Positions 1 through 64,000 of a stretch of DNA of 64,000 nt are shown here, one piece after another (the first letter of the stretch is position 1; each line of letters begins with the position of its first letter). The translations under genes were made by a program, and so were the position numbers. The notes beneath the pieces are model-generated. The model searched no databases. It had not been told where the DNA came from and saw only the letters and a list, made by a program, of their open reading frames with translations. Origin of the DNA: an uncultured Candidatus Entotheonella sp. (GTDB taxonomy: Bacteria; Tectomicrobia; Entotheonellia; Entotheonellales; Entotheonellaceae); assembly GCA_951828535.1 (NCBI GenBank), contig OX639990.1, forward strand, positions 2,839,300 to 2,903,299, written 5' to 3'.

Positions 1-509
1 TTGCCAAGCCACTCAGGCGGGACCAGCTTGAAGCCCGTCTGAAGACCTATTACGACCCGTATTACGCGACGCTCGAACGTCTGCTCGGCGAGATTCACGC
101 CGCCTACGGGTACGCCCTGCTCATCGACGGGCACACGGGTAGCCCGCGGCGCATGAAGGATTACGAGATTATTATTGGAACCAGACGGGGTGCGACATGC
201 GACGAGGCCCTGGTGGAACCGATCACGACGATCTTCACGCGCCGCGGCTTCGAGGTGCATCACAACATCAGCGGGTATACGGGCGGCAATCTGGTGGTGA
301 CCTATGGGAAGCCAATCAGCGACCGGCAGCACGCCGTTCAGTTGGAAATCAATGCTTCCCTGCTGATGACGACCCCGCGGCAGGAATTCATCGCCCAGGT
401 GTCGCGCGGCGAGGTCCCCGCCAAAGACGAGGCGAATATCGCGCGCCTGCGCGCTTGCTTGCAGGAATCGGCCCTGGCGTTGCCCGCCGTGCTGGCGGCC
501 CTAGGGTAA
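1..509 (+). CDS. N-formylglutamate amidohydrolase family protein (5' partial)
   Basis: The frame is open from base 3, so the start lies outside the window; 168 codons are visible. The stretch DPYYATLERLLGEIH followed by ALLIDGHTGSP matches the N-formylglutamate amidohydrolase (HutG/FGase) family, where a Tyr/His-rich helix precedes a LiDcHS-type metal-site strand. The later HHNISGYTGGNLVVTYGKP and HAVQLEINASLLM segments match the conserved C-terminal half. Family members hydrolyse N-formyl-L-glutamate to formate and glutamate at the end of some histidine-degradation routes, though many are uncharacterised. Here the usual Ser after His is Thr (DGHT), so the substrate may differ. The gene ends 18 bp before the next start and is probably co-transcribed with it. 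Confidence 0.75.
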   Translation, partial: AKPLRRDQLEARLKTYYDPYYATLERLLGEIHAAYGYALLIDGHTGSPRRMKDYEIIIGTRRGATCDEALVEPITTIFTRRGFEVHHNISGYTGGNLVVTYGKPISDRQHAVQLEINASLLMTTPRQEFIAQVSRGEVPAKDEANIARLRACLQESALALPAVLAALG

Positions 510-527
510 TCGCAAAAGGAGGCGACA

Positions 528-1463
528 ATGACGGATTGGAGGGTGCGGGCGCTGACCTGCGGCTTGGTCATTGTGGCGTTGGTATTAGCCGGTTGGGCGC
601 TACCGGCGGTGGCGCACGATAGGCAGGACGATGTCCGCCGGATTGCCGTGGTGTCCGCCTTTGCGCCGGAGATGTCGGTGCTGCGGGAAGAGTTGGACAA
701 CGCAACGGTGCATTCGATCAACGGCGTCGAATTTGTCGCCGGGACTCTGGAAGGACAAAACGTCGTGCTGTTCCTGAGCGGCATCAGCGTCGTCAACGCG
801 GCGATGACGGTGCAACTGGCCTTGGACCACTTCACGATCGACCGGATCGTTTTCTCGGGCATTGCGGGCGGCGTTGATCCGGCGTTGCACATCGGCGACG
901 TGGTGATCGCCGACCGCTGGGGGCAGTATCTTGAGGCGCTCTTTGCTCGGCGGGTCGGGGGCGGGTGGGCCAAGCCACCGTTCTTCGACTACCCGTTCGC
1001 CAATTTCGGCATGATGTTTCCGCGCTCAGTAACGGTGCAGCGGGCCAACGCCGAGGCGCCCGAGGCGCGTTTCTGGTTTCCGGTGGACGAGACGCTGCTG
1101 GCCCATGCCCGCACCGCGGTGACCGATGTTGTGCTCGACCGTTGCATGGAAGGCGACGCCTGTCTTCAACGGACGCCCAAGATCGTCATCGGCGGCCCCG
1201 GGGTGTCGGGGGGCGCCTTTATCGACAACGCGGAATTCCGCGAGTATACGTTCAGGGCCTTCGGCGCCCGCGTGCTGGATATGGAAAGCGCCGCCGTGGC
1301 GCACGTGGCCTATGCGAACGAGGTGCCGTTCGTCGCCGTCCGCAGCCTGTCCGATCTGGCAGGCGGCGGCGAAGGCGAGAATCAGATCGAGGTCTTTTTC
1401 GGCCTGGCGGCAGGCAACTCGGCGGCAGTCGTCAAGGCGCTGTTGCGGGCAATACCGGAATAG
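528..1463 (+). CDS. Exported nucleoside phosphorylase/nucleosidase (MTAN-like)
   Basis: 311 residues, preceded by a strong Shine-Dalgarno (aaaggaggcgacaATG). Residues 1-30 form a signal peptide with a long hydrophobic core ending near AVAHD, so the protein is predicted to be periplasmic. The rest is a PNP/UDP-phosphorylase fold: VVSAFAPEMSVLREEL resembles the start of 5'-methylthioadenosine/S-adenosylhomocysteine nucleosidase, FSGIAGGVDPALHIGDVVIA is the phosphate/ribose-binding Gly-rich loop, and DMESAAVAHVAY followed by VRSLSD carries the conserved Met-Glu pair that contacts ribose and the catalytic Asp. It should cleave the N-glycosidic bond of a purine nucleoside. Export is unusual, because MTAN itself is cytoplasmic; a nucleoside-scavenging role is inference. 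Confidence 0.75.
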   Translation: MTDWRVRALTCGLVIVALVLAGWALPAVAHDRQDDVRRIAVVSAFAPEMSVLREELDNATVHSINGVEFVAGTLEGQNVVLFLSGISVVNAAMTVQLALDHFTIDRIVFSGIAGGVDPALHIGDVVIADRWGQYLEALFARRVGGGWAKPPFFDYPFANFGMMFPRSVTVQRANAEAPEARFWFPVDETLLAHARTAVTDVVLDRCMEGDACLQRTPKIVIGGPGVSGGAFIDNAEFREYTFRAFGARVLDMESAAVAHVAYANEVPFVAVRSLSDLAGGGEGENQIEVFFGLAAGNSAAVVKALLRAIPE

Positions 1464-1476
1464 GTCGAGCGGCGTT

Positions 1477-2877
1477 TCACGCGAAAACGGCGGTGGGAGT
1501 CCCGACACCGAGATATTGCGAGACCTCCTGCTGAATGAACTGGCTGAGTTCGACATCGCTGAGGCGGCCGAAGGCCTGTTCCAGGTTGGCCAGGGGGATG
1601 ACGGCTTTGGCCATGGAGCGGTGGCCGCCGGCGCTGCCGAGGCGCCCAAAGGCGTGGCGTACCAATTCACCGGCGTTTTTGACGTTTTCCACGTTGCGAA
1701 CCGAGACGATTAGATTGCCGCCGAAAATACCCGACACCACCGACCACTCCACCCCGCCCACGTGCAAGCAAAACTCGGCAAACTGCGGCAGAACGTCCTC
1801 GCGTTCGACAATGCCGAGGTGCGTGAAAAAGACAGGGCCGATGACCGTGCGGCTGCGCAGCGCATAGGCGAAGGCATCGACATCGCGCAGCGGCAATTTG
1901 GGACGCTGCATGCGGCGAATGAGCGCGTGATTGGCAAGCGGATACAGGTGGGCGAATGCCTCGATATCGGCTTTGGTAGTTTCGCGTCCGAGAAAGAGGG
2001 TGTCGGTCTTGATACCGTAATACAAGGCTGTAGCCAAACGCTGGGTAATCTTGGCCTCGACCGCCTGCAGGTAGCGCACGAAGATGGTGGCGGTGGCGCC
2101 AAAGGCCGCTCGCACGTCGCGATAACGGGTGGCGTAGTTGCCCACGCACGGGTGGTGATCAATCACCGCGTCAACCCGCGGCAGCGCAATGTCGCCAAAG
2201 TAAGGCGGCTGCACGTCCACCATGGCAATGGCGTCGTACTTGCTGAGCGATTTGGCGGTGACGTGCTCAATCTTGACGTCGAGCAACTGCACCATGGCGA
2301 CGTTTTCGGGCCGCGTCACCTTACCAAAGGAGCCAATAGCGGCGGTCTTGCGGTTGCGTCCGAGAAGGCTGCGCAGGGCCATGGCGCTGGCGATGGCATC
2401 GGGGTCCGGGTCATGCTGAATGAGAATCAGCAGGTTGTCAGCCTCGCACAGGACTTCCCGCAAGTGTTGTACGTTTTGGTGCTCACGGGCGTGCCGCAGT
2501 TTGAGTTGGGAGTCTTGGCAGAGGAGGCGTCCGACCGAGATGTGCTTGACGCTGGGGGGCAGGGTGGGGGAGGCGCCGTTGGCCGTGACCACGGCCACCG
2601 ACGGGGGTTTGGCAATGCGGTATAAATTGTCGACAATGTCCCCCATCAACGCCTCGTCCTGCACCTGCACGAGAATTTGATCGTCCTGCCCGATGTGGGC
2701 GTTTTTATAAACGCTCGGATCGCGAAAATCGCCACACAGCACGTCGTATCCCGCCTCGGCAAGGCGGTCTTTGAAAGCGTTGTCATCCACCACGTAAAGC
2801 ACCGTATCGTCGTCTGAAAACGCAAGGCATCCCTGCGCCAGAAACATCTGCTCCTGACAAAATATCACGCGACGCAT
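1477..2877 (-). CDS. TrkA-N-like / DHH-family phosphoesterase
   Basis: About 466 residues, starting at the ATG at 2877 (MRRVIFCQEQ); the frame stays open upstream but without recognisable protein. Residues 1-90 look like a TrkA-N/RCK nucleotide-binding domain (VLYVVDDNAF, DVLCGDFRDPSVYKNA). The rest is a DHH phosphoesterase: QHDPDPDAIASAMAL is motif I, AMVDVQPP motif II and VIDHHPC the DHH metal motif, and the C-terminal Gly-rich SAGGHRSMAKAV is the DHHA1 substrate site. DHH proteins of this type (NrnA-like) degrade nanoRNA, pAp or cyclic dinucleotides; the substrate cannot be told from sequence. The fused N-terminal domain suggests ligand-controlled activity. It is convergent with the preceding gene (13 bp gap). 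Confidence 0.8.
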   Translation of the reverse strand: MRRVIFCQEQMFLAQGCLAFSDDDTVLYVVDDNAFKDRLAEAGYDVLCGDFRDPSVYKNAHIGQDDQILVQVQDEALMGDIVDNLYRIAKPPSVAVVTANGASPTLPPSVKHISVGRLLCQDSQLKLRHAREHQNVQHLREVLCEADNLLILIQHDPDPDAIASAMALRSLLGRNRKTAAIGSFGKVTRPENVAMVQLLDVKIEHVTAKSLSKYDAIAMVDVQPPYFGDIALPRVDAVIDHHPCVGNYATRYRDVRAAFGATATIFVRYLQAVEAKITQRLATALYYGIKTDTLFLGRETTKADIEAFAHLYPLANHALIRRMQRPKLPLRDVDAFAYALRSRTVIGPVFFTHLGIVEREDVLPQFAEFCLHVGGVEWSVVSGIFGGNLIVSVRNVENVKNAGELVRHAFGRLGSAGGHRSMAKAVIPLANLEQAFGRLSDVELSQFIQQEVSQYLGVGTPTAVFA

Positions 2878-3449
2878 GTCTATGATTTTCCTATCCCTGA
2901 AGGAATCAGAGCGCTGTTTGGAGGTCCAGCGGAAACCGCGATTTCGGAATGATGGGCGCAGAGCATAGCAAAAGGATTGGCGTTCGTCGAGGGACCGGAT
3001 CACTCCCCTGCTAAACATTGGCTGAGGGCTATTTCGGCAATGAACCGTGAGAATGATTGCCCTGCGTCTGAACTGTCTTCGTTAGCAACCCTGAATTCAA
3101 GTTCAGAACATATCTTGGCAAGCGCTGCATGGCTCTTAAGCGTCTTGTGATAGGTCGCCACGTCCCACCTTTTGGTAGATTGCGGCGATACGTTCTCTAT
3201 CCCCATCGGGGTCGCTGCAACCCAGGTGCGCAAAGCCGCTGCTGCCGTCTCCGTGTCAAGTACGGAGCAGGACGGCACGTTCCGTTCGCGGTTTCACTCG
3301 GTAAATTTCCTTGTCCACAAATCAGAAACGGTTAGCGTCCGCACCGATTCTCTGTTATAAAATCGCGGTCTTGGTGTGACAACATGCTGCGAACGTCCTG
3401 GACGGGACGTTGCCTACCTTGGATAGGCCCTTTGTGAGGAGGCACAAGC
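2878..3449. other. Intergenic region without a convincing gene
   Basis: About 570 bp separate the DHH gene from the small peptide gene. The only open frame of note is a 92-codon minus-strand frame (3000-3278) with a GTG start, no good ribosome site and no recognisable family. It is not called. TTATAAAAT around 3353-3361 could be a -10 for the peptide gene, but no matching -35 is evident. Confidence 0.4.
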
Positions 3450-3608
3450 ATGCCAGATCAAGAGAAGGTCTCCATCAGCGAGTAGGAAAAGGACGCCAAT
3501 CAGGGCGAACTGAGCGAGGAAGAACTCAAAGGCTTGTCGGCGGGGCACCCCGGCCCACCGGCTCCGGACCCGCCAGGTCCCCCAAGCGGTGGGCTAGAGG
3601 GCAACTAA
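3450..3608 (+). pseudogene. Small peptide gene with in-frame TAG; RiPP-leader-like motif
   Basis: An ATG at 3450 sits 7 bp after a perfect AGGAGG. The frame reads MPDQEKVSISE, then TAG (3483-3485), then EKDANQGELSEEELKGLSAG and a Pro/Gly-rich tail (PGPPAPDPPGPPSGG), ending in TAA at 3608: 52 codons if the TAG is ignored. The part after the TAG stays protein-like, and ELSEEEL...SAG resembles the leader end of Nif11/NHLP-type ribosomally made peptides (typically ELSEEELE.VAGG). One base change (TAG from AAG, CAG or GAG) explains the stop, so this is most simply a recent nonsense mutant; readthrough or suppression is possible but unsupported. No peptide-maturation enzyme is seen nearby. Confidence 0.5.
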
Positions 3609-3776
3609 CGAATGGCAGCTCGTTGGGCGACTTATTCGACGAAATCCGCTGCCGTTCTGCACCGCGTCGGCCACATGTGGGGAACCGGTTTGACCCTGCA
3701 AGTCGAAGGTATTCACAATCTGCGTCGGATGGCCCGCGGACAAGGTTTCGTGGCCCATCCCCCTTACCGGTTTAAC

Positions 3777-4061
3777 ATGACTCTCACAACCCTCACGCGT
3801 ATCGTTGCGTTGCTGAGCGCGCTGCTCGTGCTTGGCATCGGCTTTGCCACAGCCGGTCATCTTCACGACGAAGATGAGGCTGTTCGGCACGATTGCGCGT
3901 TATGTACAACCGGCTCCCTGAGCCTGTTCATTGACGCCAAACCCGCGTCGTCCCCCTCCCTGACAGATGCGCTGTCCTATCCGCTCGACCCGCAAGGGCC
4001 GCCACTTTACGCGCTTTACCATGCCTACCCTCTATCGCGTGCTCCACCCGTCCTTACCTGA
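3777..4061 (+). CDS. Small membrane/periplasmic protein with His-Cys motif (DUF2946-like)
   Basis: 94 residues from the ATG at 3777; the frame extends upstream to 3612, but only the shorter form begins with a clean signal/TM segment (residues 8-28, IVALLSALLVLGIGFATAG). It continues with HLHDEDE and RHDCALC, a His/Asp cluster before a CxxC-type pair as in DUF2946-like proteins, then a Pro-rich tail. The position just upstream of the outer-membrane and ABC genes suggests a metal-binding accessory for zinc uptake. No strong ribosome site precedes 3777, so the start is uncertain. Function is inference from residues and context. Confidence 0.5.
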   Translation: MTLTTLTRIVALLSALLVLGIGFATAGHLHDEDEAVRHDCALCTTGSLSLFIDAKPASSPSLTDALSYPLDPQGPPLYALYHAYPLSRAPPVLT

Positions 4062-4136
4062 TACGGCCGTGTTGCCCATTGTGGGCTTCACACGCCGCAA
4101 ATTCTGTTAGCGACCGCGTCGCTGCTTGTCTGCGTC

Positions 4137-4166
4137 TTGACTGACGGGTAACACCGCATGTTAAGA
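4137..4166 (+). promoter_or_regulatory. Candidate promoter with internal palindrome for the metal-uptake operon
   Basis: TTGACT (4137-4142) is followed by the perfect palindrome TAACA-CCGCA-TGTTA (4149-4163), about 85 bp before the outer-membrane protein start. A palindrome downstream of a -35 element is a typical repressor site. It does not match the usual Zur or Fur consensus, and the -10 element is poor, so the call is tentative. Confidence 0.3.
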
Positions 4167-4246
4167 CGCGTCGGCAGCCGATATGGCCGCGGTCTCTCAG
4201 TCCGCCTTCCGGTGGACCGACGTACGGACGAGAAGAGAGCACACTG

Positions 4247-5785
4247 ATGAAATATATGGTCATGTCAGGCTTCATCACCATTCTGGCAACCGCCCTGTTA
4301 GGTTCCCCATCATCCCTTTGGGCGCAAGAAACGACTCGGCAGATGCAGCAGGAATCGGCGGCAGACGCTGAGGCGCCCGCCTCAGCGTTGGACGAGGCAA
4401 TCTCCGATCTGGAGGCCGCAACCCCCGCGCCCGTTCCCCCGCCGCAACGTCCAGCCCTGCTGCAGCGAATACCCGGACTGGGGCCGAAATTGAGCCTGAT
4501 CGACGTGTCCCTGAACGTATTATTGTTCGCCGGTTTTTCAAGCGAGAACGACGAATCCATCTCAACCCTGCAGGGCGGCGGCCACGACCCCAAGACGCGC
4601 GGCTACACCCTGGGTCAGGCGGAGCTGTCGCTGTCTGCTGTGGTCGATCCCTACTTCACCGCCGAAGCGCACATCCTGTCCCTGGTCAACTCCGTCAGCG
4701 GCGAATCCACTTTCGAAGTGGAGGAAGCGTTCCTGACCACCACGGGGCTGCCGCTCGGCTTGCAGCTCGAAGTCGGCTATTTCCTGACCGAGTTCGGCAT
4801 CGTCAACCCGCAGCATCCGCACTTCTGGGACTGGCTTGACATGCCGGTGGTGAACAGCCGCATGTTCGGCGGCGACGGCATGCGGCAGGCAGGCTTCCGC
4901 GCCTCGTGGCTGCTGAACACGCCGTGGTTCTCCCAGGTCCATTTCGGCATCCAGAACGCCAACGGGGTCACCATGGCCAGCTTTCTCGGCGGCGAGCTTG
5001 CACACGCTCACGGCGGCGACGAGCATGGGGAAGATGAACATGGTCAAGAGGAGGACCACGACGAAGGCGAAGAGGATCACCAGGAACACGCGGAAGAAGC
5101 CGGTGAGGACGCTCACGAAGAGGAAATCGAGGGTGGTCCGGGCATCGGCGGCCGGCCGATCATCGCGCAGGACGTGCGCAGCCTCAAGGATTTCGTCTAC
5201 CTGATGCGCTGGGAGAACGCCTTCGATTTGAGCGACGAGCTCACGGCCGTCTTCGGTGCCTCGAGCCTGCTTGGGCCGAATTCAAGCGGGCCCGCCGGCA
5301 GTACCTGGCTGTATGGGCTGGACATGAAATGGCGCTGGACCCCGGCCGACAGCTTCCGCGGCTACCCGTTCCTCTTGTGGCAAACCGAGTACATGAGACG
5401 CCAGTATGACGCCGCTGCCGCCTCCATGGAAGTAACCCACGAGGGTGAAGAACCGGAAACCGCCTTTTTTCCTGCCGACACCCTGGAGGATTGGGGCGTC
5501 TATACGCAGCTTCTGTACGGTTTTCAGATCAATTGGGCCGCCGGTCTGCGCTTCGAATACGCCAACGGCCGCGGCCGCAGCTACACCCACGGCGGGCGCA
5601 CCGATGACCCGTTCCGGAATGAACGCTACCGGGTGTCGCCGCTGCTCTCATGGCGGACCTCCGAGTTTGTCCGCATACGCCTGCAGTACAACTACGATAA
5701 TGCCACCCACCTGGAGGACTTCGCGCACAGCGTGTGGCTGGGCTTCGAGTGGCTGTACGGCGCGCATCCGGCGCACCGGTTCTAA
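4247..5785 (+). CDS. Outer-membrane beta-barrel protein with His/Asp/Glu-rich loop
   Basis: 512 residues with a signal peptide (residues 1-26, cleavage near LWAQE). The body alternates aromatic and polar residues as in porin-like barrels (TLGQAELSLSAVVDPYFTAE, RIRLQYNYDNATH) and ends in a phenylalanine (AHRF), the usual outer-membrane assembly signal. Around residues 254-300 is an extreme His/Asp/Glu tract (HAHGGDEHGEDEHGQEEDHD and onward), a likely surface or periplasmic metal-binding loop. It stands directly before an ABC transporter of the zinc/manganese type, so it probably lets Zn2+ or another divalent cation cross the outer membrane. It lacks a recognisable TonB plug, so it is not called a TonB-dependent receptor. 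Confidence 0.65.
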   Translation: MKYMVMSGFITILATALLGSPSSLWAQETTRQMQQESAADAEAPASALDEAISDLEAATPAPVPPPQRPALLQRIPGLGPKLSLIDVSLNVLLFAGFSSENDESISTLQGGGHDPKTRGYTLGQAELSLSAVVDPYFTAEAHILSLVNSVSGESTFEVEEAFLTTTGLPLGLQLEVGYFLTEFGIVNPQHPHFWDWLDMPVVNSRMFGGDGMRQAGFRASWLLNTPWFSQVHFGIQNANGVTMASFLGGELAHAHGGDEHGEDEHGQEEDHDEGEEDHQEHAEEAGEDAHEEEIEGGPGIGGRPIIAQDVRSLKDFVYLMRWENAFDLSDELTAVFGASSLLGPNSSGPAGSTWLYGLDMKWRWTPADSFRGYPFLLWQTEYMRRQYDAAAASMEVTHEGEEPETAFFPADTLEDWGVYTQLLYGFQINWAAGLRFEYANGRGRSYTHGGRTDDPFRNERYRVSPLLSWRTSEFVRIRLQYNYDNATHLEDFAHSVWLGFEWLYGAHPAHRF

Positions 5786-5811
5786 GGGGCCGTCGCATGG
5801 GGGATAACACC

Positions 5812-6858
5812 ATGACATCCTTGCACGCTGCCAGACACGTGCTGATCGGCCTCGCCGCCTTGGGTTGTCTGTTGGCGGCCGGTTCCCTGGCGGCCCAGCC
5901 GCTGCGGGTCTGTGCAACCGTTCCAGGGTTGGGTAGCCTCGCCGAAGAGGTTGGCGGCGCCGAGGTCGAAGTGACCGTCTTCACCAAGGGCACTGAAAGC
6001 GCCCACTACACCGTTCCCAAACCCAGCTTCATCAAGGCGTTGAACGCCTGCGATGCATACGTTCAGTTAGGCCTCGAGATGGAAATCGGCTGGGCGCCGG
6101 TGTTGTTGCAAAATGCCCGCAACCCCGTCGTTCTGCCAGGCGGGGCGGGGTTCATCGATGCGTCAACGGCCGTTGCGGCGCTCGGCGTCCCCAGCGGCCG
6201 GATCGACCGCTCCATGGGCGACGTTCACCCCGGTGGCAATCCTCACTACCTGCTCGACCCGCTCAACGGCCTGCGGGTCGCCGCCCTGCTGCGCGACCGC
6301 TTTTCGGCCCTGCGCCCCGAGGCCCAGGGGCACTTCACCGAGCGCTACGATGCCTTCCGGCAGCGGCTCGGCGCTGCCCTGGTGGGCGAGGCGCTGTCCC
6401 GCAAGTACGAGTTCGAAAAGCTGGCGTTGTTGGCGCAGCACGGGCGCCTGGCCGGTTTTCTCGACAGCCAGGGGGACACGGCGCTGCTGGACGGCTGGCT
6501 GGCCGCCATGCGCCCGCACCTCGGCGCCAAGATTGTGGCCGAACACGACGCCTGGGTTTATTTCTCCACTCGGTTCGGTCTGGACGTGGTCGGCTTTCTC
6601 GAACCCATTCCGGGGGTGCCGCCCACCACCTCTCATCTCGGCGCCATCATCGAGCAGATGCGCGCGGAGCAGGTCGGCGCGGTGCTGACGACCGCCTACT
6701 ACGATCCCCGGTACGCGCGCTTCGTGTCCGAAAATACGGGCGTCGCGGTAGTCGCCATCGCCCACCAGGTCGACGCGCGACCCGGAACCGGGGATTACTT
6801 GTCCATGGCAGACTACAACGTCAGGCAGCTTGCGGCGGCCCTGGACGCCGGGCGCTAG
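5812..6858 (+). CDS. Metal ABC transporter substrate-binding protein (ZnuA-like)
   Basis: 348 residues from the ATG at 5812, which has GGGGGAT seven bases upstream; an ATG at 5797 is the alternative. A signal peptide (residues 1-25, ending SLAAQP) precedes a cluster A-I periplasmic metal-binding fold: VCATVPGLGSLAEEVGG, a His in GTESAHYTVPKPSF, GGNPHYLLDP (the conserved ligand His of NPH.W.DP), AEHDAWVYF and a late Asp in TTAYYD. These are the four metal-ligand positions of ZnuA/TroA proteins. It delivers Zn2+ or Mn2+ to the permease encoded downstream. It lacks the acidic His-rich loop of many ZnuA proteins; the upstream outer-membrane protein carries such a tract instead. Confidence 0.8.
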   Translation: MTSLHAARHVLIGLAALGCLLAAGSLAAQPLRVCATVPGLGSLAEEVGGAEVEVTVFTKGTESAHYTVPKPSFIKALNACDAYVQLGLEMEIGWAPVLLQNARNPVVLPGGAGFIDASTAVAALGVPSGRIDRSMGDVHPGGNPHYLLDPLNGLRVAALLRDRFSALRPEAQGHFTERYDAFRQRLGAALVGEALSRKYEFEKLALLAQHGRLAGFLDSQGDTALLDGWLAAMRPHLGAKIVAEHDAWVYFSTRFGLDVVGFLEPIPGVPPTTSHLGAIIEQMRAEQVGAVLTTAYYDPRYARFVSENTGVAVVAIAHQVDARPGTGDYLSMADYNVRQLAAALDAGR

Positions 6859-6947
6859 ATAAACCTGAACAGGTCGCTGCGTTGCCGATATCTCCGATCG
6901 TGGCGAACCAGCGCCGCGACCCAGGCTGATGTCCTTTCCGGGTAAAC

Positions 6948-7010
6948 GGGAATCCAGCGGGCTTGGCTCGCTGCAAAACCTCTGGATTCCCGACTTCGCG
7001 GGCGTGACGG
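6948..7010. repeat. Intergenic inverted repeat (GGGAATCCAG / CTGGATTCCC)
   Basis: In the 222-bp gap between the binding-protein and ATPase genes, GGGAATCCAG (6948-6957) and CTGGATTCCC (6982-6991) form a perfect 10-bp inverted repeat with a 24-base loop, followed by GACTTCGCGGGCGTGACGG. This is a common type of dispersed proteobacterial intergenic repeat. It may form a hairpin in the operon mRNA and lower expression of the downstream ATPase and permease. Confidence 0.55.
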
Positions 7011-7080
7011 GGTGTGGATATCCTGCCCCCCCTCGTGGTTTGCAGGCTGATTCAGACCTCTTATAGGCGAGGAGCCGTTT

Positions 7081-7833
7081 GTGGGGGATGTTATCTACCG
7101 GGCTTCGGAGGTGGCGCTGGGCTACGGCAGCCACGTCATCCTGCGGGGCGTGAACCTGGAGATCCGCAGCGGCCAGTTCTGGTCTTTCCTGGGGCCCAAC
7201 GGCAGCGGCAAGACGACGCTGCTGCGGGGGTTTCTGGGGGAGTTGAAGGCGCGGACAGGCACCCTGGAGATGCCGCCGCCCATTGATGGGGTGGCGCCCA
7301 TCGGCTTTGTTCCGCAGCGCTGCGAGATCAACCCGACCCTACCGATCACCCTTGGCGAGTTTGTCAGCCTGGGGCTGGTCGGCACGCGTCTGACCAAGGC
7401 GGCACGGCGCGAACACCTGTCATGGGTGCTGGAGGTCCTGCGGCTGCCTAACTTGGCCCGACAGAGTTATTGGACCCTGTCCGGCGGTCAGCGGCAACGC
7501 GCCCTCATCGCCCGCGCCTTGGTCCGGCGCCCGAGGGTGCTGGTCATGGACGAACCCACCAGCAACCTCGATCTCACCGCCGAGAACCTGGTTATGGAAA
7601 CCCTGACCGATTTCCGAACCCGGTGCCAGGCGGCCTGCCTTTTCGTCACCCACGACCTCGCGCTTGCCGAGCGCTACGCCACCCACGTCGGCCTCGTTGC
7701 CGAGGGCGGCGTACTGACCGGAGCGCGAGCGGAGGTCCTGACGCAGGCCAACCTCGAACGCCTGTATAGGAGGGCGCCGCGCCTGTCTGCGGACGCGCCG
7801 CTTCCGCCGCCTGCCCCCCGGGAGCGCGCATGA
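7081..7833 (+). CDS. Metal ABC transporter ATP-binding protein (ZnuC-like)
   Basis: 250 residues with a GTG start at 7081, 9 bp after a GAGGAG ribosome site. Walker A is GPNGSGKTT (about residue 39), the Q-loop FVPQR, the ABC signature LSGGQRQR (about 137), Walker B VLVMDEPT and the H-loop FVTHD. Length and motif spacing fit the single-domain ATPases of zinc/manganese importers. It energises the permease encoded by the next gene, whose start overlaps this stop by 4 bp, indicating translational coupling. The C-terminal tail (residues 230-250) is Pro/Arg-rich and probably not part of the fold. Confidence 0.85.
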   Translation: MGDVIYRASEVALGYGSHVILRGVNLEIRSGQFWSFLGPNGSGKTTLLRGFLGELKARTGTLEMPPPIDGVAPIGFVPQRCEINPTLPITLGEFVSLGLVGTRLTKAARREHLSWVLEVLRLPNLARQSYWTLSGGQRQRALIARALVRRPRVLVMDEPTSNLDLTAENLVMETLTDFRTRCQAACLFVTHDLALAERYATHVGLVAEGGVLTGARAEVLTQANLERLYRRAPRLSADAPLPPPAPRERA

Positions 7834-8681
7834 TTGCCGGTTTCATTGACTCGTGGGCGCTATTTCACGACGCCTATCTGGCTGGTTGGCTGATCGGCGT
7901 GCTGCTATCCCTGGTTGGCGTCTTCGTTGTCGCCCGTGACCAGATCTTCATCGGCGCGGCGGTATCGCAGGCGTCGTTGTTCGGCATCGCCGTCGGCATA
8001 TGGAGCGGTAGCATGCTCGGCAGCGCAGGGTGGTGGTCGTCCGAGCTGTTCCACGCCGTTACGGGCGGGCTGTTCGCCGTGCTGGCGGCCTTCGTCACCG
8101 CCTGCGCCGCGCACCGCGGCGGCCGCGAAACGCCCGAAGCTGTCACCGGCTGGGTTTTCCTCGTCTCGACGAGCGGCTCGATCCTCCTGATGTCGCACAA
8201 CCGCCTCGGCATGGAGGAGATTAACCGGCTGCTGTCCAGCACCATCATTGGCGCGAACCGCCAGGACGTGTGGATTTTTCTTGGCCTGACGGTGCTGACT
8301 GGCCTCGTGCTCAGCCTCAAGTACCGGTCGGTCGTGCTGATTGCGCTCGAACCCGAAATGGCGCGCGTCGCCGGGTTGCGGGTCGGGCTGTGGAACGGCC
8401 TGCTGTCTGCATGGCTCGGCCTCGTGATCGGTTTCGCCATTCACGTCTCAGGCGTCGTTTACGCCTTCGCCAGCCTCGTCCTGCCCGCCTTGATCGCCAA
8501 AAACCTCGGTCGAACGGCCCGCAGCCTATTTTTCCTGGCGCCGTGCACGTCGCTCGGAACTGGCGTCATCGCCTTCGTCCTCGCCAACCACTACGACTTC
8601 CCGCCGGGCCAGACAGCGGCCGCCTGTCTGTGCACCCTGCTGGCGGGCGCTTGGCTGTTCCGCGCCGTGCGTCCGCGGTAG
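7830..8681 (+). CDS. Metal ABC transporter permease (ZnuB-like, ABC-3 family)
   Basis: 283 residues with about eight hydrophobic segments. The start overlaps the ATPase stop (ATGA). It has the ABC-3 features: a first helix ending VGVFVVARDQIFIGAAVSQA, a mid-protein LEPEMARVAGLRVGLW loop (the cytoplasmic coupling motif that contacts the ATPase) and a late SLVLPALIAKNLGR segment. As the membrane channel of the importer it completes the set made by the two preceding genes. Specificity for zinc over manganese or iron is inferred from the His-rich outer-membrane partner. Confidence 0.8.
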   Translation: MIAGFIDSWALFHDAYLAGWLIGVLLSLVGVFVVARDQIFIGAAVSQASLFGIAVGIWSGSMLGSAGWWSSELFHAVTGGLFAVLAAFVTACAAHRGGRETPEAVTGWVFLVSTSGSILLMSHNRLGMEEINRLLSSTIIGANRQDVWIFLGLTVLTGLVLSLKYRSVVLIALEPEMARVAGLRVGLWNGLLSAWLGLVIGFAIHVSGVVYAFASLVLPALIAKNLGRTARSLFFLAPCTSLGTGVIAFVLANHYDFPPGQTAAACLCTLLAGAWLFRAVRPR

Positions 8682-8700
8682 GGAGTCGAATTACGCCGCG

Positions 8701-9513
8701 TTACCGACCTGCAACCGGATCAAACCCTGTCTCGCCGCGGCCGAAGAGATGTCGGGCGTTCTCCCACACCGCGTTCCGAACTTCTTCCAACGATACCCCC
8801 TTGAGACGCCCCACCTCGGTGGCAAGGCGCGAGACCATAGCGGGCGTGGTGGGTTGGCCGGCGAACTCGCCACCGTACGGCCAGGGGCCGTCGCTTTCCA
8901 GCAACAGATTGCGGAGCGGCACGGTCCGCACCAGTTCACGGTCGCGCTCCCGGTAACAGACCTCCGGCGTTACGGAGACAAAGTAACCTGCGTCGCAGAT
9001 GGCCGCGGTCGTTTCCGGGCTGCCCTTGTGCCAGTGGAACACGACGCCGGACGGCTCGTGACACCGCACAATGGCCAGCGCTTTGGCGGCGGCAGCGTGC
9101 GGCGCGTGCAGGACGACCGGCAGACCTAAATCTACGGCGCCCTTCACCAAGGCGTGCAGAAAGGCTTCGTGCTGCCGCGCCTGCTCGTCCGTCATGGAGC
9201 CATCCAGAAGGGCATAGTGCGGCAGGCCGACTTCCCCCAAGGCCGCCACGCGGCCACGGTGCTCCCGCAACTGGTAGAGCACCGCTTCCACCTCCTCCCA
9301 GGACGCATCGAGGCGCTCCGGGTGCAGGCCCAAAGCCGCCCACACATGCGCCGGCTGTTGCTGTTGCAGCGCCAGAGTTCTCTGATTGGAAGCCAGCCCG
9401 GTGCCCGCCGCCACGATCACCTCCACCCCAGCCTGCTCGCCCTGGCGGCAGACCGCGGCGAGGTCGGCATAGGCGGGGTGATCAAGGTGGCAATGGGTGT
9501 CGATGAAAGGCAT
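8701..9513 (-). CDS. TatD-family metal-dependent hydrolase
   Basis: 270 residues, convergent with the permease gene (19 bp gap). The TIM-barrel metal motifs are all present: DTHCHLDHP at the N-terminus, ALGEVGLPHY (the conserved Glu), VLHAPHA, VVFHWHKGS and LLLESDGPWPYGG with the final Asp. TatD proteins are exo/endodeoxyribonucleases or related phosphoesterases using two metal ions. The motifs deviate from canonical TatD (HA rather than HSR, HWHKGS rather than HCFSG), so it may be a related amidohydrolase with another substrate. It reads away from the toxin-antitoxin operon. Confidence 0.75.
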   Translation of the reverse strand: MPFIDTHCHLDHPAYADLAAVCRQGEQAGVEVIVAAGTGLASNQRTLALQQQQPAHVWAALGLHPERLDASWEEVEAVLYQLREHRGRVAALGEVGLPHYALLDGSMTDEQARQHEAFLHALVKGAVDLGLPVVLHAPHAAAAKALAIVRCHEPSGVVFHWHKGSPETTAAICDAGYFVSVTPEVCYRERDRELVRTVPLRNLLLESDGPWPYGGEFAGQPTTPAMVSRLATEVGRLKGVSLEEVRNAVWENARHLFGRGETGFDPVAGR

Positions 9514-9660
9514 GCGGCGTTACTCTTCGTTGCTGTGTGCAGAACCTGACAACCCCCGGTTGCGTCTGCCTGGCGACGCTTCGTCGACGCCGATGAAAGG
9601 AAAGCGCGTTGGGGATGCGAGTGTAGCAGAAGACAATTGACCGGACGCCTGTCGTGCATC

Positions 9661-9705
9661 TTGACGGATAGATGTCGTGGTTTTATATTCACCGATAGGG
9701 TGAAT
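9661..9705 (+). promoter_or_regulatory. higBA promoter with palindromic operator
   Basis: TTGACG (9661-9666), a 17-bp spacer and TATATT (9684-9689) make a good sigma70 promoter. Partly overlapping the -10 is the perfect palindrome ATTCACC-GATAG-GGTGAAT (9687-9705), which ends one base before the toxin ATG. A HigA-type antitoxin with an N-terminal HTH is encoded in the operon, so this is very probably its autoregulatory operator. The right arm (GGGTGA) also doubles as the weak ribosome site of the toxin. Confidence 0.75.
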
Positions 9706-9706
9706 C

Positions 9707-10006
9707 ATGGAAGTCATATTCAGGACGCAGCAGCTTCTGCGGTGCTACGAAGAGTCCGCCAGAGCCATCCAGCGGTGGGGGCCGGAGGTGGCGCGGAAGT
9801 TTATCACCCGTATCAAGCAACTCCATGCGATAGCCGACTTCCAGCAAGCCTATAGCCTCAGGGCCATGGGCCTCCATCCTTTGAAAGGGGCCAGAAAAGG
9901 CGAGCTATCCATAATGTTGGCCGGCAGATGGCGCCTGATCGTGACGAAAGGGGAAAGCGAGGAGAGCGTAATCATTGAGGAAGTGAGCAACCATTATGAC
10001 GACTGA
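9707..10006 (+). CDS. higB: HigB-type toxin (RelE superfamily ribonuclease)
   Basis: 99 residues, the usual HigB size. Helices with a hydrophobic pattern are followed by the strand block GLHPLKGARKGELSIML and AGRWRLIVTK, the conserved killer-protein motif (LHPLKG..kG.WSi...G.WRl.f). The C-terminus VIIEEVSNHYDD carries the family's terminal Tyr/His region. HigB toxins cleave mRNA on the ribosome. The gene precedes and overlaps the antitoxin gene by 11 bp, the reversed order typical of higBA operons, and starts directly at the operator palindrome with almost no leader. Confidence 0.85.
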   Translation: MEVIFRTQQLLRCYEESARAIQRWGPEVARKFITRIKQLHAIADFQQAYSLRAMGLHPLKGARKGELSIMLAGRWRLIVTKGESEESVIIEEVSNHYDD

Positions 10007-11096
10007 TATCTCCCATGCAGTGTCGGATATGGCGATTTCCCCAGGTGAGGTCTTGCAGGAGGAAATCGAGGCGCGCGGTATGAGCCAGAAGGAACTCGCG
10101 GCTCGGCTCGGCAGGCCGCCGCAAGTGATCAACGAGATCATCCGGGCAAGAAAGGCCATTACGCCGGAAACGGCTATCGGACTGGGCAAGGTGCTCGGAA
10201 TCGATCCCCAGTACTGGATCAATCTGGAGACCGACTATCGCATGACTCTGGCGCGCAACCGGGAACAGGTGGCCCTTGCTGACAACGTGGAGTGGTTGGA
10301 TGCCTACCCGATTCGGGAAATGGTCAGGCGGGGATGGATCGGCGCCGGCCGCGACAAGATCAACAGATTGAAGTCCCTTCTTGCTTTTCTGGAAGTGGCT
10401 GTTCCCGAACCGCATGCCTACCAGGAAGCCGTTGGCTTCCGCATTACGGAAGCCGCTCAGAAAAAGGTTTCTGCTGGCGCCCTTGCCGTCTGGCTTCGCA
10501 AGGGAGAGCTTGAGGCGCGCGAAAGGTTCACCGCCGACTACGATCCGGACACCTTCCGAGCAGTTCTTGGCGACATCCGCCAAATGACCGAGGACTCACC
10601 TGACAAGTTCGTACCTGCCATGACGGGCCTCTGCGCTCAGGCTGGCGTCGCGTTGTGCCTGGTGCAGGAGCTTCCCAAAAGCGGGGCGAACGGCGCCACA
10701 CGGTGGCTGAGCGACAGCAAGGCCCTGATTCAGATGAGCATCCGGGGAAAATGGGCCGACATCTTCTGGTTCACCTTTTTCCACGAAGCCTGCCACTTGC
10801 TCCATCACCGGACGCGCAGACGGATCGTGATCGATGGCATCTTCGACCCCGATACGGCAGAACTCGAAGCCGAGGCCGACGAATTCGCCAGGGACATGCT
10901 CGTACCGTCCGAAGCGTGGGGGGCCTTCTGCGACAGCGGTTCTTTCACCCCACAGTCTGTCAGGCAATTTGCTCGATCTGTCCAAATCGCGCCCTTCATT
11001 GTCGTGGGCCGGCTGCAAAAGGAAAAAAGGCTTCCCTACAATAGGCTGACGGCCTTGAAACGCCGTTATGAGTGGTGTCAGTCGTCCGGCAAATGA
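9996..11096 (+). CDS. higA: HigA antitoxin fused to ImmA/IrrE-type metallopeptidase domain
   Basis: 366 residues, much longer than a minimal HigA (about 100). Residues 14-75 are an XRE helix-turn-helix of the HigA type: PGEVLQEEIEARGMSQKELA, then RPPQVINEIIRARKAITPETA. The C-terminal half is an IrrE/ImmA zinc peptidase with FHEACHLLHH (HExxH, about residues 263-267) and a downstream Glu-rich helix ELEAEADEFARDMLVP that supplies the third ligand. The first domain should neutralise HigB and repress the operon; the peptidase may cleave the antitoxin itself or another regulator. Such fusions are known as a HigA subfamily. The gene overlaps higB by 11 bp. Confidence 0.85.
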   Translation: MTTDISHAVSDMAISPGEVLQEEIEARGMSQKELAARLGRPPQVINEIIRARKAITPETAIGLGKVLGIDPQYWINLETDYRMTLARNREQVALADNVEWLDAYPIREMVRRGWIGAGRDKINRLKSLLAFLEVAVPEPHAYQEAVGFRITEAAQKKVSAGALAVWLRKGELEARERFTADYDPDTFRAVLGDIRQMTEDSPDKFVPAMTGLCAQAGVALCLVQELPKSGANGATRWLSDSKALIQMSIRGKWADIFWFTFFHEACHLLHHRTRRRIVIDGIFDPDTAELEAEADEFARDMLVPSEAWGAFCDSGSFTPQSVRQFARSVQIAPFIVVGRLQKEKRLPYNRLTALKRRYEWCQSSGK

Positions 11097-11106
11097 GGAG
11101 CTCGCC

Positions 11107-11208
11107 ATGACCATTCACGTTACCTATAGCCAAGTCAACCAGACGGCCTTGGCCGCGAAGGTTTCCGTCTCCTCCAACACAGCAAGAGAAACGCGCGATA
11201 CTACTTGA
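11107..11208 (+). pseudogene. Short remnant resembling the start of a Phd/YefM antitoxin
   Basis: A 33-codon frame with an excellent GAGGAG ribosome site 6 bp upstream begins MTIHVTYSQ, which resembles the opening of Phd/YefM-family antitoxins, but then diverges and stops. It lies 10 bp after higA. It may be the broken end of a second toxin-antitoxin module or a short unrelated peptide; the homology rests on nine residues only. Confidence 0.25.
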
Positions 11209-11318
11209 CGTGCCGAGGCACAAAACCATTGCTGTTGAGTAACAGACCATAACTTTGCGACTTAGAAGCGCGGTCTAAAGCAGAAGTCAGATGGGAACAT
11301 GGCCTGAGAGAGGAGTTC

Positions 11319-12161
11319 ATGTCCAAGAAATACATACCTATGGCGATTGCCTACGATTTCGACGGAACGCTGGCACCTGGCAACATGCAGGAGCATCAAT
11401 TCCTACCGGAGATTGGAATAAAGCCGAATAAATTCTGGCAAGAAGTCGCCGCCTTAACCAAGGAACATCAGGCTGATGACGTCCTGGTTTATATGGAGCA
11501 GATGCTACACAAGGCTCGCACTGCCGGCGTTTCCGTAAAGAAGGAAGATTTCGAGAAGCGAGGCAAGTCCATAAAGCTGTTCGCGGGCGTTGAAGAATGG
11601 TTCGACAGGATAACCCACTACGGTCGCAAGAGAGGTGTGCACGTCCAGCATTATCTCGTGTCCTCAGGAAATGCGGAAATTGTTGCAGGCACGCCAATCG
11701 CCTCAAAATTCGCCCACATATATGCTTCGAAGTTCAAGTTCGACGAAAACGGCGTAGCTGCTTGGCCGGCTTTGGCAATCAATTTCACGACAAAAACCCA
11801 GTATCTGTTCCGTATCAACAAGGATGCTCATGATTTGAGCGACAACAACCAAGTTAACGAGTTTGTGGAAATGCGAAATCGGCCTGTGCCTTTCGAGAAC
11901 ATGGTCTTTATTGGTGATGGACCGACGGACGTACCATGTTTCCGGTTGGTAAAGGACCAGGGTGGGTTATCCATTGCCGTGTATAAGCCGAAGACCAGGG
12001 GCGCCAAGGAGAAGGCTGAAAAACTCAAACGACAAGGTCGAGTCCACTCGATAACGCCCGCAAATTACACCGAAGGCAGCAGGTTGGACCGCACAATTAG
12101 AGCCAATATTGATCTTATTGCATCCCGAGGCATGTTACGGGATTTGCTGGAAAAGGACTGA
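11319..12161 (+). CDS. HAD-superfamily phosphatase, lower-GC gene
   Basis: 280 residues. YDFDGTLAPGNM carries the HAD nucleophile and acid Asp pair, YLVSSGNAEI is motif II (Ser), a Lys-rich middle (KTRGAKEKAEKLKRQ) follows, and VFIGDGPTDVPCF is motif IV with its Asp pair. A cap region lies between the first two motifs. These proteins act as phosphatases on small metabolites; the substrate is unknown. Base composition is visibly more AT-rich than in neighbouring genes (AAG, AAA and AAT codons are frequent), consistent with acquisition together with the adjacent toxin-antitoxin genes. An upstream AGAGAGGAG provides the ribosome site. Confidence 0.7.
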   Translation: MSKKYIPMAIAYDFDGTLAPGNMQEHQFLPEIGIKPNKFWQEVAALTKEHQADDVLVYMEQMLHKARTAGVSVKKEDFEKRGKSIKLFAGVEEWFDRITHYGRKRGVHVQHYLVSSGNAEIVAGTPIASKFAHIYASKFKFDENGVAAWPALAINFTTKTQYLFRINKDAHDLSDNNQVNEFVEMRNRPVPFENMVFIGDGPTDVPCFRLVKDQGGLSIAVYKPKTRGAKEKAEKLKRQGRVHSITPANYTEGSRLDRTIRANIDLIASRGMLRDLLEKD

Positions 12162-12299
12162 CCCATTGTTGTGGAAACTTCCACCTAGAAAAACTTCTGC
12201 ATCGACTATGCCTTGTGTGTGTTTTGTCGGTGGACCTTTTTCGCGATGGCGATTCCGGGTTCTGTTGATTCCGGAAAGCTCTGGTTCGGCGATGAATTG

Positions 12300-12815
12300 C
12301 TAGTAAATCAGGGTCACGCCGGCGATGGACCATCCGGTATGTGCTCGCTGCAGTTGAAAGCGCAGGCCGCGCTGCCAGAAGAGGTGAAACTTCTCGGTGA
12401 CCACTGCCCTGCCGCCGCCCTGCAGCACCGTGAACAGATAGCTGCGGTAGACGATGCGGTCCGTGCCGAACGGCGCCTCGGCGTGCTCCAGGCGCACCCG
12501 CAACTGCTCGCGGAAAGGCTCCACCGCCAGTTCCGTCAAGTGCGTCGCGTCGCCTTGGTATAACGCGCTGTAATAACTACGTACGGCCAAAAACGGGGTT
12601 GAGAGATCGAAGAACGCCTCATCGGCGGGCAGGGTCAAAGACGTCCAATCGCGATGCCGGGTGTGGTTCAGTACGATGTCTGCCAGGCGGCCCATGTGCG
12701 GCGCGGCGTAGGTGCCGACCACCACGGCTATCACCAAGGCTGCCGCTACGCCCCCGACGACGCGTATGAATTTCAGCCGCGTGTCCGGCTGTCCTGCCGA
12801 AGAGCTCCGGTCCAT
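12300..12815 (-). CDS. Single-pass membrane protein of unknown function
   Basis: 171 residues, not recognised. Residues 1-18 are polar and cytoplasmic, residues 21-40 (VVGGVAAALVIAVVVGTYAA) are a transmembrane helix, and the rest is predicted to be periplasmic. A pattern such as FLAVRSYYSALYQGDATHL with a strand-rich C-terminus (GWSIAGVTLIY) resembles an NTF2/SnoaL-like fold, as in many extracytoplasmic helper domains. It follows the TPR gene by 24 bp on the same strand and is probably its operon partner. Confidence 0.6.
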   Translation of the reverse strand: MDRSSSAGQPDTRLKFIRVVGGVAAALVIAVVVGTYAAPHMGRLADIVLNHTRHRDWTSLTLPADEAFFDLSTPFLAVRSYYSALYQGDATHLTELAVEPFREQLRVRLEHAEAPFGTDRIVYRSYLFTVLQGGGRAVVTEKFHLFWQRGLRFQLQRAHTGWSIAGVTLIY

Positions 12816-12839
12816 GGCCCGGGGTGCCTCCCCCGAGAC

Positions 12840-13610
12840 CTATTTCAGCCGATCCTGCAGATCGGCCTTGAACTCCTGCGCCCGCGCCCACCAGATCGTT
12901 TCTTCGGGCAGGGGACGCGCGGCCTCCATGTACTCGTCCCACACGCGCAGACCCTCGGAGGAGTTCATGCGTTTGTAGACCATCCCCAGATTGTAGAGCG
13001 CCGCCGGGTAGCCCGGCCGCTTCTGGATGGCCTTCTTATACGCCTGCACCGCGCAGTCGAGCTCGTAGTAATCCATCGTGCCGTTGGATTCGAGCCCGCG
13101 CATGGCATAGGCGTTGCCGCGATTGAACTCGGCCTCGGGATACGTCGGGCGCAGTTCGATGGCTTCGTCGTAGGCGTTGATGGCCTCGCGGTAGCGCTCG
13201 CGGTGGAGCAGGGCCGTCCCCAGCGCATAGTGCGCCTCGGCCCAGCCTGCCCGCAGCTCGATGGCCTTTTCAAGGTGTTCGATGGCGGCTTGCGGATCGC
13301 CCTGCTGCACCAGCAACGTGCCGAGGTTAAACAGCACGAGGGGATCGTCCGGTTGCTTTTCGAGTGCCTGTCGGCATTGCCCCACGGCAGCGTCCCAGCG
13401 TCTGTCCTTGCCGTATACGATGCCCATGAGCGCATGCGCAGCGCCGGGCGCCGATTCTTCCTGAAGCAGGACGTCGCCAACTTCCTCGGCCTCCTTCCAA
13501 CGCTCCGCCTCGACGAGCAATTGCAATAGCGCCAAGCGCGCCTCGCCGTCCGCTGGGTCGGCCTCCACGGCCTGCTGCAAACGGATAATTTCCGCCTCAT
13601 CTGCCATCAT
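12840..13610 (-). CDS. TPR-repeat protein
   Basis: 256 residues made of about six tetratricopeptide repeats from residue 10 to 220, for example PLVLFNLGTLLVQQGDPQAA, WAEAHYALGTALLHRERYRE and YPEAEFNRGNAYAMRG, with the W/L-G-Y-A-P pattern. No signal peptide or TM helix is seen, so it is probably a cytoplasmic scaffold. Two ATG codons in tandem (13610 and 13607) both follow a GGAG site. The next gene downstream encodes a membrane protein, and the pair may work together; there is no sequence clue to the client. Confidence 0.8.
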   Translation of the reverse strand: MMADEAEIIRLQQAVEADPADGEARLALLQLLVEAERWKEAEEVGDVLLQEESAPGAAHALMGIVYGKDRRWDAAVGQCRQALEKQPDDPLVLFNLGTLLVQQGDPQAAIEHLEKAIELRAGWAEAHYALGTALLHRERYREAINAYDEAIELRPTYPEAEFNRGNAYAMRGLESNGTMDYYELDCAVQAYKKAIQKRPGYPAALYNLGMVYKRMNSSEGLRVWDEYMEAARPLPEETIWWARAQEFKADLQDRLK

Positions 13611-13698
13611 CGATCTCCATCATGTTTTCGGGCATTCGAGAAATACAGTCGTGCCTCAGTTTCTCCCGCCTCGCTGGGAAGGGAGAGGGTTAGACGGC

Positions 13699-14178
13699 TC
13701 ACAGCGGGTCGCGCCACAGGATGAGGGCGTCCTCGCTCGGGCTCTGGTAATACTTGGGACGAATGCCAACCGGGGCGAATCCCAGACGATAGTAAAGCTG
13801 CTGGGCACCGACGTTCGAAGCCCGCACTTCGAGGGTGGCGCTGGCGCAGTCGGCCTGCCGCGCCTGTTCCATGGCTTCCGACAGCATGTGCTGCGCGATG
13901 CCCCGCCGACGCCAGGCCGGTGCCACGGCAAGGATCATGACGTGCATTTCATCCAATACCACGCGGTAGCCAATGTAGCCGACGATCGTGGCGGGCCGCT
14001 TCTCCAGGCGCGCGACCAGCAGTTGGGAAGACGGACCCTGCCGCATTTCGGACCGAAACATGGTGTCGGTCCAGGGCGTGCTGAAGGATTTGTGCTCGAT
14101 GGCGAGAACGGCGTCGAGGTCGCCGGCCAGCATCGGCTCCATCAAGACGCTGGGGTTGCGCGCGGTGGCTGTCCGCAT
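13699..14178 (-). CDS. rimI: Ribosomal protein S18 alanine N-acetyltransferase (RimI-like)
   Basis: About 159 residues. This is a GNAT fold: AVLAIEHKSFSTPWT at the N-terminus is the RimI signature, VMILAVAPAWRRRGIAQHML is the acetyl-CoA pyrophosphate loop (R-x-x-G-x-A) and LEVRASNVGAQQLYYRLGF is the C-terminal motif with the catalytic Tyr. RimI acetylates the N-terminus of ribosomal protein S18 using acetyl-CoA. The ATG overlaps the stop of the upstream phosphoesterase gene by one base (TGATG), so the two are translationally coupled. Confidence 0.85.
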   Translation of the reverse strand: MRTATARNPSVLMEPMLAGDLDAVLAIEHKSFSTPWTDTMFRSEMRQGPSSQLLVARLEKRPATIVGYIGYRVVLDEMHVMILAVAPAWRRRGIAQHMLSEAMEQARQADCASATLEVRASNVGAQQLYYRLGFAPVGIRPKYYQSPSEDALILWRDPL

Positions 14179-14852
14179 CACGCCGCCGCCTGGCTTGGAA
14201 AGCGCTCGAGGGCGCCCGTGGCAGTATCGAAGACGCAGTACTCGTGCTTCAATTCTTCGAGCGAGTAGACGGTGCTGGCGCCGCTGCGGGCTTCACGGTA
14301 GAAGTGGGCGTGGCCGCAGAACATGACGCGCGGCTGCACGGCGTCGAGGATTTCCCGGATGGCGGGCACGCCGTAGTCCGGCTCGCGCCCGTATCCCAAA
14401 CCTGCGGGACAGCCGTGCGCTAGAAACACGTCGATCTGCCGTAGGGACAGACACTTGTCGACGTCTTCACGCACGAAATATGCCAGGCTTTCCGTGGGCC
14501 GCGGGCCGGCGGGGTCGAGGTCGTAATACAGATCGTCGTAGGCGCCGTTCAACCCGGCGATACGCACGGTCTCAGCGCCCTTGGTCAGGGTTGCCGCCTC
14601 GCCCGGCTTGAGGTTGTGGAAATGCTCCAGCGGCCGCTCGCCGCTCTCCACCTGCCGCACCACGTCCGGCCAGTCGTTGTTGCCGATGATCCAGTACACC
14701 GGGCGGGCAAACGAACGGTAGTGGCACATGTCGCCCACCTGCAGAAAGGCGTCTACCTGCAGCGTCTGCGTCAGGTGCACCGCGAAGTCCACCCCCAGCA
14801 CGTCGCTGCCGGGGAGATAGCCGTGAATGTCCCCCAAAATGCCCAGCCGCAT
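14178..14852 (-). CDS. Calcineurin-like metallophosphoesterase
   Basis: About 224 residues from the ATG at 14852, which has GAGGA at the correct distance; the ATG at 14861 is too close to that site. LGILGDIHGYL is motif I (D-x-H), LQVGDMCHY motif II (G-D), IIGNNDW motif III (G-N-[HN]-[DE]), VFLAHGCPAG motif IV and FCGHAHFYRE motif V (G-H-x-H). These coordinate two metals in phosphodiesterases and phosphatases of the YfcE/Ser-Thr class. The substrate is unknown. It is translationally coupled to rimI. Confidence 0.8.
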   Translation of the reverse strand: MRLGILGDIHGYLPGSDVLGVDFAVHLTQTLQVDAFLQVGDMCHYRSFARPVYWIIGNNDWPDVVRQVESGERPLEHFHNLKPGEAATLTKGAETVRIAGLNGAYDDLYYDLDPAGPRPTESLAYFVREDVDKCLSLRQIDVFLAHGCPAGLGYGREPDYGVPAIREILDAVQPRVMFCGHAHFYREARSGASTVYSLEELKHEYCVFDTATGALERFPSQAAA

Positions 14853-14972
14853 CGCTCGCATCCTCTTTCATCAGATGTTGGTCCACTGCCCCGCTGCGTA
14901 AAGTAACAGAAGCCCTAAAGGGGCTCAACCTTCTTCACACAACGATTGGGGCGGGGAAAACGGGCATCGGGC

Positions 14973-15001
14973 TGGATATGCCCAACGGGGCGTTGTATAG
15001 T
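14973..15001 (+). promoter_or_regulatory. Candidate promoter for the mutase gene
   Basis: TGGATA (14973-14978), a 17-bp spacer and TATAGT (14996-15001) form a moderate sigma70-like promoter 73 bp before the mutase start, in a 220-bp divergent intergenic region. Confidence 0.4.
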
Positions 15002-15073
15002 CGCCGCATTGTCAGGCACAACCCCCCCACATGAATCAGTAGCAGTACATCGAACACGATCAGGAGTTTCGAG

Positions 15074-16768
<1,695 letters not shown>

Positions 16769-16779
16769 GAAGTCAGCCG

Positions 16780-17052
16780 ATGAAGTGCCCCACCTGCAAC
16801 TACGTGAGCCACGATTACCTGGATGCTTGCCGAAGCTGCGGCAACGATTTGTCGGCGTTCAAGGCGCAGATCGGCTTGCGCGCCTGGCCGCCCGGCGTCG
16901 TCTTGGATTTGAGCGAAGCCGCGGCGGCCCGCCATCAGCCGGCGGCGGGTGAAGCGCCATCTCCCTTGACTCAATCAGGGGAGCGGATTGAACCCACCCT
17001 TGAATTTGTCGAAATAGAGGATGAAGAACCCGGCGGCGGCATCGGCCCTTGA
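16780..17052 (+). CDS. Small zinc-ribbon protein
   Basis: 90 residues. CPTCNYVSHDYLDACRSCG at the N-terminus has two CxxC pairs 14 residues apart, a classic zinc ribbon. The rest is low-complexity and acidic (EFVEIEDEEPGGG at the end). It starts 11 bp after the mutase stop with an AGGAAG site, so it is probably in the same transcript. Such short ribbon proteins are of unknown function. Confidence 0.65.
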   Translation: MKCPTCNYVSHDYLDACRSCGNDLSAFKAQIGLRAWPPGVVLDLSEAAAARHQPAAGEAPSPLTQSGERIEPTLEFVEIEDEEPGGGIGP

Positions 17053-17082
17053 TGGCAGGTGACCCCGACGAAAGGACGAAAG

Positions 17083-17274
17083 ATGACGACAGGCATGCTA
17101 TTGACGATATTCGCGGTGATCTGCTTGGGCGCCAGCCTGGGCTTGGCCATCTTGTTTCGCTTCTGGCCGGAATACGGCTCTGTCGAAGCTGCCCTGGAGC
17201 GCTCGGATGACCTGGTGGCCCAAATGGAAACCGCTGCCTCTGCCGCCGGGCACGAGACCGAAGGAGCCGCGTGA
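17083..17274 (+). CDS. Small single-pass membrane protein
   Basis: 63 residues from the ATG at 17083 (AAAGGA site; an in-frame GTG at 17059 is less likely). Residues 3-24 ([20 protein letters not shown]) form one transmembrane helix, followed by an amphipathic acidic segment with an [15 protein letters not shown] helix. It overlaps the next start by one base (TGATG). No family is recognised. Confidence 0.55.
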
Positions 17275-18086
17275 TGGTCGCCGCCCAGCCCGCCCTGCAA
17301 AACTTGGCGGATCGGACGCCCCGTCAGCTGCGCGAACTCATTCGCACCGGTCAATGGCGCACCCCCACAGCCGGCCTGGCTCCGGGGTACACGCAGGCCA
17401 ACGTGGCCATCGTTCCCCGCGCCCTGGCCTACGATTTCCTGCTCTTCTGCCAGCGCAATCCGCAACCCTGCCCGCTGCTGGAAGTCCTGGACGCGGGCGA
17501 CGGCGAGCCGCGCGAATTGGCCCCTGGCGCCGATCTGCGCACCGACGTGCCGCGCTATCGGGTGTACCGCAACGGCGAACTGAGTGATGAGACCGACACC
17601 CTGTCGGCATACTGGCGGGACGACCTGGTCAGCTTCCTGCTGGGCTGCAGCTTCACTTTCGAGCATCCGCTGATGGCGGCCGGCATTCGCCTCAAGCACT
17701 GGGAGCTGGGTTGTAACGTGCCCATGTACATCACCAACCGCCCCTGCAAGCCCGCCGGATGCTTCCAAGGCCCGATGGTCGTCAGCATGCGCCCCATCCC
17801 GCAATCCCAGGTGGTGCGCACCGTTCAAATCACCAGCCGCTTCCCGGCCGTGCACGGCGCGCCGGTCCACGTCGGCGACCCGGCGGCCCTGGGCATCGAC
17901 GACTTGCAGAAGCCGGATTTCGGCGACTCCCTGCCTCTGGAACCCGACGACGTGCCCGTTTTCTGGGCCTGCGGCGTCACGCCCCAGGCGGTCATGATGC
18001 AGACCAAGCCCGACATCGCCCTCACTCACGCACCGGGCCACATGTTCATCACCGACCGCCGGGAAAGCGATCTACAGGCTTGGTGA
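17274..18086 (+). CDS. UPF0317 (DUF1445/YcsI) putative hydro-lyase
   Basis: 270 residues. The family signature is strong: [85 protein letters not shown] and FWACGVTPQ near the C-terminus with LTHAPGHMF. Members are annotated as putative hydro-lyases, and some relatives act in D-glutamate/oxoproline metabolism. The start overlaps the upstream stop (GTGATG), with AAGGAG ahead. Convergence with CoA-mutase and CoA-transferase genes suggests an acid-catabolism setting, which is inference. Confidence 0.8.
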
Positions 18087-18180
18087 CCGGGGCGTTTCTG
18101 GATCACGATGGCTTCAAGTCCGGGCTTTCCCCTTACCCCTTGGGAAATCGGCATCACAGTCAGCAAGGGTGAACTCTCCA

Positions 18181-28155: not shown

Positions 28156-28268
28156 ATTTCCCCTCACCCCAACCCTCTCCCACAAGGGGAGAGGGAGCAG
28201 AAAATTCCCGTTATCTTGAGGGAAGCCGGAAAGCAGTGATTCCCTCCCCCCGGCGAGGGGGCCGGGTC
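28156..28268. repeat. Two palindromic GC-rich intergenic repeats
   Basis: CCCTCTCC (28173-28180) pairs with GGGGAGAGGG (28186-28195), and a second element CCCTCCCCCC...GAGGGGGCCGGG lies at about 28244-28268. CCCTCACCCCAACCCTCTCC at the left is the reverse complement of the arm seen at 41674-41697. Confidence 0.65.
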
Positions 28269-28287
28269 ATTTCATACGGAGGCGTCG

Positions 28288-28911
28288 ATGGCCACGCAGG
28301 GTTTCATGGGGAAAATCAGCCGCTGGTTCGGTGGCGCGTCGGATACCTACTTCTTCGGCCTGCAGATCGCCATTAAGTCCTTCGGTGAGGACACCGTGCG
28401 GGCGGGCTTCGCCGGTGTGCTGGAAGACACCCGCAGCAGCAGCGGCAACGTGGACGAAAAACGCCGCTTCATCAAGCGCTTTCTGGCCCTGCTGGAGGCG
28501 TCCGAGCTGTTCTGGACCTACGGGTATTGGGAGTATGTCGATCAGGCTGAACCTGCCAGGGAAGAGTTCGATACGTGGCGGGACGAAATCGAGGGCAGTA
28601 TCGCCACCGAGGAAGAAGAGATCGACGAGGAGATCGACGACCTGCGCCGCACCTCAAACCGCAAGGACTACGTCGTGGTGACGCTGGCGTTTCTGCTCGA
28701 CGGTCCGTACCGCCCGGCCGAGGCTGTGGAGAGCGAGGACGCCGCCTTCCTGAAGGACACTTTTTCCGCCCTGGTACAGGGCCTTACGACGATCGATCCG
28801 AGAACGATTCAGGCTGACGCCACCTACGTGGTGCCCGGCAACGAAGACGACGGCTTGTCCGAAGAGGACCTGTTCGATCCCGGCTGGAACCATCTGCGCA
28901 TCCTGCTGTAG
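28288..28911 (+). CDS. DUF1517-like protein
   Basis: 207 residues with a GGAGG site. The C-terminal half, DYVVVTLAFLLDGPYRP, then DAAFLKDTFSALVQGLTTID and GNEDDGLSEEDLFDPGWNHL, resembles the DUF1517 C-terminus (VTLLVA...LR.AL..L.......LSE.EL). A very acidic helix (ATEEEEIDEEIDDL, about residues 111-124) separates it from an N-terminal alpha-helical part. No TM segment or signal is seen. Its position after the ligase and Tat-lipoprotein suggests a shared task; DUF1517 proteins are of unknown function. Confidence 0.6.
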   Translation: MATQGFMGKISRWFGGASDTYFFGLQIAIKSFGEDTVRAGFAGVLEDTRSSSGNVDEKRRFIKRFLALLEASELFWTYGYWEYVDQAEPAREEFDTWRDEIEGSIATEEEEIDEEIDDLRRTSNRKDYVVVTLAFLLDGPYRPAEAVESEDAAFLKDTFSALVQGLTTIDPRTIQADATYVVPGNEDDGLSEEDLFDPGWNHLRILL

Positions 28912-28926
28912 GGAACAGCGCGGAGC

Positions 28927-29472
28927 TTACAGGGCGTCGTCCTCACCCTCCTCGCGGAGGTGGACTTTCTGGTGGCCGTTGGAGCGCGGGCACATGTGGC
29001 CCTCGATGTCCATGGGACGCTGGCACAGGGGGCAGGTGGGGCGGCCGCCGGCGACGGCCTCGGAGCAAGCCTCGCTCAGCATGCGCGCCTGCCGGCGGGT
29101 GAAGCGGCAGGAAAAAGTGGGCGGCAGATCGTCTTCGCCGTCCTCAACGTCGTGGGCGACGAGGACCACATGGTCTTCGCTCGCTGCGTATCCCAGGGCC
29201 ATGCGGCCCACTTTGAATTCCACCGTGGGATCGTCGGGAAACAGCGTGATGGTATCGACCTCCTCGCCGCTGTGTTGATCCGACGTGTTGAGTTGGTCGA
29301 GCAAGCGGGGCAAGGATTCCCCCAAGGTAGCCAGGAGTTGTTTCTCCACCCACAGGGCAGCCGATTGATCACCCTCCAGAACCCGCACCCGGAACGTCCG
29401 CTTGCCGGGCTCGCCGATTGATTCCGCGTCGATCGCGTCCACTGACGCAAAGTCGTGCCGTGCATCTGCCAT
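28927..29472 (-). CDS. DUF3090 (TIGR03847)-like protein with zinc-ribbon tail
   Basis: 181 residues from the ATG at 29472 (AGGA site; a TTG at 29496 is possible). FRVRVLEGDQSAALWVEKQL is followed by FTRRQARMLSEACSEAVAGG and RPTCPLCQRPMDIEGHMCPR, matching the DUF3090 end (GRP.CP.CG.P.DPEGH.CPR.NG). The four Cys and a His can bind zinc. The family is common in Actinobacteria and Chloroflexi beside a histidine-phosphatase (MSMEG_4193-type) gene, which is absent here. The acidic tail EEGEDD is unusual. It is convergent with the DUF1517 gene (15 bp). Confidence 0.7.
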   Translation of the reverse strand: MADARHDFASVDAIDAESIGEPGKRTFRVRVLEGDQSAALWVEKQLLATLGESLPRLLDQLNTSDQHSGEEVDTITLFPDDPTVEFKVGRMALGYAASEDHVVLVAHDVEDGEDDLPPTFSCRFTRRQARMLSEACSEAVAGGRPTCPLCQRPMDIEGHMCPRSNGHQKVHLREEGEDDAL

Positions 29473-29603
29473 CGTTTGTGTCCTATGTTGGTGCAAGTGA
29501 AAGGTCGGCTTACAGTATCGTACCCACTTGCAAGTTTCAAGGCGGATTACGGCGTTTCGGCAGGATTGCCGCGCGATCTGGAGCGGCTACAGGGGACGGG
29601 ATA

Positions 29604-31199
29604 TCAGCCCTGAACGCGGCTTTCGTGCGCCTGCCAATACGCCTCGCGGAGGGCGAATTTCTGCACCTTGCCGGTGGCCGTTTTGGGCAGCGCATCGAGG
29701 AATTCGACCGACTTGGGCGCCTTGAAATGGGCCATGCGGTCGCGGCAGAAGGTGATCAGCTCACGCTCGTCGGCGTGGCGTTGCGGCCTGAGAACCACCA
29801 GCGCCTTGGGCACCTCGCCCCAGCGGCTGTCCGGCACCCCCACCACCGCCGCTTCGAGCACCGCCGGGTGTTCGTAGAGCATGGATTCCACCTCGACCGA
29901 TGAGATGTTCTCCCCGCCGCTGATGATGACGTCCTTGAGGCGGTCGACCACCTCGATGTAGCCATCCGGGTGCACCACCGCGAGGTCGCCGGTGTGGAAC
30001 CAGCCGCCGCGCATGACGTTGACGGTCTCCTCGGGCTGTTTGTAATAGCCCTCCATGACGTTGTTGCCCCGCGCCACGATCTCGCCAATGGTTTGGCCGT
30101 CCATCGGCACCTCGCATAGTTGCTCATCCATTACGCGCACGTCGGCAAAGAGCTGCGCGATGCCTTGCCGGGCTTTCAGGCGGTAGCGCGCCTGCACCTC
30201 CAGGCCGTCCCAGACGGGTTGCGCCTCGCACGAGGTGAGGAAGGGGCCGGTCTCGGTGAGGCCGTAGAGGTGAACGACCTCGATGCCCAGGTCCTCCATG
30301 CGGCGCAACACCGCGGCGGCGGGTGCGGCGCCGCCCGTGCCGATGCGCACGCCGGCGGCCAGACGATAATCACGGGCGGCGTCGAAAGTCGCCAGCGTCA
30401 CCAAGACAGTTGGCGCCGCGCAGGCCAACGTAACGGCTTCGCTCTGCATCAGTCCGAAGATGGGTTGCGTTTCCACCCTGCGCAAGCAGACCTGGGTGCC
30501 GCCAAGTCCGGCCACGGCCCAGATTCCGCCCCAACCGTTGGCATGGAACATCGGCAGGGTGTGCAGGTATACGTCCGTCGGGCGCACGGAGAGGGACATC
30601 ATGAAGTGAATGGCATTGATGGTACAGGCACGGTGCGTCAGCATGACCCCCTTGGGCCGCGCCGTGGTGCCACTGGTGTAATTCAGCGTGGCGAGGTCGG
30701 TTTCGTCGATTGGCAGCGGCTCGGGGCAGACGGCGGCGGCGTCAGCCAGGGCGTCCTCGTAATCCACGGCGGGCAGGACGGCGCCTGGCGCCTCGTCGTC
30801 GCGCAGCAGGAGGTAGTGTTGCAGGCTTGTCAGGTGCTCCACTAGCGGGGCGATCTGGTGGGCGTACTCCCAGTCGATCAGCAGGGCTTTCGCTTCGGCG
30901 TGGTGCAGAATGTATTCGAAATCCGGCGTGGTGAGGCGGTAGTTGAGGGGCGCCAGGACCGCGCCGATTTGCGGCACGGCAAAGAAGGCTTCCAGCATGC
31001 GGTGGCTGTTTGGGGACAGAACGGCGACCTTGTCCCCCTTGCCGATACCGCGCTGGCGCAGGGCGTTGGACAGCCGATGCACCCGCTCCTCCAACTGGCG
31101 ATACGTGTACCGGTGCTTGCCGTCGATGACAGCCGCTTTGTCGGGAAAGAGCCGCGCCGCGCGGCGCAGGAACTGCAAGGGCAGGAGGGGCTCGAACAT
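29604..31199 (-). CDS. Acyl-CoA synthetase (AMP-forming, FadD-like)
   Basis: 531 residues from the ATG at 31199 (AGGAGAGG site); the longer upstream frame is not coding. It has the ANL-superfamily core motifs LNYTSGTTARPKGVMLTHRA (P-loop), RIGTGGAAPAA, YGLTETGPF (A5), GWFHTGDLAVVHPDGYIEVV (A7-A8), DRLKDVIISGGENISSVEVE (hinge) and LPKTATGKVQKFALRE with the catalytic Lys. It activates a carboxylic acid to acyl-CoA; length and HFMMSLSVRPTDVYLHTLPM fit the medium-chain/FadD3-like group. It ends the minus-strand operon with the cytochrome genes (14 bp downstream of cytochrome c). Confidence 0.85.
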   Translation of the reverse strand: MFEPLLPLQFLRRAARLFPDKAAVIDGKHRYTYRQLEERVHRLSNALRQRGIGKGDKVAVLSPNSHRMLEAFFAVPQIGAVLAPLNYRLTTPDFEYILHHAEAKALLIDWEYAHQIAPLVEHLTSLQHYLLLRDDEAPGAVLPAVDYEDALADAAAVCPEPLPIDETDLATLNYTSGTTARPKGVMLTHRACTINAIHFMMSLSVRPTDVYLHTLPMFHANGWGGIWAVAGLGGTQVCLRRVETQPIFGLMQSEAVTLACAAPTVLVTLATFDAARDYRLAAGVRIGTGGAAPAAAVLRRMEDLGIEVVHLYGLTETGPFLTSCEAQPVWDGLEVQARYRLKARQGIAQLFADVRVMDEQLCEVPMDGQTIGEIVARGNNVMEGYYKQPEETVNVMRGGWFHTGDLAVVHPDGYIEVVDRLKDVIISGGENISSVEVESMLYEHPAVLEAAVVGVPDSRWGEVPKALVVLRPQRHADERELITFCRDRMAHFKAPKSVEFLDALPKTATGKVQKFALREAYWQAHESRVQG

Positions 31200-31213
31200 C
31201 TCCGACCTCTCCT

Positions 31214-31600
31214 CTATTCGTTCGTCGGCGGCGTGTAGGGCGGCATGGCCAGCGTGCGTACGAAAGCGACCAAGTCCTGGATTTGCTGCGCCGACAGAAT
31301 GGCCTTCCAGGGCGGCATGATGGGCGATAGACCCACCGATGCGCCGCCGTCGCCGATGACCTTCAAGAGGTGGGCGTCGCTCAGGGCGTTCATGTAGGCG
31401 CCGTCGGTGTGGTTGCGCGGCTTGGGGTCCAGGTTGGCCGACAGGGAGCCGTCGCCCTTGCCTTGCGGACCGTGGCACAGGGCGCAGTATTGCACATAGT
31501 TTTCTTGGCCGGCCTTGGCGTCCTGAGCCTGGCCGGTGGACGGCCACAATAGCAGGCAGGCGAGGGCCAGAGCGGAGAGGCACGGGAGCGATTTCAGCAT
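31214..31600 (-). CDS. Periplasmic c-type cytochrome
   Basis: 128 residues from the ATG at 31600 (GAGGAGA site). A signal peptide (residues 1-26, ending GQAQD) precedes one class I haem site CALCH (about residues 39-43) within GQENYVQYCALCHGPQGKGD. The distal ligand is probably Met in SPIMPPWKAILSAQQIQDLV, which matches the cytochrome c555/cbb3-subunit-like fold. It is an electron carrier between complex III and an oxidase or a dehydrogenase. It lies 35 bp after the Cox11-like gene, in the same operon. Confidence 0.85.
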   Translation of the reverse strand: MLKSLPCLSALALACLLLWPSTGQAQDAKAGQENYVQYCALCHGPQGKGDGSLSANLDPKPRNHTDGAYMNALSDAHLLKVIGDGGASVGLSPIMPPWKAILSAQQIQDLVAFVRTLAMPPYTPPTNE

Positions 31601-31635
31601 GGAATTCTCCTCAGGCGACAGGGGTGGGCAATGGG

Positions 31636-32610
31636 TCACTTGCTAGGTTCAACGGGGAACGCCTCGAGCGGGAAGAACTCGTAGCGCACGTGTAGCTCGG
31701 TGATGGTGTCCGGCGTTTCGTAGCTGGGTCGAAAGACGACGGGAAACTGTTTCTCCTCACCGGGCGCCAAAGTTTGTTGCAGGTAACAGAAGCAGTAAAT
31801 GATGTCGAGGTAGTCGGCGTGCTCCGGGGTCACGAAGACGTGTCGGGCCTTGCCTGTGAGAGGCGTGTCGGCAAGGTTTTTGACCCGGAAGTAGGTCTGC
31901 AGGGTTTCGCCGGGCATGACGCGCAGGGTCGGCTGCAGCGGTGCGAACGACCACGGCAGACCGGCCAGCGTCTGCGCCTCGAAATGAATCTCGAGGGCCG
32001 CGGTCCAGCCCAGCACGACACGCCATTCGCCGTGTTCGCGGACCAGGGTCCAGGTTTCTTTGTCGCCGATAATAAGGGGTAGTTCGTTGGCGGTGGCAAG
32101 TTGCCGCAGTTGCCTGCCTCGAGCGGCGCGCTCGCCGGCGGGAAGCGCCTTGAGGCCCTGTTGATCAAAGCCAAGCAGGAGGGTGCGCAGGGCCGGGTCA
32201 TGGGTGTCCGGCACGATGGCCCTGAAGGTGACGCTGGCGTCGTCCTGCCCCTTGACGTTGATGCCGCTGTATTCGAAGCGGATGAACGCCGCCAGCAGGC
32301 TGGTGAGATCGAGCGCAGCGCCGGAGAAGGCGCCGTTTTCCTTCAAGTAGTCGCGTTTGGATTTCAATTCGCGGTCGGCTTGTGCAATCAGCTCGTAGGC
32401 CGTGCCGAAGTCGCGGGCGTAGATGGCCCGGAGATAGGCTTCGAGCGTTTCCTCTGGGGGCTGGGCGGCAAATGCAGCGCTGGCTGTTGCCGGGATAGCG
32501 AACAGCAACCAAGCCGCCAGGAGGGCGGCCAGGGGTTGCAGGGCGAGGTGGGCACGAGGCAGCCAGGCTGGTTTCGTGCAGGTATGAGGGCTTCCGGGGT
32601 CTGGTCGCAT
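31636..32610 (-). CDS. NTF2-like domain fused to a Cox11/CtaG-like copper domain
   Basis: 324 residues. Residues 22-45 (PLAALLAAWLLFAIPATASA) are a signal or membrane anchor. Residues 50-165 (PPEETLEAYLRAIYARDFGT, GINVKGQDDASVTFRAIVPD) look like an NTF2/SnoaL-type fold. Residues 205-320 match Cox11/CtaG: LPWSFAPLQPTLRVMPGETL, then DIIYCFCYLQQTLAPGEEKQ, with the CFC copper motif and the following T-L-x-P-G-E, and PVVFRPSYETPD. Cox11 inserts Cu(B) into haem-copper oxidases. The family itself is about 190 residues with no such N-terminal domain. Adjacent to two cytochrome c genes, it suggests copper handling for an electron-transfer protein. Confidence 0.75.
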   Translation of the reverse strand: MRPDPGSPHTCTKPAWLPRAHLALQPLAALLAAWLLFAIPATASAAFAAQPPEETLEAYLRAIYARDFGTAYELIAQADRELKSKRDYLKENGAFSGAALDLTSLLAAFIRFEYSGINVKGQDDASVTFRAIVPDTHDPALRTLLLGFDQQGLKALPAGERAARGRQLRQLATANELPLIIGDKETWTLVREHGEWRVVLGWTAALEIHFEAQTLAGLPWSFAPLQPTLRVMPGETLQTYFRVKNLADTPLTGKARHVFVTPEHADYLDIIYCFCYLQQTLAPGEEKQFPVVFRPSYETPDTITELHVRYEFFPLEAFPVEPSK

Positions 32611-32697
32611 GGTCCGCTTTCCGTGACGCTGGGCGCCCTGGCGGCACAGGGCATGGAGCGCCCGACCGCCAGGGTACCGGATGGGTTATCGAATCGG

Positions 32698-33633
32698 TTA
32701 GTTGCCGGCCGCGCAGGGGTTGCACGGATTGCACGGATTCGCCGCCGCACACGGGTTGCAGGGGTTGCACGGGTTCGCCGCGGCGCACGGATTGCAGGGG
32801 TTACAGGGATTGCACGGATTTGCCGCCGCGCAGGGGTTACACGGATTGCATGGGTTGGCCTGCGCCATCTGGATAAAATCTTTCTGCACCTCGGCGCCAT
32901 AGGCGGTCAGCGCCGCCAGTTCCGGCGAATCCCAGGGCAGCGCCTCGGCGGCCATGGGCGCCAGCATGCAGAACTGCACCATCTCGTCCAGTGTCACTTT
33001 CTCCACCCCGGACATCCGATGGGGCATCTTCACCTGGTGCGGATAGGGCTTGGCAAAAGTGTCGGCGAAATTGCCGTTGTTCAGGTGGCACACGCCGCAC
33101 GCCAGACCGTTGGTGCTCAGGCCGCGGTCGTTCCACAACGCCTGCCCCATCTTCAGCAAATCTCCGTGGCTCAACCCGGCATGCAGGCTGGTCCCAGCTG
33201 GCCGCATGACCTTCTTGGGATCGATCTTTGCGCCGGCTCCGCAGGGATTACAGGGATTCGCTGCCGCACAGGGGTTGCACGGGTTTGCCGCTGCGCATGG
33301 ATTGCAAGGGTTGCACGGGTTTACTGCCGCACACGGGTTGCAGGGATTGCAAGGGTTGCACGGGTTCGCTGCCGCGCACGGATTGCAGGGATTGCAAGGG
33401 TTGCACGGATTCGCTGCCGTACGCGGGTTACATGGGTTACAGGGATTACACGGGTTTTCCGCCGCGCATGGATTTGCCGCCCCCGACGCCCTCATGGCAA
33501 TTACCGTTTCCTGACCGGTATCCATGTTTTGCTCTGTGTCGGACCACGAAACGGTTGCGAACACCAGCGCAACGAACACGACTCCCATCAGTGCCGGAAA
33601 CCGCAGTGACTTTCCGGAAAATACGGATTTCAT
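32698..33633 (-). CDS. Cytochrome c domain flanked by Asn-Pro-Cys repeat tracts
   Basis: 311 residues from the ATG at 33633 with a perfect GGAGGAGA site. Residues 10-32 are a signal anchor. Residues 54-131 carry 19 NPC units and one NPR (69-71) in groups of one to four, separated by AAE, TAA, AAA or AAV. Residues 135-255 are a class I cytochrome c with CGVCH (179-183) and possible distal Met in VKMPHRMSG. Residues 260-307 carry 13 more NPC units (3, 4, 3, 3). In all there are 35 Cys. The tracts could bind copper or other thiophilic metals or form disulfide nets. Located upstream of the Cox11-like gene, it may be an electron/metal transfer protein; this is inference. Confidence 0.8.
32713..32856 (-). 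repeat. Repeated 9-bp units encoding the second NPC tract
   Basis: Tandem 9-bp units (AAYCCNTGY on the coding strand) encode 13 NPC repeats interrupted by GCN-GCN-GCN spacers. Third-position variation shows the units are not identical, so selection appears to maintain the peptide. Confidence 0.85.
33241..33474 (-). repeat. Repeated 9-bp units encoding the first NPC tract
   Basis: Tandem units encode 19 NPC and one NPR. The NPR (CGC or CGT for TGC or TGT) is a single-base change in an otherwise regular tract. Confidence 0.85.
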
Positions 33634-34115
33634 GGTACATCTCCTCCCCATCGGCCTTCCACGTGGTTTGCACATGACGGCGCCCGACCTCCCTACAGAT
33701 CCCCTGCCCGGGTCTGCACAATCGACCGGTCTCATTGGCACACGCCGTAGGCGCCGCAAGTGTTAGCGGGAACCGATGGCCCGCTCATGTTTATTCCCCG
33801 CTCCACCGTCTGAGGAATTCCCCCAACTCGCGGCATGGTATCACTTTTGACCTGACGGGAAAACGTGATGGAGTGGGACATTCCATTGGCAGTTACCGCC
33901 CTGTTCCTGCGTTGTGTGTTACTGAGGCGGCACCCTGGAATGGCCGCGACTTCGCACCTGGCGGATCTGATTTTATCGATCTCTACCGTAACCTCCCGCA
34001 GCTATGTCGAATTGTTAGCTGGCAAACAATCCGGCGTATTGGGTTCGGCATTCTCATATGTAAGGCGGATCGTTGTGCCCCCAGGTTGGCCGCAGGCGTT
34101 ACCCGACAACCCGCA
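33634..34115. other. Intergenic region without a called gene
   Basis: 480 bp between the NPC cytochrome start and the glycyl-tRNA synthetase stop. No convincing frame, RNA gene or promoter could be recognised. A plus-strand open frame at 33865 runs on antisense into glyQS and has no ribosome site. Confidence 0.4.
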
Positions 34116-37103
<2,988 letters not shown>

Positions 37104-37155
37104 GATGTTCCTTATGTGTCGTGAGAGATCGTGTCGGGCAGGCTTCTCAAGGTCA

Positions 37156-37800
37156 TCACAACCACTGCACCGCGCCCTTGTCAATCAATTCCCGCCAAAC
37201 GTCGTCCGGCGTCTTGCTGAACACCGTGTCGGCGTCGGCGGGCAAGACGTGCCAGTCGCCGCGCGCCACCTCATGGTCGAGCTGCCCCGGCGCCCATCCC
37301 GCGTAGCCGGCGTAAACGTGCACGGAGGCTGCGGAGCCCGCTCTGCCGAGCGCGTCAAAGAGCACCCGGCGGCTAGTGCTGACGTAGATGTTATCGACGA
37401 CGTGCTTGGTACCGGCGCGTGGCTTGTCGGCGCGCAGGAGCATCAGCAAGCGGGTGCGCTCCACCGGCCCACCGAGATATACGGTATCCGAGCGTCGCCG
37501 CAATCCCCTGATTTCGGGAAACATGGTGACCAGTTTCACGTCGGTCGACCAGTTGATGATCACACCCCGTGCGCCGCGCTCGCCATAGTTGAGCAAGAGG
37601 ACGACGGTCCTGGCAAAATTGGGGTCCCGGAGTTGTTTGCTGGCGACGAGAAATCTACCCGTTGCCAGGGCCGCCTGGGGCGCCGTCTGCGGCATGACGG
37701 CGGACAGGGACAGCAACAAGAGAACGAATCCCGCGACGGCAAGGGTTACCGACGCCTTTAACTGGTATCTCCGGGTATGCACAGCAGCGCGCCACGTCAT
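37156..37800 (-). CDS. AlgH/UPF0301 (YqgE)-like protein with N-terminal membrane anchor
   Basis: 214 residues from the ATG at 37800 (GAGGA site). Residues 16-40 ([20 protein letters not shown]) are hydrophobic, then the YqgE fold: [55 protein letters not shown] and [17 protein letters not shown], then [14 protein letters not shown]. Ordinary AlgH proteins are cytoplasmic and start directly at the LxxSFLIA.p...dp.F..TVV motif, so a membrane or exported form is unusual. The function of the family is unknown. It reads towards glyQS (52 bp). Confidence 0.8.
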
Positions 37801-37899
37801 GTTAAGGTCCTCAGTTGGCGGCAAATCAATCGTTGCGATGGGCCAACGTAACCGACTTTCTGCCGGTGTTCAAGCCCCGCTTCAACCGCCGAAACTGCA

Positions 37900-37928
37900 T
37901 TGACCCCGCCCTCTGCCAAAAGTATAAT
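37900..37928 (+). promoter_or_regulatory. Sigma70 promoter for the indolepyruvate oxidoreductase gene
   Basis: TTGACC (37900-37905), an exact 17-bp spacer and a perfect TATAAT (37923-37928), 63 bp before the start codon. Confidence 0.75.
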
Positions 37929-37991
37929 TCATGGAAAACAATGCACTTAACGTCTATTGCCAGCACGCTCTGACGCTGGGGAGAATCGCTC

Positions 37992-40900
37992 ATGACGGTC
38001 ACACTTGACGACAAATACACCGTGCTTGAAGGCAGTGTTTACCTGACCGGGATTCAGGCACTGGTGCGGCTTGCCATTGATCAACAACGGCGCGACGCCA
38101 GGGCAGGGTTGCGAACCGGCGCCTTCATCACCGGCTACGAGGGCTCGCCGCTCGCCGGATACGACCTGACCCTGGCGCGGGTGGGGCGTCTGCTCAGCGA
38201 GCATCGCATCGTCCACCAGCCGGCGGTGAACGAGGAATTGGCCGCCACCGCGGTGATGGGCAGCCAGAGCGTGCACCTGTTCCCCGGCCCGCAGGTCGAC
38301 GGGGTGAACGGTATCTGGTACGGCAAAGGCCCCGGCGTCGATCGCAGTGGCGACGTGTTCAAGCACGCCAATATGGGCGGCACCGGACCCAACAGCGCGG
38401 CGCTCGTGCTGGCTGGCGACGACCATAATTGCAAAAGCTCCACGCTGCCGCACCAAAGCGACCACGCCCTGCTCGCCGCCGGCATCCCCATCTTCTATCC
38501 CGCCACCATCCAGGAATTCCTGCTCTACGGCCTGCACGCTTTCGCTCTGTCGCGCTTCAGCGGCTGCTGGGCCGCTCTGAAACTGGTCACCAATCTGTGC
38601 GACGGCGGCAGCGTGGTGGATGTTCACCCCGACTTGCCCGATATCGTCATCCCGGACGTGCACATCGACGGTGAACCCTTCCGCAAGTACCAGGACACCA
38701 CCTTCCTGCCGCCTGGCACCATCGAGCTCGAGCGCCACCTCTTCGTCGAACGCCACGCCGCGGTGCGTGCCTACGGAGCCGCCAACGGCCTGTATGGGCC
38801 CGACACGCAGGCGGGCGACGCCCGTGTCGGGCTGATCAGCGCCGGCAAGAGCCAGTCCGACCTGCAACAGGCGCTGCTCGACATGGGGCTGGACAGGGCG
38901 GCGTTGCAACGGTTGGGCATTCGTGTCCTGAACCTGGGCATGATCTATCCGCTGGCGACCGAAAGCATCCGGCGCTTTGCGCACGGTTTGGAAGAAATCA
39001 TCGTCGTCGAGGAAAAACGGGACTTCCTTGAAAGCCAAATCCGCGACTGCCTGTACGGCATGACGTCAGCGCCGCGGCTGCTGGGCAAAACCACCGAGAC
39101 AGGCCAGCCCTTCCTGCCCATGCACGGCGAACTGGACGCCGACCTCATCGCCGAGCGTGTCGGTCCGCGCCTGCGGCATCTGGGCGAGGCGCCGGGCATC
39201 GACGCGCGCCTGGCCGTGCTGGAAGCCATCCGCGGGCGCCAGTACGATCCTTTCATGGCACGCAAGCCGAATTACTGTTCCGGCTGCCCGCACAGCCGCT
39301 CTACCCGCATGCTCGACGGCCAGATCACCGGCGGCGGCATCGGCTGCCACGGTATGGGTGGGCTGATCGAGCAGGATATGCGCCACACCCGCTACCTGAC
39401 GCAGATGGGCGGCGAGGGTCTGCCGTGGGTCGGCGCGGCGCCGTTCAGCGACACCAATCACATTTTCCAGAACATCGGCGACGGCACGTATTTTCACTCC
39501 GGCAGCCAAGCCCTGCGCGCCTGTGTGGCGTCCGGAGTCAACATCACGTTCAAGCTCCTCTACAACGGCGCCGTGGCCATGACGGGCGGCCAGGACGCGC
39601 AGGGCAGCATGGGCATCCCGGAGCTTACCCACAGCATGGCGGCGGAAGGGGTGCGAAAGATCATCATCGTCTCCGAGCAGCCGCAGCGTTGGCGCGGCGC
39701 GCGCCTGGCCGGAGTCGCCACGCTGCGCGGCCGCGAGTCGTTCTTCGACGCCCTCAAAGAGCTGGAGGCCACGCCCGGGGTCACGGTGCTGATCAACGAC
39801 CAGCAGTGCGCTGCCGAGAAACGCCGCCAGCGCAAGCGCGGCATTCAGGCGGAACCCAACGTCTTCGTGGTGATCAACGAGGAAGTCTGCGAGGGTTGCG
39901 GCAATTGCGGCGAGGTCAGCAACTGCATGTCGCTGCACCCGGTGGAGACGGAACTGGGACCCAAGACGCGTATTCACCAGTCATCGTGCAACAAGGATTA
40001 CGCGTGTCTGGACGGCGATTGCCCGTCATTCGTGACCGTGGAAGTCGAGCCCGGTACGGGCCTGCGGCCCAAGCAGGCGCCCGTGCTCGAAGCGCATGCC
40101 CTGCCGGAGCCGGCGCACAAAGCGGCGATCGGCGAGCGCTACGCGATCTACATTCCCGGCGTCGGCGGAACCGGTGTGGTCACGATGAACGCCCTGTTGT
40201 GCTACGCGGCGCTGATGGAAGGCAAGTCGTTGCTCAATCTGGACCAGACCGGCCTCGCCCAGAAGGGCGGCGCCGTGCTGTCGAACGTCATCCTCAGCGA
40301 GGGCGACGCCGTGGTCTCGAACAAGGTGGGCTTAGGCACGGCGGATCTGTACCTGGTGCTGGACGCCCTCGGCGGTGTCGACCCGATCAACCTCGACCGC
40401 GCCCACGCCGGGCGCACGGTGGCCGTCGTCAACACCACGGCGAGCCCGACCGGCGAGATGATCCGCAACAACGCGCTGCTGTTTCCCAGCGAGGCGTCCC
40501 TGCGGCGCACCATTGATCAGCACAGCGACGCCGGCCGCAGCCTGTACGCCGACGCCGGCAGCATCGCCGAGGGGCTGTTCGGAGATCACATGGCGACCAA
40601 TCTGTTCGTGCTCGGCATGGCTTACCAGGTCGGCGCCGTGCCCCTCAAGGCCGAAAGCATCGAGAGCGCCATCGCGCTGAACGGCGTGGCGGTCCAGCAG
40701 AACCAGCAAGCCTTCCGCTATGGCCGCCGCTATGTCTGCGAGCCGCAGGCCGTGAGCGCGCTGGCGGTCGAGCAGCCGCGCGACGCCGCTGCGGAGCGCA
40801 CGAACATGCTGGATTACTTGCAGCGGGAAGGCACGGCGGCTGACGTCGACGCCTATGCGCGTCTGCTGGAACGCTGCGCGCACCTGGACGAAGAAGCGCG

Positions 40901-41552
40901 GCGCCTGCTGGCGCTGCGGGTCGGCGAGTTGATCGACTATCAGGACGCCCCCTATGCGACGGCGTATGTCGATTTCGTTCTGGACGCGGCCGCGCGGGAA
41001 GCGGCTGCCAGCGCCGGAAGCGTTGGACTGACCCACGCCGTTATCCGGCACCTCTACAAACTCATGGCTTACAAGGACGAATACGAGGTGGCGCGCCTGC
41101 ACCTGAAGCAAGCGTGGAAGGATCAGCTCGACACGATGTTCGCGTCGCCGCGGCGCGCCTACTATCACCTGCACCCACCGCTGCTGCGGTCCATGGGTCT
41201 CAAGCGCAAGCTGAAGCTCGGTCCGTGGTTCAACCGCCCCCTGCGGCAGCTGCAGCGGCTCAAGAGCCTGCGCGGTCGCTGGTGCGACCCGTTCGGCTAT
41301 GCCAAGCTGCGCCGGGAAGAGCGACGGCTCATCACCTGGTACCGCGAGACGATTACCTCCCTCCTGTCCCGGCTCGACCCCGGCAATCACGCCCTCGCTG
41401 TGGTGATCGCCAACGCGCCCGAGGCGGTTCGCGGCTACGAAGACATCAAACTGCAGCGCCTGGCGGAGACCAAGGAGTTAGTTGCCCAGCACCTGAGCCG
41501 CTTCGCGCCGACGCCGGATGCGGAGGCGGTCGGCTCGCCGCCGGCGCTGTAG
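37992..41552 (+). CDS. Indolepyruvate ferredoxin oxidoreductase, three-domain fusion
   Basis: 1186 residues. Residues 1-400 (ITGYEGSPLAGYDL, PAVNEELAATAVMGSQ, GPGVDRSGDVFKHANM) are the pyrimidine-binding domain. Residues 430-620 include a CSGCPHSRST motif and GDGTYFHSGSQALRAC of the TPP-binding domain. CEGCGNCGEVSNC and SSCNKDYACLDGDCPSF (residues 634-680) are cysteine clusters for a 4Fe-4S centre. GVGGTGVVTMNALLCYAALM (about 723) begins the gamma-type domain, followed by a C-terminal DUF6537-like part. It oxidatively decarboxylates aryl-2-oxo acids to aryl-CoA with ferredoxin. The GGGGAG site is strong. Confidence 0.88.
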   Translation: MTVTLDDKYTVLEGSVYLTGIQALVRLAIDQQRRDARAGLRTGAFITGYEGSPLAGYDLTLARVGRLLSEHRIVHQPAVNEELAATAVMGSQSVHLFPGPQVDGVNGIWYGKGPGVDRSGDVFKHANMGGTGPNSAALVLAGDDHNCKSSTLPHQSDHALLAAGIPIFYPATIQEFLLYGLHAFALSRFSGCWAALKLVTNLCDGGSVVDVHPDLPDIVIPDVHIDGEPFRKYQDTTFLPPGTIELERHLFVERHAAVRAYGAANGLYGPDTQAGDARVGLISAGKSQSDLQQALLDMGLDRAALQRLGIRVLNLGMIYPLATESIRRFAHGLEEIIVVEEKRDFLESQIRDCLYGMTSAPRLLGKTTETGQPFLPMHGELDADLIAERVGPRLRHLGEAPGIDARLAVLEAIRGRQYDPFMARKPNYCSGCPHSRSTRMLDGQITGGGIGCHGMGGLIEQDMRHTRYLTQMGGEGLPWVGAAPFSDTNHIFQNIGDGTYFHSGSQALRACVASGVNITFKLLYNGAVAMTGGQDAQGSMGIPELTHSMAAEGVRKIIIVSEQPQRWRGARLAGVATLRGRESFFDALKELEATPGVTVLINDQQCAAEKRRQRKRGIQAEPNVFVVINEEVCEGCGNCGEVSNCMSLHPVETELGPKTRIHQSSCNKDYACLDGDCPSFVTVEVEPGTGLRPKQAPVLEAHALPEPAHKAAIGERYAIYIPGVGGTGVVTMNALLCYAALMEGKSLLNLDQTGLAQKGGAVLSNVILSEGDAVVSNKVGLGTADLYLVLDALGGVDPINLDRAHAGRTVAVVNTTASPTGEMIRNNALLFPSEASLRRTIDQHSDAGRSLYADAGSIAEGLFGDHMATNLFVLGMAYQVGAVPLKAESIESAIALNGVAVQQNQQAFRYGRRYVCEPQAVSALAVEQPRDAAAERTNMLDYLQREGTAADVDAYARLLERCAHLDEEARRLLALRVGELIDYQDAPYATAYVDFVLDAAAREAAASAGSVGLTHAVIRHLYKLMAYKDEYEVARLHLKQAWKDQLDTMFASPRRAYYHLHPPLLRSMGLKRKLKLGPWFNRPLRQLQRLKSLRGRWCDPFGYAKLRREERRLITWYRETITSLLSRLDPGNHALAVVIANAPEAVRGYEDIKLQRLAETKELVAQHLSRFAPTPDAEAVGSPPAL

Positions 41553-41606
41553 GGAGGGAAGTGTATCCGTTTCAAATCTCCCTGCACCTCTCCTGGCGAG
41601 CGCCCT

Positions 41607-41697
41607 CCCCCTACCCCCTCCCAAAAGGAGGGGGAACCCTTTTATTGGGGGAAACGGTTGCCCCCTCTCCCCTGGGAGAGGGTTGGGGTGAGGGTGG
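41607..41697. repeat. Two palindromic GC-rich intergenic repeats
   Basis: CCCCCTCC (41614-41621) pairs with GGAGGGGG (41627-41634) around CAAAA; CCCTCTCCC (41663-41671) pairs with GGGAGAGGG (41674-41682) around CT, followed by TTGGGGTGAGGG. The second matches the element at 28156-28195 in the opposite orientation. Confidence 0.7.
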
Positions 41698-41759
41698 CTT
41701 GACGCGCCTGACGCCCTCGTCAACACCGCGGCACCCGACCAAGAGAGGTCTGACCAACG

Positions 41760-42608
41760 ATGATCCAACACGTGGTCATGGACATGGACGGTGTTCTCTA
41801 CCGGGGTGACCACCCGCTGCCGGGGGCGGTGGACACGCTCAATGCGCTGTGGACGCGGGGGGTACGCGTTGCCTTTCTCACCAACAACGCCAGCCGTCAT
41901 CGCGAGGAACTGGCAGCCCGCCTGTCGCGGCTCGGCTTTGCCTGCGCGGCGGGCGACGTGTGGGGCTCGGCTTACATCGCGGCATTGTACCTGTCGCACC
42001 ACGCCCCGGGCGCGCGGGTGTTTCTGGTCGGCACCGCGGGCATGCGGCGCGAGATGGAGGAGGCCGGAATCGCGGTGGTGCCGACCCACGAAGGCGCCAC
42101 GCACGTCGTGGCCGGCCTAGACATGACAATCACCTACGAGAAGCTCTCCCACGCCCATTACGCCATCTGCAACGGCGCCGCGTTCATCGCTACCAATCTC
42201 GACGCCACGTTTCCCGACGGCCCGACGACGACCACCCCTGGTGGCGGCGCCCTGGTCGCGGCGCTCACCACCTCCACGGGCGTCACGCCGCTCGTCATGG
42301 GCAAGCCGGAGCCCGCGGGCTTGTCGCTGATCGCCGCATCATGGGGCGTGACAGCGGACGACATGGCGGTAGTCGGCGATCGACTGGATACGGATATCGC
42401 CGCGGCGAACGCCTTCGGCTGCCTGTCGGTGTTGGTGCTGACGGGGGTGTCAACACGGGCGGAGGCCGAACGGGCCGGTGCTGCCGAGAAGCCAGGGGTG
42501 GTTTTGGAAAGCCTGGTCGATCTGCCGGCTGTGCTTGAGGGCCGCTGTCGCGCAAACAGCGCGCTCGATGACCCAAATCAGGCTCAGGGCGGATTAAGCA
42601 TCGCGTAA
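41760..42608 (+). CDS. HAD-IIA phosphatase (NagD/p-nitrophenylphosphatase-like)
   Basis: 282 residues. VVMDMDGVLYRGDHPLPGAV holds the nucleophile Asp pair, VAFLTNNASRHREELAARLS motif II (T-N-N), VMGKPEPAGLSLI motif III (Lys) and VVGDRLDTDIAAANAFG motif IV. The long C2 cap between residues 80 and 190 is typical of the IIA subclass, which dephosphorylates small metabolites such as UMP, pNPP or sugar phosphates. The last 15 bp overlap the convergent remnant of a higA gene. The ribosome site is moderate (GAGAGG). Confidence 0.85.
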   Translation: MIQHVVMDMDGVLYRGDHPLPGAVDTLNALWTRGVRVAFLTNNASRHREELAARLSRLGFACAAGDVWGSAYIAALYLSHHAPGARVFLVGTAGMRREMEEAGIAVVPTHEGATHVVAGLDMTITYEKLSHAHYAICNGAAFIATNLDATFPDGPTTTTPGGGALVAALTTSTGVTPLVMGKPEPAGLSLIAASWGVTADDMAVVGDRLDTDIAAANAFGCLSVLVLTGVSTRAEAERAGAAEKPGVVLESLVDLPAVLEGRCRANSALDDPNQAQGGLSIA

Positions 42609-42764
42609 GGACAAGAACGCCGCGTGCCTATTCACGACGCGCGACAGCGTGTGACGGGCCACACCCAGCACTTTCGCCGCTTCAGTGACGTTCAAGCCCA
42701 CTGGCTCCATGCAGTTCTCCATAATTAATGCTGCGGCCGGGATGCGGTGGATTTTCATCGGCAT
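42594..42764 (-). pseudogene. Truncated HigA antitoxin remnant
   Basis: 56 codons. The start MPMKIHRIPAAALIMENCM and the HTH core GLNVTEAAKVLGVARHTLSR VVNRH match HigA, but after the second helix (at HAAF, where HigA continues ISPEMALRL) the sequence shifts and stops at 42594. It lies directly downstream of a broken higB, so the pair is a dead toxin-antitoxin locus. A ribosome-like GAGAGGT remains. Confidence 0.7.
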
Positions 42765-42788
42765 GGCGTTTACCTCTCGCAGGCTGGA

Positions 42789-43069
42789 TCAGTGGCAGTC
42801 GACCAAGTCAACGTCGTAGACATCGCCCTCTTCAAGACGAAAAACGATCCGCCAGTTTGGCGGAAACCGAAATACTCCAAAATCCCCTCAGATCGCCTCG
42901 CAGCGGATGGACCCGAGATATCCAGGCAGGTCAAGATCCGAGGTTTCTCCAGCGTCGTAGCCACGAATACAAACGGCACGGCTCGACGACTCTGTTTACG
43001 GCCCTCGACATCGCTACCGATTCGGTCACCATGCAATGCTCGCCGCGTCACCATAGCGGGACAGCACAA
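42789..43069 (-). pseudogene. Decayed HigB toxin gene
   Basis: One frame retains NWRIVFRLEEGDVYDVDLVD CH before a stop at 42789-42791, the end of HigB toxins (NWR..F....G.aYDVd..DYH). Upstream, DLDLPGYLGSI in the same frame is followed by an in-frame TGA, and another frame carries SDVEGRKQSRRAVPFVF, which resembles the HigB N-terminus. At least one frameshift and one stop have disrupted it. With the higA stub it is a second higBA copy in the window. Confidence 0.65.
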
Positions 43070-43295
43070 TCACCGGAAAAAAGACTCGTGGAATGAACGC
43101 TGCAACCGTACAGCAGGTTGCATGATCATCCAGTCTGCCTGCCACCGAGAATTTAGGGGCTCCGGCGACCTCAGATCCAATTCAGGCGGGCACTTGGCCC
43201 CTCAAATGAACCCTGGATCCCGGATCAAAGCCCGCCCCGTACTGGATATGGGGTCCGGGGTGACGGAACCCGTCATCATGATCCCTGTTCGGAAC

Positions 43296-43327
43296 GTCGG
43301 GTTACGTCTGCGGCTAACCCGACCCAC
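43296..43327. repeat. Dispersed palindromic repeat, copy 2
   Basis: GTCGGGTTA (43296-43304) and TAACCCGAC (43315-43323) form a perfect 9-bp stem around CGTCTGCGGC. It matches the copy at 18541-18573 with about four changes, most of them compensated in both arms. Confidence 0.7.
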
Positions 43328-43328
43328 A

Positions 43329-44357
43329 TCACGCCAACGGCGACGCAATACCCAACTCACCGCAGAACACCAGCAGCGCCTCCTGCGCGTCGGCGTGCAC
43401 CGGAATGCCGTGGCGCAACCTCGTTTCGGACCGTTCGTGCTCCAATTCGCCGGGCAGCAGGATGCGCGGCACACCGGGCGCGGGCTCGGATTGCTTGATC
43501 TCGGCGCACAATTGCTTGATGCGCACTTCGAACTCGTGGCGCGGCACGAACACAGTCGGATCGAGCACGGCGAACAAATGCCCGAGGTCGTGGCGGGTCT
43601 GCGGATCGGCGAGTTGATTCGGCGCGTGGGCTTGTCCGAAACCGGCGCCGGTGAGCACGCCGCACAGAACTTCCAATACCACGGCGAGGCCGTAGCCCTT
43701 GTGGGCGCCGATGATCGGGCGGGCGAGGAAATCGCTGCCCAAGGGGCCGCGGGTAGGCGTTTCCGACGCGGCGGCGCTGTCCTGCGGCTGGGTGGCGATA
43801 AGCGACATGTCCAACACGACCGGCGCGCCGTGACGACGGGGGATGGCCACCGCGAAGGGGTTGTTGCCAAGCGCCGGGGTCAGCCCGCCCCAGGGTGGCA
43901 AGCCGATCTTCAGTTCTGTGTTGGTGCCGACAAATCCCAGGAAGCCTTCGGACAGCGCTCGCATGGCGTACGTTGCCATGGTGCCGAGCGTCGTCGAGTT
44001 TCGCACCCCCACCAGCGCAAATCCGCCTACCCTTGCCGCCTCCAGACAGCGCGTCATCGCCCGCATGCCGACCACCGGACCCAAGCCGTTGTCGGCGTCC
44101 AGCAGGGCGAACGGGCCACGTTCGTGGACGACTCGAATCTGCGGTGTCGGGTTGATACCGCCGGCCTGCAAGCGGCGGACGGTATTTTGCAGCCGCGCGA
44201 CGCTGAAGGCATCGAATCCGGCGGGCTGGCGAAGGGTGCTTTGCAGGCGGGCGTCGGCGACTGCCGCGGCGTCCTCGTCCGGCACCCCGGCGTGTTGGTA
44301 TACCTGCTGGTAGAAGGCGTGCAGGCGCGGCGCGGTAATGGATGCGACGGGGCTCAA
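43329..44357 (-). CDS. Ldh-family (malate/L-lactate/sulfolactate-type) dehydrogenase
   Basis: 342 residues with a TTG start at 44357 after AGAAG; no ATG fits. LRQPAGFDAFSVARLQNTVR is near the substrate His region of the YlbC/YbiC fold, NGLGPVVGMRAMTRCLEAAR and GFALVGVRNSTTLGTMATYA are the NAD-binding Gly-rich part, GNNPFAVAIPRRHGAPVVLD the central motif and GAHKGYGLAVVLEVLCGVL the conserved G.KGYGLA block. It is an NAD(P)-dependent oxidoreductase of 2-hydroxy acids; the substrate is not determined. The usual N-terminal active-site His (GxxSHG) is not seen, since QSTLRQPAGFDAF replaces it, so activity may be altered. Confidence 0.75.
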   Translation of the reverse strand: MSPVASITAPRLHAFYQQVYQHAGVPDEDAAAVADARLQSTLRQPAGFDAFSVARLQNTVRRLQAGGINPTPQIRVVHERGPFALLDADNGLGPVVGMRAMTRCLEAARVGGFALVGVRNSTTLGTMATYAMRALSEGFLGFVGTNTELKIGLPPWGGLTPALGNNPFAVAIPRRHGAPVVLDMSLIATQPQDSAAASETPTRGPLGSDFLARPIIGAHKGYGLAVVLEVLCGVLTGAGFGQAHAPNQLADPQTRHDLGHLFAVLDPTVFVPRHEFEVRIKQLCAEIKQSEPAPGVPRILLPGELEHERSETRLRHGIPVHADAQEALLVFCGELGIASPLA

Positions 44358-44489
44358 GGGCGTCTTCTGGATGGCTAGTGCCTCGGTTTGACGTCTTGGG
44401 GATTGGCGGCTTTAAACAAAAAAGTACTTCCGATATTCCTAGGCAGTGACCGTCAGGAACTGTCTACCTCAGGTGGGCATGTGTCGCGT

Positions 44490-44894
44490 TCAGGGCGAGG
44501 GGGCGTCGGCGGTTTGCAATTGTTGCCTGATGAGGTCGATATGTCCTTCGTTTCGGGAGACGCGCTCGCTGAGCTTGCGGAGTTCAGAGACGTCGTCTTC
44601 GAGGCGTTGGAGGCGCTGGTCTTGAGCATCGAAACGTTGGTTGACCGCGTCAAAGCGTGCGTTCATGTATTTGTCTTGGGCGTCGAAGCGGCTGTTCATT
44701 TCCGCTCTGAGGTCGTCGAAGCGTTGGTCAACGGTGTCGAAGCGTTGGTCAATCGCGTCAAAGCGTTGGTGCATGGGATTGATAATGCCAAATTGAATGA
44801 TTCCGCTGAATCCGCCGAGGATGAGGGTGATTGCCATTATGGTTGCGGTTATGGCTCCCGCGTTGTCTTTAATCCAATTCCATGTCTTTTGCAT
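44490..44894 (-). CDS. Membrane-anchored coiled-coil protein with QRFDxxD heptads
   Basis: 134 residues from the ATG at 44894 with a perfect GGAGG. Residues 12-38 (AGAITATIMAITLILGGFSG) are one transmembrane helix. Residues 43-105 are nearly exact heptads (QRFDAID, QRFDTVD, QRFDDLR, then SRFDAQD, ARFDAVN, QRFDAQD) predicting a continuous coiled coil. The C-terminus adds RLEDDVSELRKLSERVSRNE. The pattern is like haemolysin-XhlA or Bdr-type proteins. No function is known; DNA-level 21-bp near-repeats suggest expansion by slippage. It is divergent from the ATP-grasp operon. Confidence 0.65.
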   Translation of the reverse strand: MQKTWNWIKDNAGAITATIMAITLILGGFSGIIQFGIINPMHQRFDAIDQRFDTVDQRFDDLRAEMNSRFDAQDKYMNARFDAVNQRFDAQDQRLQRLEDDVSELRKLSERVSRNEGHIDLIRQQLQTADAPSP

Positions 44895-45093
44895 GGTTCC
44901 TCCAGAGTCTTGAAGTTTGTGGGATTGTATCACAGGTTAAAGATCATTCGGCTTGGCTGGCCATCCCGGCAACTGAGGTTTGCCGGGCGACCGGCGCGCG
45001 CCCGCACTCGGCAATTCTGGTACACTTTTTGCCCAATTCCTGTCCTGTGTCTCTATCATTCTATCTTCGCGGCCGTTCACAGGGAGCCGCCGG

Positions 45094-46533
45094 ATGAACC
45101 TCGCGGCCTACGATACCGGACCATTCTACGACGAGTTGATTCGTCAGGATGGGCAGGCTCGCCCCGGCGCGGCGCCGCTGCTGGAGCGCGTCACCTCGCT
45201 GCCGGAAGGCGAACTGGTGCGGCGGCAGCAGGCGGCCGAGCGTGACCTGCTCAACCTCGGCATCACGTTCACGGTTTACGGCGACGAGGCCGGCACCGAG
45301 CGCATCTTTCCGTTTGACATCCTGCCCCGTATCGTCGGTGCGGCGGACTGGGCCATCATCGAGGACGGGCTGAAGCAGCGCATCCAGGCGCTCAACCTGT
45401 TCATCGACGACATCTACCACGCCCAGCGCATCCTCAAGGACGGCGTCGTGCCGGAAGAGCTCATCCTGTCGGCGCGCAACTTTCTGCAGCCGTGCGTCGG
45501 GCTCAACCCGCCGCAGGGCATCTGGTGCCACATCAGCGGCATCGACCTGGTGCGCGACGGCGACGGGCAGCTCTACGTGCTCGAAGACAACCTGCGCTGC
45601 CCCTCGGGCGTGTCGTACGTGCTGGAAAACCGCCAGGTGCTCAAGCGCACCTTCCCGCAGGTGTTCGAGGTCTCGCAGGTGCGCCCGGTGGACGACTATC
45701 CCAGCCGCCTGCTGGACATGCTGCAGTCCCTGGCGCCGGCGGGGGTTCCCAATCCCACGGTGGTGGTGCTGACGCCCGGGATTTACAACTCGGCCTATTT
45801 CGAGCACGCCTTCCTGGCGCAGAAGATGGGCGTGGAACTCGTCGAGGGCCGCGACCTGGCAGTGGTGGATAACCTCCTCATGATGCGCACGACCAAGGGC
45901 TTCCAGCGCGTGGACGTCATCTACCGGCGTATCGACGACGATTTTCTCGACCCGCTGACCTTCCGGCCCGACTCCTATCTCGGCGTTCCCGGCCTCATGC
46001 AGGTGTACAAAGCCGGCCGGGTGGCGCTGGCCAACGCTCCCGGCACCGGGGTGGCGGACGACAAGGCCGTGTACGCCTACGTGCCGCAGATGATCGACTA
46101 CTACCTGGGCGAGGACATGGTGCTGCCGAACGTGCCGACGTACGTCTGCTGGGAGGACAAGCAACGCCGCTACGTTCTGGAGCATCTCGACGAGCTGGTG
46201 GTCAAGGCGGTCAACGAATCCGGCGGCTACGGCATGCTGATCGGGCCGCACGCCTCGGCCGCCGAGCGCAAGACGTTTGCCGAGGCTATCGAGGCGGACC
46301 CGCGCAACTACATCGCCCAGCCCACCCTGTCGCTGTCGCGCGCGCCGGTGATCGTCGACGGCGCGCTGGAAGGTCGCCACGTCGACCTGCGGCCCTACAT
46401 TCTGTACGGCGCCGGCCGTCCCTACGTGTTGCCCGGCGGCCTGACGCGCGTCGCGCTGCAAAAAGGCTCGTTGGTGGTCAATTCGTCCCAGGGCGGCGGC
46501 AGCAAGGACACCTGGGTGCTGGCGAGGGACTGA
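45094..46533 (+). CDS. Circularly permuted type 2 ATP-grasp protein
   Basis: 479 residues from the ATG at 45094 (AGGGAG). [85 protein letters not shown] and [20 protein letters not shown] are the family motifs (DUF404/DUF407). These ligases are predicted to form peptide bonds by acyl-phosphate intermediates in clusters with alpha-E and transglutaminase proteins (Iyer, Aravind and co-workers). It is the first gene of a four-gene operon; the second starts 2 bp after its stop. The product of these clusters is unknown. Confidence 0.88.
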
Positions 46534-46535
46534 CC

Positions 46536-47504
46536 ATGCTGAGCCGCGCTGCCGAATCCATCTACTGGCTGCACCGTTACATCGAGCGCGCCGAAAATGT
46601 TGCCCGCTTCATCGACGTGAATCTCCACCTGATGCTCGACCTGTCGCCGGACAGCCCCGAGCAGTGGCAGCCGCTGGTCAACATCACGGACGACCGCCAC
46701 GACTTCGCCAAGCGCTACGGCACGGCAACCAAGGAGAACGTCTTCACCTTTCTCACTCACGACACCGCCAATCCCAACTCGATCCTCTCCTGCCTGCAAG
46801 CGGCGCGCGACAACGCCCGCTCGATGCGCGAAATCATCTCCTCGGACATGTGGGAGCACGTCAACAAGTTCTACCTCATGGTGCGCCGGGCCGCTCGGCA
46901 GGCGCAGGACACGCCGCACGATTTTTTCACTGACGTGAAGAACGCCAGCTATTTATTCGTCGGCATCACCGACGCCACCATGTCGCACGGCGAGGGCTGG
47001 CACTTCGGGCGCCTGGGGCGGCTGATCGAGCGTGCCGACAAGACGTCGCGCATCCTCGACGTGAAATACTTCTTGCTGCTGCCGCAGGCGAGCGACGTGG
47101 GCTCGCCGGTGGACGACATCCAATGGGCGGCGGTGCTCAAGTCGGCCAGCGCACTGGAGATGTACCGCCAGCGGTTCGGACGCATCACGCCGGTCAGCGT
47201 GGCGGATTTCCTGCTGCTGGACCGCGAGTTTCCGCGCGCCATGCACTACTGTCTGGTGGAAGCGGAAACCTCGTTGCACCTCATCTCCGGCACCCCCATG
47301 GGCAGTTTTCGAGACGAGGCCGAGCAGCGCCTGGGCCGTCTGCGCTCGGAATTGGATTACGCCGCCATTCAGGAGATCATCGGCGTCGGGCTGCACGAGT
47401 TTCTGGACCGCTTTCAGTTCAAGCTCAACCAGGTGGACGACGAGATTTCCAACACCTTCTTTGCCATGCGTCCGGTGAGCGGACAGCGGCGCGGCGGGGT
47501 ATGA
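46536..47504 (+). CDS. Alpha-E domain protein (DUF403)
   Basis: 322 residues, all alpha-helical. It begins MLSRAAESIYWLHRYIERAE NVARFIDVN, the alpha-E signature, and continues NARSMREIISSDMWEHVNKF Y, SHGEGWHFGRLGRLIERADK TSRILDV and TSLHLISGTPMGSFRDEAEQ. The conserved E-R pairs give the domain its name. It accompanies circularly permuted ATP-grasp ligases in many genomes and probably acts as an enzyme subunit or scaffold; no reaction has been shown. The start is 2 bp after the previous stop. Confidence 0.88.
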   Translation: MLSRAAESIYWLHRYIERAENVARFIDVNLHLMLDLSPDSPEQWQPLVNITDDRHDFAKRYGTATKENVFTFLTHDTANPNSILSCLQAARDNARSMREIISSDMWEHVNKFYLMVRRAARQAQDTPHDFFTDVKNASYLFVGITDATMSHGEGWHFGRLGRLIERADKTSRILDVKYFLLLPQASDVGSPVDDIQWAAVLKSASALEMYRQRFGRITPVSVADFLLLDREFPRAMHYCLVEAETSLHLISGTPMGSFRDEAEQRLGRLRSELDYAAIQEIIGVGLHEFLDRFQFKLNQVDDEISNTFFAMRPVSGQRRGGV

Positions 47505-47507
47505 AGC

Positions 47508-50069
47508 ATGGCTCATCACGTCACGACACGCGAGGCAGCGGGGGCGGTGCGTAGCGGCCTGTTTGCCGGCTATGGCGTACCGACCGGATCGTACGACGAG
47601 ACGTTTGCCGGGGACGGCGAGCCGCGTCCGCATTGGCGGAAGGTGGTTCAAACGCTCGAGGACATGGGCCACGGGGAACTGGCGCACTGCTGGCAGCAGG
47701 CGCGCCGGATGATTCACGAAAACGGCGTCACGTACAACGTGTATGACGACGCACGGGGCATGGAGCGCCCGTGGGAGCTGGACCCGCTGCCGTGGGTCAT
47801 CGGGCCGGCGGAGTGGGCGTGCCTGGAAGCCGCCCTGGCGCAGCGGGCGCGGCTGCTGAACGCCATGCTGGCAGACGTGTACGGCCCGCAACGCCTGCTC
47901 GCCGAAGGGCTGCTGCCACCGGAACTGGTGTTCGCGCATCCCGGCTTTCTGCGGCCCTGCCACGGCCTGATCGTACCCAACGACTGTTATCTGCACGTCT
48001 ACGCCGCCGACCTCGCGCGCACCCCGGACGGGCATTGGTGGGTGCTGGCCGACCGCGCCCAAAGCCCGGCGGGATCCGGCTACGCGCTGGAGAATCGCCA
48101 AGTGCTGTCGAGCATTCTGCCCGAGGCGCTGCGGGACTGCCAGGTGCAGCGGCTGGCCTCATACTTTGCGGCCCTGCGGCAGACGCTGCACGACGTGGCG
48201 ACGCGCCACCGCGACAACCCGCGCATCGTGCTGCTGACTCCCGGGCCGTACAACGAGACCTACTTCGAGCACGCCTACTTGGCCCGCTACCTCGGCTACA
48301 CCCTGGTCGAGGGCGGCGACCTGACGGTGCGCGACGAGCGCGTCTATCTCAAAACACTGGCCGGCCTGCAGCCGGTGGACGTCATCCTGCGGCGGCTGGA
48401 CGATACGTTCTGCGATCCGCTCGAGCTGAATCAGGCATCGCTGCTCGGCACCGCGGGCCTGTTGCAAGCGGTGCGGGCCGGCAACGTCAGTGTCGTCAAC
48501 GCGCTGGGCAGCGGCTGGCTGGAAAGCGCCGCGTTGATGCCGTTTCTCCCCGCCCTGTGCCGCCGTCTGCTGGACGAGGAACTGGCCTTGCCGTCAGCGC
48601 CGACGTGGTGGTGCGGGGACGCGGACAGTCTGGCATACGTGCTGGACCATGTGGAGGAACTCGTGGTCATGCCGATGCGCTCCGGCGCCGGGCGGGACAT
48701 GGTGCGGGGCGATCGGCTGAGTCGTGACGAGCGGCGTGAGATGGTCGACATGGTGCGCGGGCGGCCCCACGAATACGCGGCCCAGCAACACCTGTCGCTG
48801 TCCAGTCTGCCGGTGTGGAACGGCGTCGGGGTGCAACCGCGGCAGACGGTTCTGCGCACCTACGCGGTGGCCGCGCGGGACACCTACAAGGTCATGTCGG
48901 GCGGCCTGACGCGGGTTTCGGCGAACGCCGGCCCGCCGGCCCTATCGATGCAGGACGACAGCGGCAGCAAAGACACCTGGGTGCTGTGCGAGGGCGAGCC
49001 CGACACCCTGACGCTGCTGCCGCCGGCCGGTCAGCCCATTGCGCTGCGCCGCAGCGGTTACGACTTCCCCAGCCGCGCGGCCGACAATCTGTTCTGGATA
49101 GGCCGCCACAGCGAGCGCGCCGAAGGGCTGGTGCGCCTGCTGCGCAGTCTGTTGATCCGCCTCAACGACGAATCCGGGCTGAAAAGCAGCACGGCGTTCC
49201 CCGTGCTGTTCCGCGCTGTGCAGACCTGGGGGTTCGGCCACCTGACGATGCCGGGGAATCAGCCGGACGACCTGGCTTCGCGGGCGGCGGCGCTATTCAC
49301 GATCCTGTCCGATCCGCAAGCCGCCCACAGCGTGCGTGCCATCCTCGGCACCCTGCATCGCGTGGCGGCCACGGTGCGGGATTACATGACCCTCGAATCG
49401 TGGCGCATCATCACGCACCTGGACGAGGATTTCAACCGGCCTCCGCTTGCCAATCACGTCGAACGCCTGCCCGACGCTCTGGCGTTGATCGATCACACCA
49501 TCATGATGCTGTCGGCTTTCAGCGGCCTCATGGAAGAAAACATGGTTCGCGGCCCGGAGTGGCATTTTCTGGACCTCGGGCGGCGGCTGGAGCGTGCCGC
49601 GCACACCACTGGCCTGCTGCGCAGCACGCTCGTCGATGCGGACGACCGGGAGGGGTCGATACTGGAGGCGCTGCTGGAGATCGGCGACAGCTCGATCACG
49701 TACCGCTCGCGCTACCTCACGACGCTGCAATGCGTGCCCGTGCTGGACCTGCTGCTCACCGACGACTCCAATCCGCGCGCCGTGGTCTACCAGTTGGTGC
49801 GGCTTGCCGACCACGTCGAACGCCTGCCGCGCGACCGCGCCATGCCGTCCCTGAGCCCGGCCCAACGGCGGGTGATGGCCATGCTCACGCGACTGCGTCT
49901 GGGGGAGGTCGAGGTGCTGTGCCAGATTGGCCGGAACGGGCGCCGCGGCCATCTGGAGACGGCGCTGTCGGAGTTGCAGGCGGATTTTTCGGGGCTCTCG
50001 GATACCATCACGCATCACTACCTGAGCCACGCCGAACTGACGCGGCATCTCGCCCTGACGGGCGGCTGA
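47508..50069 (+). CDS. Circularly permuted ATP-grasp fused to alpha-E domain
   Basis: 853 residues that fuse a second ATP-grasp domain (1-520) to a second alpha-E domain (535-845). ATP-grasp motifs: MIHENGVTYNVYDDARGMER, RPCHGLIVPNDCYLHVYAAD, RIVLLTPGPYNETYFEHAYL and EELVVMPMRSGAG. Alpha-E motifs: SRAADNLFWIGRHSERAEGL VRLLR and EWHFLDLGRRLERAAHTTGL LRSTL. In this copy the glycine-rich ATP motif of the first enzyme ([11 protein letters not shown]) is replaced by MRSGAGRDMVRG, and DNLRCPSG by DRAQSPAG, so it may be a catalytically altered partner of the first ATP-grasp protein. Confidence 0.88.
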   Translation: MAHHVTTREAAGAVRSGLFAGYGVPTGSYDETFAGDGEPRPHWRKVVQTLEDMGHGELAHCWQQARRMIHENGVTYNVYDDARGMERPWELDPLPWVIGPAEWACLEAALAQRARLLNAMLADVYGPQRLLAEGLLPPELVFAHPGFLRPCHGLIVPNDCYLHVYAADLARTPDGHWWVLADRAQSPAGSGYALENRQVLSSILPEALRDCQVQRLASYFAALRQTLHDVATRHRDNPRIVLLTPGPYNETYFEHAYLARYLGYTLVEGGDLTVRDERVYLKTLAGLQPVDVILRRLDDTFCDPLELNQASLLGTAGLLQAVRAGNVSVVNALGSGWLESAALMPFLPALCRRLLDEELALPSAPTWWCGDADSLAYVLDHVEELVVMPMRSGAGRDMVRGDRLSRDERREMVDMVRGRPHEYAAQQHLSLSSLPVWNGVGVQPRQTVLRTYAVAARDTYKVMSGGLTRVSANAGPPALSMQDDSGSKDTWVLCEGEPDTLTLLPPAGQPIALRRSGYDFPSRAADNLFWIGRHSERAEGLVRLLRSLLIRLNDESGLKSSTAFPVLFRAVQTWGFGHLTMPGNQPDDLASRAAALFTILSDPQAAHSVRAILGTLHRVAATVRDYMTLESWRIITHLDEDFNRPPLANHVERLPDALALIDHTIMMLSAFSGLMEENMVRGPEWHFLDLGRRLERAAHTTGLLRSTLVDADDREGSILEALLEIGDSSITYRSRYLTTLQCVPVLDLLLTDDSNPRAVVYQLVRLADHVERLPRDRAMPSLSPAQRRVMAMLTRLRLGEVEVLCQIGRNGRRGHLETALSELQADFSGLSDTITHHYLSHAELTRHLALTGG

Positions 50070-50076
50070 GGCGGCC

Positions 50077-50952
50077 ATGCGCTACCGCGTGCGACATACC
50101 ACGACGTATGCCTACTCCAGCGCGGTGTCGGTGTGCCACAACAAGCTGCACCTGTGCCCGCGCCAGTGCCGCCATCAGACGTGCTCATTCCACGAATTGC
50201 TGTTGTTCCCCGAAGCCCCGGTGGTGAGCCGGTCGGGGGATTATTTCGGCAATCCGGTGACCTTCTTCACCCTGCAAGAGCCGCACTGGGCGCTGACCAT
50301 GACGGCCAACAGCATCGTCGAGATAACGCCGCTCGAGCTGCCGCCGCTGGCGGTCTCGGCGGCGTGGGAAGACGCGCGCGACGGCCTGCGTCACGACCGC
50401 AGCGCCGAGGGGCTGGAGGCGGTTCAATTCGTGTTCGATTCCCCGTACGTGGCGGCCAGCCCGGAATTGCTGGCGTACGCCGAATCATCCTTCACCCCTC
50501 GGCGGCCCTTGCTCGAAGCGGTCCGGGACCTCACCGAACGCATCCACGCCGAGTTCACTTACGACCCCGGAGCCACCGCGGTCAACACGCCGCTGGGCGA
50601 CGTCATGCGTCACCGCCGCGGCGTCTGTCAGGACTTCGCGCATTTGCAAATCGGTTGCCTGCGCGCCCTCGGCCTGGCCGTCCGCTACGTCAGCGGCTAC
50701 CTCGTCACCCAGTCGTCCGGCCCCAACCCGCTCATCGGCGCCGAAGCCTCGCACGCCTGGCTCTCCGTCTACTGCCCCGGCCACGGTTGGGTCGACGTGG
50801 ATCCCACCAACAACATGTGGCCCTCCGACCGCCACATCACCGTTGCCATCGGCCGCGATTACGGCGACGTGAGTCCCATCAAAGGCGTCTTCCTCGGCGG
50901 CGGCAACCACACCATGGAGGTCGCGGTGGACGTCATGCCCATGCCGTTGTAA
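50077..50952 (+). CDS. Transglutaminase-like protease-fold protein
   Basis: 291 residues. The N-terminal Bact_transglu_N domain (MRYRVRHTTTYAYSSAVSVC HNKLHL) precedes the papain-like core with nucleophile Cys in RRGVCQDFAHLQIGCLRALG (C183), His in GAEASHAWLSVYCPGHGWVD and Asp in DVDPTNN. Such proteins cleave or transfer amide bonds and, in this operon context, may process the peptide made by the ATP-grasp enzymes. No signal peptide is seen. The ribosome site is GAGGCGG. Confidence 0.88.
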   Translation: MRYRVRHTTTYAYSSAVSVCHNKLHLCPRQCRHQTCSFHELLLFPEAPVVSRSGDYFGNPVTFFTLQEPHWALTMTANSIVEITPLELPPLAVSAAWEDARDGLRHDRSAEGLEAVQFVFDSPYVAASPELLAYAESSFTPRRPLLEAVRDLTERIHAEFTYDPGATAVNTPLGDVMRHRRGVCQDFAHLQIGCLRALGLAVRYVSGYLVTQSSGPNPLIGAEASHAWLSVYCPGHGWVDVDPTNNMWPSDRHITVAIGRDYGDVSPIKGVFLGGGNHTMEVAVDVMPMPL

Positions 50953-51199
50953 AGCGGCGATGGAGCCGCGCACCCCGCATGGATTTCCCTGATTGTTTAT
51001 TGTCGGGTGCGCCGAGTAAGGCGCCATTCTTGGACGGACTGTGTCGCGCCGTCGTGTATCCCGGTGTGTTCGCTTGGTGATGTCGGCGGTTGTCGGCTCT
51101 ATCGGGCTGCGGCCGACCCTGCACGCTGTTCAGTCCGGGTTGAATGTGGCGCTGGCGAACAGGGAATCGTGGTGAGGGCAGGGGAGACGACACGCGCGA

Positions 51200-51475
51200 G
51201 CCGCCCGGACGTCGCCTACTACCTGACCGGCGCGGCCGTCACCATCGGCGGCTTGCTCGGTGGCGGTTCGGCGGCGCAATTGGAGGCTGAAGCGCTACGG
51301 GCAGGCCATCGGACTGGCGTTCCAGATCGCCGCCGACGTCCCGGACGTGGAAGGCGACAGCGCCGCGTTGGGCAAACGGGTCGGGCAGGACACGCAGCAC
51401 GGCAAGGCGACTTACCCGGCTCTGCTCGGGATGGAAACCTCGCGCCAACGCGCCGCGGCGTTGACGGGGAGGTGA
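51200..51475 (+). pseudogene. Polyprenyl (farnesyl) diphosphate synthase remnant
   Basis: One frame encodes GAAVTIGGLLGGGSAAQLEA; a frameshift near 51290 moves to another frame with LKRYGQAIGLAFQIAADVPD VEGDSAALGKRVGQDTQHGK and ATYPALLGME, the C-terminal half of farnesyl diphosphate synthase. The second metal motif (normally DDILD) reads AADVPD, so two catalytic Asp are lost. No first aspartate motif is present upstream. The following 220 bp also looks like fragments (AIRQKCPEDFDALARRLEAA before 51683). Confidence 0.65.
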
Positions 51476-51767
51476 CATTGAGGCCATCAATCGACACCGG
51501 CTTCACCGGTCATCTGACGCTCCCAACGGCGTCGATTGACCGACTGGCCCTGTCTTGGCAAAGTCGTGCACAGGCGCTACTGGCCGACGGCAGCACGCCG
51601 GATCGACGCCATCCGGCAGAAATGCCCCGAGGATTTTGACGCTCTGGCCCGGCGACTCGAAGCCGCTGTCCAAATTGGATCATGAGGCCCACATGACATG
51701 GTTGCTGATCAGTCATGAACCGCTGTAGCCTGAGCATCCACACGAACCTGTATCCAGGAGGAATGGC

Positions 51768-52505
51768 GTGCCTACCATATCGCTTGGGTCTGAAAATGAA
51801 GCCCTGCAACGAACGATGGAGTCGTCATACTGCCCCGCTCCGATAAGAGAGGCGCGGCAGCGGCAGGACCGGATACTCGGCCAGCGGCTTCGGCAAGGCC
51901 CGTACAACATTGCCGACATCGGCTGCGGCAATGGCTATCATGCGGTGCTGTTGGCACCAGTCGCCCGCCTGTACCACGGTTTTGAAATATCGCCGCTCAT
52001 GGCCGAGGCCGCCCGCGAGCTGTGGCGCAACGCGCGCCCCGACAACGCGCGGATTTTCGTGGGCGACGCCGCGCAGGCCGCCGTCGAGGAGGCATTCTAT
52101 GATGTTATCCTCTGCCTGTACTTCACTGCCGGCAACATCCGGGACAAATCCGACGACCTCAGCCTGTACAGCAATGCCTATCTCGACCGCAATCCGCGCT
52201 TTATCGACGTGATCTCCCGTTTCTACCGGGCACTGAAGGCCGGCGGTTCCATGTTCCTCACCCTGTACAAGGACGTCCCCGAGGCCGAGATGGCGCAGGT
52301 CGATTTCTACGAGCACACGGGGCAGCACGTCGTCACACGGCGCGGCGGCGGGTCCCGATTCGTGGCGACCGCGGAAGGCTTCTGGTCCGCCCGCTGGACG
52401 CAGGACAGCCTGCTGTCCAATCTCGACGCGTGCGGAATCGGCGCCGACCGCGTCGCCTGGAACGACCTGAACGACATTGCCTGGCTGGCCGAGATCACGA
52501 AGTAG
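51768..52505 (+). CDS. SAM-dependent methyltransferase
   Basis: 245 residues with a GTG start at 51768 and an excellent AGGAGG 6 bp upstream. IADIGCGNGYHAVLLAPVAR is motif I (SAM-binding), FEISPLMAEAARELW gives the acidic residue of motif II, VILCLYFTAGNIRDK is motif IV and GGSMFLTLYKDVP lies near the end of the Rossmann core. A C-terminal extension (residues 165-245) probably forms part of the acceptor site. The acceptor is unknown. Gene order offers no partner, since decayed genes flank it on both sides. Confidence 0.75.
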   Translation: MPTISLGSENEALQRTMESSYCPAPIREARQRQDRILGQRLRQGPYNIADIGCGNGYHAVLLAPVARLYHGFEISPLMAEAARELWRNARPDNARIFVGDAAQAAVEEAFYDVILCLYFTAGNIRDKSDDLSLYSNAYLDRNPRFIDVISRFYRALKAGGSMFLTLYKDVPEAEMAQVDFYEHTGQHVVTRRGGGSRFVATAEGFWSARWTQDSLLSNLDACGIGADRVAWNDLNDIAWLAEITK

Positions 52506-52930
52506 CAATCCAGGTCAGCGGCCACCCTGAGCGAGCCGGCGCCCGGCGCGCAGACCTGCAAGTCCCAACCAGGGAAGGCATCCGCGAAGGTAAAGGAACC
52601 CCTTACAAGCCCAAGCCCCCCAGGTTGCTCAGAACTGAAGCCGTCCTGGAAACCCACGGCATCCAGGACTTGGCCGAGCAGATTCCAGCCATAGCCAAGG
52701 CCGCTGTCGGCAGTCACCCTCAGGTTCAATGCCCGCATCGAATTAGAGGGAGAATCCGCCCCCGACACGACAGGGGTGGAGACCATCAACGCGCTTCTTT
52801 CCAAGGTCTCCGAAGAGTTGAAGCTTGGTTGAGACCTGCATCTCTACCGACCCGCGAACCTGCTGCCGAGCAACTCGAACGACGGGCCTCATCTCACCCT
52901 GTAATCCACCACATACAACCTTAAAGAGGG
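52506..52930. other. Intergenic region with gene fragments
   Basis: About 425 bp. A short frame from 52695 to 52832 encodes a fragment with VTLRFNARIELEG and VETINALLSKVSEELKLG that looks like a broken C-terminus of a larger protein. No start or ribosome site and no intact gene are seen. Confidence 0.3.
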
Positions 52931-52931
52931 T

Positions 52932-52981
52932 TTGCATGGCCGAAATCGGCATGTATAATATTGATAATGATTTTCATTTTT
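52932..52981 (+). promoter_or_regulatory. Promoter with Fur box upstream of the DUF2325 gene
   Basis: TTGCAT (52932-52937), 16 bp, then a perfect TATAAT (52954-52959). GATAATGATTTTCATTTTT (52963-52981) matches 15 of 19 positions of the E. coli Fur consensus GATAATGATAATCATTATC and covers the expected transcription start, an ideal repressor position. Confidence 0.75.
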
Positions 52982-53022
52982 ATTTAATATCGGATACGCA
53001 TCCATATTCGGGGAGTGACCTC

Positions 53023-54231
53023 ATGCCAAGCTCTGCCCTGAACCGGCGCAAGTTGTGGACTATGTCGTGCGAGACGTTATTCCAGAATTTCGCGGCCTCT
53101 TTAACGCCCGACCTCATCGTTAAACTCTGCCGCCGCTACCAGTATCCCCTGCCCGACGCCACCCATAGCGACCTCGCCCTTTATCACTTGGCGCATGAGC
53201 ACTGTCATCGGGACTCGCCGTTTTCCAGGCAGGTGCAACGCTACCTCAACCGCAGGCACGCGGCTCTCGTGTCGCAGATTGCCCAGCTACCGTCTCTGGC
53301 CGTCCGCGCCAGGGTGACGGAGGTGCTCGCCGAGGAGCAGGAGCAGTCTTCGAACCCGCTGCCGGGCATGATGTGGGCCGTGTGCAGCGACCCACGTCAG
53401 GACGTACGCCCGATTGAGCAGTTCTTCATCGAGGAGTTGCACCTGCGCAGCCACTGCCTGCTGCTCGCGCAATTCCGGGGCGAACCCCACTCCGATGTCG
53501 ACCCGGCAGCCGCGAATGCGGAACGCGAGGCTCTGGAGCAAACGCTGAAACGACTCGAAACGGAACGGGATGACCTGCGGCAGGACGTGCGGAACCTGCA
53601 GCGCGCGAACACCCGGATGAAGCAGGACAACGCACGCCTGCAAGGCGATTTGGCCGATATGAAGCAGCGCGGCGCGGAACTGGAGAAGCAGCGCCGTAGT
53701 CAGGCCGCTCAGGCGTCTCAAGGCGTCACGCTGCGCGACCTCAGAAAATTGCAGTATGAGGTCGCCAGGCTGAGCGACGCCCTGCGCGAAAAGGACATGG
53801 AAACGGCGCGCCTCGCGGCCACGGCGGCGTCATGCGAATCCACGCCCCTGGCAGACGACCGCCGCACCGACGAAGCCATACCCGGCGAGCCGCCGCTGCC
53901 CGAGCCCGAGTGGCCCGTCTTCGACCTGAACGGCGAGCGGGTGGCGCTGATCGGCGGTCTCACCAAGGCGTCCGGCCATTACGAGCAGGCCATCAGCCAG
54001 CTCGGCGGCCTGTGCATGCGGTACGAGGGCAGCGCGAATCAGGGGCACAAGAAACTGGCGCGTATCATCCGGCAGGCGGACGTGGTGTTTTGTCCGGTCG
54101 ATTGCGTCAGTCACGGCACGGCGAGCGCCGCCAAGAAGCTGTGCCGCTCCCTGGACAAGCCGTGCCACTTCCTGCGCAGCTCAGGCGTCTCCTACGTGCG
54201 GGAAAAGCTGCGCGAAGTGGTGGCGGGTTGA
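53023..54231 (+). CDS. Iron-regulated DUF2325 coiled-coil protein
   Basis: 402 residues from the ATG at 53023 (GGGGAG site); earlier in-frame ATG codons would put the Fur box inside the gene. Residues 1-175 are helical, residues 175-300 form a long coiled coil (ALEQTLKRLETERDDLRQDV and onward) and residues 306-402 are the DUF2325 domain: VALIGGLTKASGHYEQAISQ LGG, then QGHKKLARIIRQADVVFCPV DCVSHGTA. DUF2325 proteins are of unknown function. The Fur-type promoter predicts induction under iron limitation. Confidence 0.75.
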   Translation: MPSSALNRRKLWTMSCETLFQNFAASLTPDLIVKLCRRYQYPLPDATHSDLALYHLAHEHCHRDSPFSRQVQRYLNRRHAALVSQIAQLPSLAVRARVTEVLAEEQEQSSNPLPGMMWAVCSDPRQDVRPIEQFFIEELHLRSHCLLLAQFRGEPHSDVDPAAANAEREALEQTLKRLETERDDLRQDVRNLQRANTRMKQDNARLQGDLADMKQRGAELEKQRRSQAAQASQGVTLRDLRKLQYEVARLSDALREKDMETARLAATAASCESTPLADDRRTDEAIPGEPPLPEPEWPVFDLNGERVALIGGLTKASGHYEQAISQLGGLCMRYEGSANQGHKKLARIIRQADVVFCPVDCVSHGTASAAKKLCRSLDKPCHFLRSSGVSYVREKLREVVAG

Positions 54232-54243
54232 GCCGCGCCGGGC

Positions 54244-54555
54244 TCAATTTTCCAGCACGACGTCGAAGCATTGCAGGCGGGGGTGGGCGAGGACCATGCC
54301 CTTGGGCAGGGGATCGCCGCGGTGGGCTTGCACGAAGTGGTCCGAGTGCATCCAGGCTTCAAAGGCTTCCTTGGAGGCCCAGGTGGTGTGCGAGGCGTAA
54401 TGCACGGCGCCCTCGGACGTCTCGCCGCGCAGCAGGCGAAAGCTCTCGAAGCCGGGCACGCCCTGCAAGCGGCTGCGGCGCTGGCGCCAGCGTTGCTCAA
54501 AACCCTCGGCCTGATCCTCGGCCACCTGGAAATTATTCAGCGTGATGTAGGCCAT
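54244..54555 (-). CDS. IsdG/HmoA-type haem-degrading monooxygenase (ABM fold)
   Basis: 103 residues from the ATG at 54555 with GGGAGGA 4 bp upstream. It is an antibiotic-biosynthesis-monooxygenase fold, and the IsdG triad is conserved: N7 in MAYITLNNF, W68 in EAFEAWMHSDHF and H78 in FVQAHR, with the W-to-H spacing (10) equal to that of IsdG. GVPGFESFRLLRG is the central motif. IsdG-family enzymes open haem and release iron in the cytoplasm. It follows the Ca-repeat gene by 11 bp in the TonB operon, so it probably acts on haem imported by the TonB system. Confidence 0.75.
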   Translation of the reverse strand: MAYITLNNFQVAEDQAEGFEQRWRQRRSRLQGVPGFESFRLLRGETSEGAVHYASHTTWASKEAFEAWMHSDHFVQAHRGDPLPKGMVLAHPRLQCFDVVLEN

Positions 54556-54566
54556 CGTTCCTCCCT

Positions 54567-55511
54567 TTATCGGCCTGACGTTTCCCACACGGTGTCCACC
54601 TTACCATCGCCGGTGGTGTCGCTCTCGACCTTGTGCGGCTCGTCGCTGCCGGGTTTGAAGTGCTCCCACTGGTCCGGGCGGCCGTCGCCGTTCTGGTCGT
54701 ATTCGATGCGCGCCACATGCCCATCGGCGTGGTAGTGGTGCCATTGATCGGCTTGGCCGTTGTTGCTGGTATCGAAGGCGCTGCTGGCGAGCACGCCCTC
54801 CTTGTATTCCATCCAGGCGTGCGGCTTACCGTCGGCATCGAGGTTCTGCAGCACGCGGGCGATGCGGCCCTCCCCATCGTAATGAATGATCTGGTCGATT
54901 TTGCCGTCGGCGTCCTCGTCGATGTCCACCTGCCCGACCTTACCGTTGGTGTAGCGATGCCACTGATCCACCTTGCCGTTGCCGGTGCTGTCGATCTCGA
55001 TCAGCGACGTGGCGCCCGAGGGGTCGAACGACTGCCACTGCTCGGGCTTGCCGCTGAAGTCCTGATCCAGGGCGATACGCGCCACCTTGCCCTGCTCGAA
55101 CGTCTGCCACTGGTCGGGATTGCCGTCGCCGTTGGTGTCCTTTTCGAGGCGTTCAAGCTGCTTGTCGGCGCCGTAGAAAAGCTGCTGCTCGAAGGTGCCG
55201 TCGCCGTCCTCGTCGTTGGTCACGCGCTGCAGGGCGCCGTCGGCGTCGTAGAATTCGCGCTGGTCCGCCTTGCCCGAGCCGTTGGTGTCGAATTCGGCCT
55301 GCACCGCCTTGCCGTCCCGGTACGTCACCCAGTGATCGACGCGCGCATCGTAGTCGCGGTCCTTTTCCAGGCGCGTCAGGACGTCCGCCTCGTAGTATTC
55401 CCACTGGTCGATCTGGCCGTCGCCGTTGGTATCGAAACGCTGCACGACTTCCGCCGCGCTTGCCGGCAGGCACAGCGCGATCAGCCAGAGCATCGCCAGT
55501 ACAACACGCAT
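54567..55511 (-). CDS. Exported 12-repeat Asp/Gly protein (Ca-binding-like), copy 1
   Basis: 314 residues from the ATG at 55511 (GAGGAGA site). Residues 1-20 form a signal peptide ending PASAAE. The rest is twelve repeats of about 24 residues of the pattern D-x-N-x-D-G-x-x-D-Q-W-x-x-Y, e.g. DTNGDGQIDQWEYYEAD, DTNGDGNPDQWQTFEQGK and DQNGDGRPDQWEHFKPG. The DxNxDG loops resemble the Ca loops of EF-hand, dockerin and thrombospondin type 3 repeats. Its role with TonB is unknown; a periplasmic binding or linking role is inference. It is nearly identical in layout to the copy at 59356-60300. Confidence 0.75.
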   Translation of the reverse strand: MRVVLAMLWLIALCLPASAAEVVQRFDTNGDGQIDQWEYYEADVLTRLEKDRDYDARVDHWVTYRDGKAVQAEFDTNGSGKADQREFYDADGALQRVTNDEDGDGTFEQQLFYGADKQLERLEKDTNGDGNPDQWQTFEQGKVARIALDQDFSGKPEQWQSFDPSGATSLIEIDSTGNGKVDQWHRYTNGKVGQVDIDEDADGKIDQIIHYDGEGRIARVLQNLDADGKPHAWMEYKEGVLASSAFDTSNNGQADQWHHYHADGHVARIEYDQNGDGRPDQWEHFKPGSDEPHKVESDTTGDGKVDTVWETSGR

Positions 55512-55522
55512 GATTGATCTCC

Positions 55523-57349
55523 TCACCTGTCTTCAAGCTGAAATTTAATGGGCAACTCCATGGGGATTTGGTTCCGCCGAATTTCGGGCGGAAAGGGCGG
55601 AAGTTGACCGACTCGCCTCAGGGCCCGCAGGGCGGCAGCACGAAACAACCTGTGGGTGAACTCGACATCATCCGGGTCGATGATCACCTCCCCGTCCCGG
55701 CGTACGGTGAAGTTCAGGACGACCCGGCCGCTCCTCCCGATGCGTTCAGTAACCTCCTGCAGGTAAGGGCTATGCTCTTCCAGACGTTGCTGAACCAATG
55801 CCTTGTAGTGTTCGAACGCGTCCTGTTCGGCTTGTTCTTGCGCGGCCTGGAGTTGTTCCCGCTCGGCTTGCAGGACCGCCGCCGGGGAGGGTTGACGCGG
55901 TTGCGACAGGGCCGCCACACGAATCGGCACGGGCGACACGGTTTGCGGCACGGCGGCGGCCACGCGGCTCGACGCCCGCCTGCCGGTCGGCTGGGTAGCG
56001 GTTTGCGATCGCGACGTCCTCGCGGCGCGCTGCCGCGGGACCGGTTTGACGACCACCGGCTGCGGTGGCGGCACGACCGGCGTAATGTCAGGGCGCGGCT
56101 GGTGCGCCTGCGCGACAACGTGTCCGCGCCGCGAAATCGCGCGGCGCTTTCGCTGTTCCTGCGGCTTGGGAATGACGGGCTGCACCGCGGCCGGCGTCAC
56201 CTGCGGGTTGACGACGTGCTCGGTCGGTGTTTCCACCCGCTGCCGCTGCCGTGCGGCAACGCGCTGTTGCACGTCCGGCGGTTTTGGCACGACGGGCTGC
56301 ACCGCGGCCGGCGCCACCTGCGGCTTGACGGCATGCTCGGTTGGCGATTCCACCCGCCGGCGCGTCTGCGCGGCAATGCGCTGTTGTACGTCCGGCGGCT
56401 TTGGCGCGACGGGTTGCACCACCGGCGTCGGCGCCACCTGCGGCTTGACGATTTGCTCAGTCGGCGTTTCCACCCGCTGCCGCGCCCGTGCGGCCACCCG
56501 CTGTTGCACGTCCGGCGGTTTTGGCACGACGGGCTGCACCACCGGGAGCGGCGTCACTTGCGGTTTCACGATCTGCTCGGTCGGCGTTTCCACCCGCTGC
56601 CGCGCCCGTGCGGCCACCCGCTGTTGCACGTCCGGCGGCTTCGGTACCACGGGCTGCACCACCGGAAGCGGCGCCACTTGCGGCTTGACGACATGCTCGG
56701 TTGGCGATTCCACCCGCCGGCGCGTCTGTGCGGCAACGCGCTGTTGCACGTCTGGCGGTTTTGGCACGACGGGCTGCACCGCGGCCGGTGCCACCTGCGA
56801 CTTGACGGCATGCTCGGTTGGCGATTCCACCCGCCGGCGCGTCTGTGCGGCAACGCGCTGTTGCACGTCCGGCGGCTTTGGCACGACGGGCTGCACGACG
56901 GCCGGCGCCACTTGCGGCTTGACGACATGCTCGGGCTGCGTTTCCACCCGCTGCCGCGGTTGCGACGCGGTGCGCTGTTGCACGTCTGGGGGCTTGGGCA
57001 CCACGGGCTGCACCGGAGCCGGCGCCGACGGCGGCTCGTCGGCGCGTTCGGGTTGCGTTTCGACCCGTTCAATCGGCTTGGGGGTCTGCAGGTCCGCCAC
57101 CGGTTCAATCGGCGCCGGTTCGATGGGGACCGGCTCGGCCACCGCAACCTGTGTCAACACGGGAACCGACGTCGGCACCGGCTTGGCGAAACGCACCACG
57201 TAGCGCGTCAGGCCAAAAATGTCGGGCGGGCGGCTAAACCAGGGCAGGTTCGGCAGGCCTGTAATGAACAGCCCGTGCAGCAGAACCGAAAATCCAATCA
57301 TCACAAACAGCGGCAGCCGACCGGCGTCGGTCTTGGGCTGACCCCTCAC
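55523..57349 (-). CDS. tonB: TonB energy transducer with expanded Pro-rich repeats
   Basis: 608 residues (a typical TonB is about 240) with a GTG start that overlaps the exb remnant (GTGA). The N-terminal anchor (residues 12-35, LPLFVMIGFSVLLHGLFITG) carries the His of the S-x-x-x-H motif. Residues 114-390 are seven tandem units of 39-40 residues (core QPVVPKPPDVQQR), a long rigid spacer. The C-terminal domain (510-608) has GRSGRVVLNFTVRRDGEVII and ALRRVGQLPPFPPEI, which bind TonB boxes. It is upstream of the Ca-repeat and haem-oxygenase genes, but its own ExbB/ExbD genes are broken, so it must use those of the other cluster. Confidence 0.88.
   Translation of the reverse strand: MRGQPKTDAGRLPLFVMIGFSVLLHGLFITGLPNLPWFSRPPDIFGLTRYVVRFAKPVPTSVPVLTQVAVAEPVPIEPAPIEPVADLQTPKPIERVETQPERADEPPSAPAPVQPVVPKPPDVQQRTASQPRQRVETQPEHVVKPQVAPAVVQPVVPKPPDVQQRVAAQTRRRVESPTEHAVKSQVAPAAVQPVVPKPPDVQQRVAAQTRRRVESPTEHVVKPQVAPLPVVQPVVPKPPDVQQRVAARARQRVETPTEQIVKPQVTPLPVVQPVVPKPPDVQQRVAARARQRVETPTEQIVKPQVAPTPVVQPVAPKPPDVQQRIAAQTRRRVESPTEHAVKPQVAPAAVQPVVPKPPDVQQRVAARQRQRVETPTEHVVNPQVTPAAVQPVIPKPQEQRKRRAISRRGHVVAQAHQPRPDITPVVPPPQPVVVKPVPRQRAARTSRSQTATQPTGRRASSRVAAAVPQTVSPVPIRVAALSQPRQPSPAAVLQAEREQLQAAQEQAEQDAFEHYKALVQQRLEEHSPYLQEVTERIGRSGRVVLNFTVRRDGEVIIDPDDVEFTHRLFRAAALRALRRVGQLPPFPPEIRRNQIPMELPIKFQLEDR
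56182..57010 (-). repeat. Tandem about 118-bp repeats within tonB
   Basis: Seven units of 117-120 bp plus a partial eighth encode 39-40-residue Pro-rich repeats. Units 2, 3, 6 (RRRVESPTE type) and 4, 5 (RQRVETPTEQI type) differ in a pattern that suggests successive duplication and exchange. The other TonB protein of the window (60312-61103) has about one such unit. Confidence 0.85.
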
Positions 57350-57695
57350 GATCCCGACTCCGTTTCGATGGTAAGTTGAACGGCGCTCATCATCTTGGCG
57401 ACATACCAGAAGGCGCTCTGTTTGTCGGCGTGTACCATCACCGGCACGTCCGGGTCCTCCGCCACCTGCTGGAAGTCCTTGATCACGGCGATCACCGTGC
57501 CCAGCAGGCCGAGGAGGGGCGCCAAGCCGGCCAACAGGTTGAGGGCCGGAAGTCGCTGGTTGAGCAAACCCAATTCCCGCCTCGCCTCCATCAGAGCCGC
57601 TTCTTCCAGGTCAGTATTTCCCAGGACTTCGATTCTAGCATTGCCCGTAACATCGCGGCCAGGGGACAGCGGAAGTAGCGCAGGTGGCGCTTTCG
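57346..57695 (-). pseudogene. Collapsed exbB-exbD remnant
   Basis: From the 5' end: HLRYFRCPLAAMLRAMLESK matches ExbB of the intact cluster, a one-base deletion shifts the frame near 57613, DLEEAALMEARRELGLLNQR LPALNLLAGLAPLLGLLGTV continues ExbB, and at about 57457 the frame fuses to ExbD C-terminal DPDVPVMVHADKQSAFWYV, ending VQLTIETESGS. The deletion removes the third ExbB helices and the ExbD N-terminus including its membrane Asp. No ExbB N-terminus is seen before 57700. The remnant cannot provide proton-driven TonB energisation. Confidence 0.8.
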
Positions 57696-57820
57696 CAAAC
57701 GTCGGCAGACGCAGGGGTCGAAAGGCGGCGCATTGGTGCTGACGGATTAGGTATGGCATTGTTGCCGTTTGCGATGTGTAGCTCGAGATCAAGACCCAAA
57801 CCCTGGAGGAAGCAAACGTC

Positions 57821-59281
57821 GTGCGTGTAGGCGTCTCTGTCATTCTGTTGCTGGTCCTGTTTGGGAGCGGTGCATGGGCCGAAGATGGCGCTGCTCTGGA
57901 GGTCGCGCTGGGTTTGACCCGCGCAGACCGTCGTCTGATCCAGTCGAGCCTTGCGGCGCAGGGATTTGACCCTGGCCCAGCAGACGGCGTGTTCGGCCGC
58001 CGGACGCGGGCGGCGATTGGCCAATGGCAAGCTGCACGCGGTGAAGAGCCGACGGGCTATCTGAACGCCGAGGCCGCCAAGTCGCTGCTTGGGCGGGCGA
58101 CCCAGACGCAGGAAGTGACAATGACAGGGGAGTCGATAGAAACCGGGTTGGGTTTAACCCGTGCAGACCGTCGTCAGATTCAGTCGAGCCTTGCGGTGCA
58201 AGGATTTGACCCCGGCCCGGCTGACGGCGTGTTTGGCCGCCGGACGCGGGCGGCGATTGGCCAGTGGCAAGCTGCGCATGGTGAAGAGCCAACGGGTTAT
58301 CTGACCGCCGAGGCTGCCAAGTCGCTGCTTGCGCCTGACACGGAGGGGCGGGAAGCGGAGGAGACGGTTGAGCCTGATATTTCAGAGCAAGACCGACAAG
58401 CCGAGGCAGAAGCGAAACGCGAGAGACTGCGGCTACAGCGCGCAGCGGAGGCAGAAGCGGACCGTGAGAGACTTCGGCTACAGCTTGAAAGGGAGGCAGA
58501 ACGTCAGAGGCATGAAAAACAGCCTGGGGCGCGCTTGCGCGACTGCGAAACGTGTCCGGAGCTGGTGGTGGTGCCGGCAGGGTCGTTCATGATGGGTTCG
58601 CCGGATTCCGAGTGGGGCCGTTTCAATAGTGAGGGTCCGCAGCGGCGGGTGACCATCATGGAACCGTTCGCAGTCGGCGTGTACGAGGTAACCTTTGGAG
58701 AGTGGGACGCGTGCGTAAACGAGGGGGGTTGCAACGGTTATCAGCCGCATGGCGAGGGTTGGGGGCGCGGCGTTCGCCCCGTGATTAACGTAAGTTGGGA
58801 TGACGCCCGAGCGTACGTACAGTGGCTGTCGCAGCGGACAGGCAAGCGCTATCGGTTGTTGAGCGAATCAGAGTGGGAATACGTGGCGCGAGCAGGAACG
58901 ACGGAACCGTTTCACACGGGCACGACAATATCCGCCGACCAGGCGAACTATGACAGCAGTTACACCTATGGTTCCGGGCAGAAGGGTCGGTATCGGGGGC
59001 GCACGGTCCAAGCGGGTGCGTTTTCGCCAAACGCCTTTGGCCTCCATGAGGTGCATGGCAACGTGTGGGAATGGACGCAGGACTGCTGGAATGAGGATTA
59101 CACAGGCGCCCCGACAGATAGCCGCGCCTGGGAAACCGGAGAATGCGAGCAGCGTGTGTTGCGCGGCGGATCCTGGGGTGACGTGCCGTGGCTGCTGCGC
59201 TCGGCCGACCGCGGCAAGAACGAGCCCGGCATTCGCGACCCCAAGATCGGATTCCGGATTGCCCGGACGCTTACCCCGTGA
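57821..59281 (+). CDS. Two peptidoglycan-binding domains plus sulfatase-modifying (FGE) domain
   Basis: 486 residues with a GTG start after GGAGGA. A signal peptide ends near AWAED. Two near-identical PG_binding_1 domains (residues 30-90 and 108-170) each read RADRR.IQSSLA.QGFDPG and FGRRTRAAIGQWQAA, so the second is a recent duplication. A charged coiled coil (190-240, RERLRLQ repeats) leads to an FGE-sulfatase domain: VPAGSFMMGSPDSEWGRFNS, YEVTFGEWDACV, PVINVSWDDARAYVQWLSQR, YRLLSESEWEYVARAGTTEP and NVWEWTQDCW. The domain may convert Cys to formylglycine or act as EgtB/PvdO-like oxidase; its target is unknown. It sits reversed between the two TonB clusters. Confidence 0.85.
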   Translation: MRVGVSVILLLVLFGSGAWAEDGAALEVALGLTRADRRLIQSSLAAQGFDPGPADGVFGRRTRAAIGQWQAARGEEPTGYLNAEAAKSLLGRATQTQEVTMTGESIETGLGLTRADRRQIQSSLAVQGFDPGPADGVFGRRTRAAIGQWQAAHGEEPTGYLTAEAAKSLLAPDTEGREAEETVEPDISEQDRQAEAEAKRERLRLQRAAEAEADRERLRLQLEREAERQRHEKQPGARLRDCETCPELVVVPAGSFMMGSPDSEWGRFNSEGPQRRVTIMEPFAVGVYEVTFGEWDACVNEGGCNGYQPHGEGWGRGVRPVINVSWDDARAYVQWLSQRTGKRYRLLSESEWEYVARAGTTEPFHTGTTISADQANYDSSYTYGSGQKGRYRGRTVQAGAFSPNAFGLHEVHGNVWEWTQDCWNEDYTGAPTDSRAWETGECEQRVLRGGSWGDVPWLLRSADRGKNEPGIRDPKIGFRIARTLTP

Positions 59282-59355
59282 ATCCGTGCCTTGTTGGCTT
59301 GCCCGATCTTGCCGTCCGTGTCGGGGCGCCCCGCCGGCCCCGGTCGCCCCTACTG

Positions 59356-60300
59356 TTATCCGTCTGAGCTTTCCCACACGGAATCCACGTTGCCATCGCC
59401 GTCGGTGTCGCTCTCGACCTTGTAGGGCTCGTCGCTGCCGGCCTTGAAGTGCTCCCACTGGTCCGGGCGGCCGTCGCCGGTCTGGTCGTACTCGATGCGC
59501 TCCACGTGGCCCTCGGCGGCGTAATGGTGCCACTGATCGGCCTCGCCGTTGTTGCTGGTGTCAAAGGCGCTGCTCGCCAGCACTCCCGCCTTGTACTCCA
59601 TCCAGGCGTGCGGCTTGCCCTCAGCGTCGATGTTCTGCAGCACGCGGGCGATCTGCCCCTCGCCGTCGTAGCGGATGATCTGGTCTACCTTGCCGTCGGC
59701 GTCCTCGTCGATGTCCACCTGTCCCACCTTGCCGTTCGTGTAGCGGTGCCACTGGTCCACCTTGTCGTTGCCGGTGCTGTCGATCTCGATGAGCGTCGTG
59801 GCGCCCGAGGCGTCATACGACTGCCACTGCTCGGGCTTGCCGTTGAAATCCTGGTCCAGTGCGATGCGCGCCACCTTGCCTTGCTCGAACGTCTGCCATT
59901 GGTCGGGATTGCCGTCGCCGTTGGCGTCCTTTTCGAGCCGTTCAAGTTGGTTGTCGGCGCCGTAGAAGAGCTGCTGCTCGAAGGTGCCGTCGCCGTCCTC
60001 ATCGCTGGTGACGCGCGTCAGGGCGCCCTCGGCGTCATAGAACTCGCGCTGGTCTGCGGTGCCCGAGCCGTTGGTGTCGAACTCGGCCTGCACCGCTTTG
60101 CCGTCCTGGTAGGTCACCCAGTGATCAACGCGCTGGTCGTAATCGCGGTCCTTTTCCAGGCGCGTCAGGGCGTCCGCCTCGTAGTATTCCCATTGATCGA
60201 TCTGGCCGTCGGCGTTGGTATCGAACCGCTGCACCGTTTCCTGTGCGTTTACCACTAGGCACAGCGTGAGCAGCCAGACGACCGCTAGCACAACACGCAT
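59356..60300 (-). CDS. Exported 12-repeat Asp/Gly protein (Ca-binding-like), copy 2
   Basis: 314 residues from the ATG at 60300 (GAGGAGA site). A signal peptide ends near NAQET. Twelve repeats follow the same order as in the copy at 54567-55511, and most residues are identical, including DTNGDGQ/DTNADGQ and DQDFNGKPEQWQSYDASG. Changes such as NADGQIDQWEYYEADALTRL show independent drift. Its position at the end of the intact TBDR-exbB-exbD-tonB operon links it to TonB transport. No homologue of known function is recognised. Confidence 0.75.
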   Translation of the reverse strand: MRVVLAVVWLLTLCLVVNAQETVQRFDTNADGQIDQWEYYEADALTRLEKDRDYDQRVDHWVTYQDGKAVQAEFDTNGSGTADQREFYDAEGALTRVTSDEDGDGTFEQQLFYGADNQLERLEKDANGDGNPDQWQTFEQGKVARIALDQDFNGKPEQWQSYDASGATTLIEIDSTGNDKVDQWHRYTNGKVGQVDIDEDADGKVDQIIRYDGEGQIARVLQNIDAEGKPHAWMEYKAGVLASSAFDTSNNGEADQWHHYAAEGHVERIEYDQTGDGRPDQWEHFKAGSDEPYKVESDTDGDGNVDSVWESSDG

Positions 60301-60311
60301 GATTGATCTCC

Positions 60312-61103
60312 TCACCTGTCTTCAAGCTGATAAACAATGGGCACGTCCATGGTGATTTGACGCCGTCGAATTTCGGAGGGGAACGGCGGCAGTTGACCGA
60401 CCCGTTTCAGAGCCCGCATCGCAGCATCGCCAAAAGAGTTGTGGCCAACAATGTCAAGAATCTCTGACTCGATCACCTCGCCGTCCCAGCGCACGGTAAA
60501 GCGCAAAACGACCCGGCCATTCAGGCCGCTGCGTTCGGCAAACCTTGGATAGCGTTTGTGTTTTTCTAAGCGTTGGAAAACTAAGCCCTTATAGGCATCA
60601 AAGGCGCTTTGTTCCTGTTCCGCCAGAAGCTGTTCCTGCTCAGCTTGTGCCTGCAAGGCCGCTGCCGGGGTAGGTTGTCGCGGTTGCGACGCGGCGGTCA
60701 CGCGGGGCAAGACGGGCGCAACCTGCTCCCGCCTTGAGATGGTGCGGGGCTTTTTCTGTTCCAGCGGTTCAGGAATGACGGGCTTCACCGGCGTCGGCGC
60801 CACCTGTGCCTTCACGACATGCTCGGGCCGGGCCTGCACCCGTTCAATCGGCTTGGGGGTCTGCAGGTCCGGCACCGGTTCGACCGGTGCCGGCTCGATG
60901 GGTATCGGCTCGGTAACAGCGACCTGCGTCAGCATGGGAACCGGCGTCGGTATGGGTTTGGCAAAGCGTACGACGTAGCGGGTGAGGCGGAAAATGTCCG
61001 GGGGACGGTCAAACAGCTGGGGCAGGCCGGTAATGAACAGGCCGTGCAGGAGGAGCGAAAAGCCGGCCATAAGAACCAGGGGCAGCCGACTCGCCTCGCT
61101 CAT
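60312..61103 (-). CDS. tonB: TonB energy transducer, short form
   Basis: 263 residues. The anchor (residues 8-28, LPLVLMAGFSLLLHGLFITG) holds the S-x-x-x-H motif. The Pro-rich spacer is short, with PKPIERVQARPEHVVKAQVA and one unit of the type repeated in the other TonB. The C-terminal domain has GLNGRVVLRFTVRWDGEVIE and ALKRVGQLPPFPSEI. It transfers proton-motive energy from ExbBD to the outer-membrane receptor. The start overlaps the exbD stop by 4 bp (ATGA), and it is followed by the Ca-repeat gene after 11 bp. Confidence 0.9.
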   Translation of the reverse strand: MSEASRLPLVLMAGFSLLLHGLFITGLPQLFDRPPDIFRLTRYVVRFAKPIPTPVPMLTQVAVTEPIPIEPAPVEPVPDLQTPKPIERVQARPEHVVKAQVAPTPVKPVIPEPLEQKKPRTISRREQVAPVLPRVTAASQPRQPTPAAALQAQAEQEQLLAEQEQSAFDAYKGLVFQRLEKHKRYPRFAERSGLNGRVVLRFTVRWDGEVIESEILDIVGHNSFGDAAMRALKRVGQLPPFPSEIRRRQITMDVPIVYQLEDR

Positions 61104-61531
61104 GGGTTGACCCCTCCCGGTCCCGGCTCCGTCTCGATGGTGAGCTGAACGACGCCCGCGCCCTTCACGGCGTCCATCACATTGACGAAATACCGGAAGG
61201 CGCTCTGCTCGTCGGCACGCACCATCACCGCCACCTCCGGATCCTCGGCCACCGCTGCCTCGACGCGGCCTTGCAGTTGCTCAAGCGGCACGAACTGCTT
61301 GTTGATGAACACGTCGCCGTCGCTGCTCACGGAAATGGTGAGGAGGTCATTCTGCGGCGGCTCGGGCTCGCTGTGCTCGGCGTCCGGCAGATCGACCTCC
61401 AGCGTCGGTTGCACGAATACCGAGGCCAGCAGGAAGAAGATCAGCAGCAGTAGCATCACGTCGAGCAGCGGCATGAGGCTCGGCCCGGACACCACGCTGC
61501 GCTGGGCTTGCTCCTCACTGATGTTAAGCAT
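61100..61531 (-). CDS. exbD: ExbD biopolymer transport protein
   Basis: 143 residues from the ATG at 61531, overlapping exbB by 8 bp. The single helix PLLDVMLLLLIFFLLASVFV carries the essential membrane Asp, followed by the periplasmic domain (VEVDLP-type strand LEVDLPDAEHSEPE, DGDVFINKQFVPLEQLQ, VMVRADEQSAFRYFVNVMDA). It forms the proton channel with ExbB that energises TonB. It is intact, unlike the copy at 57346-57456. Confidence 0.9.
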   Translation of the reverse strand: MLNISEEQAQRSVVSGPSLMPLLDVMLLLLIFFLLASVFVQPTLEVDLPDAEHSEPEPPQNDLLTISVSSDGDVFINKQFVPLEQLQGRVEAAVAEDPEVAVMVRADEQSAFRYFVNVMDAVKGAGVVQLTIETEPGPGGVNP

Positions 61532-62189
61532 CAATGGACTCCGGGCGGCCCGTCAGCAGGCGGATGAGGGCGGCGCTGAAATAGTCCATTTCAAAAGCGC
61601 AGCGCTTGACGCGCTGGTCCAAAGCGTGGTGGAAGATCACCGCCGGGATGGCCACGGTGAGGCCGGCGCCGGTGGTGAGCAGCGCCTCCCAGATGCCGTT
61701 GGCGAGCATGCTCGGGTTCACCGCCCCCTGCGCCGCGGCCACCTGCTGAAAGGCCTTGATCATGCCGATCACCGTGCCCAACAGGCCGAGGAGCGGCGCC
61801 AAGCCGGCAAGCAGGCTGAGGGCGGGCAACCGCAGGTTGAGCAGGCGCAATTCCCGTCTCGCTTCCATCAGGGCGGCTTCTTCCAGGTCGGCTTTTTCTC
61901 GGGACCGCGATTCCAACACGGCCCGCAGCACCGCGGCCAGCGGACCGCGGAAGAAACGCAGATGGGCGTAGGCGCCGGCCATGTCATCTTGGGAGATCAT
62001 GTCCTCGACCGGGCCGAACAACGCTTCGGTATTGGTGCGGGCGCGCCGGATGCGCACCCACCGCTCAAGGGTGATCGCCAGCACCAGCACCGAACACAGC
62101 AGCAGCAGGTACATCAGGCCGCCGCCCCGGTCGAGAAAGGCCCAGCCGGCTTGCCAGTCGATGTCCTGCCAAGTTTCCGTCCAAGACAT
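61524..62189 (-). CDS. exbB: ExbB/TolQ-type proton channel protein
   Basis: 221 residues with three transmembrane segments: about 22-42 (GGGLMYLLLLCSVLVLAITL), about 123-148 (LSLLAGLAPLLGLLGTVIGM) and about 163-190 (GIWEALLTTGAGLTVAIPAV). The ERWVRIRRARTNTEALF loop and AYAHLRFFRGPLAAVLRAVL are cytoplasmic. APLLGLLGTVIGMI and TTGAGLTVAIPA are the MotA/TolQ/ExbB pore signatures. It is the first inner-membrane gene after the TonB-dependent receptor (41 bp) and probably in the same operon. Confidence 0.9.
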   Translation of the reverse strand: MSWTETWQDIDWQAGWAFLDRGGGLMYLLLLCSVLVLAITLERWVRIRRARTNTEALFGPVEDMISQDDMAGAYAHLRFFRGPLAAVLRAVLESRSREKADLEEAALMEARRELRLLNLRLPALSLLAGLAPLLGLLGTVIGMIKAFQQVAAAQGAVNPSMLANGIWEALLTTGAGLTVAIPAVIFHHALDQRVKRCAFEMDYFSAALIRLLTGRPESIDA

Positions 62190-62230
62190 GGTAATACCCC
62201 GTGCAGGAGGGTAAGGCGGTCGCCGCGCGC

Positions 62231-64000
62231 CTAGAAATCGACGTCGAACGCCACGTAGTAGAAGCCGCCGTTGAACCCGAACGGTGCCGAGCGGCGCGAG
62301 TACTGGAACACGCCGGGAGAATCCACGATCACATTGCCTTGCGGATCAATGATCGTACCGCCCCGGGACTGGCCGATCTCGTTTTTCTCCGGCGTGACAT
62401 TGAACAGGTTGTTGGCGCCGATGGTGAACGTCCCGAACCCCACGTTGTAGCCGAGTCGAAGGTCAGTGAGGTACTTGGCATCGTAGGTCTGCCGCTCCCC
62501 GTCCAGTACGGTGTAGGGTCCGTACCCGTGCAGCGCCGCGGCGGCTGAGAACCTGTCCAGTACGTAGGAGCCCGAAAGCGTGATGCGGTAGCTGGGCTGC
62601 CATTCCTCGACGATCGATCGATCCTGTTCGCCAAAGAGTGCATCGGGCAGGTCCGCTGGCAGATTTATGGAGGTAATCTCGGTTTCCGATACGGTGGCCA
62701 AGAGTTTCAGACCCAGATCGCCCGTCGACACGAATGGCACGTCCCAGGTAGCGACAATATCGACGCCCTGTGTCCGTGTGTCCGCGGCATTCATGAAGAA
62801 TTGCCCCTTGTCGCCTCCCGCCTCGTTGATCGCGTCCCGTACACTCGCCGGGATTCCCGCGGTATCCGCCGCTATCTGATTGCTGAAGATGATTCGGTCA
62901 CTGACATCGATGTGGTAGAAATCCGTGGTCAGAGTGAATTCAGGCAGGGGCTGGTACACGAAACCAACGCTCCCGGTGACAGAGGTCTCAGCGTCCAATT
63001 CGGGGATGCCGATAACCCTGGCAATTTCGCTGTCGTTCCGGAACGTGCCGACCTCGAAAGCAATCTGGTCGCCACCAACGTCCCTGAATTGGGTGCTTAT
63101 GTTATTGAAGTAGAGTTGCTGCATCGACGGCGCCCGGAAGCCGGTGCTCACCGAGCCACGCAGTGCGAATTCGCCGCTGAGGTCCAGCTTCGTAGCCACC
63201 TTGCCATTGAACGTGCTGCCAAAGTCGCTGTAGTGCTCGTAGCGCACTGCCGGACTGATCAGGAACGTCTCAGAAACATAGAACTCCGTATCCACGTACA
63301 AGGAAAAGGCATTCCTCGTCTCGTCCGCTTCGTTCGAGGGCCTGAATCCGGGGAATACCTGAATACCGCCCGCCGCGCCGACGCCTACCCCGTCGTAATC
63401 TTGGTACGAATACTCTTCCCCTGCCTCGATCCGGTAGCGGTCCAGTCTGTACTCAACGCCCCACGCCAAATGTACGGTGTCCCGCAAGGGGAAGGTGAAA
63501 TCTAGATTGACGGTGGTGAGATGTAGCTTCAAGCCGCCGGCGTCTGCCGATGTTGGGGTATCTGAGACCGAAAATGTGTCTCCAAACTCAGAGCATTTCT
63601 CGCCAATGGCATCTCCATCAACGGCGCGAAGAGCGCAGTTAACCCATGAAGCGTTATGGGAGTCCTTTATTCTGAAGTCGAAACTGTTGCCGCCGTGCAC
63701 AACGGCAAGGTCAGCTTTGAGGCTACTCTCAAACTCATGCACGATGCCGCCGCCAACTGAGTAGTCCGTTACCGTGTTTTCGAACAAAGGCAGAAATCCG
63801 TGTGGATAGATGGAGCCCTCCAGATTTCTGGGCGGGTTATAGAAGCTCTGCCTGGACGGGCGATAGAAGCCGCCGCTGTCATTTTTCGCCCTTGAATAAT
63901 CGCCAAAGACGTACACCTCGGCCCCTAACCCGTCAATGGGATTGCTGTAGTTGAACGCGCTGCCGAATTGATCCAGATCGGCATCCCCGGTACGGAATTC
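62231..64000 (-). CDS. TonB-dependent outer-membrane receptor (5' partial)
   Basis: The frame is open to the window end, giving 589 C-terminal residues; the plug and signal are beyond. SFYNPPRNLEGSIYPHGFLP, SVSTGFRAPSMQQLYFNNIS (the conserved FRAPS), LRLGYNVGFGTFTIGANNLF N and the final FYYVAFDVDF with terminal Phe are features of the TonB-dependent barrel. It imports iron complexes, haem or another ligand. Fur-regulated DUF2325 and an IsdG-type oxygenase a few kilobases away favour haem or iron, by context only. The frame, marked at 63916 by GTG, continues without a stop. Confidence 0.9.
   Translation of the reverse strand, partial: EFRTGDADLDQFGSAFNYSNPIDGLGAEVYVFGDYSRAKNDSGGFYRPSRQSFYNPPRNLEGSIYPHGFLPLFENTVTDYSVGGGIVHEFESSLKADLAVVHGGNSFDFRIKDSHNASWVNCALRAVDGDAIGEKCSEFGDTFSVSDTPTSADAGGLKLHLTTVNLDFTFPLRDTVHLAWGVEYRLDRYRIEAGEEYSYQDYDGVGVGAAGGIQVFPGFRPSNEADETRNAFSLYVDTEFYVSETFLISPAVRYEHYSDFGSTFNGKVATKLDLSGEFALRGSVSTGFRAPSMQQLYFNNISTQFRDVGGDQIAFEVGTFRNDSEIARVIGIPELDAETSVTGSVGFVYQPLPEFTLTTDFYHIDVSDRIIFSNQIAADTAGIPASVRDAINEAGGDKGQFFMNAADTRTQGVDIVATWDVPFVSTGDLGLKLLATVSETEITSINLPADLPDALFGEQDRSIVEEWQPSYRITLSGSYVLDRFSAAAALHGYGPYTVLDGERQTYDAKYLTDLRLGYNVGFGTFTIGANNLFNVTPEKNEIGQSRGGTIIDPQGNVIVDSPGVFQYSRRSAPFGFNGGFYYVAFDVDF

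Follow-up and report, generated by a model that had tools for sequence, protein, structure and literature searches.

An unnamed family of bacterial haem proteins with Asn-Pro-Cys repeat arms and a possible new thiol-redox system of the periplasm

The window analysed here is a stretch of 64,000 nucleotides from an uncultured Candidatus Entotheonella, whose genome (the host genome) is a single contig of 3.6 Mb. The reverse strand carries a gene, with an ATG start and GGAGGAG upstream, for a protein in which a haem c domain lies between two arms of Asn-Pro-Cys (NPC) units. We refer to this protein as the NPC cytochrome. The features of the gene and of the two genes downstream are as follows.

31214 to 31639, minus strand: single-haem cytochrome c, possible electron partner (PF13442, E 6e-12; PF00034, E 4e-10)
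31636 to 32610, minus strand: Cox11/CtaG-domain protein, extended at the N-terminus and keeping the CFC motif (PF04442, E 2e-23)
32698 to 33633, minus strand: NPC-cytochrome coding sequence, 311 residues (open reading frame call; 83% identity over the haem domain to the same-genus ortholog, L004/L043)
32713 to 32856, minus strand: C-terminal NPC arm, residues 260-307, 13 NPC (unit count)
32863 to 33237, minus strand: SoxA/TsdA-type haem c domain, residues 133-257 (PF21342, AlphaFold, structure comparison)
32953 to 32970, minus strand: CMLAPM, residues 222-227, with Cys222 the probable sixth haem ligand (Cys, Met and Pro unchanged across all 80 domains; alignment with the SoxA Cys)
33085 to 33099, minus strand: CGVCH site for haem attachment, residues 179-183 (CxxCH present in all 80 domains)
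33241 to 33474, minus strand: N-terminal NPC arm, residues 54-131, 19 NPC and one NPR (unit count)
33421 to 33429, minus strand: the single NPR unit, residues 69-71, Cys to Arg by TGT to CGT (unit count)
33538 to 33633, minus strand: N-terminal export signal or anchor, residues 1-32 (sequence reading)

Elsewhere in the window, the alpha and beta chains of glycyl-tRNA synthetase are fused in one ORF of 1022 residues (34116-37184), and a 117-bp tandem repeat runs for 7.4 copies with 84% matches (56157-57026).

An earlier note on this DNA had described 19 and 13 NPC units on either side of CGVCH, 35 Cys in 311 residues and one unit changed to NPR, and our counts agree on every point. The 35 Cys consist of 32 from the NPC units, two from the haem motif and Cys222. 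When the residues of the protein were shuffled 20,000 times, NPC occurred 0.6 times on average and at most five times, against 32 in the real protein. The 33 tract units (NPC and NPR) are written in 13 DNA spellings, and compared pairwise they differ by 859 synonymous and 32 nonsynonymous changes (per-site ratio about 0.009), all 32 of the latter arising from the NPR unit. Since the spelling variation among units is almost wholly silent, the tract is selected as protein and is no recent expansion of the DNA. This codon evidence, together with the conservation described below, ruled out a low-complexity artefact.

Residues 1-32 begin with a basic segment followed by a hydrophobic run; there is no clear AxA site in the host protein, and clear AxA sites are found in its relatives. 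Attachment of haem c requires export. Both the hydrophobic segment and the haem site thus agree with the host protein and its arms being exported, as the earlier note had proposed from a signal peptide. Its statement that the protein belongs to no named family is also upheld in that neither Pfam nor NCBIfam holds a model spanning the NPC tract or the whole protein.

The haem domain had been taken for a class I cytochrome. The single CGVCH site stands, but the class does not. The best Pfam match of the host domain is PF21342 (SoxA/TsdA; E 4e-6, 27.2 bits against a cut-off of 27), and the relative L009 scores 49.2 bits with the same model. SoxA ranked first in a PDB profile search with the smaller profile and was among several haem proteins in one with the larger alignment. 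An AlphaFold model of the domain (pLDDT 92, pTM 0.85) gave no Foldseek match below E 0.001, the best among those listed being SoxA and TsdA. With VIA-align, SoxA (1h31_A) gave a Z value of 8.7 (87 residues, rmsd 2.5), TsdA about 7 and MauG and peroxidases about 5. These Z values are moderate, yet sequence and structure agree on the family, and we conclude that the domain is of the SoxA/TsdA type rather than a typical class I cytochrome c. The protein scores 18.6 bits with the SoxA equivalog TIGR04484, below the threshold of 110, and with its single CxxCH it lacks the second haem domain of TsdA.

Across 80 domains of the family, the invariant positions include CxxCH, the His and Met of PHxVxM, and the Cys, Met and Pro of CMxxPM. 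The CMxxPM Cys (Cys222 in the host) aligns with the SoxA Cys, and judging from this pattern the haem iron is probably held by His183 and Cys222. In TsdA, the corresponding Cys123 is a haem ligand that carries a thiosulfonate intermediate, aided by Arg109, Arg119 and Ser127, and the SoxA/TsdA family forms S-S bonds through this Cys (PMC4423706). The active-site Arg (C-4) and Ser (C+4) of TsdA are absent from the 80 domains, which, by offset from the Cys, have an invariant Met and Pro instead; the N-terminal haem domain of SoxA also has Met at C-4. Without TsdA-type Arg and Ser around the Cys, the known thiosulfate reaction is unlikely, and the haem is likely to be a His/Cys electron-transfer site or an altered sulfur site. 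The likeness to SoxA and TsdA lies in the fold, in CxxCH with a Cys at the axial-ligand position, and in the Sox-like neighbours of NPC relatives (see below), whereas the single haem, the invariant CMxxPM and the polythiol arms on both sides set the NPC cytochrome apart. The host encodes a second SoxA-like single-haem protein that has no NPC units (L018:1219-1797; G000:C1 2817240-2817491), a member of a tract-less outgroup family.

The spread of the architecture was examined by searching with the haem domain, the arms omitted, which revealed relatives in 13 of 145 genomes; strong relatives from other families in this search had NPC units too. A single conserved peptide pattern, scanned against 84,980 GTDB species genomes, then gave 315 relatives, a lower bound, of which the best 80 were analysed. 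The earlier note had reasoned that its proposal would weaken if relatives with the same domain lacked the tract. On the contrary, NPC units lie on both sides of the domain in 69 of these 80. The others are two proteins cut at contig ends, four of Pseudomonadales type with GPC or APC, and five without a tract, which keep three Cys (four in one case) including the two haem Cys and the CMxxPM Cys. The number of repeats ranges from 2 to 27, and the relatives come from at least six phyla (Pseudomonadota, Tectimicrobiota, Nitrospinota, Methylomirabilota, Rokubacteria and Myxococcota). In the same-genus ortholog (genome G001) the arms have 11 and 7 units, and the downstream genes are of the same kind and in the same order. 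The family is uncommon: among 274 genomes of the class to which one Gallionellales member belongs, 7 have it, each time with NPC arms.

When 97 domains were placed on a tree, the NPC label required 6 changes, against 16 when labels are shuffled. Tract-bearing proteins extend down to the base of the clade, and tract-less proteins are nested inside it. With a short alignment of 108 columns many forks stay unresolved, so that the broad pattern alone was used; it places the NPC tract close to the root of this clade, with a few later losses.

Several variants of the tract were noted. In the Pseudomonadales-type proteins (L112, L114, L119 and L086), replacement of NPC by GPC or APC gives runs of CGPC, the thioredoxin active-site motif. 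Marinobacter daqiaonensis (L117:7683-8342) has a Cys-free Glu/Gly/Ala repeat (EGEAEGEGEG) in place of the tract. An exported protein of genome G249, ComEA-like with a helix-hairpin-helix as judged by eye, ends in four NPC units (L176 / L202:3526-4029), so that NPC arms are not confined to the cytochrome. A plasmid search gave one match, to the haem domain only, on a Cupriavidus plasmid whose record is unannotated at that point.

The host genome encodes a second NPC protein, a peptide of 54 residues with an export signal and five NPC units, which is also present in G001. An NPC peptide lies within the fetched stretch at 20 of the 80 loci. The residues flanking the NPC units are more alike between peptide and cytochrome of the same genome (cosine 0.64) than in mismatched pairs (0.37; permutation p 5e-5, n = 23), a likeness to which shared ancestry contributes in part. 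The pattern NPCAAKNPC is absent from all five genomes with a tract-less cytochrome, a small sample that includes three close relatives. NPC peptides were also found in four genomes in which no NPC cytochrome was detected (G309, G413, G319 and G429). The host peptide lies just 3' of a Slam-type outer-membrane gene (PF04575) on the same strand (L002:1480-1722 and 1756-3051; G000:C1 near 3,349,130), and in G001 a Slam-like ORF is found about 6 kb from the peptide. A search of an open-access library found no paper on NPC repeats in cytochromes and none describing the family. By Pfam, NCBIfam and this literature, the architecture, the peptide partner and their spread appear undescribed, while the domain fold itself is known.

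We then considered the genes within about 8 kb of the 80 loci. The most frequent families were DUF6969 (34 loci), a pentahaem cytochrome (27), DUF302 (23) and a PF04143 transporter of the YeeE/YedE type (19), followed by an ECF sigma factor (14), thioredoxin (13), a family of about 150 residues that we call A3 (13) and CcdA (11). The transporter matches the YedE/FdhT and TsuA models below cut-off. The pentahaem cytochrome has a remote match to the ExtKL model and is related to the ExtKL/MtrC models. In the distant genome G067, genes for an ECF sigma factor, the NPC cytochrome, the NPC peptide, a pentahaem cytochrome, thioredoxin and CcdA form, in this order, an operon-like row on one strand. 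Most loci with thioredoxin or CcdA belong to Gallionellaceae, so these cases are not independent. In the host genome DUF6969 was not detected, a YeeE-type gene was not found and no thioredoxin/CcdA pair adjoins the NPC cytochrome. No SoxX, SoxYZ or SoxB is annotated beside the gene in the window or among the listed neighbour families. Outside the Entotheonella-type genus, then, the NPC cytochromes have thiol-redox and sulfur-transport genes as neighbours.

Two of the neighbour families have features of their own. In DUF6969 (L053:8529-9227 and relatives) the motifs HAHR and EHGHFHTF are invariant and hint at a metal site; the model of this family (pLDDT 84) has no fold match in the PDB. A3 (L076:10779-11228 and relatives) is an exported family with invariant Cys and, by eye, a cupredoxin-like ending, YSCPLNTTPDY. 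It has no family match and no match in the host, and a PDB profile search gave nothing convincing.

In Sox systems, SoxV is an orthologue of CcdA, SoxS protects SoxYZ, and SoxT is YedE-like (PMC10451225). As the SoxA-like haem, Cys carriers, thioredoxin, CcdA and YedE-like transporter of the NPC loci mirror this set, we tentatively favour a reading of the NPC cytochrome as a periplasmic polythiol redox system operating on Sox-like logic, and hold it with somewhat less than even confidence. The haem ligation, the electron flow, the substrate and every step of the following cycle we infer from the architecture, conservation, fold, peptide partner and neighbours observed above. The SoxA/TsdA-type domain would sit between two flexible polythiol arms, and the arms and the secreted peptide would together provide a periplasmic pool of reactive thiols. 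These thiols would take up a thiophilic load, which could be sulfane sulfur, a related chalcogen or a disulfide, and the haem would accept electrons as S-S or S-X bonds form. A partner cytochrome could then receive the electrons; in the host this would be the class I cytochrome c, elsewhere the pentahaem cytochrome. Thioredoxin and CcdA would reset the thiols, and the YeeE/YedE-like transporter could import sulfur.

The resemblance to SoxYZ is one of idea, with no homology seen: in both cases a periplasmic Cys carrier would be serviced by thioredoxin and CcdA, but SoxYZ is a separate protein with one Cys, whereas the NPC cytochrome has up to 32 in arms fused to the haem domain. Against the thiol-redox reading stand the Met and Pro that replace the TsdA Arg and Ser, the gaps in the host gene set (the YeeE-type gene and an adjoining thioredoxin/CcdA pair), the concentration of thioredoxin and CcdA cases in Gallionellaceae, and the five genomes that lost the tract and kept the haem domain. 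A more specific version, in which a His/Cys haem charges or discharges its own arms and a mobile peptide as multi-site carriers of sulfane sulfur or another chalcogen, with reset by thioredoxin and CcdA, a pentahaem drain, independence of SoxYZ and a presence in at least six phyla, we regard as rather unlikely in this full form. The broader theme of thiol chemistry, which the earlier note had raised, is likely to be correct.

The earlier note had also named Cu(I) or another thiophilic metal, with the Cox11-like gene as support for copper. In this alternative the arms and peptide would bind such a metal in the periplasm, and the haem would maintain the redox state of metal or thiols, feeding Cox11 in the host. 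The downstream gene is a genuine Cox11-domain gene (83.5 bits with PF04442 against a cut-off of 25; 89 bits with the NCBIfam equivalog, below 162) and starts 88 bp downstream on the same strand. Its CFC motif and the resemblance of the CNPC spacing to Cu(I) CxxC sites speak for a metal role. So do genes for MNIO proteins of the bufferin type, whose family chelates copper (PMC12452194): they lie within about 10 kb of the NPC cytochrome at L048, G147, G154 and G156, where a rough estimate for the three loci of the tested set gives about 0.06 expected by chance (10 MNIO genes in 8 genomes). In G309, an MNIO gene is preceded at a distance of about 1.2 kb by two tandem NPC peptides, which have a thioredoxin upstream (L200:4913-7794). 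However, Cox11 adjoins the NPC cytochrome only in the Entotheonella-type genus (the window and L043), outside the conserved NPC system, and therefore backs copper weakly. In both genomes it is the sole Cox11 domain found, so its role may be no more than to serve the oxidase. A scan of 79 operon-like neighbours showed no Cop/Cus-type copper gene in its top families, and MNIO (PF05114) has no match in the host or G001 and is absent from 26 of 36 genomes tested. The commonest spacing, NPCAAKNPC, places a Cys every six residues, which is no usual Cu(I) motif, and metal thiolates need no strict Asn and Pro. Bufferins are likewise small, Cys-rich exported peptides, but the survey of them mentions neither NPC repeats nor cytochromes (PMC12452194). 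We consider a soft-metal buffer somewhat unlikely. MNIO modification as a general mechanism of the tract was ruled out for the host by the same absences.

In a second alternative, disulfides would link arms and peptides into a polymeric layer, in the periplasm or at the surface, to which the cytochrome is anchored as an electron relay. A parallel is CdeC of the Clostridioides difficile exosporium, a Cys-rich protein with a tandem repeat of six NPC and 37 Cys, which self-assembles into partly disulfide-dependent lamellae (PMC7677010). The repeat flanks common to peptide and cytochrome, the ExtKL/MtrC-related pentahaem cytochromes near 27 of the 80 loci, and the Slam-type gene beside the host peptide would also fit such a layer. 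CdeC, however, is a spore-coat protein without haem, and the link, drawn from its published motif description, is a resemblance in a short motif. Thioredoxin and CcdA suggest thiols that are kept reduced rather than locked, and Slam is not directly adjacent in G001. We judge a cross-linked matrix improbable. Both alternatives may overlap with the thiol-redox reading. A functionless tract, expanded neutrally around an electron-transfer cytochrome, could account for the variable unit number and the five tract-less relatives, but is very improbable given the strong purifying selection on each unit, the two-sided tract in 69 of 80 relatives over six phyla, its clustering on the tree and the separate peptide with the same motif.

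The NPC cytochromes are a real, widespread and unnamed family of bacterial proteins. Together with the peptide they make up a conserved array of thiols, on two proteins, around a SoxA/TsdA-type haem, one that no Pfam or NCBIfam model describes, and they suggest an as yet undescribed thiol-redox system in the periplasm. Carriers include the iron oxidisers Gallionella and Sideroxydans, the polyphosphate-accumulating Accumulibacter, the iodate respirer Denitromonas iodatirespirans, and groundwater and sponge-symbiont lineages. As D. iodatirespirans is cultured and carries the NPC system, the proposal is open to experiment. Should the arms prove to carry sulfur or soft metals, they would represent a new way of holding reactive periplasmic cargo, with many sites per electron carrier.
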